Assembly (NCBI GenBank): GCA_024653485.1
Contig: JANLFY010000006.1
Location: 1 to 64,000, forward strand
Direction of reading: 5' to 3'
Length of the DNA stretch: 64,000 bases
Source of the DNA: Bacillota bacterium
Lineage (GTDB): Bacteria; Bacillota; SHA-98; UBA4971
Position 1 is the stretch's first letter; the number at the start of each line of letters is the position of its first letter. The position numbers and the translations under genes were made by a program. Shown here one piece after another: positions 1-64,000 of this stretch. The notes under the pieces were generated by a model. That model made no database searches. It worked only from the letters and a program-made list of their open reading frames with translations, and was not told the DNA's origin.

Positions 1-85
1 CCCGTCATTACTGCACTTCAGCCCCTTTGTGTGCCCAGGCCTTGTCGAACTCGGGGAGTATGTGGTCGTCGTATGCCAATGCCCC

Positions 86-209
86 ATGTCAGAATTAAGC
101 CTGGCGAAACAAACAGAACACTTCTTGGGGGCGCTCGCGGTATCGTCCTTACAGCCGATGGAGTGAGTGAGGGTCTTGAATGATACGATACAGCCGCCAA
201 TTCTGACAT
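86..209. repeat. 124-bp segment bounded by an 11-bp inverted repeat
   Basis: ATGTCAGAATT at 86-96 recurs as its exact reverse complement at 199-209, so the segment has the form of a very small element with terminal inverted repeats. The right copy is also the loop and part of the stem of the hairpin at 191-218. There is no transposase and no obvious target duplication. It could be an IS or MITE remnant, or chance. Confidence 0.25.
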
Positions 210-218
210 TGGCGGCTG
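191..218 (-). terminator. Hairpin downstream of the TRAP/oxidoreductase operon
   Basis: CAGCCGCCAA (191-200) pairs perfectly with TTGGCGGCTG (209-218) across an 8-nt loop. It sits about 80 bp past the last stop codon of the leftward operon, the right place for a terminator. There is no run of T on either side, so a Rho-independent role is uncertain. Confidence 0.35.
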
Positions 219-300
219 TGCCCGGCTGCATTCCTGACTGATCCAAGGCAAGAACAGTCCCCTGTTCCTTCATGTCGGAGACAACGTAAGAACAGAACTC

Positions 301-1749
301 TCAATGTGTGCCAAAGAGTATGGCACCCTGCTGCTGCAGTATTCTTTGGAGTTCCGAAACGTCCTTTTCCAGTTCTCTAGGTGTGATGCCTTGCTTCGCA
401 CATAGGACCGCAGCCACCCCAGCCGCTTGGCCGGTGACCATCGTTTGCTGCAGGAACCTATGATAAGCGTCCCGATCAGTCGAGATCATCTTGCCTGCCA
501 CCAGAAGACTCTCCACTCTCTTCGGAACCAGACACCTGTATGGGATGTCATGGGAGCCCCCGTCTTTCGGCATTACCGCGTTGGTTGCTATGGTCTCTGT
601 GCCGACGACATGGTGTCCGCCAGCAGGAAAGCCGCTCTTTCCTATGACATCAGGGAATTTCCTCGCTTCGGCCACGTCTTGAGTGGTCAGAACGTAGTCG
701 CAGATTATCCTTCTGCCTTCGCGGATCCTGAGCTCCGGGCAGATCCTGGTAATGTACGCGTCTTGGAAACCAGGAACGTATTTCTTGAAGCATTTGAAGG
801 CCATCTGAATCTGTCTTCGTGCCTCGATCTCACAATAGGTCAAGTCCCACGCATCATCGGGGCTCCGACCGGCAACATGCGAGGAATGCTGGAAATGGGC
901 GAGTATCCTCCTATTCTTGTCATCACCTTTCGGCATGATGAAGAATCCCATGCCGCTGAAGCCATGCCATTCCTTCCTGGCAAGCGCTTCTCTCAAGATG
1001 GAGAAGAAACCCCTAATCTCTCCCAGGTCGACTATGTTGTCGGCTCTCCTCAGGATCTCATACATCTCCTCGCGTGACCGTCCGGGGACGTCACATCCAT
1101 AGAACTCCTCAGGATTGGCCCGCACGTAATCCAGGAACTCCTCCCAATCAACTCCGTCGCACGTAAAGGACAGAGTGTGCGGCTGCAGCTGCTCTCTGGG
1201 GACCACTTCCCAAGGCGCTCCAGCTCTAGAAGCAACATACCCCTCACCTGTACAGTCAATGACCACCTTGCCCATGATCTCCACCCGACCGTTAGGGTTC
1301 TCCACGGCCACTCCGGTAACCTTGTTGCCTTCTTGGAGGACATCAACGACAAGTGAGTGAAGGAGCAAGGTCACGCCACTCTCTGTCATCATGTCAAAGA
1401 TCAACAGCCCCCACCAATCGGGGTCGACATACGAAAACGTGTAACCGGACCCTTCCCTGTATTCGCTGTGGTTATGGGGCAGTGCGTGGCCTTCCTCAAG
1501 CAACCGCTTGTGTGTCTCCTCGACGATCCCGCCGATGATTTGCTCGCCTCGCTGGTTGAACAACCATGCGTAGGCGAATCCTGGGGGACCGGATACGTTC
1601 ATCTGACCGCCCAAAGCGCCGAGCCGCTCGATCAGGAGCGTATCTGCACCAGCTCTTGCCGAAGATATGGCTGCCGCCACGCCCGACGTGCCGCCACCGC
1701 AGACGATTACATCGAACTTCTTGTCATGCCTAATTGTCTCGTAAGCCAC
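301..1749 (-). CDS. FAD-dependent oxidoreductase (FAD_oxidored family)
   Basis: This is a 482-residue cytosolic flavoprotein with no signal peptide. The N-terminus has the dinucleotide-binding fingerprint (GGGTSG, residues 18-23) followed by a helix and an acidic end (LLIER). The C-terminal part carries the family's second signature, VESLLVAGKMIS followed by GQAAGVAA, as in fumarate-reductase/FAD_oxidored proteins that oxidise small organic substrates. The start is GTG at 1749, preceded by AAGGAGGG at about 10 nt. It is the last gene of the leftward TRAP-transporter operon, 45 bp after the DUF554 gene, so it probably oxidises the imported compound or a derivative. The substrate is unknown. 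The family assignment is firm; the role is inferred from context. Confidence 0.85.
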   Translation of the reverse strand: MAYETIRHDKKFDVIVCGGGTSGVAAAISSARAGADTLLIERLGALGGQMNVSGPPGFAYAWLFNQRGEQIIGGIVEETHKRLLEEGHALPHNHSEYREGSGYTFSYVDPDWWGLLIFDMMTESGVTLLLHSLVVDVLQEGNKVTGVAVENPNGRVEIMGKVVIDCTGEGYVASRAGAPWEVVPREQLQPHTLSFTCDGVDWEEFLDYVRANPEEFYGCDVPGRSREEMYEILRRADNIVDLGEIRGFFSILREALARKEWHGFSGMGFFIMPKGDDKNRRILAHFQHSSHVAGRSPDDAWDLTYCEIEARRQIQMAFKCFKKYVPGFQDAYITRICPELRIREGRRIICDYVLTTQDVAEARKFPDVIGKSGFPAGGHHVVGTETIATNAVMPKDGGSHDIPYRCLVPKRVESLLVAGKMISTDRDAYHRFLQQTMVTGQAAGVAAVLCAKQGITPRELEKDVSELQRILQQQGAILFGTH

Positions 1750-1794
1750 TGTTGTTTCCCTCCTTCAGACGCAACGTGGTTCGGTCCCACACAC

Positions 1795-2496
1795 TCAGAA
1801 GACGAGCGTCCACAGGTACGAAAGCGGCATCAAGAGCGGAATCACAGGGATCGTGTTGGCAACAGGGACTCGCTTGAGCCCCATCATCCGGATTCCGACC
1901 AATAGAGTGATGATGCCGCCGCCGCCGACGAAATCCGCAATCATCACCTCGCTGATGTGAGGTAGTATGATGGAAGCGAGCGAGAAGAAAACGACACCGA
2001 CGACCAACGTGGGAATGCTGAGGAGTACAATCAGGTAGCCGGCAGTCGTCGCGAAGATCATCGCCGTGAAGAAGTCGAGAATCGACTTGATGACTAGAAG
2101 TGTCGTATCTCCCGTCATTCCCTCGTAGAGAGCGCCGATGATACAGCCAGCGTTAGCGCTGAATAGCACCAGAAGCGTAACGAAATCCTCGACAGCCTTC
2201 TCATCTAACCTGGTAGCTCCCGACTGCAGTCTCCTTTGCAGCCTCATCGAGATGGTATTGAGATAGTCTTCGATACCTAAACGCTCACCGACCGCAGTCC
2301 CCAGAATCAACGCCAATACGACTGGCTCGATGTTGATAACCTTCACGATCAGGGTAATCCCAAGGGCCAGAGCGCAGGTTGCAAAGATCACCGGCAGTGT
2401 GACCTTGATCCTTTCTGGAATCCGATTATGGCCACACGCTCCGATCAAGCCTCCGAAAACAATCGCCGTGCAATCCACAAGCACCCCGACAGGCAT
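1795..2496 (-). CDS. DUF554 family membrane protein
   Basis: A 233-residue polytopic membrane protein of the DUF554 (YdfK-like) family. It has about seven hydrophobic segments, a conserved small-residue N-terminus (AIVFGGLIGACG) and the GTAVGERLGIE segment typical of the family. The start is ATG at 2496, after AGAGGACTGACGA. The gene follows dctM by about 90 bp on the same strand and precedes the oxidoreductase. The family's biochemical function is not established to my knowledge. Its presence in a transporter operon fits a small-molecule permease or an accessory membrane role, which is inference only. Confidence 0.85.
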   Translation of the reverse strand: MPVGVLVDCTAIVFGGLIGACGHNRIPERIKVTLPVIFATCALALGITLIVKVINIEPVVLALILGTAVGERLGIEDYLNTISMRLQRRLQSGATRLDEKAVEDFVTLLVLFSANAGCIIGALYEGMTGDTTLLVIKSILDFFTAMIFATTAGYLIVLLSIPTLVVGVVFFSLASIILPHISEVMIADFVGGGGIITLLVGIRMMGLKRVPVANTIPVIPLLMPLSYLWTLVF

Positions 2497-2585
2497 TCGT
2501 CAGTCCTCTCTTCACATGTTCTTAAGCCGTTGGTTTTCTGACGGGCCTACCTCCAGGTTTCATTCCCGACCACGATACACGACGT

Positions 2586-3881
2586 CTAGCGCAGCAGAAT
2601 TCTAGGCAGCCAAGTGACTAGTCCGGGAAACACGATCGCGAGGATCACGGTAAGGACCATTGCGGGTAGGTATCTTACAGCTTCCTTCGTTACATCCTTC
2701 ACGGGCAAGTCATTCACGTTAGCGACTACGAAGAGACACAGGCCAAAAGGTGGAGTTATCGCACCTATGATTAGAGCAATGATCATGACAATGGAGAAGT
2801 GTATTGGGTCGACTCCCAAGGCAGTTACCGCGGGCAGGACAATCGGGGTCACCAGCAGCGCCGCGGATCCTGTGTCAATGAAACAGCCGATGATCAGGAA
2901 CACTACGGTGCAAATGAGGAACATCAGGATCTGACTTTCTCCAGCTACTGCCCTTAACATTGCTTGAAGAGCTTGCGGGAGCCCTTCGAACGTGACGATC
3001 CAGGCGAAGAAACTCGCGACCGACATGATTAACATGAATACCCCTGCCGCGCGGACAGTGTCATCAAGCGTCTCCCACAGGCTCTTCCACGTTAATTTCT
3101 TGTAGCATATTCCCAGAATGATGGACCACCACACTGCAAGAACTGCCGCTTCCGTGGGTGTGCAGACTCCGCCGCTAATAGCGCCTATTATGATGACAAA
3201 CGTGAGCAACGGAGGAATCGCTTCCGGGATAGTCTTGATGGCTTCGCGCCAAGGAATCCTGGTCTTCGGCCATGTCTTGCCTTCTGTGGTGAAATGAGCT
3301 CGGAATGCGACCAATCCCATGAGCGCTAAGCCGAGTATGACCCCGGGAAGGATACCTCCATAGAATAGGGCCGCTACTGAGATCTGCGCAATGGAGCCCA
3401 CAAGTATCATGATGCTGCTCGGCGGTATAATCGGCCCCAAGATGCTCGACGCTGCTGTGATACCGGCAGAAAAGTCCGCCTTGTACCCGGCCTTCTTCAT
3501 CATAGTCATCTCTACAAGACCAAGACCGCCGGCATCGGCGACAGCATTGCCTGACATCGACGCAAACAACATGCTAGCTAGAGCGTTCGCGTGAGCAAGG
3601 CCACCGCGGAAACGTCCAACCATCGCCACGGAAAAGCGAAACAGCCGATCGGTGACTCCTGTTGTGTTCATCATCCGTCCAACAAATAGAAACCCCGGCA
3701 TCGCGATAAGTGTGAATGACAGCAACTGACTCATCATGCTCTGAGCAGCTACGGTGACCGGGATGCCGGGGTTCATCGCCACCAGCCAGACCAACGTAGC
3801 AAAGCCAAGCGAGAAGACCACGGGGACTCCTACCAGCATCAAGACCAGAAAGATGACGAACATGATGATTATGCTTGCCAT
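2586..3881 (-). CDS. dctM: TRAP transporter large permease (DctM)
   Basis: This is the twelve-or-so-helix large membrane subunit of a tripartite ATP-independent periplasmic (TRAP) transporter, which uses the ion gradient to import organic acids or sugar acids delivered by a binding protein. The protein is about 431 residues, close to the usual 425-430. Family signatures include LGPIIPPSSIMILVG and AITPPFGLCLFV. I start it at ATG 3881 (MASIIIMFVIF), with a GGGGGG ribosome site 8 nt upstream, rather than at the upstream ATG that adds 19 polar residues. It follows dctQ and dctP in the same direction. Confidence 0.93.
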   Translation of the reverse strand: MASIIIMFVIFLVLMLVGVPVVFSLGFATLVWLVAMNPGIPVTVAAQSMMSQLLSFTLIAMPGFLFVGRMMNTTGVTDRLFRFSVAMVGRFRGGLAHANALASMLFASMSGNAVADAGGLGLVEMTMMKKAGYKADFSAGITAASSILGPIIPPSSIMILVGSIAQISVAALFYGGILPGVILGLALMGLVAFRAHFTTEGKTWPKTRIPWREAIKTIPEAIPPLLTFVIIIGAISGGVCTPTEAAVLAVWWSIILGICYKKLTWKSLWETLDDTVRAAGVFMLIMSVASFFAWIVTFEGLPQALQAMLRAVAGESQILMFLICTVVFLIIGCFIDTGSAALLVTPIVLPAVTALGVDPIHFSIVMIIALIIGAITPPFGLCLFVVANVNDLPVKDVTKEAVRYLPAMVLTVILAIVFPGLVTWLPRILLR

Positions 3882-4003
3882 GTGCTTCGACCCCCCACGA
3901 AACGGACACGTTTCGATGTCGTTTCTTCTCCTTGGCATCAGCTAGCCGCATCTGACCATCCGTACTTTCCTTTGTCTGTGTGTACCGGTTCTTAGCATGC
4001 ATC

Positions 4004-4525
4004 CTACCCTACCGACAAGTCCCTCTCCCGTGTCAGCTTCACGACGGTGTCACGACCAGGAAAGATCTCGTTAAGGATATCGACGAGCACCGCGAAGATC
4101 ATGACAACGCACATGGAGAAGAGCGGCCAGTAGAATAGATTCCTGGGGATCCCGAGGGCAGCTGTCCTGTACACTATCTTCGGTAACAGCATGTGATACG
4201 AGCTGACGCAGATTAGTGTGAAGACAGCAACCGCTAGTACCTTACTCACAAACGACACTGCACGTTTGAACCTTGGCGACGCGTTGCTTATGAGAAAGTC
4301 CGCTACGACGTGCTTCTTCTCGATGGTCACCACTGCCCCGCTTACATAGCCGAGACTAACCATCAACAGAGTAGAGATCTCTTCTGTCCACGTAAAGGGG
4401 TTGCGGAACACGTACCGGCTGACGATGCCGGCGGTTATTACCAGCAGTATCGCCGCGAGGATAAGGTTCCCGACGATCCTGAGCACCTTGTTGCAGTAAT
4501 ACACGGCGTAATTCAGGGCACTCAT
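4004..4525 (-). CDS. dctQ: TRAP transporter small permease (DctQ)
   Basis: A 173-residue four-helix membrane subunit of the same TRAP transporter. The recognisable DctQ segment is SRYVFRNPFTWTEEISTLL (roughly residues 36-54), including the conserved WTEE. The start is ATG at 4525, with AGAGGAGAG upstream. It lies between the binding-protein gene and dctM, the standard order P-Q-M. It scaffolds the large subunit and docks the binding protein. Confidence 0.92.
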   Translation of the reverse strand: MSALNYAVYYCNKVLRIVGNLILAAILLVITAGIVSRYVFRNPFTWTEEISTLLMVSLGYVSGAVVTIEKKHVVADFLISNASPRFKRAVSFVSKVLAVAVFTLICVSSYHMLLPKIVYRTAALGIPRNLFYWPLFSMCVVMIFAVLVDILNEIFPGRDTVVKLTRERDLSVG

Positions 4526-4595
4526 TTGAAGGTCTCTCCTCTTTGCCGTATAAGACCACCCTAGACTGCCGATTATCGGCGGTCGCGAAGGCCCC

Positions 4596-5642
4596 CTACT
4601 TGGCTAGTTGCTGTAACACGGCCAAGTACTTGTCGAACACTCCCTTTGACCATTTCCCGGCCTTCTCGAAGTCGTAGGCAGCCTTCCTTGCGGCAGCAGC
4701 GAACTTTGCGAGTTCCTCTTGGGGGTACTCAATGACTGTGACCCCGCTCGCAGCCATTTTGTCGATATAGCTCTTGAGCTGCTGATCAACAGCCTGTGAG
4801 TACCAAACACCGACTTCCTGACAGGTCTTGAGCAGGATCTCGCGCTGAGCAGGGGATAGAGATTGGAACTTTCTTTCGTTCATCCAGATGGCGAAATTGA
4901 CGTAGCTAAGATCCAGCTTGAGGACGTACTTCGCTACTTGGTAGAAGTTCATGGTGTAGATGGTATCAAAGGTAGCCACCGCCGCATTGATGATCCCTTG
5001 TTGCAGGGCCAGATAGACTTCGTCGTACGCGACCGCAGTCGGGTTCATACCCATTGCCTTGAAAGTTGCCAGCGAATACTCAGAGGGGATCGAGCGTACT
5101 TTGAGATTCTTGAAATCCTCAAACCTGTATAGTGGGACCTTCGAAACGAGTTCTGCCGGTGGCCTTATCCAGTTGCTTGCCAGGGTCCTGACTCCAGCGG
5201 TTCTCAAGAACTCATCTTCCCAGGCCTTGTAGAAATCGCTTTGAACGAACTTGGCAAATATGTCTTTGCTTGGGCACTGACCCATGAAACTGGTAACAGC
5301 ACTGTCCGGAACGCCCCAGTCAGCCATGTAATGAGCGCCCTCAGTGAACATGTCTATGTTGCCGTTGATCACCATTTCCATCTGCGTCATTGCCGTGCCT
5401 AGCTGAGAAGCAGGGAAGAAATTGATCTTCAGGGACCCGCCGGTTCTCTCTTCGACGAGTTTGGTCACCCTTCGCATCGCCTCTGACGCCAGGTCTTCCG
5501 AGGGAGCCGTGCAGCCCCACCTGAGGGTGACCTTAGGGTCCTTGGAAGCATCAGGGAAAGTCTGTTCTGAGAAGCCCGAGCCCGCACAGAGAGCAACTGC
5601 CGCCGCCAACAACAACAGCACCATCAGCCCTTTCCCTTTCAT
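4596..5642 (-). CDS. dctP: TRAP transporter substrate-binding protein (DctP)
   Basis: A 348-residue extracellular binding protein of the DctP family that captures the substrate for the DctQM permease. It has a signal peptide (MKGKGLMVLLLLAAAVALC) and the family's central region (SIPSEYSLATFKAMGMNPT, then AVAYDEVYLALQQGIINA). The start is ATG at 5642 because AAGGAGGG lies 6-7 nt upstream; a longer reading adds about 74 implausible residues before the signal peptide. The ligand cannot be predicted; most characterised DctP proteins bind carboxylates. It is preceded by the UGSC-like gene with a 181-bp gap. Confidence 0.92.
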   Translation of the reverse strand: MKGKGLMVLLLLAAAVALCAGSGFSEQTFPDASKDPKVTLRWGCTAPSEDLASEAMRRVTKLVEERTGGSLKINFFPASQLGTAMTQMEMVINGNIDMFTEGAHYMADWGVPDSAVTSFMGQCPSKDIFAKFVQSDFYKAWEDEFLRTAGVRTLASNWIRPPAELVSKVPLYRFEDFKNLKVRSIPSEYSLATFKAMGMNPTAVAYDEVYLALQQGIINAAVATFDTIYTMNFYQVAKYVLKLDLSYVNFAIWMNERKFQSLSPAQREILLKTCQEVGVWYSQAVDQQLKSYIDKMAASGVTVIEYPQEELAKFAAAARKAAYDFEKAGKWSKGVFDKYLAVLQQLAK

Positions 5643-5823
5643 GGGAACTCCCTCCTTGAGTCTTTCGAGTCCGGACTTAAGCAGCAACCCAGAGCCGGAA
5701 GGTCTTTCTCCCTTGTCAACTGCCATGAGTCGAACAGTACTTTCGTCGTTATCGGGGACGTTGACAGCGGTCCAGCACCATTCCTCCTTCTCGCGTGCGT
5801 TGTGTTCACGGACGTTAGCAGGC

Positions 5824-7539
5824 CTATCTCTTGAACTCCTCAATGCTTCTGGCCCTCTTGCCATTCGGAAGACAGATAGGTTCCACGATGCCCTCGCTGT
5901 GCAGTGCCCACGGGAGAATCACACCGGAGTGGCCACCCCTGCCGCCCACGACCACGACTTCTACATCCTTCGGACTGCGTGTTACGGGCATCGGGTGCCT
6001 ATCCTTGAATTCGGGAGGACGCACGGGCACGAGACCCCTGTTACGGACCATCGGAACCTCGTGGTAAGCGTATGTGTGTATGTGCTCCTGGATCATCTCC
6101 TTCGTGTAGCCGGCTTTCTTGAGCATCATGCCGTGGTCGGGCGTCAGGCACACCACCAAGGGGCCAGGGATGTAGGCGTTGTTTGAGCCAAGTGTGGTAC
6201 AGCAATGCGTGATTGTGTCCAGCAGATCATGTCCGTCCAGACTCAAGAAGTCGATGATGTCGTGTAGGGGCTCGGCCTTGAGCACGTACACCGTAGTGGT
6301 TTCCGAGTCGAAATGGTCTTCATTGATCATGTTCCACTGCGCAAGCTCGGGTTCCTCTGCGAAACAGTAGGTAAACTCTGCCTGCGAAGCAAGACAGTCC
6401 AGATCACAGATACCCGGAACGGCACGACAGACATTCATTATTACCAGGTTGACAGCGCGTCCGATCGTCGCGTTCATCGGCCAGCCAGGCCCCAAACAAC
6501 CCTGTCTGCCTGAAATGCCGATCTCCTGCGCGATAGGTCCGCTGACCAACACCAGGTTTCCGCCCGGATGAGAGGTCGTGACGGATTGGAGCAGATTATA
6601 CTTCGGATTGTTCATCGCCTTGAACGCAGTCACCAACACAGGCATCGCTTTGGGAGTACATCCGGCCATGACAGCGGCCACCGCAACATCCTTCACTGTA
6701 ATGTCTTTGCCGGTAGGGCCAACCTGGTTGCAGAGGACCATGTCCTCGTCAAAAGGGCAATAACTCATCATTCTCTCGTATCGTGCTCGTGTGGGAGGGA
6801 TGATCGGAAGACCATCGCTCATGTGTTCGTCGTTGAAATACTCGTTGATCTCCTCCATGTAGCAACCAGGTTCCAGCAACTTGTCATCGTCAACCGCGAT
6901 CCTCTCAGTAATCGGCAACAGGCCGTCCTTGGCTGGGGGGACTCTGTCCATCTTGAAATCGATGTGAGCTAGTTTGGCAAGCTCCTCTCCGGTAGCAGTG
7001 AGAGACCCAATTATGTAATCCCACTTCAGGTCGACCTGCTCCCTTACCTCTTCTTCGGTACTAGCCTGATAGACGTCCACCGGGCACAGGCAGAGATTGC
7101 CCGCTCGGTACACGCCCACCCCTTCGGCGATAGCCGATCCCGGAGGCGCTGTCATATACACCGTGGGGATACCCAGCTTCTCCAATGCAATTGCCACAAC
7201 TGTTGTAGCTGCAGACGTACCCATATCTCCAAAGGCTACAATGGCCGCGGTCGGCTTTTCCTTCGCCAGCATCGCCGCATAATCTTCCAGCTTATCAGTA
7301 TCCTTACCACGAACGGTTTCTCTATAATCAACGAAGTTCGTGATCCCCAGTTCGGCCAGGCGTTCCTTGATCCTTACGAATACTTGGTTGTAGTTGCAGA
7401 AAGACAGCTTCGTGTTGTCGTAAAACAGTATCTTGCCTTTTCTCAAAGCCTCAATGGTAGCTCTAGGCGCCAGTTCAATGACCGGCCGCTCCTGATAGCC
7501 GCGCGGGTCCAGCAGTGGGTTGAGTTTCCTATGACTCAT
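5824..7539 (-). CDS. Two-domain protein with degenerate UGSC-like N-terminal domain
   Basis: A 571-residue protein. The N-terminal ~150 residues have the layout of UGSC-family (seleno)proteins: LLDPRGY and LAPR near the start, a Rossmann-like core, then GD-x-G-x-S at residues 104-109 followed by LEKLGIPTV. The family's redox motif (U/C)-G-S-C is replaced here by MGTSA, so the reactive Sec/Cys pair is missing. The remaining ~400 residues contain DGLPIIPPT, AAVMAGCTPKAMPV and GRQGCLGPGWPMNATIG, which I recognise only as the domain often joined to or beside UGSC proteins. The start is ATG 7539 (GGAGAGGAAG upstream). It is the first gene of the leftward TRAP operon, facing lysR. Its reaction is unknown. 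The family call is from memory of the motif, not a search. Confidence 0.7.
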   Translation of the reverse strand: MSHRKLNPLLDPRGYQERPVIELAPRATIEALRKGKILFYDNTKLSFCNYNQVFVRIKERLAELGITNFVDYRETVRGKDTDKLEDYAAMLAKEKPTAAIVAFGDMGTSAATTVVAIALEKLGIPTVYMTAPPGSAIAEGVGVYRAGNLCLCPVDVYQASTEEEVREQVDLKWDYIIGSLTATGEELAKLAHIDFKMDRVPPAKDGLLPITERIAVDDDKLLEPGCYMEEINEYFNDEHMSDGLPIIPPTRARYERMMSYCPFDEDMVLCNQVGPTGKDITVKDVAVAAVMAGCTPKAMPVLVTAFKAMNNPKYNLLQSVTTSHPGGNLVLVSGPIAQEIGISGRQGCLGPGWPMNATIGRAVNLVIMNVCRAVPGICDLDCLASQAEFTYCFAEEPELAQWNMINEDHFDSETTTVYVLKAEPLHDIIDFLSLDGHDLLDTITHCCTTLGSNNAYIPGPLVVCLTPDHGMMLKKAGYTKEMIQEHIHTYAYHEVPMVRNRGLVPVRPPEFKDRHPMPVTRSPKDVEVVVVGGRGGHSGVILPWALHSEGIVEPICLPNGKRARSIEEFKR

Positions 7540-8097
7540 GCCACGTCTTCCTCTCCTCGACTGATTACCTTGAGTCAGCAAGCTTGCACTCTTAGTGTAA
7601 GTGCTTAGCTGCGGAAAGATCAATTCTGAGTTGGCATGGGATCCATTCCATTCAGTCCAGACATGGTGCGCCACTGTTTCTCATGATGTTCCTGACTCAA
7701 CCATGTCGCTAGTGACGCGTGCGAATCCGTGTCGCGGGGCTTGTGCGTGGCGCCCGCTTCCGCCCTCCAGTGGCGGGCCGCAACATGCACGGCTGTTATG
7801 CACTCTTCGCGAGCTCGTTCGCTGCGCGAGGGCTCCTTAACAGAAACGTCGACTTCTCTTCTCATATCCCGAGGTGCAGCAAGAGCCACCGACCGTTCCG
7901 GTGCCCCGACAACGTCTAGGCTTCTCCAGAACTCATCTTCATTGCCAGCTAGCGATAAGAAGGAGGTGATAGGCGGCTCTCGAAACTAGAGATCGAGTCC
8001 TCCAAGGCAAACGTGTTACGACTCCGGGTCGGGAGCATGTCTGAGCCACCTCTGGGAGAGTCCCGTGAACGGTGAAAGCGAAGGGAGGGTCAACGGA
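7540..8097. promoter_or_regulatory. Divergent promoter region between TRAP operon and lysR
   Basis: The 558 bp between two divergently transcribed genes must hold the operon promoter and, by the usual LysR arrangement, the regulator's binding sites. I see the small palindrome CACTCTTAGTG (7588-7598) and the octamer TTGAGTCA at 7570-7577 repeated inverted as TGACTCAA at 7693-7700. No clean -35/-10 pair stands out. A good ribosome site (AAGGAGGTGATAG near 7970) leads only to a seven-codon reading frame. No longer gene is convincing. Confidence 0.4.
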
Positions 8098-9015
8098 GTG
8101 AGGTTGGATCACTTGCGGTGTTTTGAAGCTGTGAAGAACCACCAGTGTTTTTCCGTAGCCGCTGAGAATCTATACATGTCGCAGTCAGCACTCTCAAAAC
8201 AGCTAAAGGCCCTCGAAAACGAGCTAGGGGCGGTCCTCTTCAGCCGTAAGCACGCGGCGGTTCACTTGACTCCGGTCGGGGAAAGGATCTGTATCTATGT
8301 TGAGACCATTCTAGATGCGTACGACAAGATGGTTCAGGAAGTAAAGGACTACACTGCCAGCGAGAACAGGAAACTCAGGGTTGCCTCCTTTTACGACATG
8401 GCACAATATGGAGTTACCAATCTGATCATCGGCTTTGAACGAGAACAGGCCGACTTTCACGTAGAATCCAGGGAGTGCGACCACACGAAGATGCTTCACC
8501 TGCTCGACGACAGAGAAACTGACATAGTCATCGGTTATCGAGAGTTCTGGCCACAGCAGCTGGATTACTACGTGGTGCCCCTGAGAAGAGATGAGCTAGT
8601 GCTTGTTGTACACGAGAGCCACCGCCTCGCGCCAAAGAGCTCGATTTCATTGAGCGATGTCAGGCATGAGAAGTTCTGCTTCCCGAGGGAAGATGGGGCC
8701 CTATTCAAGCTCTTCTATGACGCCTGCATGGCGGCCGGTTTCGTTCCCAAGCTCACATTGTCCGATGTCCGGCTGGGGACCATCAAACAGTACATACGTG
8801 CAGGTATGCGCGTTACACTACAAACACGCATCCGCGCGGCCAACGTATTCTACGAGCCGGATTTCCGCCTGATCGACATACAGGAGACTCCTCTGCTCAC
8901 GGTGACGATTCTGACCAACAAGAACCTCTTGTCAAGACTTGGCTGGGAGTTCATTCAGTACGCGTATGGGTTCTACAATAACATGGCTCAAGCTGGCATT
9001 GGAGTTACTCAATGA
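8098..9015 (+). CDS. LysR family transcriptional regulator
   Basis: A 305-residue LysR-type regulator. The N-terminal winged helix-turn-helix (residues ~1-60) reads LDHLRCFEAV, then AAENLYMSQSALSKQLK and LENELGAVLFSR. A periplasmic-binding-like effector domain follows. I start it at GTG 8098, with GGGAGGG about 8 nt upstream and the standard LysR N-terminus; an upstream GTG at 8065 would add 11 residues. It is transcribed divergently from the UGSC-TRAP-oxidoreductase operon and very probably controls it in response to the transported compound or a metabolite. This regulatory link is inferred from arrangement. Confidence 0.93.
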   Translation: MRLDHLRCFEAVKNHQCFSVAAENLYMSQSALSKQLKALENELGAVLFSRKHAAVHLTPVGERICIYVETILDAYDKMVQEVKDYTASENRKLRVASFYDMAQYGVTNLIIGFEREQADFHVESRECDHTKMLHLLDDRETDIVIGYREFWPQQLDYYVVPLRRDELVLVVHESHRLAPKSSISLSDVRHEKFCFPREDGALFKLFYDACMAAGFVPKLTLSDVRLGTIKQYIRAGMRVTLQTRIRAANVFYEPDFRLIDIQETPLLTVTILTNKNLLSRLGWEFIQYAYGFYNNMAQAGIGVTQ

Positions 9016-9071
9016 CTCCACGATGTTGCAGCCAAGAAGCGGGCCAGGGCACGGTAGCCAGTTGCCTCGCG

Positions 9072-11054
9072 TCACGGCAGCACCGCTGACGACGCCATCG
9101 CCGAAGACGAGCGAAGCCATTCCAGCACGGGGTCGCGTCCCTCTCGAATGTCCCGGACGGTCGTCGGAATGGGAATGTCCGGGTAGAGCGCGTCCGCCGG
9201 GTCGAAGGCGGGGTCGGGCCTGACGAACGACGTGGTAGAAACCGAGAAACGCCAACCGGTATTAGGCATGGCGAAACCAAGTATGTCGCCGTATTCCGTA
9301 GGCGAGCCACCCGTCGGGGCTCCGACCACCTTCGCCAGGCGGTTGTCCCGCAGAATCGCCGCGAAGTCCACAGCTGAGCTGAAAGAGAGCCACGAAGTCA
9401 GGACGTACACTTCCCCTCGAAAGAGCTCGTCCGCGGCGGCCCGGGGCTGGAGCGGATAGGGCAGCCACCGTCCGTTGAAGAAAGTCTCGCCCATCCACGT
9501 AAGCAAGCGAAGCCAAGGACCTCGCTGCTTGGCAAGTTGCGGCGAGTAGCGTGTGGCACGGGACGGAGCGCGCAGGTCTCCATACTCATATGGCAAGTAC
9601 TTGAGAAACGCGCCCACCACCATGGAATCTCCGCCGGCGTTGCGTCGCAGGTCGATGGCGATCCTTTCGACTCCATCCTTTCGCGCCGCGGAGAAGAACT
9701 CGTCCACTGCCCTGCGGTAACTCCTCGTGTTGTTGCATTCGTCCAGCCAAAACAGGCCGCACCGACCGGAGTGATCGATTGCCCAGCCGAACCACGGCCG
9801 TTCCTTTTCTCCGGACGTCGGCGCGCCGCCGAGCACCACTCCAATGACATACGCCGTCTCCGCGGCCCCGGTGGAACCGGCGTCCTGTGCAGACCTTGGC
9901 ATTGGGCGCACGCTCAACTCAAGCCTCTCTCCCTGGCGCAGGACTTCCAGCACAAGTGTCCGCCCTTCTCGACCGGCTCTCTGAACCGCGCGAGCGAGGT
10001 CGTCCGCCGAGCGTACAGCGGCCCCGTCCGCAGCGAGCACCCTGTCGCCGGGCTTCACGCCTGCTTCAGCCGCCGGCGACCGAGTGCCGCCGGTTGCCGC
10101 GTCGGGGCCAGACACGGTCCCTGTGACCGTGAGCTCGTCCCACATGGGGATCTTCGCAGCAAGCACTCTGCTCGCGCCGGCCGCATCCTCCGGGCGTCGG
10201 ACCACCATCTCAACCGTCTCTTCGACCGTCTCTTCACGCCCGGACGTCCTGTCGACTTCCCGTTCCGGTTCCCCTTCCTCTGATCCTTGCCTGGACACCA
10301 ACCCCAGGCCCTTCAGGACCAGCGGGTTCGCCAGGTACCGGCCGCCGAGAGCCTTCACCCAACAGAGGTTTGCATGGGGAACCCAGGCGCAAAGGTCCTC
10401 AAGCAACCGCTCGGGCGTGCGGCCGCCGAGGCTGATGAGTTCGTCGCCGGGCTGCACGGGAAGATCCGGGTCGAGAACTCCGCTCACCACGACCCCGTCG
10501 TCGGCCCACGTCAGCTGCACGGGTAGCGTCCCGGTGAACTCTGGCAGCCGCAGGGAGGTGTGGGCGTCCCGCAAGGAGGCCAGAACCTCGTTGACCAGGG
10601 CAAAGAAGCGCCAGGCCGGCAAGGGCTCGCTCAATTCGGCTTTGGCGGCATCTACCCGCGCCGCGAACTCTTGCATTGCGGAGCGGCTCTCTGGGGACCG
10701 GCCTGCCATCGCGGGATGGACCTGCCGTATCGTTGAGCTCAGATACTCAAGGTCTTCCAGCATGTCTTCCGGCTCGAGCAGCATCTCTACGCCCCAGGCC
10801 TGGGAACGCACTTCGTCCTGGGAACGCGCTTCGTTCGAATCCCGGAGGTCTGACCCGTTTGTGACCGCTCTCGCTCTGGTGACCGCTCTCGCTGCCGCGC
10901 CGAATTCACCTGACGGCCGCACGGCGAGCCCCGCCACCACCGATACGGCAACGGATAATACCAAGAGCGCCGTGACTGTGTTCCTTCGCACTCTCGTTTG
11001 CCCATTCCGGCCGCCGCGGGTGTGGTATCTCCGCTCAAGTCGGAAGTGTGCCAT
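9072..11054 (-). CDS. Exported S41-family peptidase with PDZ domain
   Basis: About 660 residues. An N-terminal membrane anchor or signal segment (TVTALLVLSVAVSVVAGLAV) is followed by a linker, a helical S41 N-terminal region (AMAGRSPESRSAMQEF), a PDZ-like segment, a second clear PDZ domain (AGVKPGDRVLAADGAAV ... VLEVLRQGERLEL) and a C-terminal tail-specific-protease domain. The latter includes IAIDLRRNAGGDS, the catalytic-serine region LTSWLSFSSAVDFAA and GAPTGGSPTEYGD. The PDZ part resembles that of the sporulation protease SpoIVB, but the catalytic domain is S41, not S55. The start is ATG 11054 with TAGGAG upstream. It probably acts outside the membrane; its target is unknown. It is convergent with lysR. 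Confidence 0.82.
   Translation of the reverse strand: MAHFRLERRYHTRGGRNGQTRVRRNTVTALLVLSVAVSVVAGLAVRPSGEFGAAARAVTRARAVTNGSDLRDSNEARSQDEVRSQAWGVEMLLEPEDMLEDLEYLSSTIRQVHPAMAGRSPESRSAMQEFAARVDAAKAELSEPLPAWRFFALVNEVLASLRDAHTSLRLPEFTGTLPVQLTWADDGVVVSGVLDPDLPVQPGDELISLGGRTPERLLEDLCAWVPHANLCWVKALGGRYLANPLVLKGLGLVSRQGSEEGEPEREVDRTSGREETVEETVEMVVRRPEDAAGASRVLAAKIPMWDELTVTGTVSGPDAATGGTRSPAAEAGVKPGDRVLAADGAAVRSADDLARAVQRAGREGRTLVLEVLRQGERLELSVRPMPRSAQDAGSTGAAETAYVIGVVLGGAPTSGEKERPWFGWAIDHSGRCGLFWLDECNNTRSYRRAVDEFFSAARKDGVERIAIDLRRNAGGDSMVVGAFLKYLPYEYGDLRAPSRATRYSPQLAKQRGPWLRLLTWMGETFFNGRWLPYPLQPRAAADELFRGEVYVLTSWLSFSSAVDFAAILRDNRLAKVVGAPTGGSPTEYGDILGFAMPNTGWRFSVSTTSFVRPDPAFDPADALYPDIPIPTTVRDIREGRDPVLEWLRSSSAMASSAVLP
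10799..10896 (-). repeat. Two 18-bp tandem duplications in the protease linker
   Basis: Positions 10799-10816 and 10817-10834 are tandem 18-mers (CCTGGGAACGCRCTTCGT) differing at one base. Positions 10861-10878 and 10879-10896 are a second tandem pair (GTGACCGCTCTCGCTSYS). Both keep the reading frame and lengthen the low-complexity linker after the membrane segment, giving repeated RSQ and RAVT units. Confidence 0.7.
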
Positions 11055-11062
11055 CACTGCTC

Positions 11063-11411
11063 CTATCCATCCTTTCTATCCTTCTCCCAGCCTCTCGCAC
11101 GAGCCACCGCCTCTCGCCAGCCGTCGTACATCCGCTCCCGATCATCCTCTGCCATAGCAGGCTCGAACCGCCTCTCTGCACGCCAAGCCCTGGCCAATTC
11201 TGCCCTGTCCTTCCAGAAGCCCGTCGCGAGGCCGGCAAGGTACGCCGCGCCGAGCGATGTCCATAGGGTCGTGTTCCACCCAGCCGGGCCGCGGATACAT
11301 CTGCGGGAACTCCCTGGCCGCGAAGGCCACGGGCCGTGCGTCGTGGTCGAAGATCATCGCGCGGGAGCTCGTCGTGCCCAGGTCCAGTGACATGACGTAG
11401 CCTCTTCTCAT
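11063..11411 (-). pseudogene. glpK: glpK remnant: both ends of glycerol kinase joined, middle deleted
   Basis: From ATG 11411 (good GGAGGGAG ribosome site) the frame gives the start of glycerol kinase: [36 protein letters not shown]. After that point the next frame reads the extreme C-terminus of the same enzyme: [39 protein letters not shown], ending at TAG 11063-11065. Roughly 45 N-terminal and 70 C-terminal residues remain of about 495, and the two parts are out of frame by one base. The whole ATPase core and glycerol site are gone. It cannot be active. It sits directly upstream of the S41 peptidase gene, whose expression could use the old glpK promoter. Confidence 0.85.
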
Positions 11412-11502
11412 CTCTCTCCCTCCTCAATTGGATCTCAGGCGAAGACCCAAACACCCGCGCCTCGGAGCACCGATGACGCCGCGAAGCATCCGGTGTGTCC
11501 TC

Positions 11503-12012
11503 TTAGAATCGAAATCCGAGCAGATTCCAGTGGTTGAGCCATAATGCGAAGGCGGCACATGCCACCGCCACCAACATGAGGTGCACCCGCCCTCTCAGCG
11601 TAGAACCGTGGTTCCTCCACGCCAAACCAGCGGCGGCCGCCACAGCCGGAACGAGGAGCGTGGCGACGAGCGCCAGGGCTACCAGCACCCGCAGACTCGC
11701 GGGCGCGCCGAAACCTATCTCGCTCGGGTCGCGCAGCACCACCAGCAAGAGAACGACCACGACGAGGAACAGCCCGCTGACGAGCCCCGCCAACCACCTC
11801 GCCGATCGCGTGGCCAGCCCCCGTGCTCGCCTGTGCGACTCAGACCCCGCTTGCCGACCGTGTCCTCGCTCCCGCCTCAGCGAAACCAGGGCGGTCACCG
11901 GCCAACCTATCACCGCCGAAAGAAAGAGAAGGACGCACACCGCCACTATGCCGATCTGGAAAGAAGGTGTCTTGTACCACGGCGCCTTCTCGCACATCCA
12001 AGCCGATCCCAT
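11503..12012 (-). pseudogene. C-terminal membrane part of the interrupted serine hydrolase
   Basis: This 169-residue reading frame is in the same frame as the hydrolase gene at 12112-13773 and continues it after an in-frame TAG (12112-12114). Directly after the stop the frame reads RFEQVEPGLFREVGGPGRI and then APWYKTPSFQIGIV. These are the last soluble segment and the first of about four transmembrane helices found at the C-terminus of membrane-attached beta-lactamase-family hydrolases. ATG 12012 has no good ribosome site, so independent translation is doubtful. I read it as the separated tail of one ~756-codon gene. Confidence 0.75.
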
Positions 12013-12111
12013 GAGCAGCCTGTCAGGACCTCCCGCCGGACCAGCGCTGAAGGCTATCCTTCCCGGGCCGCCGACTTCCCGGAACAGGCCGGGTTCGACT
12101 TGCTCGAAGCG

Positions 12112-13773
12112 CTAAGTGCCGAGCACGGGCGACAGCGTCACGAGCAGCGACGGGCCTGACCCGTTCGCGTGGCCCAACGCTTCACTCGGCGGCGCCTCTC
12201 TCACCACCACGACGCTCAAGAGTTCGATGAGCCTGTCAACGGTGGTCCGGGGCACGCGGGTCGAAGTGTAGATGCCCGTGTACCTCCTCACGTCCCGCAC
12301 CCGTCCCCCGCCGTCGGTCGGCCCGGCCGCCTCTGCCGTTTCGGCGCCGTCGATCGCGCCTGCGCGGAACGTGAGGTTCGTTGCGGGACTCGCCCCCGCG
12401 CCCACCCTCGAAGGTCCAGTGAGCCACTCAGCGTAACTTGCGAAGTAGCGGTCTAGAAACGCTCGCACGAGCTGGTCGCGGGCGGTCGCGCCGTCGGGGC
12501 TGTTGTACACGACGAAGATGCCCACGTCATGGGACGGTATCAGGCGTAGCTCCGAATGAAAGAGGAACGTGTCCCCGCCGTGCCCGATGGTCCTCAGGCT
12601 GCCGTATGGTTGTTCGAGAAAGCCGTGGGCGATTCCACCAAGGTCGGGGTCCTGGATGAAGCTCGTTGTGTGCATCGCGCGAGCCGTCTTGGGCCTCAGG
12701 ATCTGCGTCCGGCTGTCCTCGGGCCTTTCAGCCCTCAGGTGTGAGATCATGAACTTCGCCATGTCCACGGCTGTGGCGCTGACAGCGCCTGCGGGAGCGG
12801 CGGGCAGGTATTCGAAGAGCCCAGGCTCGAAGCGTGCCGAGGCCGGCGAGTACTCGTACCCGACGGCCAATCGCGTCTGGAGATGCGGCGGGACGGGCTG
12901 GCGGGGGGTGGTGTGGTCCATGCGGAGGGGTTTGAGGATGTTTTCCTCAATGTAGGTGGCCCATGGCATCCCGCTGACGCGCTCGACGACGTATCCCGCG
13001 AGCGCAGCTCCGTAGTTTGAGTAAGCGGTGACCTCCCCAGGCGGCCGAACCCGCCGGGGCAAGGTGGCGGCGAGCACCTCGCCGAGGGGCAGGACGCTCT
13101 CGGGATCTCGGTTGAACAGGCCTACGTTCCGGTCTTCGAAACCCGCCGTATGGTTCATTAGGTGAGCCATGGTTATCGGCTCTGGATACGTCGCGGGCAC
13201 GCGGAAGCCGCCGCCCTTCAGGTAGGCGTTGACGTCCTCGTCCATGTCGAGCGCTCCCCGCTCGACCAGCTGCATCACGGCGGTCCACGTGAATAGCTTC
13301 GAGACCGAGCCTATCCGAAAGAGAGTCTGCGCTGCATCCACGGGTGTCCGCGTTTCCAGGTTCGCGTAGCCGTACCCTTTGGCGAAGAGTATCTCCCCAT
13401 CTTTGACCACGGCAACAGCTGCGCCCGGGATGTGGTACGCTTGAAAGTGGGCGGCCATGACTCCATCGAAGAACGCCTCGAGTTCCGCGGGGGTGAGGAG
13501 GCGGTCCACCGAAGCATCCAGGTCCTCCTGGTCCGGCGCTGCCGGTGCTGCCGCCGCTGCCTGCGCGGTCGGTACGACCGACGTGACAGGCGCGACAGGC
13601 GCAGCCGCCGCGGCCGGCGCAGCCGCCGTGGCCGCGCAGTAAGGTGTGAGCGCACACAGCGCGGTCAACGCCGTCAATACGACGGTCAACGCGACGAGCT
13701 TCACGAGCTTCGCGCGCGGGTCGGCCGAAGGACCGGGCCCGCGCGCAACCGTACCGAACACTCCGAATCTCAC
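12112..13773 (-). CDS. Beta-lactamase-family serine hydrolase, cut by an in-frame TAG
   Basis: A 553-residue product of a class C beta-lactamase/penicillin-binding-protein-like hydrolase. It has a signal segment (residues ~22-50), an Ala/Pro-rich linker, and then the catalytic domain: the Ser-x-x-Lys motif is SVSK in FRIGSVSKLFTW, the Tyr motif is YSNYG, and the third motif is HGGDTF. Members act on D-amino-acid peptides, esters or cell-wall peptides; the substrate here is unknown. The start is GTG 13773 (GGGGGAGATGG upstream). The frame ends at TAG 12112-12114, but homologous sequence continues in the same frame to 11503, so the protein is shortened by its C-terminal membrane region. The catalytic part is complete. 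Confidence 0.82.
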   Translation of the reverse strand: MRFGVFGTVARGPGPSADPRAKLVKLVALTVVLTALTALCALTPYCAATAAAPAAAAAPVAPVTSVVPTAQAAAAAPAAPDQEDLDASVDRLLTPAELEAFFDGVMAAHFQAYHIPGAAVAVVKDGEILFAKGYGYANLETRTPVDAAQTLFRIGSVSKLFTWTAVMQLVERGALDMDEDVNAYLKGGGFRVPATYPEPITMAHLMNHTAGFEDRNVGLFNRDPESVLPLGEVLAATLPRRVRPPGEVTAYSNYGAALAGYVVERVSGMPWATYIEENILKPLRMDHTTPRQPVPPHLQTRLAVGYEYSPASARFEPGLFEYLPAAPAGAVSATAVDMAKFMISHLRAERPEDSRTQILRPKTARAMHTTSFIQDPDLGGIAHGFLEQPYGSLRTIGHGGDTFLFHSELRLIPSHDVGIFVVYNSPDGATARDQLVRAFLDRYFASYAEWLTGPSRVGAGASPATNLTFRAGAIDGAETAEAAGPTDGGGRVRDVRRYTGIYTSTRVPRTTVDRLIELLSVVVVREAPPSEALGHANGSGPSLLVTLSPVLGT

Positions 13774-14203
13774 TCCAAGACCATCTCCCCCACCGTGACT
13801 CCGTTCCTCACCGATGCGTTCGTTCTGAGAAGGGCACTTCGACAGTGTTAGCTGCTCTTCCTCCCGAGGGTGGCGACGTTACCCGCGTCGCACGATCGTT
13901 GCCGCGCGGTCGTTTCGGGGCTCTATAGACCAGGTCCTCGCATACCTGCTTCTTCGCATTCAAATGACCCCGTAGAGAAGCCTTTCACTGAATTCCTGGT
14001 CCGAGGGAGAGGAGTCCATCACATGGGTGAAGAACGAATTGGGCGAAAGCTGAAGCGAGCGGGCCGGCGCAAGTGGCTAGCCTGCCGGGTCTTGAGCATG
14101 CCACAAAGCTGAAGAATGGGCGCCGAAAGCGGTCGGCTCTCAGCCGGGAACGCCCGTGAGCCGAGACGCGGGGGATGTCTATGAGGGGAGACGATGAGGA
14201 GCC
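13774..14203. other. Divergent intergenic region, hydrolase / GH44-like gene
   Basis: A 430-bp region between divergently transcribed genes. I see no gene and no clear promoter boxes. The last ~30 bp carry the ribosome site (ATGAGGAG) of the glycoside hydrolase gene. Confidence 0.4.
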
Positions 14204-16270
14204 ATGGCTGGACGGCTTGCGGGCAGAAGGCTTTGTAGAGTCTCGGGCGGACTGGTGTCGCCCGCACTGTGTGTTCTTGCGGTCGCAGCGGTTGTCGTGA
14301 CACACGCCGCAGCGATCGGAGGGCTTTCGGGGCTCGCGGACGCCTCACCGGCATCTGAAAGTGCCGCCCTGCACGAGCAGGCCATCCGGCAGGTCGTCGC
14401 GGACCTGTACCGGGCAATGACGCTGAAGGACATCGACCTGATGCTGTCGCTTTTCGTTCAGCGCGACTCACGAGAGGACGAGGATCCGAAGACTGTGAGG
14501 GCCCAGATACTGACAGAGCTTGAGCCGGTGGTAGCCATTGCGGGGGACTTCACAAGAGCTAGCCTCGTTCTCGGCGATGGAGTCGCGGTTGTGCGTCTCC
14601 CCGAGGTCATGACGGTGAAGGACCCACGTTCCGGGGCATACAAGGACGTGCGCGCGAACGCTGAATTGAGATTAGCGCTGACGCGGTCCGGGTGGAGAAT
14701 CGAGTCGAAGCGCGCTCTGCCGCCAGATACCGCAGGGAGCCAGGCCTCTGAGATAGGAGGGCGGGCACCTGACACCACACGAACAATCCTTGTCGCGGTG
14801 GAGCCCGTGAACGTCGATCGCTCTGGTGACGGGGACGCCATTGAGGCTTCGATCGCTGATGCCGCGACGAGCCCCGCGGCGCCGCCTGTTGCGGCGCCTC
14901 TCGACGCCACGATCACTGTCGACGCGTTGCACCCAGGCCACGTCATCAGCCCTTACGTCTATGGGAGTGCCTGGGGACAATGGGTCGGCAAACTCCCCCC
15001 TGACGATGAGATCTCCGACCTTCGCGTCAAGCTCATAAGGTTCGGGGGTAACAACATAAGCCGCTACAACTGGAGGATTGACACGTACAACGACTGGTGG
15101 ACGAAGAGAAACGTAGTCCAAAGGCCCGGGCTCCTCGAGTTCGTGACCTGGGCGCGCAGCCACGGCGCGGAGCCGCTCATCCAGGTTAACGCCTTCGGGT
15201 TCGCCCCAGCGGAGACCGCGTCCACCGAGATGGTGAGGATAATGGATGCCGAGGCGGCCGCGGACTTGGTGCGGTTCCTCAACATCCAGCACGGGCTCAA
15301 AGTCAGGTTCTTCGAAATAGACAACGAGCCGTTCATCTGGCACGAGACGCACCGCGACTACCAGAAGCGGCCTATCGGATACGACGAGTACCTCGAGCGA
15401 TTCGCGGAGTTTTCCCGAGCCATGAAGGCAGTGGATCCCTCCATCATCGTCATGGGCCCCGCCAACTGCAACCCCACGTATTACGTTCGGAGCGCGGTCG
15501 CGGCCGACCGCGTCCTCAAGGGCGATTGGATCCCGTACATGCTGAGGTACTGTGCGGAGTATGAAGGTCGTCACGGCCTCAGAATCCTCGACGCGGTGTC
15601 TTTCCATCGCTACCCGATCTATAGGTCCTTCAACGCGAAGGAGGTCCACACGAATCCGCAGGACATCCTGGACGCGACACGAGAGTGGTGGGACCCATCT
15701 TACAACCCAAGCCTCATCGACCCTACGTCCGAGTCGGCTGTCCGGGGCATCCTTCCACTCTTCGGGCGTTGGATCGACCAGAACTACCCCGGCACCGGTC
15801 TGGCCTTGACCGAGTATAACCTTGACTTCGACAGCTCCGTAGAATATCCACCTGGAGTGCGAGCGCTCTGGCTTGCAGAGACGATCGGCCAACTCGCCCG
15901 CCACGACGTGAGGTACGGTGTGTACTGGAACCTTCAGGAAGGGGCTGAGCACGGCCTTGTGGGAATGGACGGGCGCCCCTCTGAGGCCTATTACGCCTTC
16001 AGGTTGTATTCTCGCAATTTGACCGGCAGGATGCTGCCGGTCAAGGGCGAGCGCGAACGGGTTCATGCATTCGCCGCCCTGCGCGATGACGGCACGATAG
16101 CCGTCCTCCTAAACACTCTTGACCTCGCGCAAGGCCACGACGTCGAGGTGGTGATCTCGGAGGTCTCCGGCCCGAGAAGGGTGCGCCTATCGCTCCAGCC
16201 GGGCTCGGTCGCGGCCCTTACCGTCGTCCCAGGGCATGGTCCGGCGACCGCAGAGGTCTTCGACCCCTGA
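14204..16270 (+). CDS. Secreted GH44-like glycoside hydrolase with NTF2-like N-terminal domain
   Basis: A 688-residue protein with a signal segment (LVSPALCVLAVAAVVVTHAA). A ~110-residue NTF2/SnoaL-like domain follows (VVADLYRAMTLKDIDLMLSLF), then a linker and a (beta/alpha)8 hydrolase. The hydrolase shows RFGGNNISRYNWRIDTYNDW and EIDNEPFIWHETH (acid Glu375), and LTEYNLDF (nucleophile Glu537). The RxGGN-x4-RYNW and DNEP-x-W-x2-TH patterns match GH44 endoglucanase/xyloglucanase proteins as I know them. GH39/GH51-like arabinofuranosidases are the alternative. The start is ATG 14204 with ATGAGGAG upstream. Likely action is extracellular beta-glucan or hemicellulose cleavage. The pairing with an NTF2-like domain is unusual. 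Confidence 0.75.
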   Translation: MAGRLAGRRLCRVSGGLVSPALCVLAVAAVVVTHAAAIGGLSGLADASPASESAALHEQAIRQVVADLYRAMTLKDIDLMLSLFVQRDSREDEDPKTVRAQILTELEPVVAIAGDFTRASLVLGDGVAVVRLPEVMTVKDPRSGAYKDVRANAELRLALTRSGWRIESKRALPPDTAGSQASEIGGRAPDTTRTILVAVEPVNVDRSGDGDAIEASIADAATSPAAPPVAAPLDATITVDALHPGHVISPYVYGSAWGQWVGKLPPDDEISDLRVKLIRFGGNNISRYNWRIDTYNDWWTKRNVVQRPGLLEFVTWARSHGAEPLIQVNAFGFAPAETASTEMVRIMDAEAAADLVRFLNIQHGLKVRFFEIDNEPFIWHETHRDYQKRPIGYDEYLERFAEFSRAMKAVDPSIIVMGPANCNPTYYVRSAVAADRVLKGDWIPYMLRYCAEYEGRHGLRILDAVSFHRYPIYRSFNAKEVHTNPQDILDATREWWDPSYNPSLIDPTSESAVRGILPLFGRWIDQNYPGTGLALTEYNLDFDSSVEYPPGVRALWLAETIGQLARHDVRYGVYWNLQEGAEHGLVGMDGRPSEAYYAFRLYSRNLTGRMLPVKGERERVHAFAALRDDGTIAVLLNTLDLAQGHDVEVVISEVSGPRRVRLSLQPGSVAALTVVPGHGPATAEVFDP

Positions 16271-16282
16271 GACCTTAGTTTC

Positions 16283-16498
16283 CTAGTCTCCTCGTCTGAG
16301 TCTCTGCGCGTCGGGACTTGGGGCCTTCACCACGAGCACGCTGAACTCCCCCGACCGGTCTGCCTTGAGCCCGTGAGGTATACCTTTCGGGCTCAGCACG
16401 ATGTCTCCGCCGGACGCGCCGATCTCTTGGTCGCCGACCACGACCCGACCCGAGCTGGAACGAATGTAAAGGAACACGTCAACCGGCGTCGAGTGCAC
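16283..16498 (-). CDS. Mini-cupin protein
   Basis: A 71-residue protein matching the core of a single cupin barrel: HSTPVDVFLYIRSSSGRVVVG, then GDIVLSPKGIPHGLKA. The usual cupin-1 motif (HxH-x3-E) is reduced to H-x3-D, so at most a weak metal site remains. The start is GTG 16498, with AGGAG 6-7 nt upstream in a short A/G-rich leader, so a genuine small gene is possible. Typical single cupins have about 110 residues, so it may instead be a 5'-truncated copy. It is convergent with the GH44-like gene, 12 bp away. Confidence 0.6.
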   Translation of the reverse strand: MHSTPVDVFLYIRSSSGRVVVGDQEIGASGGDIVLSPKGIPHGLKADRSGEFSVLVVKAPSPDAQRLRRGD

Positions 16499-16907
16499 GG
16501 GTGGCTCCTGTCAACTCCTTTCTTGGGGATTTTGCGGCCTCTTGAGGCTTTCCGCTGCCGCCGCTTCTTAGTACTGACGCCTCGATGTTGACGTCCCAAC
16601 TTCGAGGACTGTGGCGCTGTCGCCTGCGGCTCGGAAGGATTCCGCAATGAGTCGGAGAATCGTTTGTCCGAGACGACCACCGCCGGGATACCATGAACCG
16701 CCAAGGGCTGCGACTCGCGGAGATCCTTGCTCCCGCCGATCCGCGGCTACAATGCCTGTGTGGGATGGCGAGCGGTCACAAAGTGGAAAGCTAGTGTCAG
16801 AGAGGGTTCAGCTATCCGGCGCCGGTCGAGATCAGTAATCCGACACCGACTGAGATCGGAGACTGCCTGCTCATGAAACCGCCCAGTATCGCTGGAGGTG
16901 GAAATGC
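16499..16907. other. Intergenic region with possible oxidoreductase fragment
   Basis: There is no intact gene in these 409 bp. On the minus strand, about 16725 to the TAA at 16567-16569, one frame reads YPGGGRLGQTILRLIAESF followed by AAGDSATVLEVG. This resembles the YPxGGxGxLxxALAE segment of phytoene-desaturase-type FAD enzymes and may be a gene scrap. The rubrerythrin ribosome site (GGAGGTGG) is at the right end. Confidence 0.35.
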
Positions 16908-17441
16908 ATGAAGCTCAAGGGATCCAAAACCGAGGCGAACCTCAGGGCCGCTTTCAACGGCGAGTCGCAGGCCAGGAACAAGTACACGTTCTTCGCGTCT
17001 GTCGCCCGCAAAGAGGGGTACGAGCAAATCGCCGCGATCTTCGAGGAAACCGCGGAGAACGAGAAAGAGCACGCAAAGCTTTGGGCGAAGGCTCTTGGAA
17101 TGATCTCGGACACCTCCGCCAACCTCGAAGAAGCCGCGAGCGGTGAGAACTACGAGTGGACCACTATGTACCGGGAGTTCGCCGAGACCGCGCGCGAGGA
17201 GGGATTCGAGGATCTCGCCAGAGCCTTCCAGGAAGTCGCCGAGGTCGAAGAAGCCCACGAGAAGCGTTACCGTGCCCTTCTGGAGCGCGTGCACAGCGGG
17301 ACTGTCTTCCGTCGCGACCGTCCGATCAAGTGGCACTGCCGCAACTGCGGGTACATTCACGAAGGCACCGAGCCTCCGGAGGTGTGTCCGGCTTGCGCTC
17401 ATCCGAGGGCGTTCTATGAGCCCCTCGCGGAGAACTACTGA
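16908..17441 (+). CDS. Rubrerythrin
   Basis: A 177-residue rubrerythrin, a peroxide-reducing di-iron protein of anaerobes. The N-terminal four-helix bundle has two Glu/His iron-binding repeats ([12 protein letters not shown] near residue 46 and [13 protein letters not shown] near 120). The C-terminal rubredoxin-like domain has CRNCGY and CPACAHP for Fe(Cys)4. The start is ATG 16908 with GGAGGTGG 8 nt upstream. It is a single gene followed by a strong hairpin, so it is probably monocistronic. The sequence shows no PerR-type operator that I can identify with confidence. Confidence 0.96.
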
Positions 17442-17543
17442 GAGAAGCGTCAGCAAGTTCATACCCGTCCCGCTCGAGCTCGTTACGAAGTAGTCTGCAA
17501 CCCAAGGTTGAAACGGGGTTGAGGTGGCCTCCCCGCATGGAGC

Positions 17544-17572
17544 GTGGGGCGGGGCACGACGCCCCGCCCCAC
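17544..17572 (+). terminator. GC-rich hairpin after rubrerythrin
   Basis: GTGGGGCGGGG (17544-17554) and CCCCGCCCCAC (17562-17572) form a perfect 11-bp stem with a 7-nt loop, about 100 bp after the rubrerythrin stop and before the leftward vapC remnant. It is symmetric, so it could stop both convergent transcripts. No T-tract follows. Confidence 0.55.
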
Positions 17573-17632
17573 GTCGTCATAAGAACCACAAACTCCCACG
17601 GACCACGCACTTGAAATCGTGAACGAACTCCC

Positions 17633-18051
17633 TTAGGTCGCGGGCGGAGTTCGCCACAGTCCATCCATGCGCGCGAAGTGCTTCTGATTGAACGTCCAGA
17701 CGATCTCGTGGCTTTGCCGGGCAATAGCAGCAAGGAGCGCGTCGCTGAAGTCGACACCCTTGTCACGGTAATCCGCGAGGGCCTCCAAGGCGGTGCCCTC
17801 CTCATCAACCTCGATGCCTCGGATGCCCAAGAAATCGCGTATGGCTTCGTAGGTCTGCTCCCGGCCGAGTCCTTCATGCTCTAGGACATACACGACCTCG
17901 CACAGGGTGTGAAGAGCGATTCTCAGCGGGCCCGACCCGCGCTCGCAACATTCGATGAGGGCCTTCGCTCTCGCGCTGTGGTCGGCATGATCGTTGAGGA
18001 GATGCGAAGAATTACATTGGAGTCTAACCGTCCAGTCGTCTCGCCCTTCAC
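17633..18051 (-). pseudogene. vapC-type PIN toxin, frameshifted near its 5' end
   Basis: GTG 18051 overlaps the antitoxin stop (GTGA) and begins a PIN-domain toxin with the first acidic motif, RLDSNVILR. Right after this, near 18004, the homology jumps to another frame: HLLNDHADHSARAKALIE, LCEVVYVLEHEG, EAIRDFLGIRGIE, DFSDALLAAIA, TFNQKHFARMDG, ending at TAA 17633. Adding one base would restore a ~139-residue VapC. The fourth acidic position, usually Asp in TFDxxF, is Asn. The single-base loss removes the nuclease unless it is bypassed. It is coupled to the intact AbrB-type antitoxin upstream. Confidence 0.8.
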
Positions 18052-18329
18052 CTATCGTCCTGTCCTTCACACCCGAGCACTCTCTTGGCTCGAGGCTCCC
18101 TCGCTTTGGCTCGGGCTGCTTCGAGGTCCATTGGCTCCATACCTGGCCGACGCAGCTTTCCGAAAACCTGGGCTGAAGGGACGTTCGCGGGTAGGCGCTC
18201 CAAATAGACGCGGTTGCGCTCCTGCCGGAACATGATTCTATCACCCCTCTGAATCGATAGAAACTCTCGGACCTCAAGCGGAAGGGTGATCTGCCCCTTC
18301 GAGGTCAACCTTGCCACAGACAGGCTCAT
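18048..18329 (-). CDS. AbrB/MazE-type antitoxin
   Basis: A 93-residue protein with an N-terminal SpoVT/AbrB swapped-hairpin DNA-binding domain (ARLTSKGQITLPLEVREFL, then GDRIMFRQERNRVYLE). Its C-terminal tail would bind the PIN toxin. The start is ATG 18329 with GGAGGAGAGGG upstream; a longer reading adds 35 residues before it. The stop overlaps the toxin's GTG by four bases, the standard coupling of toxin-antitoxin operons. Autoregulation through the direct repeats near 18428-18443 is likely. The antitoxin remains intact although the toxin is frameshifted. Confidence 0.87.
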   Translation of the reverse strand: MSLSVARLTSKGQITLPLEVREFLSIQRGDRIMFRQERNRVYLERLPANVPSAQVFGKLRRPGMEPMDLEAARAKAREPRAKRVLGCEGQDDR

Positions 18330-18425
18330 TTTCTTCCCTCTCCTCCCGCTTAGTCGGGCATTCATGTCCCCCCGGTGACCGCGCGCCGGGCGCGTCGGAC
18401 GAAGGTCCGTCAGTCCGTCAGATCC

Positions 18426-18443
18426 ATTATACAACTATACAAC
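18426..18443 (-). promoter_or_regulatory. Antitoxin promoter -10 and tandem operator repeat
   Basis: TATACAAC occurs twice back to back (18428-18435 and 18436-18443). On the minus strand the same spot gives a perfect TATAAT -10 box (18426-18431), about 100 bp before the antitoxin ATG. The repeat overlapping the -10 box is the expected site for AbrB-type self-repression. A good -35 box is not obvious. Confidence 0.5.
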
Positions 18444-18740
18444 GCCCCTTTTATGGGCAAGGAAGTTGCCACTTGTTCTCAGTATGTATCGGTGATTCTC
18501 ACTGTGTGCTCATCGTCTTACCGTTGACGAGTCACCGCCCCTCCCGGCCAAGCCCTTCCGCCAGCTTGGAAATGGTTTGCGAATACGGGGCAGACGTGCA
18601 GGGCTTCGGCCGGCAGCCGGGCCCAATGCCCGCAAGGCGGCTGGTGCAAGGCCGAGATTCCGACGCAAGACGGTAAGTAGTGCAGGCTGTTCTAAGGCAG
18701 CAATATACTGCAACGTTGCGAAGAGCAGGAGGACACGGCC

Positions 18741-18797
18741 GTGGAACGTATCTTGGTGCACAGCATCCGTCGTGTTCTGAGGTATGTTAGTTTCTGA
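18741..18797 (+). CDS. 18-codon reading frame, repeated near 42.77 kb
   Basis: The frame starts at GTG 18741, has AGGAGGA 9 nt upstream, and encodes MERILVHSIRRVLRYVSF before TGA. The leader, start and coding sequence recur at 42771 ([19 protein letters not shown]), where TGA is replaced by TGG and the frame runs on. Conservation at codon level (MERI, H-I, L-R, F) suggests either a very small basic amphipathic peptide gene or a shared regulatory or mobile sequence. I do not recognise it. Confidence 0.3.
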   Translation: MERILVHSIRRVLRYVSF

Positions 18798-18959
18798 GCC
18801 GGCGGCAACCTTTCGCGTCAGTTGCTGCCCTTTTCCGCTAACGATAGGATGGTGCTAGGGCTGCCGATGCCGCTTGATATCTGTGAGTCTCCGGCAGTTC
18901 TACCTGGAAGCCGGAATCTTCTGCACATCTAGCTTGGAGCCCCCTGACGCTTATCAGAG

Positions 18960-19290
18960 GTCTCCGTGCGCAAAGTGCTTCCGATTGAGGATCCCCAAGG
19001 GTCTCAAGGCCATGCCAGGCAGTACCAGCAGGCAGTGCGTCGCGAGAGCTGACTCGTCTGCCTCAGTGGTCGGCAAGGGCGATCAGGGTTGCTTCTCTTC
19101 TCTCGGTTTCAATGCCCTCGATTGCCATGAAGTCGCAGATAGCGCCGTGCATATCCTTCAACACGCGTCCCACGCTTACTGATACATAAGTCATGCCCTT
19201 AGACCTTCCCCCGTGGTGCCGGCACGGCCAGGTTGAGACAACCCTGTTGAGCAGTCTAAACGGATCGCTATGATCATCAGGAGCGGTGGC
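18960..19290 (-). pseudogene. Decayed second copy of the vapC toxin gene
   Basis: Minus-strand frames across this stretch match successive parts of the vapC remnant at 17633-18051. DDHSDPFRLLNRV aligns with NDHADHSARAKAL, KDMHGAICDFMAIEGIE with QTYEAIRDFLGIRGIE, ALADH with ALADY, and ILNRKHFAHGD with TFNQKHFARMD. The DNA around 18968-18990 is nearly the same as 17669-17691. Stops and frame changes interrupt it, and no antitoxin copy remains. It is a duplicated or related toxin gene far into decay. Confidence 0.65.
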
Positions 19291-20185
19291 TGCTAGAGCA
19301 CGCAACGCCCTCACGGAGAGCCTGAAGGGGACAGTACGGTCTGCTCAACCTGCAGGCTGCAGGGCCTGTTTTCCGTCAGTTACGTGAAATCGCATTGCTG
19401 CGATGGTTGAGGCAGGCCTTGCCGTGAACAGCTTCAAGCACATGACCCGGCCGCAACGTGCTATAAGACTGGAATCGTGTGGAGATGCTCTGGCGCACGT
19501 ATGCGGCTTGATACTGGAGATTTCAGCGATCTTGTGCTGTGGAGTGGCTCAGAGGTTGTTCACTCTAGGTGTACTAATACACTTGCATTAGCCGAGCTGA
19601 CTCAGTGAAACCTCGCCGAGTGCAAGGAGGAATCGGCAAATCCATGTAGAAGAATAATGTTATAGCGTGAAGTGCAAGGTCATTGCAGCGCAGGGTTTAT
19701 GGTTTGGTACGAGCTTGTGAAATCGTTTGCATCCACGGTCGGGCGGCCTTTCCAGTGTGCGCTGCTGTCCTTGAGGGTGTCGGCCCTGCCGGCGTCCCAA
19801 AACCCTTGGAGCATGTTTGGCCTTTCCAGCCCCCTCAGGACTGGCCCGCATTGTTACAGGGGGACGTTGCCCATATTGACAGCTACTGGGTAATCCTGCG
19901 CGGTATTGTCGGGTATTCGGGTACGTGTACGTGCTGAAGGGACGGAAGCTCCTGAAGTCAGCGATTTGGTACTCGTGTTCCCAGGATTATCGTGCTATTG
20001 CCTCGGACCTAGAGGTACGCACTCGCCAGGATAGTGAGCTAGGCTCTAGGCTGTTGAAGGCGTCAGTCCTTCAGCAACTGGTACGCGCGCCAGGAGGCAA
20101 CGGCCAACAGCGACGTGCAGCGCTGGTACACAGTCCAGATCCGTGGAAGCGCCACGGGTAGTACACAGGCAAGGGTGATCCGCGA

Positions 20186-21175
20186 GTGAGCAGAGTGGTG
20201 GTTGTGGGAAGCATTAATATGGATCTCGTGGCAACAGTGGAAGCCCTCCCACGCGAGGGGGAAACCGTGACAGGAACCTCGTTCAAGCAAGTGCCCGGCG
20301 GAAAGGGCGCGAACCAAGCAGTCGCGTCAGCAAAGATGAGCGCTGCGGTTGTGATGGTTGGAAGAGTCGGAGCGGACCCGTTTGGGGACGCGCTTCTTTC
20401 AAACCTCGAGGCACACGGTGTGAAGACCAGCCGAATCCTTCGAGATGGCCTCCACCCTACCGGAGTTGCCCTGATAACAGTGGACAGGCTCGGACACAAC
20501 ACGATCGCAGTATGCCCTGGGGCCAATGCCAGATGCTCGCTGGATGATATTGTCTTTGCCGAAGATGTAATCGCCCAGTCAGATGCGGTCATTGCACAAC
20601 TCGAGGTCCCGATCACCACGGTGAGCCAAGCGTTCTCGTTTGCGAGGGCGCATGGGAGACTGACCGTGCTCAACCCCGCTCCCGTGACAGATCCCGCTTC
20701 TGTGAAAGCCCTCTTACAGCATGTGGACATCGCCGTCCCCAACGAACTGGAGGCAGAGGCTCTCACGGGCGTCCCCGTGGCTCGTCAGGCCGGCGGGACG
20801 GATGGCTCTATCTCGGCTGATTCCAATGAACCAGCCCCAGTAATCGGTGCGCTTGAGGCGGCCAATCGGCTGCGCGACCTAGGCGCGAAGCGCGTGGTCA
20901 TAACACTTGGTGAACGTGGAGCAGTGTTTGTGGGTCCTGAAGGCGAGATCGTCACGCCGCCGTTCCGGGTTCAGGCCGTTGATACCACAGCCGCCGGTGA
21001 TGCTTTCGTGGCCGCGTTCACCGTGGCCTGGCTCGAAGGCAGACTGCCTGACGAGTGCATGAGATGGGGATGCGCTGCAGGCGCCATTGCTGCCACGAGG
21101 CCCGGTGCTCAGCCTTCCCTTCCGACCCGGCACGAGGTAGAGGCTATGCTCTCAGGTTCTGCGTTCTTCCCGTGA
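20186..21175 (+). CDS. rbsK: Ribokinase (PfkB family sugar kinase)
   Basis: A 329-residue PfkB-family kinase that phosphorylates a free sugar, D-ribose in the type enzyme. The N-terminus has GSINMDLVA and the signature GGKGANQAVA (near residue 40). The C-terminus has the ATP/anion-hole and catalytic-base motif DTTAAGDAFVAAF. A ~20-residue Gly/Ser/Asp-rich insertion after GVPVA makes it longer than usual ribokinases (~305). The start is GTG 20186; the ribosome site is weak. It is the only plus-strand gene of the catabolic island, convergent with lipB, so it has its own promoter. Together with the RbsD-like and RbsABC-like genes it suggests a ribose-like sugar. Confidence 0.85.
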   Translation: MSRVVVVGSINMDLVATVEALPREGETVTGTSFKQVPGGKGANQAVASAKMSAAVVMVGRVGADPFGDALLSNLEAHGVKTSRILRDGLHPTGVALITVDRLGHNTIAVCPGANARCSLDDIVFAEDVIAQSDAVIAQLEVPITTVSQAFSFARAHGRLTVLNPAPVTDPASVKALLQHVDIAVPNELEAEALTGVPVARQAGGTDGSISADSNEPAPVIGALEAANRLRDLGAKRVVITLGERGAVFVGPEGEIVTPPFRVQAVDTTAAGDAFVAAFTVAWLEGRLPDECMRWGCAAGAIAATRPGAQPSLPTRHEVEAMLSGSAFFP

Positions 21176-21180
21176 ACTAG

Positions 21181-21203
21181 CTGGGACACAGACTGTGACC
21201 CAG
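21181..21203. terminator. Short hairpin between convergent rbsK and lipB
   Basis: CTGGG-A-CAC pairs with GTG-A-CCCAG around AGACT, giving an imperfect stem with one A-A mismatch. It begins right after the ribokinase stop and lies before the lipB stop, in the only gap between the convergent genes. No T-run follows. Weak candidate. Confidence 0.3.
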
Positions 21204-21254
21204 TGCAATGGATCTATGAGACTGACATCTGAACTTGTCACAGTGCACGCACGC

Positions 21255-21914
21255 TCAAGATATGCTGGCATAGACTGGCTCTCGACCCAAGACTTCAGCG
21301 AAGGCCAGCCCTACAGGCAGGACGAGCTCCTCAACAGAGTGCGCTTTACCTGTCACCTCCTCCATCGACGTCATTATGCTTGCTTCCAATCCGCAAGGAT
21401 TGATCATTTCGAACCACCGCATGTCTACAGAAACGTTGATGGCGAATCCGTGAAATGTCACCCACTTGGCAACGCATACCCCGATGGAAGCGATTTTGCG
21501 GTTGGACACCCAGACTCCGACAAGACCTGGCTTGTGCTCGCCTCGTATGCCGTACCGCCCAATAGCAGTGATTATGGCTTCCTCATAGAGCGCCAGGAGC
21601 CTATGGAGGTCCCTTTCCCCGCGATCGAGTTTGATGATGGGGTATCCCACTAGCTGGCCGGGCCCGTGGAACGTGACGTTTCCACCCCGTTCTGTCTCGA
21701 ACACCTCCACGCCGCGTTCCCTCAAGAAATCCCTGGATACTACGATGTTATTCCATCCCCCGCCTCTGCCCAGAGTAATGACAGGCGGGTGTTCCACCAT
21801 GATTAGGCAGTCGGGCACCTCGTCTGCTTGCCGCTTCTGAACTCTCGCCCGTTGGTACTCATACGCGTCTCGATACTCCACCCGACCGAGGTTGAGTATC
21901 TCGATAGTCCTCAC
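21255..21914 (-). CDS. lipB: Octanoyl-[acyl carrier protein]:protein octanoyltransferase LipB
   Basis: A 219-residue LipB. The enzyme moves octanoate from acyl carrier protein to the lipoyl domain lysine of E2-type proteins. Motifs are EHPPVITLGR, the core GGNVTFHGPGQLVGYPI, the catalytic lysine in KIASIGV, GFAINV and the acyl-thioester cysteine in INPCGL. The start is GTG 21914, overlapping the preceding dehydrogenase stop (GTGA). It is the last gene of the long leftward cluster that encodes an E2 needing lipoylation. lipA is not in the window. Confidence 0.94.
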   Translation of the reverse strand: MRTIEILNLGRVEYRDAYEYQRARVQKRQADEVPDCLIMVEHPPVITLGRGGGWNNIVVSRDFLRERGVEVFETERGGNVTFHGPGQLVGYPIIKLDRGERDLHRLLALYEEAIITAIGRYGIRGEHKPGLVGVWVSNRKIASIGVCVAKWVTFHGFAINVSVDMRWFEMINPCGLEASIMTSMEEVTGKAHSVEELVLPVGLAFAEVLGREPVYASIS

Positions 21915-22933
21915 GGGCTAATCACTACCTTCAGCCCCTCGCGCTTCTCCGCCACTTCGAAAGCTCTCTTCGCATCATCTATGCCGAACCTGTGAGAAAC
22001 CAGCTTGCCTACAATAGGGTTGTGGCGGACGAACTCGATTATCTCTTCGAACTCGTTGTTGTTGAAGTTCCTGGAACCAACGATTTCGATCTCCCTGTCC
22101 ACTATGTGCTTCTGCGCGTTTACACACACGTTGGGACACACGCCCACCTGCACGAGTCTACCACGGAGTCTCAACGTCTCAAGTGCGGCGATTACCGCCG
22201 AGGCGCTGCCCGAGCACTCGATCGCCCTGTCCAGACCCTTGCCGCCAGTAATATGCATTACCTCGGGGTAAAGATCTGAAGTGCGGAAATTGACTGTGTG
22301 GTCCGCGCCGAACTCTCTTGCGGCCTCCAGCCTCTTTTCGTTTATGTCCACCGAAACCACGGTCGCTCCGAAGCGTTTGGCACAGAGGACCGCCATGATT
22401 CCAAGCGGTCCTGCCCCAAACACCCCCACGATTTCACCTGGGACTATGCCGGCCTTCCTGACCGCGTGATAAGGTGTTCCGAACGCATCACCGATGATCA
22501 CACCAACTTCATCGGAGATGTCATCAGGCAGCGGCCTAAGGCTGGCCTCCGGGACAGCTACGTACTCAGCATCACCACCGTCGAGTTCAAAGCCGATGAC
22601 CTTCAGATCCCTGCAGAATATGAGATCCCCGTTCTTGCAGTGTTCGCACGTCCCGCACGTCACATGGCAGTTCACGATCACTCGGTCTCCGATTCTGAAC
22701 CTCCTCGCCTTGTCCACCTCTGCTACTATACCGACCACTTCATGGCCGGGCACTGTGGGAAGAGGGTTCGGGGCCGGGAGGAGGACTTCCAGGTCAGTCC
22801 CGCAGATTCCCGAGGCCGTCACTTTGACCACAACAACATCGCCCTTGGCGGCCGGCCTGGGCTTTTCCACGATCTCGACCCGGCCTCTGCCAGCAAACTT
22901 GACCGCCTTCAGTTCCACCACCCCCGGACTCAA
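21911..22933 (-). CDS. Zinc-dependent alcohol/polyol dehydrogenase
   Basis: About 340 residues of the medium-chain zinc dehydrogenase family (sorbitol/threonine dehydrogenase type). Catalytic zinc ligands lie in CGTDLEVL and GHEVVG; the structural zinc cysteines are in CGTCEHCKNGDLIFC. The Rossmann motif GVFGAGPLGIM is followed by VVSVDINEKR, whose Asp favours NAD+. The start is uncertain: TTG 22933 is the longest frame, and GTG 22921 or 22918 (MVELKAVKFAG) are equally possible. It is coupled to lipB by a 4-bp overlap and is preceded by the E2 gene. It probably oxidises a secondary hydroxyl of a sugar or polyol intermediate. Confidence 0.85.
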   Translation of the reverse strand: MSPGVVELKAVKFAGRGRVEIVEKPRPAAKGDVVVVKVTASGICGTDLEVLLPAPNPLPTVPGHEVVGIVAEVDKARRFRIGDRVIVNCHVTCGTCEHCKNGDLIFCRDLKVIGFELDGGDAEYVAVPEASLRPLPDDISDEVGVIIGDAFGTPYHAVRKAGIVPGEIVGVFGAGPLGIMAVLCAKRFGATVVSVDINEKRLEAAREFGADHTVNFRTSDLYPEVMHITGGKGLDRAIECSGSASAVIAALETLRLRGRLVQVGVCPNVCVNAQKHIVDREIEIVGSRNFNNNEFEEIIEFVRHNPIVGKLVSHRFGIDDAKRAFEVAEKREGLKVVISP

Positions 22934-22966
22934 GTCTTTGAAACCTGTGAAAGATACGCCGCTTCT

Positions 22967-24241
22967 TCAGAGCAAGACGAGGGAAAACGGGCGCTCCAGG
23001 CTCCTTACGACTTCGCGGAGGAAGTCTGCCGCCTGGGCACCATCGATAGCACGGTGATCAAATGAGAATGACAATCCCATCATCTTCCGAACACTTATCT
23101 CGCCGTTGCGCACCACCGGTTTGTCTGCTGCACGGCCAACACCAAGTATGGCCGATTCGGGCGGGTTGATTATCGGTGTAAAGAAATCGACTCCGTACAT
23201 TCCGAGGTTCGAGACTGTGAATGTTCCGTCGGAGACATCCCTTTCTGAGAGAGCGTTGGCCCTCGCCTTAGCCGCAAGACCCTTGATCTCACCCGATATG
23301 GAGAGGAGGTCCTTTGAATCTGCGTTGCGCACCTTTGGAACGACGAGGCCATCTTCCAGGGCTACTGCGACTCCCACATTTACCTCGGAAAAGAGCCTGA
23401 GGCCCTGATCTGAAAAACTGCTGTTGACCCTTGGAAACCTGCGAAGGGCCTTCGCTACTGCCTTCACAACGAAGTCCGTGAGCGTAATCTTGACGTCCGC
23501 TGCCTCTGCATTGAGTTCCTCGCATAGACGCACCGCGTCTGTCATATCCACCTCGGTCATGAGAGTGACATGAGGGGTCGTCTGGCTGCTCGCGGTCATG
23601 CGCTCAGCAATGAGCTTACGCATCGGGCTTAACGCCAATAGATTGGAATCCGGGTCTCCGGGAAGTGTCCGGCCCTCCTGAGCCGGTGCCTGACGTGCGG
23701 GAGCGACACAAGGCATACCCTCGTCAGGAGCGTTGCCCGTGCGATCTGCAATGTACCGCTCTACGTCTTCACGGGTTATCCGGCCATCCGGCCCGGTACC
23801 GGTCAGCTCGGACAGGTCAATGCCATGATCCTTCGCTATTCTTTTGGCGATCGGAGAGGCAATTACCGCCTCTTTCAGCTCATTCCTCGCGGCAGACTCA
23901 GCTGCTGGCTGCGCCGCGAGTCCGGAGGGCTCCGAGGGACCCACCTGAGCGGGCGACTGGAAGTCCAGCCCGGCCTCGGCCATTGCGGAACTGAAATCCT
24001 CGCCAGGTGCTGCGATGACAGCAAGAGGGGACCTTACAGGGTGCTCACTCCCTTCGGGTGCAACGATCCTTACAAGCACCCCTGACGCTGGAGCCTCTAT
24101 CACATTGGTTATCTTCTCGGTCATGACTTCAAAGAGAGGCTCCCCTTGAGTAACCCCGTCTCCTTCTCTCTTAAACCATGTCACCACCGTTCCAGTCTCC
24201 ATCGTGGAGCCAAGCTTGGGCATCCTTACGATCGTTGCCAT
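22967..24241 (-). CDS. Dihydrolipoamide acyltransferase (E2) of a 2-oxoacid dehydrogenase complex
   Basis: A 424-residue E2. The lipoyl domain (residues 1-75) has the attachment lysine in VMTEKITN; a flexible linker follows. The E1/E3-binding domain is ASPIAKRIAKDHGIDLSELTG ... GRITREDVERY, without its middle residues. The C-terminal CoA-acyltransferase domain has the catalytic FDHRAIDGAQ. It takes the acyl group made by E1 and passes it to CoA. The start is ATG 24241 with AAGGAGG upstream (12 nt), the usual MATIVRMPKLG beginning. It is encoded with E1alpha, E1beta and lipB, but two unrelated genes separate it from E1. No E3 gene is visible in the window. Confidence 0.93.
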   Translation of the reverse strand: MATIVRMPKLGSTMETGTVVTWFKREGDGVTQGEPLFEVMTEKITNVIEAPASGVLVRIVAPEGSEHPVRSPLAVIAAPGEDFSSAMAEAGLDFQSPAQVGPSEPSGLAAQPAAESAARNELKEAVIASPIAKRIAKDHGIDLSELTGTGPDGRITREDVERYIADRTGNAPDEGMPCVAPARQAPAQEGRTLPGDPDSNLLALSPMRKLIAERMTASSQTTPHVTLMTEVDMTDAVRLCEELNAEAADVKITLTDFVVKAVAKALRRFPRVNSSFSDQGLRLFSEVNVGVAVALEDGLVVPKVRNADSKDLLSISGEIKGLAAKARANALSERDVSDGTFTVSNLGMYGVDFFTPIINPPESAILGVGRAADKPVVRNGEISVRKMMGLSFSFDHRAIDGAQAADFLREVVRSLERPFSLVLL

Positions 24242-24362
24242 AGCCCGATCCAGCCTCCTTGTCTTAGTACCGCTAGCACAGTCTGGCAGCCCCTTGCCCC
24301 TTGCCTCCGGACTTGACGGAGCATCCACCTCTGGGACCGCCTTTGGGAGGCTAAAGGGTGTT

Positions 24363-25118
24363 CTACTGTGTCATCATCTCGCCGGCAGAGACGACTATCG
24401 ACTCGCCAGTGATGTGATCAGCGAGGTGAGATGCCAGGAATACCGCCACCTTAGCTTGGTCTTCTGGCTTGCCTAGGCGCTTGAGCGCGGTTTTCTCAAT
24501 CCATTCACGCTCGACCTCAGGAGTTGTCATGAAGGTCCTGCGGACCATCGGCGTATCCGTAGCGCCAGGCAGAATTGCGTTCACATTGATGCCATAAGGG
24601 CCAAGTTCCAGAGCCATGACCCTGGTAAGCCCGATCACAGCCGACTTACTTGCGCAGTATGCTGCTTCCTTCAAGGTCGGCTTCTTTCCGGAACACGACG
24701 AGATGTTTATAATTCTCCCTGAACGCTGGCTTACCATGGCCCTCGCAACAGCCTGGCCCACCAGGAATGTGCCTTTAGCGTTGACACTCATGACTTGGTC
24801 CCAGTCATCCTCGGACATGTCGATAAAGAGAGAATGCTTGAGGATTCCCGCGCTGTTAACAAGGATGTCGATTCGCGCAAACTCTCTTAGGGTCTTATCC
24901 ACCATCGCCTGAATGTCGACTGCCTTTGTGACGTCGACCTTGAACGCAAGGGCACGCCGTCCCATGCTACGGACTTTCTCCGCCACAAGCTCGGCACCGT
25001 TCAGATTCAAGTCGCACGCCACTATGTGCGCGCCTTCTTGAGCGAAATGCAGAGCGATAGACTCGCCGATCCCCTGGGCAGCTCCCGTGATTACGGCTAT
25101 CTTGTTGGAGAGCAACAC
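24363..25118 (-). CDS. SDR-family dehydrogenase
   Basis: A 251-residue classical short-chain dehydrogenase/reductase. It has the cofactor motif TGAAQGIG near the start, NSAG, the catalytic serine in INISSCSGKK, and YCASKSAV with the Tyr-x3-Lys pair. An Asp-type acidic residue after beta-2 (VACDLNL) suggests NAD(H). I start it at GTG 25118, with AAGGGGGAG about 9 nt upstream and the normal SDR length; a longer frame adds 32 residues. It lies between the M24-like and E2 genes, 29 bp after the former, and probably oxidises a hydroxyl of the imported compound. Confidence 0.88.
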   Translation of the reverse strand: MLLSNKIAVITGAAQGIGESIALHFAQEGAHIVACDLNLNGAELVAEKVRSMGRRALAFKVDVTKAVDIQAMVDKTLREFARIDILVNSAGILKHSLFIDMSEDDWDQVMSVNAKGTFLVGQAVARAMVSQRSGRIINISSCSGKKPTLKEAAYCASKSAVIGLTRVMALELGPYGINVNAILPGATDTPMVRRTFMTTPEVEREWIEKTALKRLGKPEDQAKVAVFLASHLADHITGESIVVSAGEMMTQ

Positions 25119-25147
25119 GTGCAAGACTCCCCCTTCTGCTGGACCTA

Positions 25148-26251
25148 CTAGATCACCAGCACATCCGGAAGTTCGATATACTGGCCGTTGATCTCGAAGT
25201 TGAGAAGAGGCCAACCCTTGGAATTCGACAGCACCGAGGTTCCTTCTGGAGTGACCATGATAAGCTCCTCAACCTTTGTTCCAGCGATTGTGGCCAAGTG
25301 TCCCATGGGCTGGTGTTCAGACACATTCCATGATGGATCCAGCATGGCAGCTGAATGGAGAATCACATACCCGGTTGGGCCTCCGACGAAGTGCGCCTTC
25401 CACTCTTCCGGAAACCCCACCTCCGCGTAGGCCTCCTTTACCTTCGCGAGCAGGTCCTGGAACAGGACACCGGGTCGGGAATGAGCTGCGTTGACCGCCT
25501 CAATATAGCATGCAGCACGATGGATCCGTACAAGATCCTCCGGGATTCCGCCAAGCGCCACCATCCGACTCACATTGCAGTGCAGCCCCCATTTCTGCGC
25601 GACAGCATGAAGGAGCGCGGTCTTCCTAATCCGTCGCGAGGTTGGTATGGGATGCCGATAATCCCTAATCCTGTCGTCTGCTGCGACGATCACTACTTCG
25701 GTCTGGATGTGTCGCGAGGCGAAAGCCGAGATGAGCCGTGCCGCGACATCGAGTTCCTGCTCCCCGGACCGAACCGAGTTCGCTACATCACCAAAGCACA
25801 GGGCGCTTTCTAAGGCTAGAACCCGGCACCGCTCGACCTCAGTCACCGTAAACGGATAGTGAAGCCTCATGATGTCTTCGGCCACATTGTCAGCACCGAA
25901 GAAGGGGGCGTCACAAGCCAAGCGGCCTCTTCCTGCGATTCTGCGAATCACTTCCTTGCGGTCGGGTTCGTACCACGGGTGGAGCACCATTTCGAACCCC
26001 TGGCCAGCGATTTCCTCCCGCATTATCCTGGGTCCGTCCATGGGGTGCGCGATCAGATACTTGGCCTTCTTGGTCACGAGCACGGGGGCACATCCATACT
26101 CCGAGTTCAGGAGAACATGGTTGTCGCCTCCGCCAGTCAACCAAGAGAAATTGGACCGCAACGTCAAGACGACGGCGTCGAACCCACGCTCGTCCATGAA
26201 GTTCCTGAGTCTCTGTTCCTTTTCGTAGACATCTCGAAACGCCTCGTTCAT
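25148..26251 (-). CDS. M24-family (creatinase/Xaa-Pro peptidase-like) protein lacking metal ligands
   Basis: A 367-residue two-domain protein. The N-terminal creatinase-like domain contains SNFSWLTGGGDNHVL; a pita-bread C-terminal domain follows. In M24 metallopeptidases two Asp, one His and two Glu bind metal. Here the Asp pair region reads ALLHAVAQKWGLHCNVSRM, the His region GGPTGYVIL, and the first Glu region GHLATIAG; only the last Glu (KVEELIMVT) is kept. It is therefore not a dinuclear metallopeptidase. Creatinase-type chemistry or a binding role is possible. The start is ATG 26251 with AAGGAG 8 nt upstream. It is tightly packed between E1beta and the SDR gene. Confidence 0.75.
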   Translation of the reverse strand: MNEAFRDVYEKEQRLRNFMDERGFDAVVLTLRSNFSWLTGGGDNHVLLNSEYGCAPVLVTKKAKYLIAHPMDGPRIMREEIAGQGFEMVLHPWYEPDRKEVIRRIAGRGRLACDAPFFGADNVAEDIMRLHYPFTVTEVERCRVLALESALCFGDVANSVRSGEQELDVAARLISAFASRHIQTEVVIVAADDRIRDYRHPIPTSRRIRKTALLHAVAQKWGLHCNVSRMVALGGIPEDLVRIHRAACYIEAVNAAHSRPGVLFQDLLAKVKEAYAEVGFPEEWKAHFVGGPTGYVILHSAAMLDPSWNVSEHQPMGHLATIAGTKVEELIMVTPEGTSVLSNSKGWPLLNFEINGQYIELPDVLVI

Positions 26252-26278
26252 GGCTGAGCTCCTTCGTGAGGTCAAGGC

Positions 26279-27253
26279 TTAGGAACCCACCGTCTCTTTC
26301 ACCGCCGCCACGATGTCGTCGACGGAGGGAAGCACGTAACGCTCGAGATTCGGGCTGAACGGGACCGGAGCAAACTTGCTTGCAACCCTCTTGATAGGTG
26401 CATCGAGGTAATCCACGGCTTTCTCGGCCACGATGGCGGAGACCTCAGCCACAACACCGAACGGCCGCCAGGTCTCTTGGACTGCTACCAAGCGGTTCGT
26501 CTTCCTAACGGATTCCAGGATGGTCTCCTCGTCAAGCGGGCTTATAGTCCTGAGATCGACGACCTCGACGTCAATTCCGTCGATGGCGAGCTGTTCGGCT
26601 GCGCGGAGGCTGAAATCGACCATGTACGAGTAGGTCACGATTGTCACGTCCTTGCCAGCACGTTTGATGTCAGCCTTCCCAAGCGGAACGATATAGTCCT
26701 CCTCCGGCACAGGCCCTTTCACCTTGTATAGCTGCTTGTGTTCGAAGAATATCACCGGGTTGTCATCGCGAATCGCCGCCTTGAGGAGGCCTTTCGCATC
26801 ATAAGGCGTAGCCGGCAGAACCACTTTTAGGCCGGGCACGAAGCCAAACCACGATTCAAACATGTGGGAATGCTGAGCCGCAGCCGATAGGTACCCGCCC
26901 ACCGGGGCTCTCAGGACCATGGGAACGGAGCAGGTCCCGCCAAACATGTATCTCATGTTCGCCGCCTGGTTGACCAACTGGTCAGAGGCGATGGTGATCC
27001 AGTCGGAGTACTGAAGTTCCACCACCGGGCGACATCCCGTGAGGGCCGCGCCGACGGCCGCCCCGACATACCCCGCCTCGGAGATCGGCATATCCAGAAC
27101 GCGCCCCGGAAACATGTCGTAAAGGCCTTGTGTCACACCGAAAGCTCCCCCATAGGGACCCACATCAAGGCCCATCACGAATACCCGCTCGTCGCGGCGC
27201 ATTTCTTCGGCTAGTGCTTCGCCGAGTGCCTGAGTGTATGTGAGTTCTCGCAT
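26279..27253 (-). CDS. 2-oxoacid dehydrogenase E1 component, beta subunit
   Basis: A 324-residue transketolase-like beta subunit. Family segments are YTQALGEALAEEM, PISEAGYVGAAVGAA with the TPP-contacting Glu, and a C-terminal transketolase domain (DVEVVDLRTISPLDEETI). It pairs with E1alpha encoded directly upstream to decarboxylate a 2-oxo acid (or cleave acetoin) with thiamine diphosphate and acylate the E2 lipoyl group. The start is ATG 27253 with AAGGAGG at 8 nt. The gene is 33 bp downstream of E1alpha. The set resembles acetoin dehydrogenase AcoB or pyruvate dehydrogenase; which one cannot be told. Confidence 0.92.
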   Translation of the reverse strand: MRELTYTQALGEALAEEMRRDERVFVMGLDVGPYGGAFGVTQGLYDMFPGRVLDMPISEAGYVGAAVGAALTGCRPVVELQYSDWITIASDQLVNQAANMRYMFGGTCSVPMVLRAPVGGYLSAAAQHSHMFESWFGFVPGLKVVLPATPYDAKGLLKAAIRDDNPVIFFEHKQLYKVKGPVPEEDYIVPLGKADIKRAGKDVTIVTYSYMVDFSLRAAEQLAIDGIDVEVVDLRTISPLDEETILESVRKTNRLVAVQETWRPFGVVAEVSAIVAEKAVDYLDAPIKRVASKFAPVPFSPNLERYVLPSVDDIVAAVKETVGS

Positions 27254-27286
27254 CACTGTGTCCTCCTTCCGACCGCCTTCCGGAGA

Positions 27287-28246
27287 TCACGCATAGACGT
27301 CCTCAAGAGCCTCATGGAGTTCCGGCTCCGGGCTGGTCTCGGCGAACTTCACAGCGGCCTCGAGCTCATCCATCACCTCACGCCGGATGCTCTCAAGCTC
27401 TTGGGCAGTAGCGATCTTCTCTGTGGTTAGGTACACCTCAAACCGTCCGATCGGCTCTTTGGCCTTCCACTCCGCCACTTCCTCTTTCGTACGGTACGTA
27501 TCGGGCTCGCCCTCGAAGTGCGTATGCCATCTGTAAGTCTTGCACTCGATCAACGTCGGACCTTCACCTCGCCGGGCCCGTTCGACCGCCTCGTTTGCCG
27601 CCCTGTATACGGCGAGCACGTCGTTGCCATCTACTATGACCCCGGGGATAGCGTAACCCACTGCGCGGTCGGCGATATGCTCGACCTTCCGAACTTTGGA
27701 CTGGCGGGTTCCGACGCCGTACAAGTTGTTCTCGCAGACATAGATGACTGGCAGGTCGAACGCGGACGCCAGGTTGATGGACTCGTGAAAGGTCCCTTGG
27801 TTGGACCCACCGTCCCCGAAGAAGGCCACGGCCACCTGCTTGGTGCCTCGCATCTTCGCAGACAGGCCCGCGCCGGTAGCTATCGGGATTCCTCCGCCGA
27901 CGATGCCGTTCGCACCGAGAATTCCGAGCTCGGTGTGAGCCATGTGCATCGACCCACCCTTGCCTTTGTTGTATCCTGTCTTCTTTCCGTAGAGCTCGGC
28001 CATTGCCCTATCCAACTTGCCGCCCTTCGCGATAATATGCCCGTGGCCTCGGTGAGTGCTGGTGATGTAGTCGTCGTCGTTCAGAGCGGAGCAGACTCCA
28101 ACTGCCACGGCCTCTTCGCCAAGGTAGAGGTGCACGAAGCCTGGCAGCACACCCTCGGCAAAAAGCTTCGATACTCTGTCTTCGAAGTACCTGATCCGCA
28201 GCATCTGTCGATACATTGTGATCATCTTCTCATGAGACAGTTCCAT
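27287..28246 (-). CDS. 2-oxoacid (acetoin-type) dehydrogenase E1 component, alpha subunit
   Basis: A 319-residue thiamine-diphosphate enzyme. The TPP motif begins GDGGSNQGTFHE and ends VCENN. Features shared with AcoA-type subunits are STHRGHGHIIAKG, GKGGSMHMAH and LGANGIVGGGIPIATGA. The mammalian-type phosphorylation loop is not evident. I choose ATG 28246 with GAGGGG 8 nt upstream over GTG 28255. It is the first of the E1alpha-E1beta-M24-SDR-E2-ADH-lipB run, 27 bp after the TIM-barrel isomerase gene. AcoA-like sequence and sugar-gene neighbours make acetoin or a sugar-derived 2-oxo acid or diketone possible substrates. Confidence 0.9.
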   Translation of the reverse strand: MELSHEKMITMYRQMLRIRYFEDRVSKLFAEGVLPGFVHLYLGEEAVAVGVCSALNDDDYITSTHRGHGHIIAKGGKLDRAMAELYGKKTGYNKGKGGSMHMAHTELGILGANGIVGGGIPIATGAGLSAKMRGTKQVAVAFFGDGGSNQGTFHESINLASAFDLPVIYVCENNLYGVGTRQSKVRKVEHIADRAVGYAIPGVIVDGNDVLAVYRAANEAVERARRGEGPTLIECKTYRWHTHFEGEPDTYRTKEEVAEWKAKEPIGRFEVYLTTEKIATAQELESIRREVMDELEAAVKFAETSPEPELHEALEDVYA

Positions 28247-28273
28247 CGTTGTCACCCCTCATGCCACAGTTCG

Positions 28274-29062
28274 TCAGAACTCGAATATGTTCTTGACCTC
28301 AGCAAGAGCCTCCTCAGTTGAGCCCGTGGGCTCGAATTCAAATCCCACGTACCCACTATATCCAGCATGCTTCAGAGCCTCGTAAACCTTACGGTAGTTT
28401 ATTTCACCAGTTCCCGGCTGGTGGCGTCCGGGCACGTCAGCGACGTGCACATGACCGATGGCGTCAATGTTCTCGGATATCGTCGTGATGAGGTTGCCCT
28501 CCATTATCTGCATGTGGTAGAAATCATAGAGCAGCCGGATGTTGGGACTTGCCACTTCTCGGATGAGCTTGAATCCGAGCTTGGAGTTGTTCAAGTAATA
28601 ACCCTTGTGGTCTACCAGCGTATTGAGAGGCTCGAGAACCAAGGTCACCCCTGCCTTCTCAGCGATTGGGGCAAGCTCTTTGAGCCCTGCCAGCACGCTT
28701 TCATACTTCTCCTCAGAGGAAATCTCATAAGGCAAGGGCTTCACGGAACGGTCCTCACTCAGCTCATCCGTGAGCAAGAAGAGCCGCTTTACGCCTGCAC
28801 TCCTAGCCTTCTCAATGGACGTCGCGATGTTTGCTACGAATCTCGGCCTGTCCTTGGGATCAATGAGCGTACCACCGAGGTTGCTCTGAAACGTGACGAT
28901 CTCGAGACCTAGACTCGCCGCACGGTCAACAATGGTTGAGAGGTCCTTGTTGTCCCAGTTCCAGAACTCCACTCCGTCAAAGCCCCACTCTTTCGCTTTG
29001 GTAAGCCTCTCCAGAAAAGGAACCTCCGTAAATAGCATCTCAATACAAGCGCTGAACTTCAT
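28274..29062 (-). CDS. Hydroxypyruvate isomerase-like TIM-barrel protein
   Basis: A 262-residue AP-endonuclease-2-fold sugar isomerase/epimerase. The opening (ACIEMLFTEVPFLERL) is very like hydroxypyruvate isomerase. Metal-binding Glu residues lie in LVLEPLNT and FEFEPTG, with the barrel signature LLYDFYHMQIMEGN and HVHVADVPGRHQPGTGEI between them. It probably interconverts a ketose/aldose or 2-keto/2-hydroxy acid pair. The start is ATG 29062 with GGGAGGG upstream. It sits between the zinc dehydrogenase and E1alpha, at 27-bp spacings on both sides. Confidence 0.85.
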   Translation of the reverse strand: MKFSACIEMLFTEVPFLERLTKAKEWGFDGVEFWNWDNKDLSTIVDRAASLGLEIVTFQSNLGGTLIDPKDRPRFVANIATSIEKARSAGVKRLFLLTDELSEDRSVKPLPYEISSEEKYESVLAGLKELAPIAEKAGVTLVLEPLNTLVDHKGYYLNNSKLGFKLIREVASPNIRLLYDFYHMQIMEGNLITTISENIDAIGHVHVADVPGRHQPGTGEINYRKVYEALKHAGYSGYVGFEFEPTGSTEEALAEVKNIFEF

Positions 29063-29089
29063 GCAGCAGTCCCTCCCGCGCCAGAGTCG

Positions 29090-30109
29090 TCACGGATATA
29101 CGACAATCTTCACACCCTCTCCGCTCTTGAGGAGCTCAATCCCTTTGCAGATATCGGTGAGCGCCACCTTATGAGTCACGAGCTTACCGAGGTCCAGCAC
29201 ACCGGTCTCCAAGACTTTCACGGCCTGGGGGAAAGTCGCGTTGGCAAGCCAAGTCCCGTAGATCGTCAGGCTCTTGAAAGTGATGTTGCATTGCTGGATC
29301 TCCTGCCTGACACCGGCATTCACTCCGAATACCAGTACCGTGCCGCCTTTCCGGGCGAGGTTGACAGCGTCTGCAAACAGCCGGCCAGCCACGTCCGCGA
29401 CAACATCGGCACCGATGCCAGTCTCGAGACGCACGACCCCCTCGAGGTTTTCGGTAGTCGGGTCAACTACGATATCTGCCCCACTCAGCCCGGCGTACTT
29501 TCGGCGCAGCTCGGTCGGTTCAGACACGATGACCTTTGCACCCGCAGCCTTGAACATCTGAGTGAACAGAAGACCTATGGGCCCTGCCCCAAGCACCACA
29601 GCCGTTTCACCAGGTTGGATCCTGGCCGCCTGGGTACCGTTGATTACGCATGCTAAGGGCTCAGCAAAGACAGCGATCTCCGGCGGCACCCGGGGTGAGA
29701 TCTTGTGGAGTTGTTGAGCTGGAACCTTGCTGTACTTGGCGAAGGCGCCGTCGGAGTGGATGCCTATGGCAATGATGTTCTCACACACGTTGGGCATGTG
29801 ATTCTGACAGTATACGCAGTGCCCACAATAGATATTCGGGTTGACAACCACACGGTCTCCCGGCTTGAGGTGAGTCACCCCTGACCCAACCTCGAGAATC
29901 TTACCAACGTATTCGTGTCCCAGAATCGTGTTCGGCGTCGCAATGTATCCTGGCGGAACAGCGACGATATGTACGTCCGTCCCACATATGCTGGCAGCCT
30001 CAACTTCAAGGAGTACGTCATCGGGCCTGCTTATCTTGGGAACCGGTACTTCATCAAGCGCCAAGTTGCCTTCGCCGCGAAAGACTGCCGCAAGCATCAT
30101 TCCAGACAT
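29090..30109 (-). CDS. Zinc-dependent alcohol dehydrogenase, second copy type
   Basis: A 339-residue medium-chain dehydrogenase. Catalytic zinc ligands: CGTDVHI and GHEYVGK. Structural zinc: CGHCVYCQNHMPNVC. Cofactor motif: VLGAGPIGLLF, followed by VIVSEPTELRR with Glu rather than Asp. It resembles L-threonine/L-iditol dehydrogenases. The start is ATG 30109 with AAGGAGG at 7 nt. It is the second gene after the LacI-type regulator and likely shares a transcript with the pyranase and isomerase genes around it. Confidence 0.88.
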   Translation of the reverse strand: MSGMMLAAVFRGEGNLALDEVPVPKISRPDDVLLEVEAASICGTDVHIVAVPPGYIATPNTILGHEYVGKILEVGSGVTHLKPGDRVVVNPNIYCGHCVYCQNHMPNVCENIIAIGIHSDGAFAKYSKVPAQQLHKISPRVPPEIAVFAEPLACVINGTQAARIQPGETAVVLGAGPIGLLFTQMFKAAGAKVIVSEPTELRRKYAGLSGADIVVDPTTENLEGVVRLETGIGADVVADVAGRLFADAVNLARKGGTVLVFGVNAGVRQEIQQCNITFKSLTIYGTWLANATFPQAVKVLETGVLDLGKLVTHKVALTDICKGIELLKSGEGVKIVVYP

Positions 30110-30145
30110 ACCTGTACCTCCTTCCCCTAGCTCGCCAGCCCAGCT

Positions 30146-30538
30146 CTAGAAGACTACACCGGAGTAGAGGGCGATATTGGCGTATGACTTGCATTCACCA
30201 GTTCTGATTATGGCTCTGGCGTTCTTCGAAGCCGCCTTGAATTCCTCATGACTCACTTCGGTGATTCTTCCGTCGAAAATGGACTTCACCCTCTCGTAGA
30301 GGTCCGGACTCTTGTCCTTCATCTCGCAAGCAATCGCGACCCGCTCCACCTGGAGCTCACTGAGAATGGCATCGAGGACGTCAACGAATCTCGGAACCCC
30401 TGGCTTCACAGCCACGTCGACTTTGGTCGTTCCGGGTGGCACGGGAAGTCCGGCATCAGCTATCACAAGACAATCACCGTGACCCATGTCAGCGATGAGG
30501 CGACTAATCTCAGAGTTCAAAAGCGTGCTCTTCTTCAC
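30146..30538 (-). CDS. RbsD/FucU-family sugar mutarotase (D-ribose pyranase-like)
   Basis: A 130-residue protein of the RbsD/FucU family, which interconverts pyranose and furanose or anomeric forms of sugars after uptake. Signatures are KKSTLLNSEISRLIADMGHGD with one residue fewer at the end, DAGLPVPPG, and near the C-terminus IIRTGECKSYANIAL, including the conserved RTGE. I start it at GTG 30538 with GGAAGGTG upstream, which gives the normal ~131-residue length. It follows the LacI-type gene by 81 bp. FucU versus RbsD cannot be decided by eye; RbsD is nearer by length. Confidence 0.87.
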   Translation of the reverse strand: MKKSTLLNSEISRLIADMGHGDCLVIADAGLPVPPGTTKVDVAVKPGVPRFVDVLDAILSELQVERVAIACEMKDKSPDLYERVKSIFDGRITEVSHEEFKAASKNARAIIRTGECKSYANIALYSGVVF

Positions 30539-30619
30539 AGCTAGGCACCTTCCACAAACGGTTTTGCAGTTCCATACCGTCACCCGCAAGGCCAAATGGA
30601 GTGGACGAGCGCTGAAGCT

Positions 30620-31630
30620 CTAGGAGCCACTTACGGTTCGGACGGACTCCCGGATTATCAATTCAGTAGGAAGGACGACTCTCTTGACCTGCCTACCGCG
30701 CCCGGAGATCCTCTGGAGCAGAAGCTTCACTGCAACCTCGCCCATTCTCCTTACGGGTTGTGCAACCGTGGTGAGCTTAGGTTTTACGAGCCTTGAAAGC
30801 GGGACGTCGTCGAATCCGACCACTGATATGTCGTCTGGCACCTTGATGCCCGAGCTCTCCAACGCTTGCATGAAACCGATGGCGGCAAGATCGTTCACCG
30901 CGAATACGGCTGACGGAAGCCCCGACATCTTGGCAAGTCTCATCCCTGCCTCAAATCCAGACTCAAGGGAGAAGTCACAGTTCAAAACCCATCCAGGAAC
31001 AACTTCCAGGCCTGAGTCGTTCATGGCCGTGACGAACCCCTCGGCGCGATGCTTACTGGTTGGAAGATGAGTCGGCCCCCGGAGACATCCTATCTTGGAA
31101 TGCCCCTGTGCGATCAAGAACCTAACTGCGTCGATTGCCCCCGCGCGTCCATCACTGACCACCGTATCGGCCGTCAAGCCTTCGATCTCGCGGTCCACGA
31201 GGACTACCGGAATCCGCGAGTCTTTCTGAAAGCTGTTAATCGCCTCAGCGAGATCTCCAGCAGTCGTGAAGATGAGACCATCCACCTGTTTCTCACGCAT
31301 CAGAGCAAGGTAGGCGATTTCGCGTCTCTTGTCGTTCTCGCTGTTGCACAAGACTACGTTGTAGCCGTACTTGCGAGCCGATGCCTCAATTGCTTTAACC
31401 AACTCAGCGAAAAACGGGTTGGCAATATCGGGGATCATGACGCCAAAAGTCTTACTCCGCCGAGAGCGAAGACTTCGAGCGAGCGCGTTTGGAGTATAAT
31501 TCAGCTCTTTAACTGCTCGCAGTATTCTGTCCCGCGTTTCGGGTTTCACATTAGATGAATTGGCCAGGGCCCGTGAGACCGTGCTAGGCGACACTCCGGC
31601 CCTCATGGCCACGTCCTTAATAGTTGTCAC
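30620..31630 (-). CDS. LacI-family transcriptional regulator
   Basis: A 336-residue repressor. The N-terminal HTH and hinge are IKDVAMRAGVSPSTVSRAL and LNYTPNALARSLRS, containing the Leu that enters the operator minor groove. A ribose-binding-like effector domain follows. The start is GTG 31630 with AAGGAG upstream. It lies between the ABC transporter genes and the catabolic genes, after a strong hairpin. A perfect LacI-type operator (TGNNANCGNTNNCA) occurs at 39850-39863, upstream of the kinase. Probably it is the local sugar-responsive repressor of the island. Confidence 0.93.
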   Translation of the reverse strand: MTTIKDVAMRAGVSPSTVSRALANSSNVKPETRDRILRAVKELNYTPNALARSLRSRRSKTFGVMIPDIANPFFAELVKAIEASARKYGYNVVLCNSENDKRREIAYLALMREKQVDGLIFTTAGDLAEAINSFQKDSRIPVVLVDREIEGLTADTVVSDGRAGAIDAVRFLIAQGHSKIGCLRGPTHLPTSKHRAEGFVTAMNDSGLEVVPGWVLNCDFSLESGFEAGMRLAKMSGLPSAVFAVNDLAAIGFMQALESSGIKVPDDISVVGFDDVPLSRLVKPKLTTVAQPVRRMGEVAVKLLLQRISGRGRQVKRVVLPTELIIRESVRTVSGS

Positions 31631-31696
31631 TGGTACTCCTTCCTAATGCCACCTGCATGAGGCAGCATTGCAGAGCTTTCTATACTTCATCCTGAG

Positions 31697-31736
31697 TTCG
31701 GGAGAGACCTACGCTCGCACGCAGGTCTCTCCCGAA
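31697..31736 (-). terminator. 14-bp perfect hairpin between ABC transporter and lacI-type gene
   Basis: TTCGGGAGAGACCT (31697-31710) and AGGTCTCTCCCGAA (31723-31736) are perfect complements around a 12-nt loop, 11 bp past the binding-protein stop codon. There is no T-run after it. It may terminate or weaken read-through from the transporter genes into the regulator, or protect the 3' end of the transporter mRNA. Confidence 0.6.
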
Positions 31737-31746
31737 AGACCTTGCC

Positions 31747-32781
31747 CTAGAACTTGACGTTAGCCCACAGGTTCGGATCGTTGACGTTCTCCTTGGTGAT
31801 GGCTGTCGGCGGGATTCGGTGGATGGGATCCGCAATCTTCTCGCCCTTGATGGCCTTCAGAGCCAGCTCAACGGCGGTCTTGCCCATTCCATGGAGATCC
31901 TGCGAAGCAGAACCGTCGGCATAGCCACTTCGAATAGCGTCGCAGATGTTCGGACCTCCGTCAACCCCGACGATTACCACGTGCTTCGGGTCGCCCACGG
32001 GGTAGAGTTTACCAAGCTGCTTAAGTGCAGCAAGGACTGTTTCGGTGTAGAGATTGTCAGACGGCAGGTATATCGCGCCGATATCTGGATTCGCCTGGAA
32101 CGCATCCATAGTGGCAGCATTTGCAACCTCGGGCTTCCAGTATGCCGGGAGCACCGAGACGACCTGAAGGTTGGGATACTTCTTGACTTCCTCCATAAAC
32201 CCCTCGTGCCTCTCCAGACCAGCACTGGTTGCCAGATCACCCTGCAGAACGAGAACCTTCACCTTTTTATTCCCGACGGCCTTGGCCATGAGCCTCACGG
32301 AGAGACGGCCACACTCCCTGTTGTCTGACTCGACCATAGCGGCCACTTTACCGCCGGTGACGGAACGGTCGAGCGTGATCACCGGGACGCCGGCTTGGTT
32401 AGCCTTCACAACGGCGGCAGAGAGAGCAGCAGAATCAACTGGGTTTAGGATAACGGCCTTGGCACCTTTGGTGATTAGGTCCTCGACCTCGGCCATCTGA
32501 ATCTCGGCAGAGTTCTGCCCTGAAAAAGTGGTCAACCCGTTGCGATACTGGGCAGTCCCCATGAGAACGCCTTTGTAAATGTTCAGCCAACCAACATGGT
32601 CCAGAGCAGCCATGACGAGGCCGAGCATAGGCTCACCAGGAACGACTGCGGACTTGCCAGTCTCCGCCAGCTTGGCAAGCTCCTTGACTCTGCTCTCAAG
32701 GTCTTGCTGGGCTGCGCTGGCCACCATCGAGAAGCTGAGAAGGAGGACCACTGCAATCGAGATGAGCCGAGTGACTTTCAT
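31747..32781 (-). CDS. Sugar ABC transporter substrate-binding protein (RbsB type)
   Basis: A 344-residue exported binding protein of the ribose/galactose type. The signal peptide is MKVTRLISIAVVLLLSFSMV, ending ASA; there is no lipobox cysteine. The mature protein has the family segments AVILNPVDSAALSAAV, VPVITLDRSVTG and GVDGGPNICDAIRSG. The start is ATG 32781 (GGGAGGG 8 nt upstream); a longer frame adds 30 polar residues. It is the last gene of the A-C-B ordered transporter set. The ligand is predicted to be an unphosphorylated sugar or polyol; the identity is unknown. Confidence 0.92.
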   Translation of the reverse strand: MKVTRLISIAVVLLLSFSMVASAAQQDLESRVKELAKLAETGKSAVVPGEPMLGLVMAALDHVGWLNIYKGVLMGTAQYRNGLTTFSGQNSAEIQMAEVEDLITKGAKAVILNPVDSAALSAAVVKANQAGVPVITLDRSVTGGKVAAMVESDNRECGRLSVRLMAKAVGNKKVKVLVLQGDLATSAGLERHEGFMEEVKKYPNLQVVSVLPAYWKPEVANAATMDAFQANPDIGAIYLPSDNLYTETVLAALKQLGKLYPVGDPKHVVIVGVDGGPNICDAIRSGYADGSASQDLHGMGKTAVELALKAIKGEKIADPIHRIPPTAITKENVNDPNLWANVKF

Positions 32782-32919
32782 TCTGTTTTCCCTCCCATTG
32801 CGAATTGAACATCGACGCCGTTGACCTAATACTTCACTTAAGCCCGATGATTGCGACGACCTCGCTGGCAATTACACGGGGACCACCTCCTTATACTCCT
32901 GAACACTTAGTCGATGGTA

Positions 32920-33909
32920 CTAGCGGTGTTTCGAATACATAACCTTCAGGGTGTCTACAAGAACAGCCACGAAAATGATGGCGCCCTTTGCGACTTGCTG
33001 GTAGAAAGCTGAGACGTTAAGAAGGTTCAGTGCGTTGTTGATCACGCCCATGAGGAGAACACCTATCGCTGTCCCGCTGATGAAGCCGACGCCACCCGAA
33101 AGGCTCGTGCCTCCAATGACCACGCTGGCAATAGCATCGAATTCGAAACCGGTCCCCATAGTCGGCCAGAAGGAGTTGAGGCGCGAGGTGACCAGAATTC
33201 CCGCTACAGCCGTGAAAAGCCCGCCAAGGAGATAGACCTTCAGGACCGTCCGTCTCACGTTGATACCTGAAATCCTGGCAGCTTCTGGGTTTCCGCCTAC
33301 CGCGTATACTTGCTGGCCGAATACGGTCCTCGACAAAATCACGTGTCCAACGATAAAGGCCACGATCGCAACCACGATAGTAACGGGAACAGGGCCTATC
33401 ATCCCAAAGCCGATGGCCTGGAAGACCGGAGGCAGGTTGTACCACGAACGTCCCTGAGAGACCACCATCGTAAAGCCGCGGAACGCCTGCATCGTCGCCA
33501 GAGTCACAATGAACGCAGGCATCCGGAGGTATGCAACAGAGAAGCCGTTGACAAATCCAGCAATGAGACCCCCGGCTATCATAACCAGGAGTCCGAGGTA
33601 CTGGTTAAGACCATGGAAAAGCATCAACGCGACGGAAATCGCGCTCGACAGAGCCACGATGGCGCCCACGGACACGTCAATCCCTTGGGCGACAATGATG
33701 AACGTCATGCCGACCGCGATGACGCCGATCGTTGACGACTGCAGAAGGACATTGCTGATGTTCTGCCACGTCAGAAACCTTGGCGAGATTATAGCCATAG
33801 AAGCACAAAGAATGAGGAATGCGAGATAGATGCCGTAACGCAGAATGACATAGAGAGCGCCAACAGAGCGGGTTCCCTGCGCCATGGCGGTCTCTGTCTT
33901 GGTGGTCAT
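32920..33909 (-). CDS. Sugar ABC transporter permease (RbsC type)
   Basis: A 329-residue permease with eight to ten hydrophobic segments of the BPD_transp_2 family. Recognisable parts are VGMTFIIVAQGIDVSVGAIVA, without its last residue, and YAVGGNPEAARISGINV, the cytoplasmic coupling loop. The start is ATG 33909 with GGAGGTGA upstream, two bases after the ATPase stop, so the two genes are translationally linked. Confidence 0.93.
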   Translation of the reverse strand: MTTKTETAMAQGTRSVGALYVILRYGIYLAFLILCASMAIISPRFLTWQNISNVLLQSSTIGVIAVGMTFIIVAQGIDVSVGAIVALSSAISVALMLFHGLNQYLGLLVMIAGGLIAGFVNGFSVAYLRMPAFIVTLATMQAFRGFTMVVSQGRSWYNLPPVFQAIGFGMIGPVPVTIVVAIVAFIVGHVILSRTVFGQQVYAVGGNPEAARISGINVRRTVLKVYLLGGLFTAVAGILVTSRLNSFWPTMGTGFEFDAIASVVIGGTSLSGGVGFISGTAIGVLLMGVINNALNLLNVSAFYQQVAKGAIIFVAVLVDTLKVMYSKHR

Positions 33910-33911
33910 TG

Positions 33912-35414
33912 TTACCTGTCACCTCCGGTCTCTAACGCCAGGACCGCTTCCTGTGTGGCCTCGTCGCGTTTGAGGTCTGCAATCAGCCGTCCGTTTCGCA
34001 TCACAAGGATCCGGTCGCTCATTCCTAGAACTTCCTGCAGCTCAGACGAGATCATCAGGATCGCGGCACCTTTCTGGGCCAGTCCGTTCATAATCTCATG
34101 GATCTCTGCCTTCGCGCCGACGTCCACACCACGCGTCGGCTCGTCGAGGATGAAGATCTTGGGCTCAGCCTCGAGCCATTTACCGATGACTACTTTCTGT
34201 TGGTTGCCACCACTCAGGTACTTGACCCACCTCCTTGAGTCAGGGGTCGCGATCCGCAGGTTCGATATCTGGCGCTCAGCCGCCCTTTCCTGAGCTTTCT
34301 CGTCTACCCACCAACCCCATTTCGTGAACTTGTGGAGACTGGCGAGCACGATATTCATCCTTATGGGCTTGTCGGCAATGAATCCCTCGTTTCTCCTGTC
34401 CTCGGTAACAAACCCGAACCCGTTCCGTATGGCGTCTTCCGGGCCCCTGATCGAGATGGGGCGACCCAAGACCTTCACCTTGCCGCTATCTACCGGATCG
34501 AGCCCGAAAATGGCGCGGGCAAGCTCAGTACGTCCTGAACCCATCAGTCCGGTTATCCCGACGATCTCCCCAGCCTTAAGAGCGAAGCTTATGTCCTCGA
34601 ACACTCCGCGCCGGGTGAGCCCTTCCACTCTGAGTAGCTCCTGATTCATTGGAACATTGGATTTTGGAAACATCTCCCTGAGGTCTCGTCCGACTATCAT
34701 CCGGATGAGTTCCATCTTGGCGGTGCTCGCAATGTCAACCGTGCCGACCTTCTGGCCATCGCGCAGGACAGTCGCCCGGTTACAAACTTCGAAGATCTCG
34801 TCAAGCCTATGCGAAATGTACACGATGGAGACGCCTCGTGAAGCCAGTTCCCTCATGAGGCCGAAGAGGACTTTGGTCTCCCGCTCAGTGAGGGACGAAG
34901 TTGGTTCATCGAGGACCAATACCTTCGTGTTCCGGAGTAGCGCCCGGGCTATCTCTATCATCTGCCGCTCGCCCATCCGGAGCGAACGCACAGTTGCCGT
35001 CGGCGAGACATTCAGGCCTATTCGGCTGAGAACCTCCTCCGTTTCGCTGCGCAGGCGTTTCCAGTTAAGGATGCCGCGGCCATTCTGGAAGGCCTCTATG
35101 AACAGATTGGACACCACTGGCATGTCGGGGAACAGGGCCAGCTCCTGGTGGATGAAGGAGATCCCGACGTTCTGGGCAGCCCTCGGGTCCGGAATGCTAG
35201 TCTCAGTGCCATTGATGAGGATGCGGCCGCTGTCGGGCTGGATCACACCACCAAGGATGTTCATCAGCGTCGACTTTCCCGCTCCGTTCTCACCTACCAG
35301 AGCGTGGATTTCTCCCCGCCTGACTTCCAGGCTGACGTTGTTCAGTGCCACGACGCCCGGGAAGACTTTGGTTATGCCCTGCATTTCGAGGGCTATCTCG
35401 TTACCCTGGTACAC
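33912..35414 (-). CDS. Sugar ABC transporter ATP-binding protein (RbsA type, two NBDs)
   Basis: A ~500-residue protein with two fused ATPase domains. NBD1 has Walker A GENGAGKST and Walker B VLVLDEPTSSL, with signature RMGERQMIEIAR. NBD2 has a degenerate Walker A (GLMGSGRTEL), signature LSGGNQQKVVIGKWL and FILDEPTRGVD. Such asymmetry is normal in RbsA/MglA proteins. I prefer GTG 35414, six bases after a G7 tract, to TTG 35429. It is followed by the permease and preceded by the TIM-barrel gene (45 bp). Confidence 0.93.
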   Translation of the reverse strand: MYQGNEIALEMQGITKVFPGVVALNNVSLEVRRGEIHALVGENGAGKSTLMNILGGVIQPDSGRILINGTETSIPDPRAAQNVGISFIHQELALFPDMPVVSNLFIEAFQNGRGILNWKRLRSETEEVLSRIGLNVSPTATVRSLRMGERQMIEIARALLRNTKVLVLDEPTSSLTERETKVLFGLMRELASRGVSIVYISHRLDEIFEVCNRATVLRDGQKVGTVDIASTAKMELIRMIVGRDLREMFPKSNVPMNQELLRVEGLTRRGVFEDISFALKAGEIVGITGLMGSGRTELARAIFGLDPVDSGKVKVLGRPISIRGPEDAIRNGFGFVTEDRRNEGFIADKPIRMNIVLASLHKFTKWGWWVDEKAQERAAERQISNLRIATPDSRRWVKYLSGGNQQKVVIGKWLEAEPKIFILDEPTRGVDVGAKAEIHEIMNGLAQKGAAILMISSELQEVLGMSDRILVMRNGRLIADLKRDEATQEAVLALETGGDR

Positions 35415-35459
35415 TGGTTTCCCCCCCAACGTGCGAGGACTAAGCCATGGAGCTGCAGG

Positions 35460-36440
35460 CTACGGAAGAATCGCCTTTCGTATCACCGAGAGGGTTCTGA
35501 TCGGGTTGCCAGTCTCGATGAGTTTTCCGATCTCATCCATTCCGATACGCTCGATTAGCCTGAACATACCCTTGTACCATTCGATGCCCTCAGTGACAAC
35601 CTCGACACCATCCTCGCGGTAGGGAAATACATCGAGGGAGTACCAGCCGTCGTATCCCGTGCGCTCAAGCCAGTACAGGAGCTCCAGCGTCTCAAGGGTG
35701 TGCACCGAGGCTGGCATCATATCATCATCCCAGGTGCGATAGTTGTCGTTGAGGTGCAAGTGGAACAGCTTGTTGCCAAACCTCCTAATCAGGGCAACGT
35801 CATAAGCCATGCTCTCGAATCCCTGCAAGGCATGGCCGATATCCAGATTGATGCCTACGTTAGGCCTGTTGACTTCCTGAATGAGCAAGAGTGCAGTGCC
35901 CACGCTGTTGACGTGAGCATGCATGCGAGGTTCGCGAGGCTTGTACTCGACCGCGATCTTCACATCCGGTCGGTAGTCAGCACACTCGATAAGCCCCTCG
36001 ACGATCCAGTCCCACTCCTTGATGTAATCGGACTGGAACACATAGTCGAATCCGTCATGTCCGAACCACGGGCTGACCTGGCTGCATCCAACCTTCGCTG
36101 CAAGGTCCATTGCCTTCTTGACCTGCGAAATCGCCTGTTCTCGGACCCTGGGATCCTTGGAGCTGAACGTGCCCCATCCCCACTTACCTTGTGACCAGAG
36201 CTCCGGAATAATCATAGAAACCTGGAATCCCGCGTCGACCACCTGCTGGAGGTCCTGATCGGCCGTCTCCATTCTGAGATGCCATCCACCGACGAGTTCC
36301 ACGCCGGTGAGGTCAGGTACCTGGCGCGCCCGCTCCAGCATTTCGGCAAAGCTTCTCTTGGGAGTATAGCCCTCGAGGACGTAACGATCTGAACAAGCAC
36401 CGAACGCCACCATAACCGACGAGAACTTGTGCTCTCTCAT
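35460..36440 (-). CDS. Xylose/rhamnose isomerase-like TIM-barrel protein
   Basis: A 326-residue AP-endonuclease-2-fold protein. The metal-binding residues fit the family: Glu in IAVEYKPREPR, Asp in INLDIGHALQ, His in LHLNDNY and Asp in SLDVFPYRED. It is longer than the hydroxypyruvate isomerase-like protein of this cluster and has a different active-site loop, so it is a second isomerase or epimerase activity. I use ATG 36440 with GAGGAG at 9 nt. It lies 12 bp after the third zinc dehydrogenase gene and 45 bp before the transporter ATPase. Confidence 0.83.
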   Translation of the reverse strand: MREHKFSSVMVAFGACSDRYVLEGYTPKRSFAEMLERARQVPDLTGVELVGGWHLRMETADQDLQQVVDAGFQVSMIIPELWSQGKWGWGTFSSKDPRVREQAISQVKKAMDLAAKVGCSQVSPWFGHDGFDYVFQSDYIKEWDWIVEGLIECADYRPDVKIAVEYKPREPRMHAHVNSVGTALLLIQEVNRPNVGINLDIGHALQGFESMAYDVALIRRFGNKLFHLHLNDNYRTWDDDMMPASVHTLETLELLYWLERTGYDGWYSLDVFPYREDGVEVVTEGIEWYKGMFRLIERIGMDEIGKLIETGNPIRTLSVIRKAILP

Positions 36441-36452
36441 CCTTACCACTCC

Positions 36453-37565
36453 TCATCTATGAATATGGGACTTCGATGAGGTGCTAGCTGTCGACCTCTC
36501 ATCTCTGTCGAGTCTGAAGAGCGCCGGCCCCTCTTCCAGGTCGGGCACCAATACGGCCTTCAACACTTTGCCTTGCCGCGCATCGGTAATCGCCTTTCTT
36601 GCGTCCTCAAGGGAATAGGTCGCGATGAGTTTCTTGGGGTCGATTTTCCCGGAGGACAAGAGCTCGAGAGCGAGCTTGTGGTACCTCGGATGGTACGAGA
36701 ACGTTCCAACGACGGTCTTCTCGTTGTAGTGAATCTCGTTGCCGTTCAGATGCACCGTCGGATTCTGTCTCGGAAGCCCGCCGAACAGTGCAATACGCCC
36801 CCGCTTCCGTACAAGCTCCACCGCTTGGGTCGAAGCCTCTGGCGCCGGAGTGGCAACTATTGCCGCGTCAGCGCCGACACCGTTTGTCTGTTCCTGTACC
36901 GCCTCCACGGCGTCCTGAGGCGCTGCCACCCTATCCACGTGGAAAAGCGCTGCCGCGTTTGCGGCACGCTCAGCCGATGGCTCGACGAGGATGACTTGCC
37001 GCGCCCCGCGTAGATGGGCTATCTCTGCGTGTAGACAGCCGATAGGGCCTCCGCCAAGGACTACTACCGTGTCTCCGAGGCCCACCGCAAGCCTGTCTTG
37101 GGCTGCCAGAACCGAGCACATTGGCTCCGAAAGCGCGCCGTCCACGAACGAGAGGTTCGGCGGGAGGTGGTTCACGATGCCGCGCTCCAGGATGTCTTTC
37201 GTAAGAGCCATGTACTCCGCAAACCCTCCGTCCACGTCTCGGCCAAGGATCTTGAGGTTGTCGCAGAGGTTGTAAAGACTACGCTCGCAGTAGTAACACT
37301 TCCCACAACGGATATCGGCCGCCAGCGAAAGCCTGTCACCCACGGAGAACTCGGTCGCGCCCTTCCTGGCCTCGATCACCTCTCCGGTGATCTCATGCCC
37401 CATGATGGGGCTTCCCGCAACAGGACCAAAGAAGTAGCGCCTCACATCTCCTCCGCATACACCGCAAGCACGGACACGCAAGAGTATGCCGTCTTCCGGG
37501 CAAACAGGTGTTGGAACCTCAACTACACTCAGTGCTTCGATGCCTTGAAGTACCGCAGCCCTCAC
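36453..37565 (-). CDS. Zinc-dependent alcohol dehydrogenase, third copy type
   Basis: A 370-residue medium-chain dehydrogenase: CGVCGGDVRR and GHEITGEV for catalytic zinc, CGKCYYCERSLYNLC for structural zinc, and VLGGGPIGCLHAEIA for the cofactor. The start is GTG 37565 with AAGGAGG upstream, overlapping the SIS gene stop (GTGA). The C-terminal ~25 residues (Ser/Thr/Arg-rich) exceed the family norm. It groups with sorbitol dehydrogenase-like enzymes and, next to the kinase and SIS isomerase, probably oxidises a polyol or phospho-polyol. Confidence 0.87.
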   Translation of the reverse strand: MRAAVLQGIEALSVVEVPTPVCPEDGILLRVRACGVCGGDVRRYFFGPVAGSPIMGHEITGEVIEARKGATEFSVGDRLSLAADIRCGKCYYCERSLYNLCDNLKILGRDVDGGFAEYMALTKDILERGIVNHLPPNLSFVDGALSEPMCSVLAAQDRLAVGLGDTVVVLGGGPIGCLHAEIAHLRGARQVILVEPSAERAANAAALFHVDRVAAPQDAVEAVQEQTNGVGADAAIVATPAPEASTQAVELVRKRGRIALFGGLPRQNPTVHLNGNEIHYNEKTVVGTFSYHPRYHKLALELLSSGKIDPKKLIATYSLEDARKAITDARQGKVLKAVLVPDLEEGPALFRLDRDERSTASTSSKSHIHR

Positions 37566-38170
37566 GCCTGTGCCTCCTTGCGTAGTGTTTTCCCTACCGC
37601 TCCACCGGGATGAGTGACGGCAAAGGACTCTTTGGTGTATCCCTTCAGCTGCTGGACCGCCACACACAATGCGTCGCCCGCAATACCGTTGGCGAGAGAA
37701 CTCCCGGTGGCTATCATCCCGAATGGGTCGGCCTCGGCAGGGACCCTTACGATAACCACCTGATCTGCCATGGACGCCAGAGTTGACTCCGGCGCTTCCG
37801 TCATGGCGATCACACTGGCTCCGCGTCTCCGGGCTATCTTGGAAAACTCGATGACTTCATCAGTCTCGCCACCCTTTGAAATCGCGATGAGGACATCGTT
37901 TGGGGTTATAGCGCCAGACGAACCGTGAAGGCTATCCGTTGCGTGAATGAAGACCGACGGGGCCCCTGAGCATGACAGAAGATGGGCTAGCCGCCACGCC
38001 ATTGCATGCGAGGTGCCAACGCCTGTCACGAACACATGTCCCTTGCATCCTAAGACCAGTTTGAGCGCACCAATATACCCGTCGTCAACCTGATCAGCCA
38101 CCATCTGAAGCATGCGTGCCTCTTTCATGATGGTGTCGCGAAGTAGCGCCAAGATCTCCTTATCATTCAT
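37562..38170 (-). CDS. SIS-domain phosphosugar isomerase
   Basis: A 202-residue single SIS domain of the KdsD/GutQ/HPS-isomerase kind. Motifs are VFVTGVGTSHAMAWRLAHLL, SGAITPNDVLIAISKGGETD and, at the end, AVTHPGGAVGKTL, the HPxGAxG motif of arabinose-5-phosphate isomerase-like proteins. The start is ATG 38170 with GGAGGAG upstream. It lies 36 bp after the FGGY kinase gene and overlaps the following dehydrogenase. It probably isomerises the phosphosugar made by the kinase. Confidence 0.88.
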   Translation of the reverse strand: MNDKEILALLRDTIMKEARMLQMVADQVDDGYIGALKLVLGCKGHVFVTGVGTSHAMAWRLAHLLSCSGAPSVFIHATDSLHGSSGAITPNDVLIAISKGGETDEVIEFSKIARRRGASVIAMTEAPESTLASMADQVVIVRVPAEADPFGMIATGSSLANGIAGDALCVAVQQLKGYTKESFAVTHPGGAVGKTLRKEAQA

Positions 38171-38206
38171 CTCGTGACTCCTCCAAACCCACCCGCGAAC
38201 GCCAGA

Positions 38207-39715
38207 CTATATTCGGTGACAGATCGGCCTCAGGGCCGGGTATAATGAACGATAGACATCGTACTTCTCCAGATACATCTCATGCCGGTCGTAATCTGGC
38301 GTGTAGACGGCTTCGGTGCGAACAAGTTGATCGACGGCCTCAGTCAACGAGGTAAAGACTCCCGTTGCTAGACCGCCGAGCAATGCGGCCCCGAGGCATG
38401 CAGCTTCGCGAACGGCGAGTGTGGCTACCGGCACACCGAGCACATCCGCTTTCACTTGTAGCCACGCCGGAGACTTGGCGCCTCCACCCACGGCTCGAAG
38501 CTCTCGGACTTCCACACCCAGGCTATAAAGCGTGTCAAGGTTGATCTTTAGTTCATAGGTTAGGCTGTCGAGAATGCCCTTGACCACATCGTATCTAGTT
38601 GTTCCCAGAGTAAGTCCTACGACAGCCCCCTTCGACTTCGGATCCGACCACGGCGTACCACTTCCAACTAAGTGCGGAAGAAACAGCACATGCGAAGGGT
38701 CCTTGGGCACACGAGATATGATGAGATCATAGACATCGCACCCGGACTCGGCGGCCTCCCGAGCCTCGAGATGCCCGAAAGTGTCTCGGTACCACCTCAG
38801 CAGGAGCCCCCCCGTATGGTTGAGCGTTATTGTGAAGTAGATGCCGGGTACCACATGGTAATAGCACGGGTACTTGCTCCTCAACATCTCATCGCTTAGA
38901 ATCGGCCTCTCGAATGGAATCCCCATTACTTCTGCAGTACCCGTGGAGACTGTAGCCATCTTCTCGCGCACTACGCCCGCACCGAGCGCGGCACAAGTCT
39001 GGTCGTGCCCCCCGGTGGCAAGACTGACTCCCTTTGGAAGCCCAAGCTCGCGGGCAAGCTCGGGGGCAATCCGTCCGGCGAAGTGTCCTGAAGGCACCAC
39101 TGTTCCGAGTTTCTCGGACGGGATGCCCACAGCATCCAGGATCGACGATGACCATTCTCCTGCCGAGATGTCAAATGCCATCGTTCTGGAAGCCATGGAC
39201 AGGTCCACAAGCGGCTCTCCGCCGAGCATGGCCAGAACGAACTCCTCGTAGTGCAGGAACTTCCAGGTCTTCTCGAACACATCCGGGCGATTGTTCTTGA
39301 GCCACATGATCTTGGTCAGAGCGTTCAGTGGATGGATGGGCATGCCGGTGTGCCTGAAGATGTTGTGGGCTCCGAACTTGTCGTCAAGCCAGCGGCACTC
39401 TTCCTCTGTACGAGCGTCCATTCCTAAGATTGCGGGGTATATGATATTCATGTGGGAGTCCACGGGTATGATTGCGTCGCCCTGAACGGAAAGGCCTATT
39501 ACAGTCACCGGGTCGTTACGCGTCACCGAAGCAACCGCGCCTCCGATGACTTCTCGCACGGCCGCCATGACTTCAAGTGGATCCTGCTCGGCCCATTTGG
39601 GGTACGGACACGAGTAACCATACTCCTTGAACGAGTACCCGATCACCTGGCCATCCTGGCTGAAGATGGCCGCCTTGCATCCAGTGGTTCCGATGTCCAA
39701 CCCGAGCAGGCTCAT
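38207..39715 (-). CDS. FGGY-family carbohydrate kinase (xylulokinase-like)
   Basis: A 502-residue two-domain FGGY kinase that phosphorylates a sugar or polyol with ATP. The N-terminal phosphate loop is GLDIGTTGCKAAIF; later come the metal/substrate Asp region GMDARTEEE, TGGHDQTCAALGAG and the C-terminal adenosine motif AVGGGAKSPAWLQ. It is nearest to xylulose kinases by overall pattern, but substrate cannot be read from it. The start is ATG 39715 with GAGGAGCG upstream. A 391-bp upstream gap carries a perfect LacI-type operator, so its promoter is probably there. Confidence 0.9.
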   Translation of the reverse strand: MSLLGLDIGTTGCKAAIFSQDGQVIGYSFKEYGYSCPYPKWAEQDPLEVMAAVREVIGGAVASVTRNDPVTVIGLSVQGDAIIPVDSHMNIIYPAILGMDARTEEECRWLDDKFGAHNIFRHTGMPIHPLNALTKIMWLKNNRPDVFEKTWKFLHYEEFVLAMLGGEPLVDLSMASRTMAFDISAGEWSSSILDAVGIPSEKLGTVVPSGHFAGRIAPELARELGLPKGVSLATGGHDQTCAALGAGVVREKMATVSTGTAEVMGIPFERPILSDEMLRSKYPCYYHVVPGIYFTITLNHTGGLLLRWYRDTFGHLEAREAAESGCDVYDLIISRVPKDPSHVLFLPHLVGSGTPWSDPKSKGAVVGLTLGTTRYDVVKGILDSLTYELKINLDTLYSLGVEVRELRAVGGGAKSPAWLQVKADVLGVPVATLAVREAACLGAALLGGLATGVFTSLTEAVDQLVRTEAVYTPDYDRHEMYLEKYDVYRSLYPALRPICHRI

Positions 39716-39849
39716 CGCTCCTCACTCCCGCCACCGCTACGCGCCACCTTGCGAACATCTCGCGATCAATGGTGGCTACTAAGGAATTAGGGCGCTAGGA
39801 ACACGCCATGGGATGGGACTGCGTGCACAGCGGCACGCAATGCTATCCA

Positions 39850-39875
39850 TGGCAACGTTTGCAATAACGTTTCCA
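39850..39875. promoter_or_regulatory. LacI-family operator (cre-like) with imperfect second copy
   Basis: TGGCAACGTTTGCA (39850-39863) fits the LacI/CcpA-type operator consensus TGNNANCGNTNNCA at all ten fixed positions. A second AACGTT core follows 12 bp later (39866-39871) in CAATAACGTTTCCA, which fits eight of ten. The pair lies about 135 bp upstream of the kinase start and is the probable control site of kinase, isomerase, dehydrogenase and transporter genes. The binder may be the local LacI-type regulator or CcpA. Confidence 0.6.
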
Positions 39876-39878
39876 TAA

Positions 39879-40046
39879 CTACAGCCACCCTTCTATTTGT
39901 TCGCCATAGTATCCGCCTGTTCCTCCTATAAGCCAAGAAAAACTCGCAATGGCAGCAGTGGCATCTGCTCCCTGTTTCCCGAGTGCAGTCGCATACATAA
40001 CGTGGACACTCGCTATCACGACTGATTGAGTCAACGAGACAACCAT
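39879..40046 (-). CDS. Possible 55-residue small membrane protein
   Basis: A frame of 55 codons with ATG 40046 and a GGGGGA ribosome site about 7 nt upstream. The product (starting MVVSLTQSVVIASV) has one or two hydrophobic stretches, including ATAAIASFSWLIGGTGG, and an acidic tail. It lies alone in the gap between the RpiR-type regulator and the kinase. I do not recognise a family. It could be a leader or simply a chance frame. Confidence 0.3.
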   Translation of the reverse strand: MVVSLTQSVVIASVHVMYATALGKQGADATAAIASFSWLIGGTGGYYGEQIEGWL

Positions 40047-40106
40047 GTCGCATCCCCCGACCCTTCGACCCGTCGAAACCTCGCAATACATCCTGCGGGC
40101 TGCGGG

Positions 40107-40988
40107 TCACTCCTTGTTAACCCGAAGACTCTCATCGATGTATGACAACAACTCTTTCAGACTCCCCCTCCTTTTCTGGAGAACCCCAACCCATAGAGCT
40201 TCCAGCACGCACAGTTGGGCCACACGGTGGGCCATCAGCTCTCCTGTCGAGGACTCCGCAAACGCGGCGGTAAGGAGCACATGATCCGCGATCCTGACAA
40301 TTGGCGAAAGGGGGAAATTGGTAATTGCGACGGTTGTAGCCCCAGCTTTCTTGCTTTGCTTCAGAGCCCGAATTACTGTAGTGGTTTGGCCAGAGTGGGA
40401 TATGCCTACCGCCATATCTCCCCTTCTCAAGAGACTCCCTGTTACTAGACTCACGTCAGGATCTGATGAGTACGATGTCTGGTAGCCAATTCTCGCAAAC
40501 TTGTAGCATCCGGCATGCGCTACTGCGGCCGCATCTCCGATTGCGAAGAACACCACCCTGGAAGCACTGCTAAGAGCCTCAAGGACTCTACGATATTCAT
40601 CCACGTCGATGGCTGCCAACGTATGCTCGATCGTGCGGACGGAGGATTGAAACACCTTTCGTAAGATGTCTCCATAGTCGTCGCTTGGCTGCACGTCCGG
40701 ATAAAAGCCCCCACCCCCGGGTTCGCTCGTTGGCTCAAGGGCGGTCCGAAATTCTCGATAGTTCTCATATCCAATCCGACGGGCAAACCGCGACAATGTT
40801 GCGGTGCTACAACCAGCTGCCCTTGCCACCTCTGCAATGCCCATTTCAACGACGCTCTTCGGGTTTTGCAGGACGAACTCCGCTGCCTTTCTCTCGGCGG
40901 AGTTGAGCGAATCATATACCCGCTTGATTTTCACCGGTGCGGGCAACATTACTGGCAAGTCCCCACCGGCATCGCTATTGCCCTCCAT
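40107..40988 (-). CDS. RpiR/MurR-family transcriptional regulator
   Basis: A 293-residue regulator. The N-terminal HTH_6 domain (LNSAERKAAEFVL, AARAAGCSTATLSRFARR-type sequence near residues 50-75) is joined to a C-terminal SIS domain that senses a phosphosugar (VVFFAIGDAAAVAHAG; GDMAVGISHSGQTTTV). The start is ATG 40988 with GAGGAGG upstream. It follows the SAF-domain dehydrogenase by 15 bp, so the two are co-transcribed. Probably it is the second local regulator, responding to the kinase product. Confidence 0.92.
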   Translation of the reverse strand: MEGNSDAGGDLPVMLPAPVKIKRVYDSLNSAERKAAEFVLQNPKSVVEMGIAEVARAAGCSTATLSRFARRIGYENYREFRTALEPTSEPGGGGFYPDVQPSDDYGDILRKVFQSSVRTIEHTLAAIDVDEYRRVLEALSSASRVVFFAIGDAAAVAHAGCYKFARIGYQTSYSSDPDVSLVTGSLLRRGDMAVGISHSGQTTTVIRALKQSKKAGATTVAITNFPLSPIVRIADHVLLTAAFAESSTGELMAHRVAQLCVLEALWVGVLQKRRGSLKELLSYIDESLRVNKE

Positions 40989-41003
40989 TGCGCGCCTCCT
41001 CTT

Positions 41004-42293
41004 CTAGTTGAGGATCCCGTCTTGGATTCTCCGAAGCTGTAATAGCGTGGAGTCAACGAGTTCCACCGAATCATAGGTGATGATCTCGTCTTTCCTGACG
41101 TCACGTACCAGCCTTGCACCTTTCGCAAGCCCAAGGGGGAGCATCTTCTCATTCCGGGCGATGTGTCCCAATTCTATACTGCCTCGGTAACAATACTCAC
41201 CGATGCCGTCCAGAACTGTTCCAGCAGGCAGATGCCTCTTTGCAATTGCTATGCATTCGGCAGTCAGGGGCCTTTTCAGCGGCTGCATCGTCGCCTCGTG
41301 ATACAAGACAGCCTGAGCCGCAGTCAGAGGCGTCTCCATCCCGCAGAGATGATATGGGCGATAGAGCAGGTAGTTTGGACCGTTTCCCATGTCCCTCTGA
41401 ATCAAGCTGTCTATGAGCCGCGGCTGGTCTGTAGTCACGACTAGAAAGACGCCCGGGTGCACATCACCAATGGCAAAGTCTACGACTCCTTCTCTTTCCA
41501 AGATGCCTCCTTGGTGCTTGCGGCAGAATACCTTGGCTAGGTCTTTTACAACACACTTCGGACCATGCATCCCACGGATGTCGGGAACAAGGCCGGTTGC
41601 GTTGGCAACAGCTGCCATCTCAACCATCGTCTTTGACCCATCCACAAACTCCACCAGCATCCTGGGACTCATGCTCCTGGTCTTAGCCCTCTCGGCCCAC
41701 TCATCAGGGGTTGCATAAGGATCCAAGGGATTGTTTTTTCCCTTTCCCGCTGCTACCACCTTGAGCCCCAAGGCCTTGGCAAACCTGTACAGCTCCATTA
41801 TCGAGCCCGGCTCGTCGCCCGCCGTGAGAGTGTATATGACCCCAGCGTTGTCTGCCAGCTGCCTCAGAATTGGCCCAACCGTGACATCGCATTCTAGGTT
41901 CATCATCACAACGTGTTTCTTGTGGTTGATAGCGTCAAGAGCGATGCGAGCGCCCATTTCCGGGGACCCGGTGGCATCGATGACTACCTGAACCTGAGGG
42001 GTCCTCGTGGCCATTTCATATCTCGTTGACACCAAAACCCGGCTTTGGCCCAGCATCCGCGCCGCCTCGTAGGCGCTGTCCACGAGCGTAGGTTCGCGGT
42101 TGTCCTGGGCAAGCTTCAAGCCCTCGAGCACCGTTGACGAGTCAAGATCGACCGCGACGCAGATCTCTATGCCCTTCATCTGCCTAACCTGGGCAAGTAT
42201 GTCTTTGCCCATCTGCCCGACACCTATCAAACCAACCCTAATAGGAGTCCCTGCTCTGTGCAGCTCCTCAAGCTTTTCGTCGATAGCGTACAT
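41004..42293 (-). CDS. NAD(P)-binding dehydrogenase with C-terminal SAF domain (COG4091-like)
   Basis: A 429-residue protein. The N-terminal Rossmann fold has VGLIGVGQMGKDIL, and VDLDSS at the end of beta-2. A homoserine-dehydrogenase-like middle (VVIDATGSPEMGARIA; KKHVVMMNLECDV) follows, then a C-terminal SAF domain (CIAIAKRHLPAGTVLD ... ARNEKMLPLGLAKGARLV). Proteins of this class occur in sugar-acid and branched-sugar pathways; the reaction of this one is unknown. The start is ATG 42293 with GGAGGGCG upstream; a longer frame adds 12 residues. It is the first gene of the leftward catabolic island. Confidence 0.8.
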   Translation of the reverse strand: MYAIDEKLEELHRAGTPIRVGLIGVGQMGKDILAQVRQMKGIEICVAVDLDSSTVLEGLKLAQDNREPTLVDSAYEAARMLGQSRVLVSTRYEMATRTPQVQVVIDATGSPEMGARIALDAINHKKHVVMMNLECDVTVGPILRQLADNAGVIYTLTAGDEPGSIMELYRFAKALGLKVVAAGKGKNNPLDPYATPDEWAERAKTRSMSPRMLVEFVDGSKTMVEMAAVANATGLVPDIRGMHGPKCVVKDLAKVFCRKHQGGILEREGVVDFAIGDVHPGVFLVVTTDQPRLIDSLIQRDMGNGPNYLLYRPYHLCGMETPLTAAQAVLYHEATMQPLKRPLTAECIAIAKRHLPAGTVLDGIGEYCYRGSIELGHIARNEKMLPLGLAKGARLVRDVRKDEIITYDSVELVDSTLLQLRRIQDGILN

Positions 42294-42866
42294 CGTCTCG
42301 CCCTCCGATCTTGTACGAGCTGCGACCAACTGCTATAGCAATCTTCAGGGATTGATGAACCCGTGGCCGCTCCGCGAAGAGTGACTCCCTGTTCTGCCAA
42401 GGTGAAGAGGTCTTTCCATCGGTATCATACCATAGACACCTGGCGATGTGAAGACACATTTTGCATACAGGCTGAGTGATATGAAAGTACTGAGAAACGG
42501 GCAATGTGGGATTGCGCATAGTCGTGCGGTAGTCGCCATTATGCAGCAAACGTGGCTAGCCCATGCATTTCATACCATCGTCGCCCACATGAAAATGCTG
42601 TGACTGGTCGATAGAGACAGCATCGCGAGACCGGCTCTGAGAGGCGCGGATGCGCCGGGCGCGGGGCACCTCGGCACCAATGGAAAGTCCGGTCAAAGAC
42701 GTTGGTGCTGGGTAGCGAAGGCGGTTCCCCGGAAACACTATCACGGCACGACGAAGAGGGGGGAACGGCCGTGGAACGAATCCCGGCGCACCGCATCCAG
42801 GGCATTCTAAGATCCCTTGGGTTCTGGGCTGGCGCGACCGCCACTGCCACCGTCCTCACGGCAACT
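42294..42866. other. Intergenic region upstream of the catabolic island
   Basis: 573 bp between the start of the SAF-dehydrogenase gene and the 3' end of the mutase fusion gene. The promoter of the leftward island should lie in the AT-richer left half (about 42320-42560), though I see no clean boxes. The right half holds the second copy of the short repeated reading frame (42771). Confidence 0.4.
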
Positions 42867-43013
42867 CTAGATCCCGATGATCGCCTCGACCCTGTCGGCA
42901 CATTCCCGCGCCCTCGCCGCGGCGGTATCCCCGTCCGCAGCTTCAGAGCGGATGTGAATGAACGGCTCCGCCGGGTCTGGAAGCACCAGCAGCCAACCAT
43001 CGTCGAAGAATAG
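42771..43013 (+). CDS. Second copy of the short repeated frame, read-through version
   Basis: GTG 42771 is preceded by AGAGGGGGGAACGGCC, like the copy at 18741, and begins [18 protein letters not shown]. At the codon that is TGA in the other copy this one has TGG, and the frame continues to 43013, running antisense to the last ~145 bp of the mutase gene. The extended part is therefore probably not a real product; the conserved leader and first ~18 codons are the notable part. Confidence 0.2.
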
Positions 43014-45452
43014 CCTGAGGCCGTCGATGAACTCTCTGGGCATGCCGCCTGTCTCTTCGGCCAAGATACGCATAACCCGTCCCTTGAACTCCCACGGGCA
43101 AGGCACCGAACGGCTCACCATGGGCGGAATGGCCAAGTTGTCCACGATGCGTGACAAGCCGATCCCCTGCCGCGCCATGAACTCGAAGACCTTTGCCAAC
43201 GAGAACATGGCATCGAAGGCAGGCTGGAAGCTGGGAAAGATGAATCCTCCCTCAGTGTCGCCGGCGAACAGGAGGTCCTGCCCTGCCTTGGAGGCGAACT
43301 CCATCAGCGAGCGGGCGTCTTCCCTTGTCCGCACTATCCTCGAGCCATGCTCCGCGGCGATGCGGTCGACTGCGCTCGTGGCAGCCACGGTCGCGGCGAC
43401 GAGGAACCCTCCATCCTTTGACGCCCCGCGCGATGCGTCGCACCTCGCTTCACGGCTCGCGCTGCCGCCAGTGCACCCGCTCGCGCAGCCGCTCGCGTCT
43501 CGCGTCGCCAGCCAAACCATGGCTGCAAGCAGGGTGTTGCCTTCCACCACCCTCCCCGTCTCGTCTACGAGCGCCAGCCGTTCGCCGTCGCCCTCTACCA
43601 ACACTCCCACGTCGGCTCTGAGAGTGCTCACGGTCTCCGACAGCTTCTTGAGGTGCGCGCGCCGTTCCTCCAAGGTTTTCGGGGCGCGCGAGTGATCGGG
43701 ATAGGCGTTTAGGGCAACCATTTCGCACCCTAGACGCCCAAAGATGCCTGGCAGAAACATGGAGAGCCTGCTGTACGCGTAATCCACCACCACGCTCAGC
43801 CGAGAGCCCGCGATTATCCCGGCGTCAACGTAGTTGAAGAACGACTCCGTGTACGGTTCCAGCACACGGCCGGGGAACTCCAGCTTGCCCACCTCGTCCG
43901 CATCCGTCCTCCGAAAGTCCTCTCTGAAGAAGATGTTCTCGATCTTGCGCTCGTGGGCCCTGGGCAGGTTAATGCCCTGGCTATTGAAGACCTCGATGAG
44001 CGTGAGCCGAGGATTATCGGGCGAGACCCGGATGTGCACTCCGCCGTCCACGCCGAGGGTCTTGACGTTGTACCGGCTCACCGGCAGAGGCGTCGACCTC
44101 AGGTCGAAGATGTTCGTTCCCACCGTCATCAGACCGCAGATGATCGACCGGAGGATCATACGAGAGGCGGGATGGTCATCGCGGCTGGTGGTGACGGTCG
44201 CGCCTTTGCCGATCGAGCTTCCGAACGAGGCCCCCAGCTTCATCGCGAACTCCGGCGTGAGCTCAATGTTGGTGAGCCCCGTCACGCCCCTGTCCTTGAA
44301 GATGGACCCCGGCCATTTCGTGCCCCATATGAGGCTCATGGTCACACGCGAGCCCGGCTCGATTATCTTGTTCGGCCATACCTTGATCTGGGGCTGGAGC
44401 ATGGCGCCTTGTTCTATCCTGCACCTGTCGCCCACCACCACGCCTTCCTGACACGTGACGAAGTCCTTGATGATTGCGTGCTCGCCCACTATGGCGCCTC
44501 GTACCTCCGTCCCCTGGCCAACGAACGTGTCCTGCCACAGCAGGCTGCGTTGGATGACAGCGTCCTTCTCGATTATGCAGTTGTCCCCTAGAACCGTGTA
44601 CTCAAAGCAACCCGCGCCCGGCCCTATCCGGCAGTTCCTGCCTATGACGAGAGGTCCGGAGAGGCGTGCGCTGGGCGCGATCTCCGTGCCCGCTCCGACC
44701 CAGATGTCGGTGCCGATCTTGTTGCCCGGGATGTCTACCTTCACTCTACCCATCACCGCGTCTATCTGGGCTTGCCTATACTGCTGGACGTTGCCTACAT
44801 CGCACCAGTATCCCGAGGCCACGTGCGCGTATAGCCTCTTTCCATCGCGCAGCAACGCCGGGAACACGTCCTGACTGAAGTCGGCGGGCCTCCCCGCGTC
44901 CACGTAATCGAGCACTTCGGGCTCGAGGATGTATATGCCCGTGTTGACCGTGTCGCTGAACACCTCGCCCCAGCTCGGCTTCTCCAGAAACCTGCGTATC
45001 CTGCCCTCGTCGTCGGTGACCACGATGCCGTATTCGAGGGGATTGTCCACGCGCGTCGTGACGATGGTAGCCACCGCCGACTTGACTTCATGGGACCTCA
45101 CGGCTTCACGAAGATCGATGTCGGTGAGCGCGTCCCCGCTTATGACGAGCAGCCGCTCCCTGCCGAAGACCTCGGCTGCCTTCTTCACGCTTCCGGCCGT
45201 GCCGAGGGGAACGTCTTCAACGGAGTAGGACAGATGAAGGCCGAGTTCCGTTCCGTCGCCGAAGAAGCTCTCGATCTCATCTGCAAGGTAGTACAGGGTC
45301 ACCGCTATGTCTGTGATTCCATGGCGCTTCAACAGCTCGAAGATGTGCTGGATTATGGGCTTGTTCACGACGGGCACCATCGGCTTGGGACGGTTGCACG
45401 TGAGCGGACGCAGTCTCGTTCCCTCTCCGCCTGCCATGACCACCGCTTTCAT
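42867..45452 (-). CDS. Fused sugar-1-phosphate nucleotidyltransferase / phosphohexomutase
   Basis: An 861-residue three-part protein. An N-terminal nucleotidyltransferase ([29 protein letters not shown]) is followed by a left-handed beta-helix (repeats such as [11 protein letters not shown]), then a phosphoglucomutase/phosphomannomutase-like region. In the mutase part the usual phosphoserine loop TxSHNP appears as [12 protein letters not shown] and the metal loop DxDxD as EGDGERLAL, so activity is doubtful or altered. A Cys/Ser/Gly-rich insertion sits near residue 690. The start is ATG 45452 with a G6 ribosome site. It is likely to make NDP-sugar for the GH57/GT4 system encoded beside it. Confidence 0.87.
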
Positions 45453-45478
45453 GTCAAGCCCCCCTATCCTGTCCAATC

Positions 45479-47491
45479 CTAGTCCCGGCCCTCCCCCTTC
45501 GTGGACCTGGCGGACAGGACCGAGAAATCAAGCCACGGGAATGGGTCGTCGAGACGGTTCACCGCCTCGAGGCAGCGCCTGGCTTCCTCGCACTCTTCCT
45601 CGCTCATCCCTGCCCCTTCGAGCAGCCGCTCGGCGTAGTCCATCAGCTTGTCGAACCTCTCGGCGTGCTCCCTGAAGCGCCTCGCTCCATACTCCGTGGC
45701 TTGGCGCTCCGTCACGAGGAACGGCCAGTCGCTCGACATGAGCAGGAAAAACTCCCTGAGCGCCTGAACCTTGATCTCCCCCAAAAGACCGGCGCAGCGT
45801 GACCAGTCCGCTTCACGGCCTGAGACCGGCCCGCTCTCCATCTCTTGGACAGGCTTGATAGGCCGGCTGGATTCACCGGGTCGCAGCGGCTCGTCAAGCT
45901 GGCTCAACGGGTGCTCTGTCAACTCGGGTGGCTCGGGTGACCCAGGCACCCCCGCCTCGGCCTCGGAGAGTGCGGCGAGCCTCTTCATCCGCGCCTCTGC
46001 AGCGTGGATCATCTCCCACATCCAGGCGGTGCCGTCGTTGAGCCAAACGTCGTGCCTACCTCCCCGCCCCCAAGACGACTCCGGCAAATCCACGGCATCG
46101 TTCGCGGGGTGGCAGTCCAAGACCTGTCCGGCCGACCTCGCTATCACGTCCGCGCTCCCCGAGATCCCCTTGAGCACCTCGCCAAGCCAGTCAATACCCT
46201 CGTACCACCAGTGTCCGAAGAGCTCGGTGTCGTAAGGCGCCACGATCACGGCGTGCTCCCCCGTCTCCGCCCACCAGGCGTCGACGAGCTCGTGAATGAG
46301 CCCCACGAAGTGGGCGGCGTGTTCCCTGAGCCTGGACGACGCCGCGGCCGCGTCGTAAAGCTCCTTCGCCCCAAGATCCGTGTCCCTAGACGTGACCCGC
46401 CAGTACTGAAGGCCCGAGACATCGTCCTTTCTGTGGAACTCCCGGTACAGCCCATCGCCCGGGTAGCCCAGCCAGGAAGACCACACCTGCGCCGTCACTC
46501 GCTCGTTCCGCCCGAAGCAGGCCACTTTCGTTCCGCCGACGAGGTAAGGTCTGAAAGTGGTTCTTCGAGGCGCCGCGCTCCGGGCGGTCGCCGCGACGTT
46601 CCCCGTCCCGGTTCTGGCCAGGCTTGCTTCCACGCCGCCGGCCGCGCCTTCGTCCTTGGCGCGCCACCCGCCGCTCGCTACGCCTATAGACTCGCCGCCC
46701 TCTATGGCATGCCTGTCGACGAAGAAGTACTCAAGCCCGAGAGCCTGCAGGTAGCACTCAAGCCCCGGCCTGTATGCGCACTCAGGCAGCCATATACCCC
46801 TAGGGGCTCTGCCGAAGCGCTTCGTGTGACTCTCGCATCCCACGGTGAGCTGAGCTCGAATTGAGGTATCCTCTTTCAGGAGCGGCAGGTAAGCGTGGGT
46901 CGCCGCGGACGTGATGATCTCAACCGCTCCGCGTTCCTGAAGCTCGCCCAGGGCCCCCACGATGTCGCGGGCGTACTCGTCGTTGAAAGCGCGTATGGCC
47001 CGGTCGTACCTTGAGCAGTACTCCTCCGCCTGGCGCCGGCGGGCGTCATCGCCGGCGAGCCTGAACCGGCCCCGGTCGTCCTCGGCGCGCGCAAGGCGCG
47101 CCTCCGCCCATTTCACGAAGCCTTCCCTCATGTAGTCGTCGTCGAGCTGATCGAGGAGGATCGGTGTGATTCCCACCGTCACGCAAGGAGACGAGCCTCC
47201 GGACGCGGATTGCCCCGGCTTTGCCTCGCTCGCCGCCGTTTGTCCGTACCTGGGTATGGTCCGGAGCAGCTCTAGTAGCGGGATGTACGATTCCAGCATG
47301 ACCTCGTACAGCCACTCCTCGCCGAAAGGCCACATCCCGGCCTTGCGGCAGTATGGTATGTGGCTGTGAAACACGAACACGAGAGAACCCCTCGGTCCGG
47401 TGTCACCCGCGCATGGACGCCCTTCACTAAGCACTTCGCTTGGCACTTCGCCAGACATCCGCCGCGCGCAGCGCCGCATGCCACGTCCCAT
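45479..47491 (-). CDS. GH57-family alpha-glucan branching-type enzyme (DUF1957)
   Basis: A 670-residue GH57 protein. The barrel begins with [15 protein letters not shown]. The nucleophile Glu is in [12 protein letters not shown] and the acid Asp in [17 protein letters not shown]-terminal DUF1957 helical region follows ([22 protein letters not shown] with two residues fewer). A ~45-residue low-complexity insertion splits the barrel before [17 protein letters not shown]. The start is unclear: ATG 47491 lacks a ribosome site, while GTG inside LVFVFHSH has GAGGGG upstream. It is followed 26 bp later by the nucleotidyltransferase-mutase gene. It probably branches an alpha-1,4-glucan or modifies a related polymer. 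Confidence 0.88.
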
Positions 47492-47670
47492 AGGCTAGGC
47501 CGAGAGGCGTGCCTGCGTCCTTGTTGCTCGGTGGCAGAGGCTCGACGGTCGCCGTTCGATGGCCTGAGGACCGCGCTCTGCTCGGTTGGCTGCACCCCTC
47601 CCAGCTCGTCGCACCCGAGGGAAATGGCACGCGAGGCCGCTCCCCCCTTTCATGAGTGTGGTACACGTGT

Positions 47671-48888
47671 CTACCACGACACTCGCGCCGCTTCGTCCAA
47701 AACGCGCTGGTACACCGAGTGGGTCGAGGTCGCCGCGGTCTCCCAGCCGAACCTCGAGACCGCTTCCTCTTTGCCGCGCCTCGCGATGAAACCGCGAAAG
47801 GCCGGATCCAAGAGAACCCGCTTTATTCCCCAGGCGAGCGAAGCGGCGCTGCCGGAGCATACCTTGAAGCCCGTTTCCTCGTGCTGAATGACCTCCGCAA
47901 GCCCTCCGGTGTCGGACGCCACGACGGGCGCTCCTTTCGCCATCGCCTCCAGAGCCACTATGCCGAACGGCTCGTACAGGCTGGGAAACACCACCAAGTC
48001 GGCGGCGGCGTAGAGCGCGTCGCGCTCCTGGTCGCTTATGCGGCCCGTGAAGACCACCGCTGGCCCCAGGCCCATGTTCGCTGCTTTCTCCCGCAAGACG
48101 CCTGCGTAATACCCATCACCGGCGATGACGAACCGTGTGTTCGGTATCTCCGCGAGCACGCTGGGAACAGCGTCGAGCAGCACGTGAACGCCTTTCTCGT
48201 ACACGAGTCTGCCCACGTAGAAGACGATCCTGTCCTCAGGATGCGCGTAGCGAACTCGCGTCGCGCGGACCAATTCCGCGTCTGGCCGGACTGCCGCATT
48301 GGGATCCACGCCGTTCGGGATGACGTCTATCTTATCCCCGGGAAGCGAGAAGATCCTCCTCAACTCGTCCGCCATGTAGTGGCTGCAGCATATGACCCGC
48401 CATGCCTCGTACGTGATCATCCACTCTACTTCGTGGATATACTTCTGGAGGTCGGAGTGGATACCTCTGTTCCGGCCGTACTCGGTGGAGTGGATCGTCG
48501 CGATGAGTGGGATGTGCATGGCGTGTTTGAGGGACTTGGCGGCAAAGCCGACCAGCCAGTCGTGTGCATGCAGGACATCGTAGCCCGGCCTGCCGCGCGC
48601 CTCCAGCACAGCTCGGCTGGTAAGACCGAAATTCGCCTCCATGACCGTTTGGAGGAAGCCGCCGCCCGCGCCGTATGGATCCGCTCCGGCCCGAATCGTA
48701 GACCGCGCGACCCTGGATATCTTCACGCCGTCCTGCGCGAAAGACTCGGCGTCTCCCCTGGAGCTAGCGCAGATGACATGTACCTCGTCCCCCTGTTTGA
48801 CCAGGGCTTGGGCGAGGCCCGCCACTGCCGCGCCGAGCCCCCCAACCACCTCTGGTGGGTACTCATACGAGAGCATCAACACGCGCAT
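47671..48888 (-). CDS. GT4-family glycosyltransferase (glycogen synthase-like)
   Basis: A 405-residue retaining glycosyltransferase with two Rossmann domains. N-terminal sequence MLSYEYPPEVVGGLGAAVAG is typical of glycogen-synthase-like GT4/GT5 enzymes. The C-terminal donor site is EPFGIVALEAMAKGAPVVA with one residue omitted before SDTGGL. The start is ATG 48888 with AGGAGG 8 nt upstream; the longer frame adds 36 Arg/Pro-rich residues. With the GH57 enzyme and nucleotidyltransferase downstream it forms a polysaccharide-synthesis set. Product and donor sugar are not determined. Confidence 0.9.
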   Translation of the reverse strand: MRVLMLSYEYPPEVVGGLGAAVAGLAQALVKQGDEVHVICASSRGDAESFAQDGVKISRVARSTIRAGADPYGAGGGFLQTVMEANFGLTSRAVLEARGRPGYDVLHAHDWLVGFAAKSLKHAMHIPLIATIHSTEYGRNRGIHSDLQKYIHEVEWMITYEAWRVICCSHYMADELRRIFSLPGDKIDVIPNGVDPNAAVRPDAELVRATRVRYAHPEDRIVFYVGRLVYEKGVHVLLDAVPSVLAEIPNTRFVIAGDGYYAGVLREKAANMGLGPAVVFTGRISDQERDALYAAADLVVFPSLYEPFGIVALEAMAKGAPVVASDTGGLAEVIQHEETGFKVCSGSAASLAWGIKRVLLDPAFRGFIARRGKEEAVSRFGWETAATSTHSVYQRVLDEAARVSW

Positions 48889-49186
48889 GGGCTCCGCCTC
48901 CTGCATTGGCAGGATTCGACGACGCCCTGAGGGTATCCTTCCACCAGGCCGGCTTCTCGGCCACAAGGGACACGAAAGGCACCCGAGACCGCGCAAAGCG
49001 AGTGAGCCCGCCGGACCGGGCCGGAGGACCGGAAACCCCTCCTGATCGGGAACAAGGAATCAGCGCATCGATGTAGTAAAGAATAGGCGATGACAACGGG
49101 CAGCCGCACACGCGATGGGCCAATGCGATGGCCGGGGCGGGTGCGGAGCATCCAGATTGAGCATGATGGGACATGGGGGAACGGAC

Positions 49187-49702
49187 ATGGAGTTCATGGA
49201 AGTCGTCAGGGAGCGCAGAAGTGTGAGGGCGTATCAGGATCGGGACGTGCCTGCTGACAAGCTCGAAAGGATTCTCGAAGCGGCAAGGCTCGCGCCGTCG
49301 GCAAGCAACCGCCAAATGTGGAAGTTCATAGTGGTGCGCGATCCCAATAGGCGCCGGCTTCTTGCTGAAGCAGCCAACGGCCAGTCGTTCGTGGCTCAGG
49401 CGCCGGTGGTCATAGCCGGGGTTGCCATGAGAACGAGCCACGTCATGAGCTGCGAGGTCCCGAGCTATGCGGTGGACCTCGCCATTGCCATGGAGCACAT
49501 AGCGCTCGCCGCCGCTTCGGAGGGTCTCGGCACGTGCTGGATCGGGGCCTTTTCACAGCCGAGGGCGAGAGAGATCCTTGGGGTGCCGGATCAATACAAG
49601 ATCGTCGCCCTGATGCCCCTCGGATACGCCGCCGACGACCCAAGGCCGAAGGCACGAAGACCGCTGGAAGAGATAGTGCAGTACGAGCGGTTCTCTGAAT
49701 AG
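49187..49702 (+). CDS. Nitroreductase-family FMN protein
   Basis: A 171-residue nitroreductase-fold flavoprotein. It begins FMEVVRERRSVRAYQDRDVP, with the FMN-binding Arg-Arg-Ser, followed by AARLAPSASNRQMWKFIVV with the first residue counted. The C-terminal part has GLGTCWIGAFSQPRAREILG and MPLGYAADDPR. It reduces nitro, quinone or other acceptors with NAD(P)H. The start is ATG 49187 with GGGGGA 6 nt upstream. It is an isolated gene, divergent from the glycosyltransferase. Confidence 0.93.
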   Translation: MEFMEVVRERRSVRAYQDRDVPADKLERILEAARLAPSASNRQMWKFIVVRDPNRRRLLAEAANGQSFVAQAPVVIAGVAMRTSHVMSCEVPSYAVDLAIAMEHIALAAASEGLGTCWIGAFSQPRAREILGVPDQYKIVALMPLGYAADDPRPKARRPLEEIVQYERFSE

Positions 49703-50048
49703 GGTTCGTGAGAGCCTCCTCTTTGCGCAGGTCTGACCGACGGCTCCACGCTCGGTCCGCGGAGGGACGAGTGACGGTACCGGGGCTTGGCGTTCGTCCA
49801 GAGGGACGTGCGAGATCAGCGCGAGAGCAGTGCGAGATCAAGTGCGAGCTCAGAGGAACGACCCTCGGACCGACCATCGAGAACCGGAACGACTGATGAC
49901 GATGTGCGAGTATGCGAGTAAAGGTGGAAGGAGGAGCCGCTTTGCGCCCGGCCGGCACCGCGTATGAAGCGCGCACGACGAACTACGCGCACCACGAACC
50001 GCGCACGGAGACGCCGTGAAGAACGGGGGCGGGAGGCGGCGACTTGCG
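49703..50048. other. Intergenic region with short GTGCGAG repeats
   Basis: 346 bp without a convincing gene. Around 49808-49850 the motif GTGCGAGATCA and close variants occur several times. The right end carries the GGGAGGCG ribosome site of the next gene. Confidence 0.35.
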
Positions 50049-51122
50049 ATGGCACACAAGGGCAGATCCAAAGACGGCCAGATTCCCAAGAAGCGCTCAA
50101 ACAACGGCAGGATACCCAGGAAGATCCGCTGGACTCTCGAAGAGGTCCGCGAGATGCCGACAGACAAGATCCTCGCAGCTCTTCACAGCTTTGGAATCCC
50201 CATCTCCATGGAAGCCCTCCGTGAACAGGTAAAAGAGTTCTGCTCCGCCGAAGACCTAAGCGAGCACTGGTTCGACACTTACTCGGTCACTGCCACCGGG
50301 TGGGACGAAGACTTCCCGTGGTTTGCGGCGTGGGTCCTTTGGGAGCGGCTCGACGGTGACACGATTCCGTACGAGAGTGTCACGGAGCTCATGGCTGAGG
50401 GGCTCGGCCCGGCGTCCGGCGGCTTCGGTGGGCGCGGGTATGATGATGAAGATGATCCCCTGCTGCTGATCGGTGCCGACGATCTCGACGAGGGCGCGGA
50501 CGATCTGCCTGTCTTTCCCGACGATGAACGCTCCGGCAAGATTACAGAAGACGAATGGGAAGACGATGAGGCATCTGACGTGTTCGACTTTCCCGGCTCG
50601 CCAGCAAGGGCGTCAGTGTGCTGGATGCAGCTTCGGGCCTGGGATTACGTAAAGGCCCTCTTCTCGGGCAAGGCAACGTCTATCGAGGAGGCGATGGAGA
50701 TCTGCTCCTGCGCTTCGTCGCTGGACGAATGGTGCGTGGCACTTGCGGACAATCTGGGTTTCGAGTCCGCTTCGAGCCCAAGCCTGGCTCGGGAGCGATT
50801 GCGCTTTGCCCGGGAGTTCTGCGAGTTGTTCCCCGAGAGCGATGAAGAGTTCATCAGGCTGATGCGGTCCGCCGAAGCAGAGGCGCTCTTCGCCCTCGGC
50901 CGCATCGAAGAAGGCGAAGAGGTCTTCGCGACCCTCATGCAGCAGTGGCCCGACTGGACGTGGGGTTACGTCTATTGGGGGGATGCGTACATCCGCGCGG
51001 GGGAAGGGCATCCCGAGCGGCTGGCCAAGGCAAGGGAAGTGTTCAGAGCCGCGCTTCGGCTCGCCGACGAGAGTGACGCGGAGATCATTCGGGATCGCCT
51101 CGAGGATCTCGGTGATCTATAG
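50049..51122 (+). CDS. Acidic protein with C-terminal TPR-like repeats
   Basis: A 357-residue protein of unknown function. A basic N-terminus (KKRSNNGRIPRKIRWTLEEV) precedes a helical region (FGIPISMEALREQVKEF). A very acidic central stretch rich in Asp/Glu (residues ~130-190) follows, then C-terminal helices with a TPR-like pattern (AEALFALGRIEEGEEVFATL; WGYVYWGDAYIRAGE). Such architecture is seen in proteins that end in, or are related to, SEC-C zinc-motif proteins, but no SEC-C cysteines are present. The start is ATG 50049, though the ribosome site is somewhat far; GTG 50016 is the alternative. Confidence 0.65.
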   Translation: MAHKGRSKDGQIPKKRSNNGRIPRKIRWTLEEVREMPTDKILAALHSFGIPISMEALREQVKEFCSAEDLSEHWFDTYSVTATGWDEDFPWFAAWVLWERLDGDTIPYESVTELMAEGLGPASGGFGGRGYDDEDDPLLLIGADDLDEGADDLPVFPDDERSGKITEDEWEDDEASDVFDFPGSPARASVCWMQLRAWDYVKALFSGKATSIEEAMEICSCASSLDEWCVALADNLGFESASSPSLARERLRFAREFCELFPESDEEFIRLMRSAEAEALFALGRIEEGEEVFATLMQQWPDWTWGYVYWGDAYIRAGEGHPERLAKAREVFRAALRLADESDAEIIRDRLEDLGDL

Positions 51123-51383
51123 AGCGGCTTGAGAGCGGCTTGCGGCGGGAGCGCAGGTGTCACCTGATACGCGCTTGAATACCATTGTACTAGAGGTGGG
51201 AGGAGTTGGCTGAACAGGGCCCGTGTTGCGCGGTCAGGCGGGCTCAATGAGGCTGAGAACGCCGCCAAAGGGAGTCTAGCTCCGCGTGGCAAACATTGTG
51301 GCAGACATTGAGACACGTCGATAGTGGCCGTTGCCGCGGCCTGTGGTATGCCCCTGCAGACGCACGAACGGGGAGGCGTGTAT

Positions 51384-51974
51384 ATGCATGGCGCATCGTC
51401 ACTCAAGGTTCTGGCCGACGTGCTGACTCTCTCGAGAGGCTTTGTTGCCATTGTCCTTCTGCGAGCCTGCAGTTTTCCGGATCCCGCCAAGGTTGTGCGT
51501 TTCGTCGTGCTCCTCACCCTGCTCGGATGGACCACCGACGTCTGCGACGGCAATCTCGCTCGGGCGTCGGGACGGACCGGGGGCAGGATAGCATCCGCGG
51601 ACCTGCCGATGGACGTGCTCATGATGTGGAGCGCCGGTTATGTGTTCGCGCGAGCTGGAATCATCCCAGGCGCGCTCTTCTTCGCCTACTCCGTGGGCAT
51701 GGCTCTGGCCGCCCTGCTCTCGCGGTTCAACAGAGCCGTGGTGCTCGGCTTCTGCGCACCCCTATCTGCTCTTCCGCTCGTCATGAGTTACGTGTACGCG
51801 CCCAGCTGCTTTTTCATGTTTGTACTCTGGATCGCCGTCGTTCTCATTACTGACTGGAACCGCTTCACTCAGGTCGTCGACTCGTTCATAGACGCATTGC
51901 CGGATCCTGAGCGGCGTGTCATAAGGAACGTCCTGGGACGCCTGGGGTTCCATAATACAGGCGTGTCCCGTTGA
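51384..51974 (+). CDS. CDP-alcohol phosphatidyltransferase-family membrane protein
   Basis: A 196-residue membrane protein with about five or six helices. The family's metal/active-site motif appears as TTDVCDGNLARASGRTGG ... ADLPMD. The Asp-Gly-x2-Ala-Arg and the final Asp-x3-Asp keep the standard spacing, but the Gly normally nine residues after Arg is Ile. It would transfer a phosphoalcohol from CDP-alcohol to a lipid acceptor; the degenerate Gly leaves the activity open. The start is ATG 51384, with GGGGAGG 7-8 nt upstream. Confidence 0.75.
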   Translation: MHGASSLKVLADVLTLSRGFVAIVLLRACSFPDPAKVVRFVVLLTLLGWTTDVCDGNLARASGRTGGRIASADLPMDVLMMWSAGYVFARAGIIPGALFFAYSVGMALAALLSRFNRAVVLGFCAPLSALPLVMSYVYAPSCFFMFVLWIAVVLITDWNRFTQVVDSFIDALPDPERRVIRNVLGRLGFHNTGVSR

Positions 51975-52048
51975 ACAAGTGCTGAGCGCTTCAGGGTGCG
52001 GGAGACCCCGCGAGGGCGAGCTCCTGCAGAACGGGCCCCTGAAGGGCG

Positions 52049-52110
52049 CGATGGCCTGCCGTCCACCCGGCAGGCCATCGAATCCTCCTAGCTCAAGGCG
52101 GCTTTCCGCC
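52049..52110. terminator. Paired hairpins between convergent genes
   Basis: CGATGGCCTGCCG (52049-52061) and CGGCAGGCCATCG (52068-52080) form a 13-bp perfect stem with a 6-nt loop. A second small stem, GGCGG-CTTT-CCGCC, is at 52097-52110. They lie between the plus-strand CDP-alcohol gene and the minus-strand zinc-ribbon gene, suited to end both transcripts. No long T-run. Confidence 0.55.
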
Positions 52111-52196
52111 GCCACAGACCACGTCTCCGCGGCCTAAGGAGCAGGTTTACCTGGCAGGCCACGTTGCCTTCTGCCTCGCGCGCGACTCGAGACGAG

Positions 52197-52493
52197 TCAG
52201 GCTTTCCGTATCTGCACCGCCTGCCAGCGGTTGCCGCAGGACTCACACTCCATCCAATAGGTGTAGAGGAACCCTTCCTGGCACGCGGTGATCCCGATGG
52301 TGTATTCGCGGCCGGCTTCTCGCCCGCACTTCGGGCAGATCCTGAGCACCCGGACCCCCCCTTCCGTGGGAATTACCAGATGAGGCATCGGGAGCCCGCG
52401 TTCACTGTCATTCGAACTCCCTGGTTGCCATAATATGCTCCCACCACCCGTTCCGGATACCATCCCAATGCCCGAAGGGGACGGGCACCTCAT
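52197..52493 (-). CDS. Small zinc-ribbon protein
   Basis: Up to 98 residues, with two CxxC knuckles (ICPKCGREAG and MECESCGNRW) forming a zinc ribbon. ATG 52493 overlaps the nucleoside phosphorylase stop (ATGA), arguing for translational coupling. However, the first 35 residues look non-homologous, and ATG 52388 (MPHLVIPTEGGVRVL) gives a compact 63-residue ribbon with a poor ribosome site. It is the last gene of the nucleoside-salvage operon. Function unknown; possibly nucleic-acid or protein binding. Confidence 0.6.
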   Translation of the reverse strand: MRCPSPSGIGMVSGTGGGSILWQPGSSNDSERGLPMPHLVIPTEGGVRVLRICPKCGREAGREYTIGITACQEGFLYTYWMECESCGNRWQAVQIRKA

Positions 52494-53338
52494 GACTTCT
52501 TCGCAGCCGCGACCTCGTCATCGGCGGCGATCCGCCTCATGGCCTCAAGGGCGATGGAGATGATCATGTCCTCACCGCGCAGGAAATCCTCGTCGGTTGC
52601 GTGGTTCGCGATTGGGATGCTCACCTTGCCCATGGACTTGACCACCTTGCACCTGGGCCCCCCGTCCATGACGAAGAGCGCGCCGCATCGAAAGTGCCGG
52701 TAGTGACCCAGAATGAATACCGTGTCGCTTTCCATCTCGACACAGATTACCCCGGCATCGACCAACATCTTCCTGAACTCGGGGTTGGGCGGAGCATAGA
52801 AAGCGTCACCAGCCGACACCACGCCGATGTGGATGTGAGCCCCCAGCTCGCGCGCGACGTCGTATAGAGCGCGAGTGACGAAGAAGTCGGCGACTGCGGG
52901 AAACGGCCCAGGAAGGAACTTGTACGACGTCCCGCCGTCCCTGTAGGTCGCGGTCGCGATGGCGATGTCCCCGACCCCGATGTTCTCCTGAAGCCCGCCC
53001 GCCGAGCCGACGCGGATGAACGTGTCCGCGCCCATCCTACCCAGTTCCTCCATGGCGATGGCGACCTGGGGCCCTCCCATGCCGGTTGAGCAGACCGTCA
53101 TTCGCACGCCACCGTAAAAGCCGGTGTGGACGAACATGCCTCTCGTCGCGCTCACCTGCCGCACGTCATCCAGCCGCTCGGCTATCTTGCGGCCACGAAT
53201 GTGATCGCCCGGAATGAAGCAGTATCTGGCAATGTCCTCGTCAAGGGCTTTGATGTGATGCTGAGTGTACTGAGGCCCTCCGACGTTCAAGACCTCCAGC
53301 CTCAGCTCACGCTTTTCCGGATTCCCGCTCCCTGCCAT
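52490..53338 (-). CDS. Uridine phosphorylase-like nucleoside phosphorylase
   Basis: A 282-residue member of the PNP/UDP phosphorylase family 1. It cleaves a nucleoside with phosphate into base and (deoxy)ribose-1-phosphate. Key segments are FIPGDHIRGRKIAERL (phosphate-binding Gly/Asp/Arg), STGMGGPQVAIAMEEL, RVGSAGGLQENIGVGD and the ribose-binding CVEMESDTVF. The start is ATG 53338; 10 more residues are possible. deoB lies 41 bp upstream, so the pentose-1-phosphate made here would pass to phosphopentomutase. Confidence 0.92.
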   Translation of the reverse strand: MAGSGNPEKRELRLEVLNVGGPQYTQHHIKALDEDIARYCFIPGDHIRGRKIAERLDDVRQVSATRGMFVHTGFYGGVRMTVCSTGMGGPQVAIAMEELGRMGADTFIRVGSAGGLQENIGVGDIAIATATYRDGGTSYKFLPGPFPAVADFFVTRALYDVARELGAHIHIGVVSAGDAFYAPPNPEFRKMLVDAGVICVEMESDTVFILGHYRHFRCGALFVMDGGPRCKVVKSMGKVSIPIANHATDEDFLRGEDMIISIALEAMRRIAADDEVAAAKKS

Positions 53339-53379
53339 CCTCTCACGTCTCCCTTCCCCTGGTGTCAATCATCGAGGTG

Positions 53380-54585
53380 TCAGTCTCTCGTAGCTGTCGC
53401 CGCAAAGCTCTCGCCGGCGATACCCTCCGCGGGCACTCCAAGGAGGTCTGCAACGGTCCGGCCCAGATCCGCGAAACTCCCGCGCGTGCCGAGGAAAGCG
53501 CCGGGTCGTATCGCGCTGCCGTACACAAGCAGCGGGACGTATTCTCGAGAGTGATCCGTGCTCGGCGTGGTGGGATCGCAGCCGTGGTCGGCGGTGATCA
53601 TGAGCACGTCGCCTTCATTAAGCACCCCCGCCAGTTCCTCCATCATGCGGTCGAGCTCGGCGAGAGCGCGCGCGTAGCCTCTGACGTCGTTGCGGTGTCC
53701 CCACAGCATGTCGAAGTCTATGCAGTTGGCGAAGATGAGCCCTCGGCCCCTCGTGCGGGCAAGGCGGATCACCGCCCTCATGGTGTCCTCGTTGTTGGCT
53801 GTGTGATCCGACTTCGTGAGACCTTGAAAGGCAAATATGTCTTCAATTTTCCCGACCCCCACGACGTCCATCCCGGCCCGCTTCACGTGATCGAGCACTG
53901 TGAGACGCGGAGGCTTGATGGAGAAGTCCTTGCGGCGCCGAGTCCTTGCGAAGGTGCCCGGTGTGCCCTCGAAAGGCCGGGCGATCACCCTGCCTACTCC
54001 GTGTTCGCCTACCAGTATCGAGCGCGCCTTTCTGCACATCTCGTAAAGCCGCTCCACCGGGATGACGTCCTCGTGAGCGGCCACCTGGAACACGCTGTCC
54101 GCTGAGGTGTACACGATGGGGAACCCGGTTGTCATGTGCTCTTCGCCGAGCTCCCTGATGATCTCTGTGCCTGACGCGGGCTTGTTGCCGAGGACCTTCG
54201 TGCCGATGGCCCTTTCGAAGGCGTAGATGACTTCGGGGGGAAAACCGTGCGGATACACCGGAAATGGTCGGTCGAGGACGATGCCGGCGATCTCCCAATG
54301 ACCTGTGGTCGTGTCCTTGCCCGCGGATTCCTCCGACATGCGCCCGTAAGCAGCAAGCGGATCCGGAACAGCAGGTACTCCCGCCAGCGGCTCCCCGAAG
54401 GTTTCCGCGATGTTACCCAAGCCCAAGCGTCCCAGGAACGGCAGGTCCAGTCCTCCTACCGCCTTTGCGGTGTTGCGCAACGTGTCGCTTCCCGCATCTC
54501 CGTATTCGTCGGCGTCCGGGAGCGCGCCTATGCCAACACTGTCCATCACGATCAGAATGACTCTGTCCACGTTTGGCCTTCCCAC
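53380..54585 (-). CDS. deoB: Phosphopentomutase
   Basis: A 401-residue alkaline-phosphatase-superfamily enzyme that converts (deoxy)ribose-1-phosphate to the 5-phosphate. Motifs are [20 protein letters not shown] with metal Asp, [13 protein letters not shown] with the phospho-threonine, [14 protein letters not shown] and [19 protein letters not shown]. Length is standard (~395). The start is GTG 54585 with GGAGGAAC upstream (10 nt). It lies between a cyclophilin-like gene and the nucleoside phosphorylase gene on the same strand. Confidence 0.97.
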
Positions 54586-54676
54586 GTGGCGTGTTCCTCC
54601 AGTTGTGTGGATTCGTCTCAGAAAGAACGCAATCGTGCTACACGGCAGTCCATCAGCGCGACCGTGTATGTCTGCC

Positions 54677-55054
54677 CTATTCCTGCAGCGCGGTTACGAT
54701 GACCTCGTCCCCGTCCCTGACACTCCTCAGCACCTTCGCTTCACCCTCGACCCGGCCGAAGACGTTCACCGGGCTTGCGGGGCGGATCTCATCGCCTCGG
54801 CTTACTGGCGTGGGCCCAAAGAATATGCAGAAGGCCCGTCCGGGCGGCCAGTATCCCAGGTCGCCTTCTTCTACGATGTCTTTCGCGTTCTCGCTCTCAA
54901 GCCTCACGGGAATCTCGAAATAGACCTCGCTGCCCCACCTGTTCGCCCGCCCGATGATGGGCAGCGCCGCCCAGACGGCGTCGGCGGTCGCTGTAGCGTT
55001 CAGCACAGCTTCCACCTTGACGTTGCCCGCACTTATGGAGATTCTCCTTGACAT
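54677..55054 (-). CDS. Cyclophilin-like fold protein (DUF369/TM1367-type)
   Basis: A 125-residue protein of the bacterial cyclophilin-like family. Segments are [40 protein letters not shown] and [17 protein letters not shown]. The fold resembles peptidyl-prolyl isomerases but the usual active-site residues are not obvious, and the function of the family is not established. The start is ATG 55054 with GGAGGCG upstream. It is 30 bp after the isomerase-like gene in the same operon. Confidence 0.82.
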
Positions 55055-55083
55055 CTGTTCTTCGCCTCCATCAGCACAGAAGG

Positions 55084-56352
55084 TTACATTCCCGCGGCGA
55101 ACAGCGACACGAAGTCACGGATCCTCGTCTCCCAATCGCCGAGGACAACCAGGTGGTGGTTGCCCAGGGGGTTCGTGAGGATCGTGTCAGTGACTGCCCG
55201 ACTTCGGAACTCCACGGTCAACTGGGTCCTGCACATATCATCCCTCGAGCCGCACTCGATAAGCCTGGCCCCGACCGCAAACACCTCTGCGAGTTGCCGC
55301 CCTCCTATGCGGGCGACCGTCACCGGGCCGCACGGGAGGTCGCCATGGATCGCCGCTCCGATTCCCGACTCGAAGTGCGATCTTATGGTGTAGGACGTTG
55401 CCATGGTTCTCGGCATGGTGCAATGCGCAAGAACCACCCTTGCCTCGCGGGGGTAAATGACCGTCGGGTTAGCCATGAAGCTGGGCTCCCCGGTCAGCTC
55501 GCGCAGCAAGAGCATACCCAGAGCGGAGAGCACATCAGCCTCACATGCCGCCGGAATGCCGTCCTCGTTGAGGCGGGCCAGGGCGTAGCAACCTGTGTTC
55601 TTGAGGAGCGGAAGAAGGTCAAAGCACTTCACGGTCACGGCATCGAGCCTGTGCTTCCTAACGAGGGCATCGAGTCCGACGTAGATCTTCGCGGCGCCCA
55701 GAAGGGTAGCACGGTCCGCCCCAGCCACGCGTTTCGCGCTCTTCGTAAACTCCTCCGCCGCATCCAAAGCCGCGCTTTCATCAGCATCCTGCGCCTCGTG
55801 GACGAGTTCCTCGAGATCCATGTATACGAGGCGGGGACCCCACACCCGCCTCACCTGCTGAGCCAGGCGCCAGGGATCCATCACCTCCACGTCTCGGGTC
55901 CCTACGACGCCGAGACGCGCCCGCTTCATGGCGACCCTGGCCGCGAACAAGGCGAGCTGTTCCTCGAGATCGTGCCGCCAGTCTGCGACGGCTTGCACGA
56001 TGCGACCTTTCCTTCCCTCAGCAGCGAGGAACGCCAGGATTTCCAGGGCTGCCGCGACCGCGTTGTCCGCGGGGTGGGCAAGGATGAGCGCAGGTTCGTC
56101 TGACCGCGCGAGGAACTCGAGTACAGGCGCCTCAATACCGCCGCTCAGAGCCAGGATCAGGGTGATGTCTATCCCTACTCCTCCTTGGCCCTCACCATAG
56201 GTCTCCCCCTCCGGGCGGGCCTCAGGGGGCGCAACACTGAAATCATACCCTGCAATCGCCCGAAGTTCCTCGATGTAGCGCGAGACCCGTTCTTGCATAC
56301 CGGCTTTGTCTCTAAGAGGCGACCCGAACGGAACGACGCTTACCCGCACCAT
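55084..56352 (-). CDS. L-fucose/L-arabinose isomerase-like protein
   Basis: A 422-residue protein with the fold and C-terminal pattern of L-fucose isomerase relatives. Metal-binding candidates are Glu in PAACEADVLSALGMLLL, Asp/Glu in VKCFDLLPLL and His in ARVVLAHCTMP. The start is ATG 56352 with GGAGGG upstream. Genuine fucose isomerases are longer (~590), so this is a short divergent branch. In this operon a role in pentose or deoxyhexose salvage is plausible but unproven. Confidence 0.75.
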   Translation of the reverse strand: MVRVSVVPFGSPLRDKAGMQERVSRYIEELRAIAGYDFSVAPPEARPEGETYGEGQGGVGIDITLILALSGGIEAPVLEFLARSDEPALILAHPADNAVAAALEILAFLAAEGRKGRIVQAVADWRHDLEEQLALFAARVAMKRARLGVVGTRDVEVMDPWRLAQQVRRVWGPRLVYMDLEELVHEAQDADESAALDAAEEFTKSAKRVAGADRATLLGAAKIYVGLDALVRKHRLDAVTVKCFDLLPLLKNTGCYALARLNEDGIPAACEADVLSALGMLLLRELTGEPSFMANPTVIYPREARVVLAHCTMPRTMATSYTIRSHFESGIGAAIHGDLPCGPVTVARIGGRQLAEVFAVGARLIECGSRDDMCRTQLTVEFRSRAVTDTILTNPLGNHHLVVLGDWETRIRDFVSLFAAGM

Positions 56353-56450
56353 CTGAGATTCCCTCCGGTCTGCATAGCTTTCTCATCAGGGTGCCTGCGC
56401 ACCTTTCCTTTGCTCTTGCGGTCGCGCCTGGAGACGTCACTTGGGCCTCT

Positions 56451-56876
56451 TCAACGTGCTGCCGCATTGGGCACGACCTGAAAACCGGCGACAAGAAAGT
56501 GCCGGTCGAGCGTGAGGACTCTCTTGATGTCTCGTTTCCTGCATATTACGAAGCTGGTGCAATCAACCATCGAAAGCTTCTGATCGTCGTGCTTCTCGAA
56601 CATCGCCCACGCCTCCTCGAAGATTGCGGGGGTCACCCAGTCTATGAGCAGTCGCTCATCAGCTACAGCTGTCTGCAGTGCCCGGTAAAACGACACTGCG
56701 ATCCCGTGCCCCATGTTGTGCCGCAGAAAGGTGATGGTTTCGGAACAGACGTCGCTGGACGTTACAACACCCGCGCCGCGTTCCAGCACCTCGCGCCACT
56801 CTTTTGCAATGGACTCATGGTGCGGATCCTTTTCCGCGACAAGCGCTACCCAGGCCGCGGTGTCAACAAAAACCAT
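56451..56876 (-). CDS. PIN-domain toxin (VapC type), intact
   Basis: A 141-residue PIN ribonuclease. The four acidic positions are present: Asp in VFVDTAAWVAL, Glu in DVCSETITFLR, Asp in LSMVDCTSFV and Asp in VLTLDRHFLVAGF. It would cleave RNA when freed from its antitoxin. ATG 56876 overlaps the antitoxin stop (TGATG); GTG 56879 is also possible. It is a different lineage from the broken vapC at 17.6 kb, whose partner is AbrB-like. Confidence 0.9.
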   Translation of the reverse strand: MVFVDTAAWVALVAEKDPHHESIAKEWREVLERGAGVVTSSDVCSETITFLRHNMGHGIAVSFYRALQTAVADERLLIDWVTPAIFEEAWAMFEKHDDQKLSMVDCTSFVICRKRDIKRVLTLDRHFLVAGFQVVPNAAAR

Positions 56877-57166
56877 CACAGCCTGCGGCCCCCCTTCCGA
56901 CGCCCTGTGGTCGTCGCAGAGTCCTGGTTGTAGAGATACCGGTCGTGGTCTTGCGCCGCGTCGGGAGGGACATCGCCCTTGTACATACCCACGAGACCAG
57001 CCAGCGGGTCATCAGACCTGCTCTTTCGCCCTCTGCGCTCAAGCTCATCAAGGTACCCTGCTACAGCCTCCCGGACGAGCGATGCCTCCGACACCCCCCT
57101 CATAGCTGCCCACTTCTTCAAGAGGCTGTCGCTTTCGTCGTCCAGATAGATTTGTTTTCGCTTCAT
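56876..57166 (-). CDS. Ribbon-helix-helix antitoxin
   Basis: A 96-residue antitoxin. The N-terminal ribbon-helix-helix (KRKQIYLDDESDSLLKKWAA, SEASLVREAVAGYL) binds DNA; the flexible C-terminal part (GLVGMYKGDVPPDAAQDHD) likely wraps the PIN toxin. The start is ATG 57166 with GGAGGG and GAGGAC upstream. The stop overlaps the toxin start. It probably represses its own promoter through the paired repeats at 57189-57225. Confidence 0.9.
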   Translation of the reverse strand: MKRKQIYLDDESDSLLKKWAAMRGVSEASLVREAVAGYLDELERRGRKSRSDDPLAGLVGMYKGDVPPDAAQDHDRYLYNQDSATTTGRRKGGRRL

Positions 57167-57188
57167 GTCCTCAGATCCCTCCCCATGT

Positions 57189-57225
57189 TGTCTATATACA
57201 TCGTTATGTGTCTATTGTATACATC
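57189..57225 (-). promoter_or_regulatory. Operator repeats of the RHH/PIN toxin-antitoxin operon
   Basis: TGTCTATATACATC (57189-57202) and TGTCTATTGTATACATC (57209-57225) are direct repeats starting exactly 20 bp apart, two DNA turns, just upstream of the antitoxin start in an AT-rich island within GC-rich DNA. This is the arrangement expected for cooperative binding of ribbon-helix-helix dimers. Promoter boxes overlap but cannot be fixed uniquely. Confidence 0.55.
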
Positions 57226-57532
57226 ATACCAATTATACCATACGTCCGGCGGGCGTCAATGAGGCCGCACATGTTTTCTGCGGTGGCCTGCAGGCCGGAT
57301 TCCACCGGGGTCTCCCGTGAGGGCCCCTGTGCGGGAAAGGGGATCAGGTACCTGGTGCACTGCACGCAGGCATGCAGGAACCTTCCCATTCCTAGCGAAG
57401 TTGATTTTGGAGGCCGGGTCGTTGGCGGCTGTTGGCGGTTAAGTCCCTGGAAGCTGAAGTCCCGGGTGACCAGAGTCGTGGGCGGTCGGAGTCGCAGGTA
57501 GTTGAAAGCGTGGGTGGATGGAGGTGGCCGGC
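57226..57532. other. Intergenic region before the PAP2 gene
   Basis: The AT-rich toxin-antitoxin promoter continues to about 57245. After that the ~290 bp show no gene. Near 57420-57440 there are short GGCGGTTG-like repeats. The ribosome site of the PAP2 gene (GGAGGTGG) ends it. Confidence 0.35.
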
Positions 57533-58402
57533 GTGACCCAGGTAGACATCATACGGGCGGTGCAGTCCATCGCAAACCCCGCGCTCGACGTGGCGTTCGG
57601 TGCCATCACGATGCTGGGCGCGGAGGAGTCCTTCGTCGCGATCGTGGCGGTTCTGTTCTGGACGGTCTCAAAGCGACTTGCCATGAGAATCGGCGTGCTC
57701 CTCATCGTGTCCTCATTCGCCAATTCCGGACTCAAGGACCTTTTCCGCATGCCGCGCCCCTCTCCGGATGACGTGCGGGTGATAATGCCCGGGACAGGTG
57801 GAGGATACGGGTTTCCCAGCGGCCACGCTCAGGCCGCGACGGTCTTCTGGGGCTACCTTGCGCGCGCCGTCTCAAAGCGCTGGTTCACCGCTGCCGTCAT
57901 CGCGCTGGTCTTCCTCATCGGCCTCTCAAGGGTGTACCTCGGAGTGCACTTCCCCGGCGACGTGGTGGGCGGGTTCTGCTTTGGCGCGATCATCCTCGTG
58001 GCGTACCTCTGGGTCACTGGCCGTCCGGAGCTGCGCGCCGCAGCTTCGATGCCCACTTGGTGGCTCGCGGCTGTCGTCGCCGCAGCCCCGTTCGCACTGC
58101 TTGTACTCTACAGGTCGGCTGATGCTCTCAAGATGGTCGGCTTCCTCTCCGGGGTGGGAGCGGGTTACGTATTGGAAGACAGGTTCGTCCGCTCGGATGA
58201 GTGCGCGCCCCTCGCGACCCAGATCCTGAAAATCGCTGTCGGCCTCGGAGGGGTGTTTGCGCTTCGCTTCGGCTTGAAAGCCGTCTTCGCGCCGGAGGAG
58301 CCGACTCTCGCGCTGGTGCGGTACGCCGCGATGGCGGTGTGGGCCAGCCTCGGAGCCCCATTCGTGTTCACGCGAGTGCTCGGCCCTGCCCGACGGCGGT
58401 GA
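57533..58402 (+). CDS. PAP2-family phosphatase, membrane-bound
   Basis: A 289-residue integral membrane phosphatase. The three PAP2 motifs are complete: KDLFRMPRP, GFPSGHAQ and SRVYLGVHFPGDVVGG. About six to eight helices are predicted, the C-terminal ones beyond the usual core. It dephosphorylates lipid pyrophosphates such as undecaprenyl or phosphatidate types. GTG 57533 has GGAGGTGG six bases upstream; ATG 57518 would place that sequence inside the gene, so I prefer GTG. It lies 47 bp before the aminotransferase gene. Confidence 0.9.
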   Translation: MTQVDIIRAVQSIANPALDVAFGAITMLGAEESFVAIVAVLFWTVSKRLAMRIGVLLIVSSFANSGLKDLFRMPRPSPDDVRVIMPGTGGGYGFPSGHAQAATVFWGYLARAVSKRWFTAAVIALVFLIGLSRVYLGVHFPGDVVGGFCFGAIILVAYLWVTGRPELRAAASMPTWWLAAVVAAAPFALLVLYRSADALKMVGFLSGVGAGYVLEDRFVRSDECAPLATQILKIAVGLGGVFALRFGLKAVFAPEEPTLALVRYAAMAVWASLGAPFVFTRVLGPARRR

Positions 58403-58449
58403 CGGAGTGATATGCAACAGGGAACGATGAACCGGGGGTGAGTCTCGAG

Positions 58450-59661
58450 ATGAACAGCACGTTCGCCTTGCGGGCCAGGAAGATCCAGCGCTCCGAGCTC
58501 GCGGCTCTCTTCGCGCTGGCCGAAGAGCCAGGGGTGATTTCGTTCGCGGGCGGGTTCCCCGACCCGGAGTGGTTCCTGCCGGAGGTCGTCGAGATAAGCC
58601 ACGAGATCATGAGTGCGAATCGGGGTGTGGCCCTTCAATACGGTCCTACGCCGGGCTTCACGGCGCTCCGTGAGTTCATGGCAGCTAGGCTCGCGGGCCA
58701 GGGCATCAAGTGCGACCCCGCAGACGTCCTCATAACCAGCGGATCTCTCCAAGGACTGGATCTCGTGTGCAAAATCTTCCTGGAGCCCGGCGACGTGGTG
58801 CTCACCGAGGCGCCCACGTACATCGGGGCCCTTCAGACGTTTGCAAGCTACGAAGCGGAGATCGTCAGCGTCCCGATGGACTTTGACGGGATGATCACAA
58901 GTGAGTTGGAACCCTTGCTCGTCGATGTGCGAGCGGGCAGGAGGGCAGGAGGCCGGATGCCGAAATTCATCTACACCATCCCGTCGTTCCAGAATCCGTC
59001 CGGGTGCACGTTGAGCCTGGAGAGGCGGCAGGCCCTGCTCCGAGTCGCGTCCAGGTTCGGCATCCCCGTGGTGGAGGATCATGCCTACGCCGAGCTCCGC
59101 TACGAGGGGGCGGATCTCCCTTCGCTGAAAGCCCTTGATTCCGCTGTCGGATGCGATGGCATCGTGATTCACCTCGGCACGTTTTCAAAGATATTCTCGC
59201 CCGGGCTTCGCCTGGGCTGGATGGTCGGCCCGAGGCCGGTCATGGAGAAAGCCATTCTCTTCAAGCAGGGCACGGACCAGTGCTCCAACTCCCTCGGTCA
59301 GATGATGGCGCTCGAGTACGGAAAGCGCGGCCTGATCGAGAAGCAGATAGGTGTGACCGTGGCAAGCCTCAAGAGGAAGAGGAACGAGCTCCTGAAGGCG
59401 CTCCGAGCGTGCTTCGGGGAAGCCATAGTCTACACCGTCCCCCAGGGCGGCTTCTACACGTGGGTGACATTCCCCGAGGGCGTCGACACAGTGGCTCTCC
59501 TGCCACGTGCCGTGAAGGAGCATGGCGTGGCGTACGTGGCCGGCCCGTCGTTCTACGCGGATCGCTCCGGCGCGAACCAGGCTCGCCTGTGCTTCAGCCA
59601 GCCTAGGGTCGACCAGATCGAAGAGGGCATCAAGCGGCTCGTCGCATGCCTCGGCGCCTGA
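58450..59661 (+). CDS. PLP-dependent aminotransferase (2-aminoadipate/LysN-type)
   Basis: A 403-residue fold-type I aminotransferase of the MocR/LysN/aminoadipate group. Segments are ISFAGGFPDPEWF, LQYGPTPGFTALREFMA, TIPSFQNPSGCTLS, and GTFSKIFSPGLRLGWM containing the PLP-binding lysine. It transfers amino groups between 2-oxo acids and amino acids, probably aromatic or branched substrates or 2-aminoadipate. ATG 58450 and GTG 58438 are both possible; a GGGGGTGA ribosome site favours the ATG. It is convergent with the helicase gene, 9 bp away. Confidence 0.92.
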   Translation: MNSTFALRARKIQRSELAALFALAEEPGVISFAGGFPDPEWFLPEVVEISHEIMSANRGVALQYGPTPGFTALREFMAARLAGQGIKCDPADVLITSGSLQGLDLVCKIFLEPGDVVLTEAPTYIGALQTFASYEAEIVSVPMDFDGMITSELEPLLVDVRAGRRAGGRMPKFIYTIPSFQNPSGCTLSLERRQALLRVASRFGIPVVEDHAYAELRYEGADLPSLKALDSAVGCDGIVIHLGTFSKIFSPGLRLGWMVGPRPVMEKAILFKQGTDQCSNSLGQMMALEYGKRGLIEKQIGVTVASLKRKRNELLKALRACFGEAIVYTVPQGGFYTWVTFPEGVDTVALLPRAVKEHGVAYVAGPSFYADRSGANQARLCFSQPRVDQIEEGIKRLVACLGA

Positions 59662-59670
59662 GCCTCGCGG

Positions 59671-62514
59671 TCACCATCTCGCGCTCCTTCCGGCGCCATC
59701 GCCAGCGCGCCTCGTCCCGTTCGCGCCGCCACGGCTGAACCGGGCGAGCTCGCGCCTAAGCCGCGCCTCCACGCTCTCGGGCAGCCGGCGCACGGGAAGC
59801 GGAATGGGCTCATCCGTATCCGGCTCCACTGCACCGTTCTCACCGGCACAGTAGCCCCAGCGATTTCCGCCCCTGTCCGCGCGCTTGCGACCGTCCGACA
59901 GGTCGGATGTGCCCCGGTCCCCGCCCGCACCAGGCGTATTCGCATCAAGCGCGAAGGGCGCGAAGACATCGCCCCCGCGTTCTCCTCCGCCCCGGCCCTC
60001 CCAATCCCCCGGCGCCACCCCGGCTCTGCGCGCCGGCCTCTCCACGGGTTTCGGGACATAGGGCTCCATCTCCAATAGATCGTGGAGGATGACGAGGGCC
60101 GCTTCCTTGTCCGGGATCCGGCCCCGGGGTGAGAGATCGGGATCGTTCTGCGCGAAGGGCGGGACCGGTGCCCCGACGCATGAAGGGCAGCCGTCCTCGC
60201 ACTTGCACGCCTTCACCATTTCGAGGCAAGCACGGAGCACGTCCTCGAGCGACCTGTAAGCACGCTCGGCGAACCCCACCCCGCCGGGATAGCGGTCGTA
60301 CACGAACAGCGTCGGCGAGCCGGTATTGAGCGAGTCTACCACCGCCCCCACGTCCCTTGGGTCGCACATGGCATAAAGGGGCACTACTTCGGTGATGACG
60401 TTGCCGATGCCGTATAACCCCTCGGATGGGTCCCTGCCCCACTCGCGCACCAAGTTGAGCGTGGATAAGGGCGGCACGAGCCAGAAGGCGACAGTCCCCA
60501 TGACTTGAGGCGGGAGGCTCACCTTCCCGAAGCCGATGCTCTCGCGACCGTGGAACTTGATCTTCTTGAACATGTACACGAGCGAGGTCACGGTGACGTC
60601 CCCGAACGACGCCGTGGCCCTGCGGAACTTCATGCTCTCTTGTTCGTTCTCGATCTTCACAATCGATTCCGAGATGGACTGCGTGAAGTAATCGACGTCG
60701 GCTTTCTCCACGAAGGCCGCCTTCTTTTCCACGTCGAGCTGGGACACGAAGTACGTCTCTCCATCGTGCAAGTAGATCGCCTCGGGGTGAATCTGCTCGA
60801 ACGCGGAGAGCTCGTCCATGGTGCCGATCACGCGATTGGCCGCCGTGTCTTTCGCAGAAGGCGCCCGGCGGTCGCGCCCCGCAAACGAGCCTGTCCACGG
60901 CATCGTCTCGGACCGATAGTCCTGGGTCGTGTCCACGATGGTGTACGTGTTGTCGGACGCGTTCCTCAGCTTGACCGCTTCGGACGGGTACGAAGGATGC
61001 GACCAGTACCACCTGTTCCCACGGCGCACGATCTCCCGCTGCTCTTCGAGGATCTCGAGGATGGCAGGCATGTACTCCCCAAACCGTGCCATATCCCTCG
61101 CTCCCAGCGGCAGCTCGAACGCGGCGCAGCGCAAGTGCCTGGCGAGAATGTACGGGTTGTGCGGGTCGATTACCGCCGCTTCGGTGGACCGCCCGAAGAA
61201 GTACTCCGGATGGCTCATGAGATACTGGTCTATGGGCGTGGACTGGCCGACCAGAATCACGAGGGCTTCCTCCTGGCCGCGCCCCGCCCGCCCGGCCTGC
61301 TGCCACGTGCTGGCGATGGTCCCTGGGTAGCCCGTGAGAATGGCTGCGTCAAGGCTGCCGATGTCTATGCCGAGCTCGAGGGCATTGGTGGACGTGACTC
61401 CTAGCAGCTCACCAGAGAAGAGGCGCCGCTCAATATCGCGTCGCTCCTCCGGAAGATAGCCCCCGCGATACGGCTTGATGGCGCGTGCCAGCGACGGGCT
61501 CACCTGCTGGAGACGCTCCTGGGCAAACCTGTAGATGAGCTCCGCGACCACACGTGCCTTCACGAAAGCGATTGTCTGGACCCTCTCCCGAACCAGGTCC
61601 ACCAGGAGCCGCTCCGCCTCCGCGCTGGAGCTTCCTCGTTCAACGCGCGCAGCGTCTATGAATGGCGGGTTCCAGAACACGAACTTCTTCGGCCCCCGCG
61701 GCGCGCCGTCGTCGTCGATCAGCGTGATCGAGCGGTCTATGAGCTTCTCCGCGAGCTCCTTTGGGTTCGCGATCGTCGCCGAGCAGCAGATGAACTGCGG
61801 CCTCGCACCGTAGTGCTCGCAGACACGCTCGAGGCGTCGGATGACGCAGGCGACGTTCGAGCCGAAAACGCCCCTGTAAGTGTGCATCTCGTCCACGACC
61901 ACGAAAGCCAGGTTCGCGAAGAACTGGCCCCACGCCGGGTGGCGCGGCAGGATGCCCTGGTGGAGCATGTCAGGGTTCGTTAGGATGATGTTTCCCTCGT
62001 CACGCAGTTTGCGCCTAGCGTTCGGAGGAGTGTCGCCATCATAGGTCCCCGCCACGATCGGCATGTCCGGGTCTATCTCTCGATAACGGAGAAGGCCGCG
62101 CAGCTGATCTTGAGCCAGCGCCTTCGTGGGAAACAGGTACAGCGCCTTCGCGCGCCCGTCGACGGCGAGCCTCTCGAGGACCGGCGCATTGTAGCAGAGG
62201 GTCTTGCCGCTCGCAGTGGACGTCACGACCGCCACGTCGCGCCCTTCCCGAATCGCCCGTATGGCCTGGGCTTGATGGGTGTACAGTCGCTCGATGCCGA
62301 CCTTCGCCAGGATAGCCGCAACGCGCTCGTGGAGCGGCGGGACGACCTCTTCGTACCGCGCCTGCCGCTCAGGAAGGCTCTCAACGTGGACGATCTGGCC
62401 ACGGTACTCCGGTGCAAGTTTGAGCCGTTCTATGAACCTTGCTGCATCCATGTCATTCGTGGCGCGCCTTCGGAGCGCTTTCCCGTCTCGTCGTCGCGCC
62501 GTCGCTTCCCCCAT
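59671..62514 (-). CDS. DEAD/DEAH-box helicase with DUF1998-type C-terminus (MrfA-like)
   Basis: A 947-residue superfamily 2 helicase. Motif I is TSTASGKTLCYNAP, motif II VVDEMH, motif III CCSATIANP and motif VI QAGRAGRGQ. The C-terminal zinc-binding region has CKCEDGCPSCVG, as in MrfA (YprA), a DNA repair helicase for mitomycin C adducts. A ~130-residue Gly/Arg-rich tail beyond the zinc region is extra. The start is uncertain: ATG 62514 has AGAGGA upstream; ATG 62451 (MDAARFIERL) is possible. Convergent with the aminotransferase. Confidence 0.9.
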   Translation of the reverse strand: MGEATARRRDGKALRRRATNDMDAARFIERLKLAPEYRGQIVHVESLPERQARYEEVVPPLHERVAAILAKVGIERLYTHQAQAIRAIREGRDVAVVTSTASGKTLCYNAPVLERLAVDGRAKALYLFPTKALAQDQLRGLLRYREIDPDMPIVAGTYDGDTPPNARRKLRDEGNIILTNPDMLHQGILPRHPAWGQFFANLAFVVVDEMHTYRGVFGSNVACVIRRLERVCEHYGARPQFICCSATIANPKELAEKLIDRSITLIDDDGAPRGPKKFVFWNPPFIDAARVERGSSSAEAERLLVDLVRERVQTIAFVKARVVAELIYRFAQERLQQVSPSLARAIKPYRGGYLPEERRDIERRLFSGELLGVTSTNALELGIDIGSLDAAILTGYPGTIASTWQQAGRAGRGQEEALVILVGQSTPIDQYLMSHPEYFFGRSTEAAVIDPHNPYILARHLRCAAFELPLGARDMARFGEYMPAILEILEEQREIVRRGNRWYWSHPSYPSEAVKLRNASDNTYTIVDTTQDYRSETMPWTGSFAGRDRRAPSAKDTAANRVIGTMDELSAFEQIHPEAIYLHDGETYFVSQLDVEKKAAFVEKADVDYFTQSISESIVKIENEQESMKFRRATASFGDVTVTSLVYMFKKIKFHGRESIGFGKVSLPPQVMGTVAFWLVPPLSTLNLVREWGRDPSEGLYGIGNVITEVVPLYAMCDPRDVGAVVDSLNTGSPTLFVYDRYPGGVGFAERAYRSLEDVLRACLEMVKACKCEDGCPSCVGAPVPPFAQNDPDLSPRGRIPDKEAALVILHDLLEMEPYVPKPVERPARRAGVAPGDWEGRGGGERGGDVFAPFALDANTPGAGGDRGTSDLSDGRKRADRGGNRWGYCAGENGAVEPDTDEPIPLPVRRLPESVEARLRRELARFSRGGANGTRRAGDGAGRSARW

Positions 62515-62667
62515 TCCCGCGGTCCTCTTGTGGCGCTGCCTGATTACGTCTTGATCGTGAACCACGTCCCGCCCGTGAGGGCCGTCGCGTTGCCCATGAG
62601 GAGCGCCATGCCAGTGACTCGCGCTTTCTCCGCAGCCGTCCGGTTCGCGCAGCCCTACGGTCCGGAG

Positions 62668-63276
62668 CTACTCGATCATAACGAGAGAATACCAGTTCTG
62701 CTGCTGACTCTCGTTGGCCAGCGTCTCTATGGGAAGCCCCTGCTTTCGCGCGGTGGCGTACACATCTATCCCCATTCCCTGCATCGCCGGCCTCGCCTTG
62801 CCGGGAAAGCGGCAGGGCTTGTCCTCAGGCAGGCTGCACTCGGCGCACAGCCCGCAATCGCTCATGCTGAACGCGAAGTAGTACCCGTCGACGTACGCCT
62901 GGCTCTCTACCGCGAAAGAAATCCTCTGTGAGGAGTCCTTGTCATGCGTATGGATGAGAACGGCACGCCTGTAGCGCGAGAGTGTCATCTCAGCCTCCCA
63001 CGGCTTCAGCGCTCCCGGAGCTGACGGGCACACCCAGCACTTGCCCCAAGTGGAGCATCCATACATGCACTTCAGATATGTCCTCGGATCAAACACCACG
63101 TCTCGTGCATCGATCACGACAGCATCCACGGCTCCGAGACTCCTCGCCAGTTCAGCGTATTTCTCGTACCTCTGCTCCAATTGTTTCCCCTTCTTCCACA
63201 CCATATGATCTACGCAATCGTGCTGCGGCTTCGCGGCCCCGCGGCTCCGCGGCTGCACCATTTCCACCGTCGCCAC
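62668..63276 (-). CDS. DUF2284 metal-binding protein
   Basis: Up to 202 residues of the DUF2284 family, with iron-sulfur-like cysteine clusters: CMYGCSTWGKCWVCPSAPG (residues ~70-88), and SDCGLCAECSLPEDKPC near 138-154, followed by the conserved CRFPGKARPAMQGMGIDV region. Members are soluble proteins of anaerobes with unknown role. The start is not settled: GTG 63276, ATG 63261 and ATG 63204 all lack ideal ribosome sites. The helicase gene lies 153 bp downstream on the same strand. Confidence 0.85.
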   Translation of the reverse strand: MATVEMVQPRSRGAAKPQHDCVDHMVWKKGKQLEQRYEKYAELARSLGAVDAVVIDARDVVFDPRTYLKCMYGCSTWGKCWVCPSAPGALKPWEAEMTLSRYRRAVLIHTHDKDSSQRISFAVESQAYVDGYYFAFSMSDCGLCAECSLPEDKPCRFPGKARPAMQGMGIDVYATARKQGLPIETLANESQQQNWYSLVMIE

Positions 63277-63411
63277 GCTCCGTTGCCGAGCCCGGTGCGG
63301 TCACTTGGTACTTCGACAACTCCGCGCGGCTGTCCTGCCTCAAGCAAGAGCTCGCATCGGAAAGCGCGTACGCGGGCGCCCGCGACGCGAACGCCCTTGA
63401 GCACCTTCGCG

Positions 63412-63442
63412 AAAAAGGGGGCGCCCCTTCCAGAGCGCCCCC
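63412..63442 (-). terminator. Rho-independent terminator of the SPOCS-LysM gene
   Basis: Reading leftward, GGGGGCGC (63442-63435), a 10-nt loop and GCGCCCCC (63424-63417) are followed by TTTTT (63416-63412). This is a classic intrinsic terminator, ending 11 bp after the stop of the LysM gene. Confidence 0.88.
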
Positions 63443-63452
63443 ACCGCGCGGG

Positions 63453-64000
63453 TTACGGAATGACCAGGGTATCTCCAATCTCGATGCGGTCGGGATCGGA
63501 GATCCCGTTTGCCTGGGCGATCGCCGCGACCGTCGTGCCATAGCGCTGGGCGATCTGGAAGAGCGTTTCGCCGACCTGCACCACGTGTACGCGCCCCGTT
63601 GTCGCCTGTTGGCCGCCTCCGCCCACAGGCGGCCCAGGCAAGCCCCCGGATGGTGATGTTGCGTCGTTCACGCCTACGACGGCTGACACAGTGTCCACGC
63701 GGGTCACCATGCACCAACCTCGAAGCACGATCCTCACATTGGCTGCCCTCGGTGCGGCTTGCACCGCGACTACCCTCACGACATCCACGTCGCTTACTGC
63801 GAAGAACGCCGGAATAGCCCCCGGGACGGCAAGGGTCACGGAGAACGGCACCGTCTCTACGGAAGCGAACACCCTCTGCGAAGGAAGAGCCACAAAGAGC
63901 ACGGTCACCCTGAGGGTGCCCTCCACTATCACCACGCCGTCGAGCACGACTGTGCGTGTTACCCTCGCCCGCGCGAAAGCTTGGACCACCCTGCCGATCT
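63453..64000 (-). CDS. SPOCS/DUF3794 and LysM domain protein, 5' end outside the window
   Basis: The visible 182 codons run off the right edge. The first part is the end of a SPOCS (DUF3794) domain (VTRTVVLDGVVIVEGTLRVT, FASVETVPFSVTL). A Gly/Pro linker leads to a C-terminal LysM domain (VVQVGETLFQIAQRYGT, IAQANGISDPDRIEIGDTL) that binds peptidoglycan. The combination is that of the spore envelope protein SafA/SipL group in Bacillota. GTG 63989 could be read as a start, but the frame is open beyond it and SPOCS domains begin further upstream, so the gene is probably cut by the window. A clean terminator follows. Confidence 0.85.
   Translation of the reverse strand, partial: IGRVVQAFARARVTRTVVLDGVVIVEGTLRVTVLFVALPSQRVFASVETVPFSVTLAVPGAIPAFFAVSDVDVVRVVAVQAAPRAANVRIVLRGWCMVTRVDTVSAVVGVNDATSPSGGLPGPPVGGGGQQATTGRVHVVQVGETLFQIAQRYGTTVAAIAQANGISDPDRIEIGDTLVIP

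Follow-up and report, generated by a model that had tools for sequence, protein, structure and literature searches.

UGSC proteins and the PrdB/GrdB selenoproteins

UGSC proteins constitute a large family of selenoproteins. They have been described as Sec or Cys proteins, and as UxxC or UGSC selenoproteins with a likely thioredoxin-like fold (PMC2398784, PMC13188914). A "UGSC/Unknown_1 fusion" was noted in 2008 in the GOS selenoproteome (PMC2398784). In PrdB and GrdB, the selenolate is thought to attack a carbon of the substrate, giving a selenoether (review PMC10298544). Sec and Cys forms of UGSC and the fusion of UGSC to an unnamed domain are therefore already known (PMC2398784); what is new here is a branch of the family with Met at the Sec/Cys position, which is unmentioned in the literature found, itself a partial coverage of the field.

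The gene and its operon

The window, that is, the whole stretch of 64,000 nucleotides analyzed here, carries a gene of this branch at 5824-7539. The earlier note had reported a UGSC-like gene in this interval, and the gene is indeed there, but it runs on the minus strand, from 7539 to 5824; on the plus strand the interval contains stops. The features of the locus are as follows.

5824..7539, minus strand: UGSC-family two-domain protein, Met variant, 571 aa; ATG at 7539, stop codon 5824-5826; 41 close homologues
6925..7515, minus strand: N-terminal UGSC domain (PF24696, 34 bits; hhalign), residues ~9-205; homologue of the PrdB/GrdB Sec domain
7213..7230, minus strand: GDMGTS motif, residues 104-109, in 44/44 members of the Met clade
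7222-7224, minus strand: codon of Met106; relatives have Sec (TGA) or Cys there
5827..6876, minus strand: C-terminal domain, residues 222-571, a separate gene in many Chloroflexota; without Pfam family or PDB match
6658..6660, minus strand: Cys294 (MAGC-TP; AGCTPK of the earlier note), ancestral, Cys in 44/64 non-Met relatives
6496..6498, minus strand: Cys348 (RQGCLG), 42/42 in the Met clade, 6/64 elsewhere
6199..6204, minus strand: Cys446-Cys447, invariant in the Met clade, 2/64 and 1/50 elsewhere
4596..5642, minus strand: TRAP solute-binding protein DctP (PF03480, 185 bits); start 5642 inferred, ORF extends to 5864
4004..4525, minus strand: TRAP small permease DctQ (PF04290)
2586..3881, minus strand: TRAP large permease DctM (PF06808, TIGR00786); start 3881 inferred, ORF extends to 3938
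1795..2496, minus strand: DUF554 membrane protein (PF04474)
301..1749, minus strand: FAD-dependent oxidoreductase, constant genomic partner of the Met clade (PF12831, 313 bits)
8065..9015, plus strand: LysR-type regulator, divergent (PF00126/PF03466)

The minus-strand run starts with the Met-form UGSC gene and continues with DctP, DctQ, DctM, DUF554 and the FAD oxidoreductase, immediately past which the contig ends (window 1-300). Two close relatives (L040 and G895) carry a second, tandem FAD oxidoreductase at the position matching window 1-300, so the operon in the window may be cut. The divergent LysR gene was also considered as a regulator of selenium metabolism, which its score rules out (92 bits against a cut-off of 250). 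Farther along the window, Pfam assigns a PDZ plus S41 peptidase to 9072-11057, and 12112-13773, 14204-16270 and 16908-17441 were read by eye as a beta-lactamase-like serine hydrolase, a glycosidase-like protein and a rubrerythrin-like protein, respectively.

Homology to UGSC, PrdB and GrdB

Residues 9-169 of the window protein match the UGSC family PF24696 with 34 bits (gathering score 25, E 4e-8), which bears out the relation to UGSC proposed from reading the sequence; a divergent clade member (L047) stays just under the cut-off with 22.2 bits. The protein lies outside the equivalog NF041046 (UGSC_fam), where it scores 22.7 bits against a cut-off of 125, and two-domain relatives of the Cys type also stay below that cut-off (68.5 and 38.3 bits).

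Profile-profile alignment by hhalign extends the relationship to the Sec domain of GrdB/PrdB (PF07355). The profile of Sec/Cys UGSC proteins matches both PrdB (97.4%, E 1.6e-11) and GrdB (97.1%, E 7.4e-11) with Sec on Sec, and the Met-clade profile reaches PrdB by itself (86%, E 5.6e-6). In genome searches the Met-clade profile also retrieved, from many Bacillota genomes, single-TGA ORFs of ~245 and ~440 aa, and these are PrdB (AGUGTCHRSA) and GrdB (STUGTCTRCG), as confirmed by Pfam GRDB; one GrdB-like minus-frame ORF of ~456 aa with an in-frame TGA (L080) reads UGTSTRCG, with Ser and not Cys after UGT. The window protein itself is not a GrdB or PrdB proper: it has no GRDB Pfam match, its motif is free of Sec and Cys, and its C-terminal domain is unrelated to PrdA. 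Kinship of that domain with PrdA, a pyruvoyl subunit, was tried as a candidate and discarded at an hhalign probability of 0.1-0.2%.

Methionine fixed at the Sec/Cys position

The earlier note had placed MGTSA at residues ~106-110 as the equivalent of (U/C)GSC, and this reading is exact: residues 104-109 are GDMGTS, and the equivalent of (U/C)GSC is M106-G-T-S. When the Met-clade profile is aligned with that of Sec/Cys UGSC proteins (hhalign, 98.8%, E 4.8e-17), Met106 falls on the Sec/Cys column, which rules out a true motif elsewhere in the protein. Nor is the second Cys of UGSC retained: Ser109 and a one-residue deletion take its place (GDMGT-S against GDUGSC in MAFFT). The window protein thus lacks the (U/C)-G-S-C motif with Sec or Cys that marks UGSC proteins, and its gene is without the in-frame TGA of a selenoprotein, in a genome that shows no SelA or SelB above the cut-off.

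Close homologues (n = 41, 69-87% identity) come from one scan of GTDB genomes, and further ones from the phylum search. Their hosts are mostly Lachnospiraceae, Oscillospiraceae and other anaerobic Bacillota, together with one MAG of Treponema (Spirochaetota) and one of Chloroflexota; cultured anaerobes with the Met form include Lactonifactor, Schaedlerella, Sporobacter, Marasmitruncus and Blautia, and the contigs examined cover Lactonifactor longoviformis and Schaedlerella arabinosiphila. All 44 clade members in which the region is complete have GDMGTS, and the window protein is accordingly classed as a variant by homology, outside the UGSC selenoproteins and thiol enzymes. The other aligned N-terminal domains (n = 75) have Sec, Cys or, once, Thr. 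At the motif Met all 44 genes use ATG, whereas all synonyms are in use in the flanking codons. Against the window gene, pN of the clade members is 0.07-0.20 and pS 0.69-0.98, indicating purifying selection at near saturation of synonymous sites. Since all 44 have kept GDMGTS in spite of free synonymous codons, near-saturated pS and low pN, the motif is held by selection and not by chance.

The Met forms occupy one side of one branch in the tree of the C-terminal domain, and are monophyletic with an SH-aLRT of 100. The stem of the clade is long (1.39 changes per site), its crown very shallow and nearly frozen. The rows nearest to it are split, two-gene forms, a placement with a weak support of 81. 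Because Met is three base changes away from TGA, and likewise from TGC or TGT, intermediates were probably passed on the way. The motif was lost at least once more, independently: a two-domain UGSC paralogue in another genome (L182 in G588, frame +1, 602-aa ORF) has GDTRSG, which contains neither Sec nor Cys, and forms a tandem with a Sec paralogue.

Sec and Cys relatives and the selenium machinery

A search with the Met-clade profile through 398 genomes of the phylum yielded relatives outside the Met clade. The distant ones first resembled ORFs with the C-terminal domain only, and reading upstream revealed an in-frame TGA at the expected place (QAD[TGA]GSCT, VGD[TGA]GSCT, VGG[TGA]TACN); Cys relatives have CGLC or CGTC there. 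In the 48 nt from the motif codon, Sec genes fold better than their shuffles (mean z -0.91), in comparison with +0.22 for Met genes (Mann-Whitney p 6e-8), as expected for bacterial SECIS elements.

Many Sec relatives have the same two-domain layout, and Cys relatives share the same C-terminal domain, fused or neighboring. Matches occur in 57/350 genomes of Chloroflexota, where the two domains are often encoded by adjacent genes with the TGA in the small one. Defined as a UGSC domain followed by a C-terminal domain of ~350 aa, fused or adjacent, this module includes the window protein. Fusion had been taken as a special sign of the window protein; it is ordinary for the family, as Sec and Cys relatives carry the same domains in one gene or in adjacent genes. 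The Unknown_1 of the GOS fusion may be the C-terminal domain seen here. The PrdB/GrdB homology and the split or fused pairing with a conserved C-terminal domain suggest a role for UGSC proteins as subunits of enzymes that cleave substrates, and not as general thiol-redox proteins. Paralogues can accumulate. One locus (L078, G315:C1:368000-387500) is a cluster of five, one of them on the opposite strand: an in-frame TGA is present in four, and the fifth encodes the C-terminal domain without a UGSC domain. In one genome (G109, loci L075 and L074) a fused Met form coexists with a Sec-type UGSC gene paired with a separate C-domain gene, and with another C-domain gene that stands alone. No relatives were found in viral contigs.

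No SelA or SelB above the cut-off was found in the genome of the window, which is 98.9% complete. SelA is present in nearly all Sec-type genomes tested, the exception being G216, in which a UGSC gene (L068/L082) has an in-frame TGA (VGC[TGA]GSC) and no SelA was found; either a contig is missing or the TGA is a real stop. Among 18 Met-form genomes, six have SelA and two of these (G109 and G289) also have Sec-type paralogues, so that Met as a mere result of the loss of Sec machinery is ruled out as a general rule.

A constant flavoprotein partner

The constant partner of the Met form, which the earlier note had missed, is the FAD oxidoreductase at 301-1749. Of 44 Met loci, 42 have a homologue no more than ~6 kb away, in most cases immediately downstream and in the same orientation; at the remaining two (L009 and L033) the contig ends too early or breaks inside the operon. 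At Sec, Cys or split loci it was found in 0/37, 13 of which have a flank of <2.5 kb. Across 397 genomes (one draw), an FAD orthologue with >=50% identity is present in seven, exactly the seven with the Met form. One of these is G965, whose Met gene is a contig-end fragment adjoining the FAD gene and was seen as L050 in G216; the two are taken as the same genome because their other matches are at identical coordinates. Genome context establishes that the Met clade is the obligate companion of one type of FAD oxidoreductase, absent from Sec/Cys relatives. The enzyme has no close relative of known structure; the top PDB match, to a halogenase (E 1e-8), covers the FAD-binding part.

The Met-form gene had been said to lead a TRAP operon, and it is the first gene of the run, but the link to TRAP is incidental: TRAP genes occur at about 10/41 close homologues, and other loci have Rbs-type ABC transporters or a CitMHS carrier. 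A comparison of Met frequency in TRAP-linked homologues had been suggested; Met is universal in the clade with or without TRAP, and TRAP is thereby ruled out as a determinant of Met. The genes around the loci encode transporters of carboxylate or sugar type together with catabolic enzymes, among them UbiD/UbiX, iron alcohol dehydrogenase, aldehyde dehydrogenase, AFOR, URO-D/MtaA-like proteins, IlvD/EDD and AcnX. Met loci have the look of a module that catabolizes some organic acid and has UGSC-Met and the FAD enzyme as its fixed core. Nothing was found in the literature on a TRAP/FAD/UbiD context.

The C-terminal domain and its cysteines

A fused domain of ~400 residues had been proposed; the fused second domain is real and is smaller, at ~350 residues (222-571). 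It has no match to a Pfam family, and a PDB sequence search with the protein gave nothing below E 0.7. Two AlphaFold models have pLDDT 71 and 68, too poor for active-site reading, and the C-terminal fold is poorly modelled (68). Foldseek with the full model gave a weak resemblance to iron alcohol dehydrogenases (best E 1.3e-3, TM ~0.2), and no match with the C-domain model. No internal repeats were found in the domain. Its core is kept across the family (DGLPxxPPT, AVMAGC, VxGP, NATIGRA, AEE).

Met-clade C-terminal domains are rich in Cys, with 11.2 on average (range 9-13); the average is 3.5 in both Sec and Cys forms and 5.0 in split ones. Cys348, 382, 446 and 447, and Cys150 of the N-terminal domain, are present in 42/42 clade members and rare elsewhere, that is, they are clade-specific. 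Two cysteines had been put forward earlier as alternative active residues. Cys294 (AGCTPK) is ancestral and for this reason cannot be a replacement residue; Cys348 (GRQGCLG) is a fair candidate. The invariance of Cys alone does not prove a new thiol site: it is not significant (Fisher p 0.39 against other residues; clade-specific invariance p 0.09), given that roughly one position in two is invariant in the Met clade. The Cys excess counts as a single evolutionary event, the clade being one lineage.

What the Met form may do

At the level of sequence, the comparisons establish a two-domain protein of the UGSC/PrdB-GrdB-like superfamily, in which the predicted catalytic Sec or Cys and its partner Cys have been permanently replaced within a strongly constrained clade. 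Changed chemistry, as the earlier note had proposed from the lack of Sec or Cys at the motif, is the natural reading. A methionine thioether is not expected to attack a substrate carbon in the way of a selenoether former, nor to form a selenenylsulfide or disulfide. We give about an even chance to a Sec- and thiol-independent branch that acts on an imported organic acid and in which the redox step has moved to the flavoprotein. The two-electron step of the selenolate or thiolate in relatives would here be done by the flavoprotein; the Met protein would bind the substrate and, with its C-terminal domain, convert it without thiol chemistry, for instance by a cleavage or an elimination preceding or following the flavin step. 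At this locus the substrate would be an organic acid imported by TRAP and sensed by LysR, carboxylate being a guess from the transporters. UGSC homology, Met in all 44 members, the monophyly of the clade on its long stem, purifying selection, the FAD linkage, retention of Met in SelA-bearing genomes, the genome of the window with no SelA or SelB above the cut-off and the neighboring genes are what counts for it. Against the hand-over to flavin, the linkage could reflect two consecutive steps of a pathway, and the clade-specific thiols (Cys150, 348, 382, 446 and 447) could still do thiol chemistry. A bolder form, possible though on balance doubtful, is a selenium-to-flavin replacement, in which a PrdB/GrdB-like branch that lost its Sec/Cys center has become the obligate substrate-handling partner of the FAD enzyme in a new two-component anaerobic catabolic system.

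The same thiols are the basis of a different and rather unlikely explanation, that the reactive center was relocated within the protein, new Cys/His of the C-terminal domain (Cys348, 382, 446-447) and Cys150 of the N-terminal domain forming a thiol pair, a metal site or an Fe-S site. The Cys excess and the constancy of Cys348, 382, 446 and 447 speak for it, but these residues are no more invariant than others in a slowly evolving clade, and the excess, confined to one lineage, is a single event. Somewhat less likely still, the UGSC domain could be a scaffold or substrate-binding part and the C-terminal domain the catalyst, the Sec step being dispensable (as in a non-redox lyase, hydratase or hydrolase) and the FAD enzyme serving the next step of the pathway. 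The family-wide core of the C-terminal domain, its existence as an independent gene in Chloroflexota and the decarboxylase, dehydratase, and alcohol and aldehyde dehydrogenase genes nearby are consistent with this, whereas GDMGTS and much of the N-terminal domain are conserved like the C-terminal domain, a constraint unnecessary for a mere scaffold. The motif has lost its two catalytic residues, as in a decayed pseudoenzyme heading for loss, and yet strong purifying selection, the spread over Bacillota and the two MAGs of Spirochaetota and Chloroflexota, and the fixed partner gene make that very unlikely, and we disfavor it.

A Met-fixed clade with a constant flavoprotein partner offers a tractable, selenium-free route to the function of the two-domain module, and doubles as a natural experiment on where in the chemistry selenium is required.

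Comparison with known systems

The Met clade resembles the UGSC family in an N-terminal domain that is homologous over its full length, with a common (L/V)xPxG start and the motif at the same place; it differs in having Met for Sec/Cys, no second Cys and a constant FAD partner, whose product in the window belongs to FAD_oxidored (PF12831). With GrdB and PrdB it shares a related Sec domain, but the Sec or Cys is absent from it and the C-terminal domain gives no sign of kinship with PrdA.
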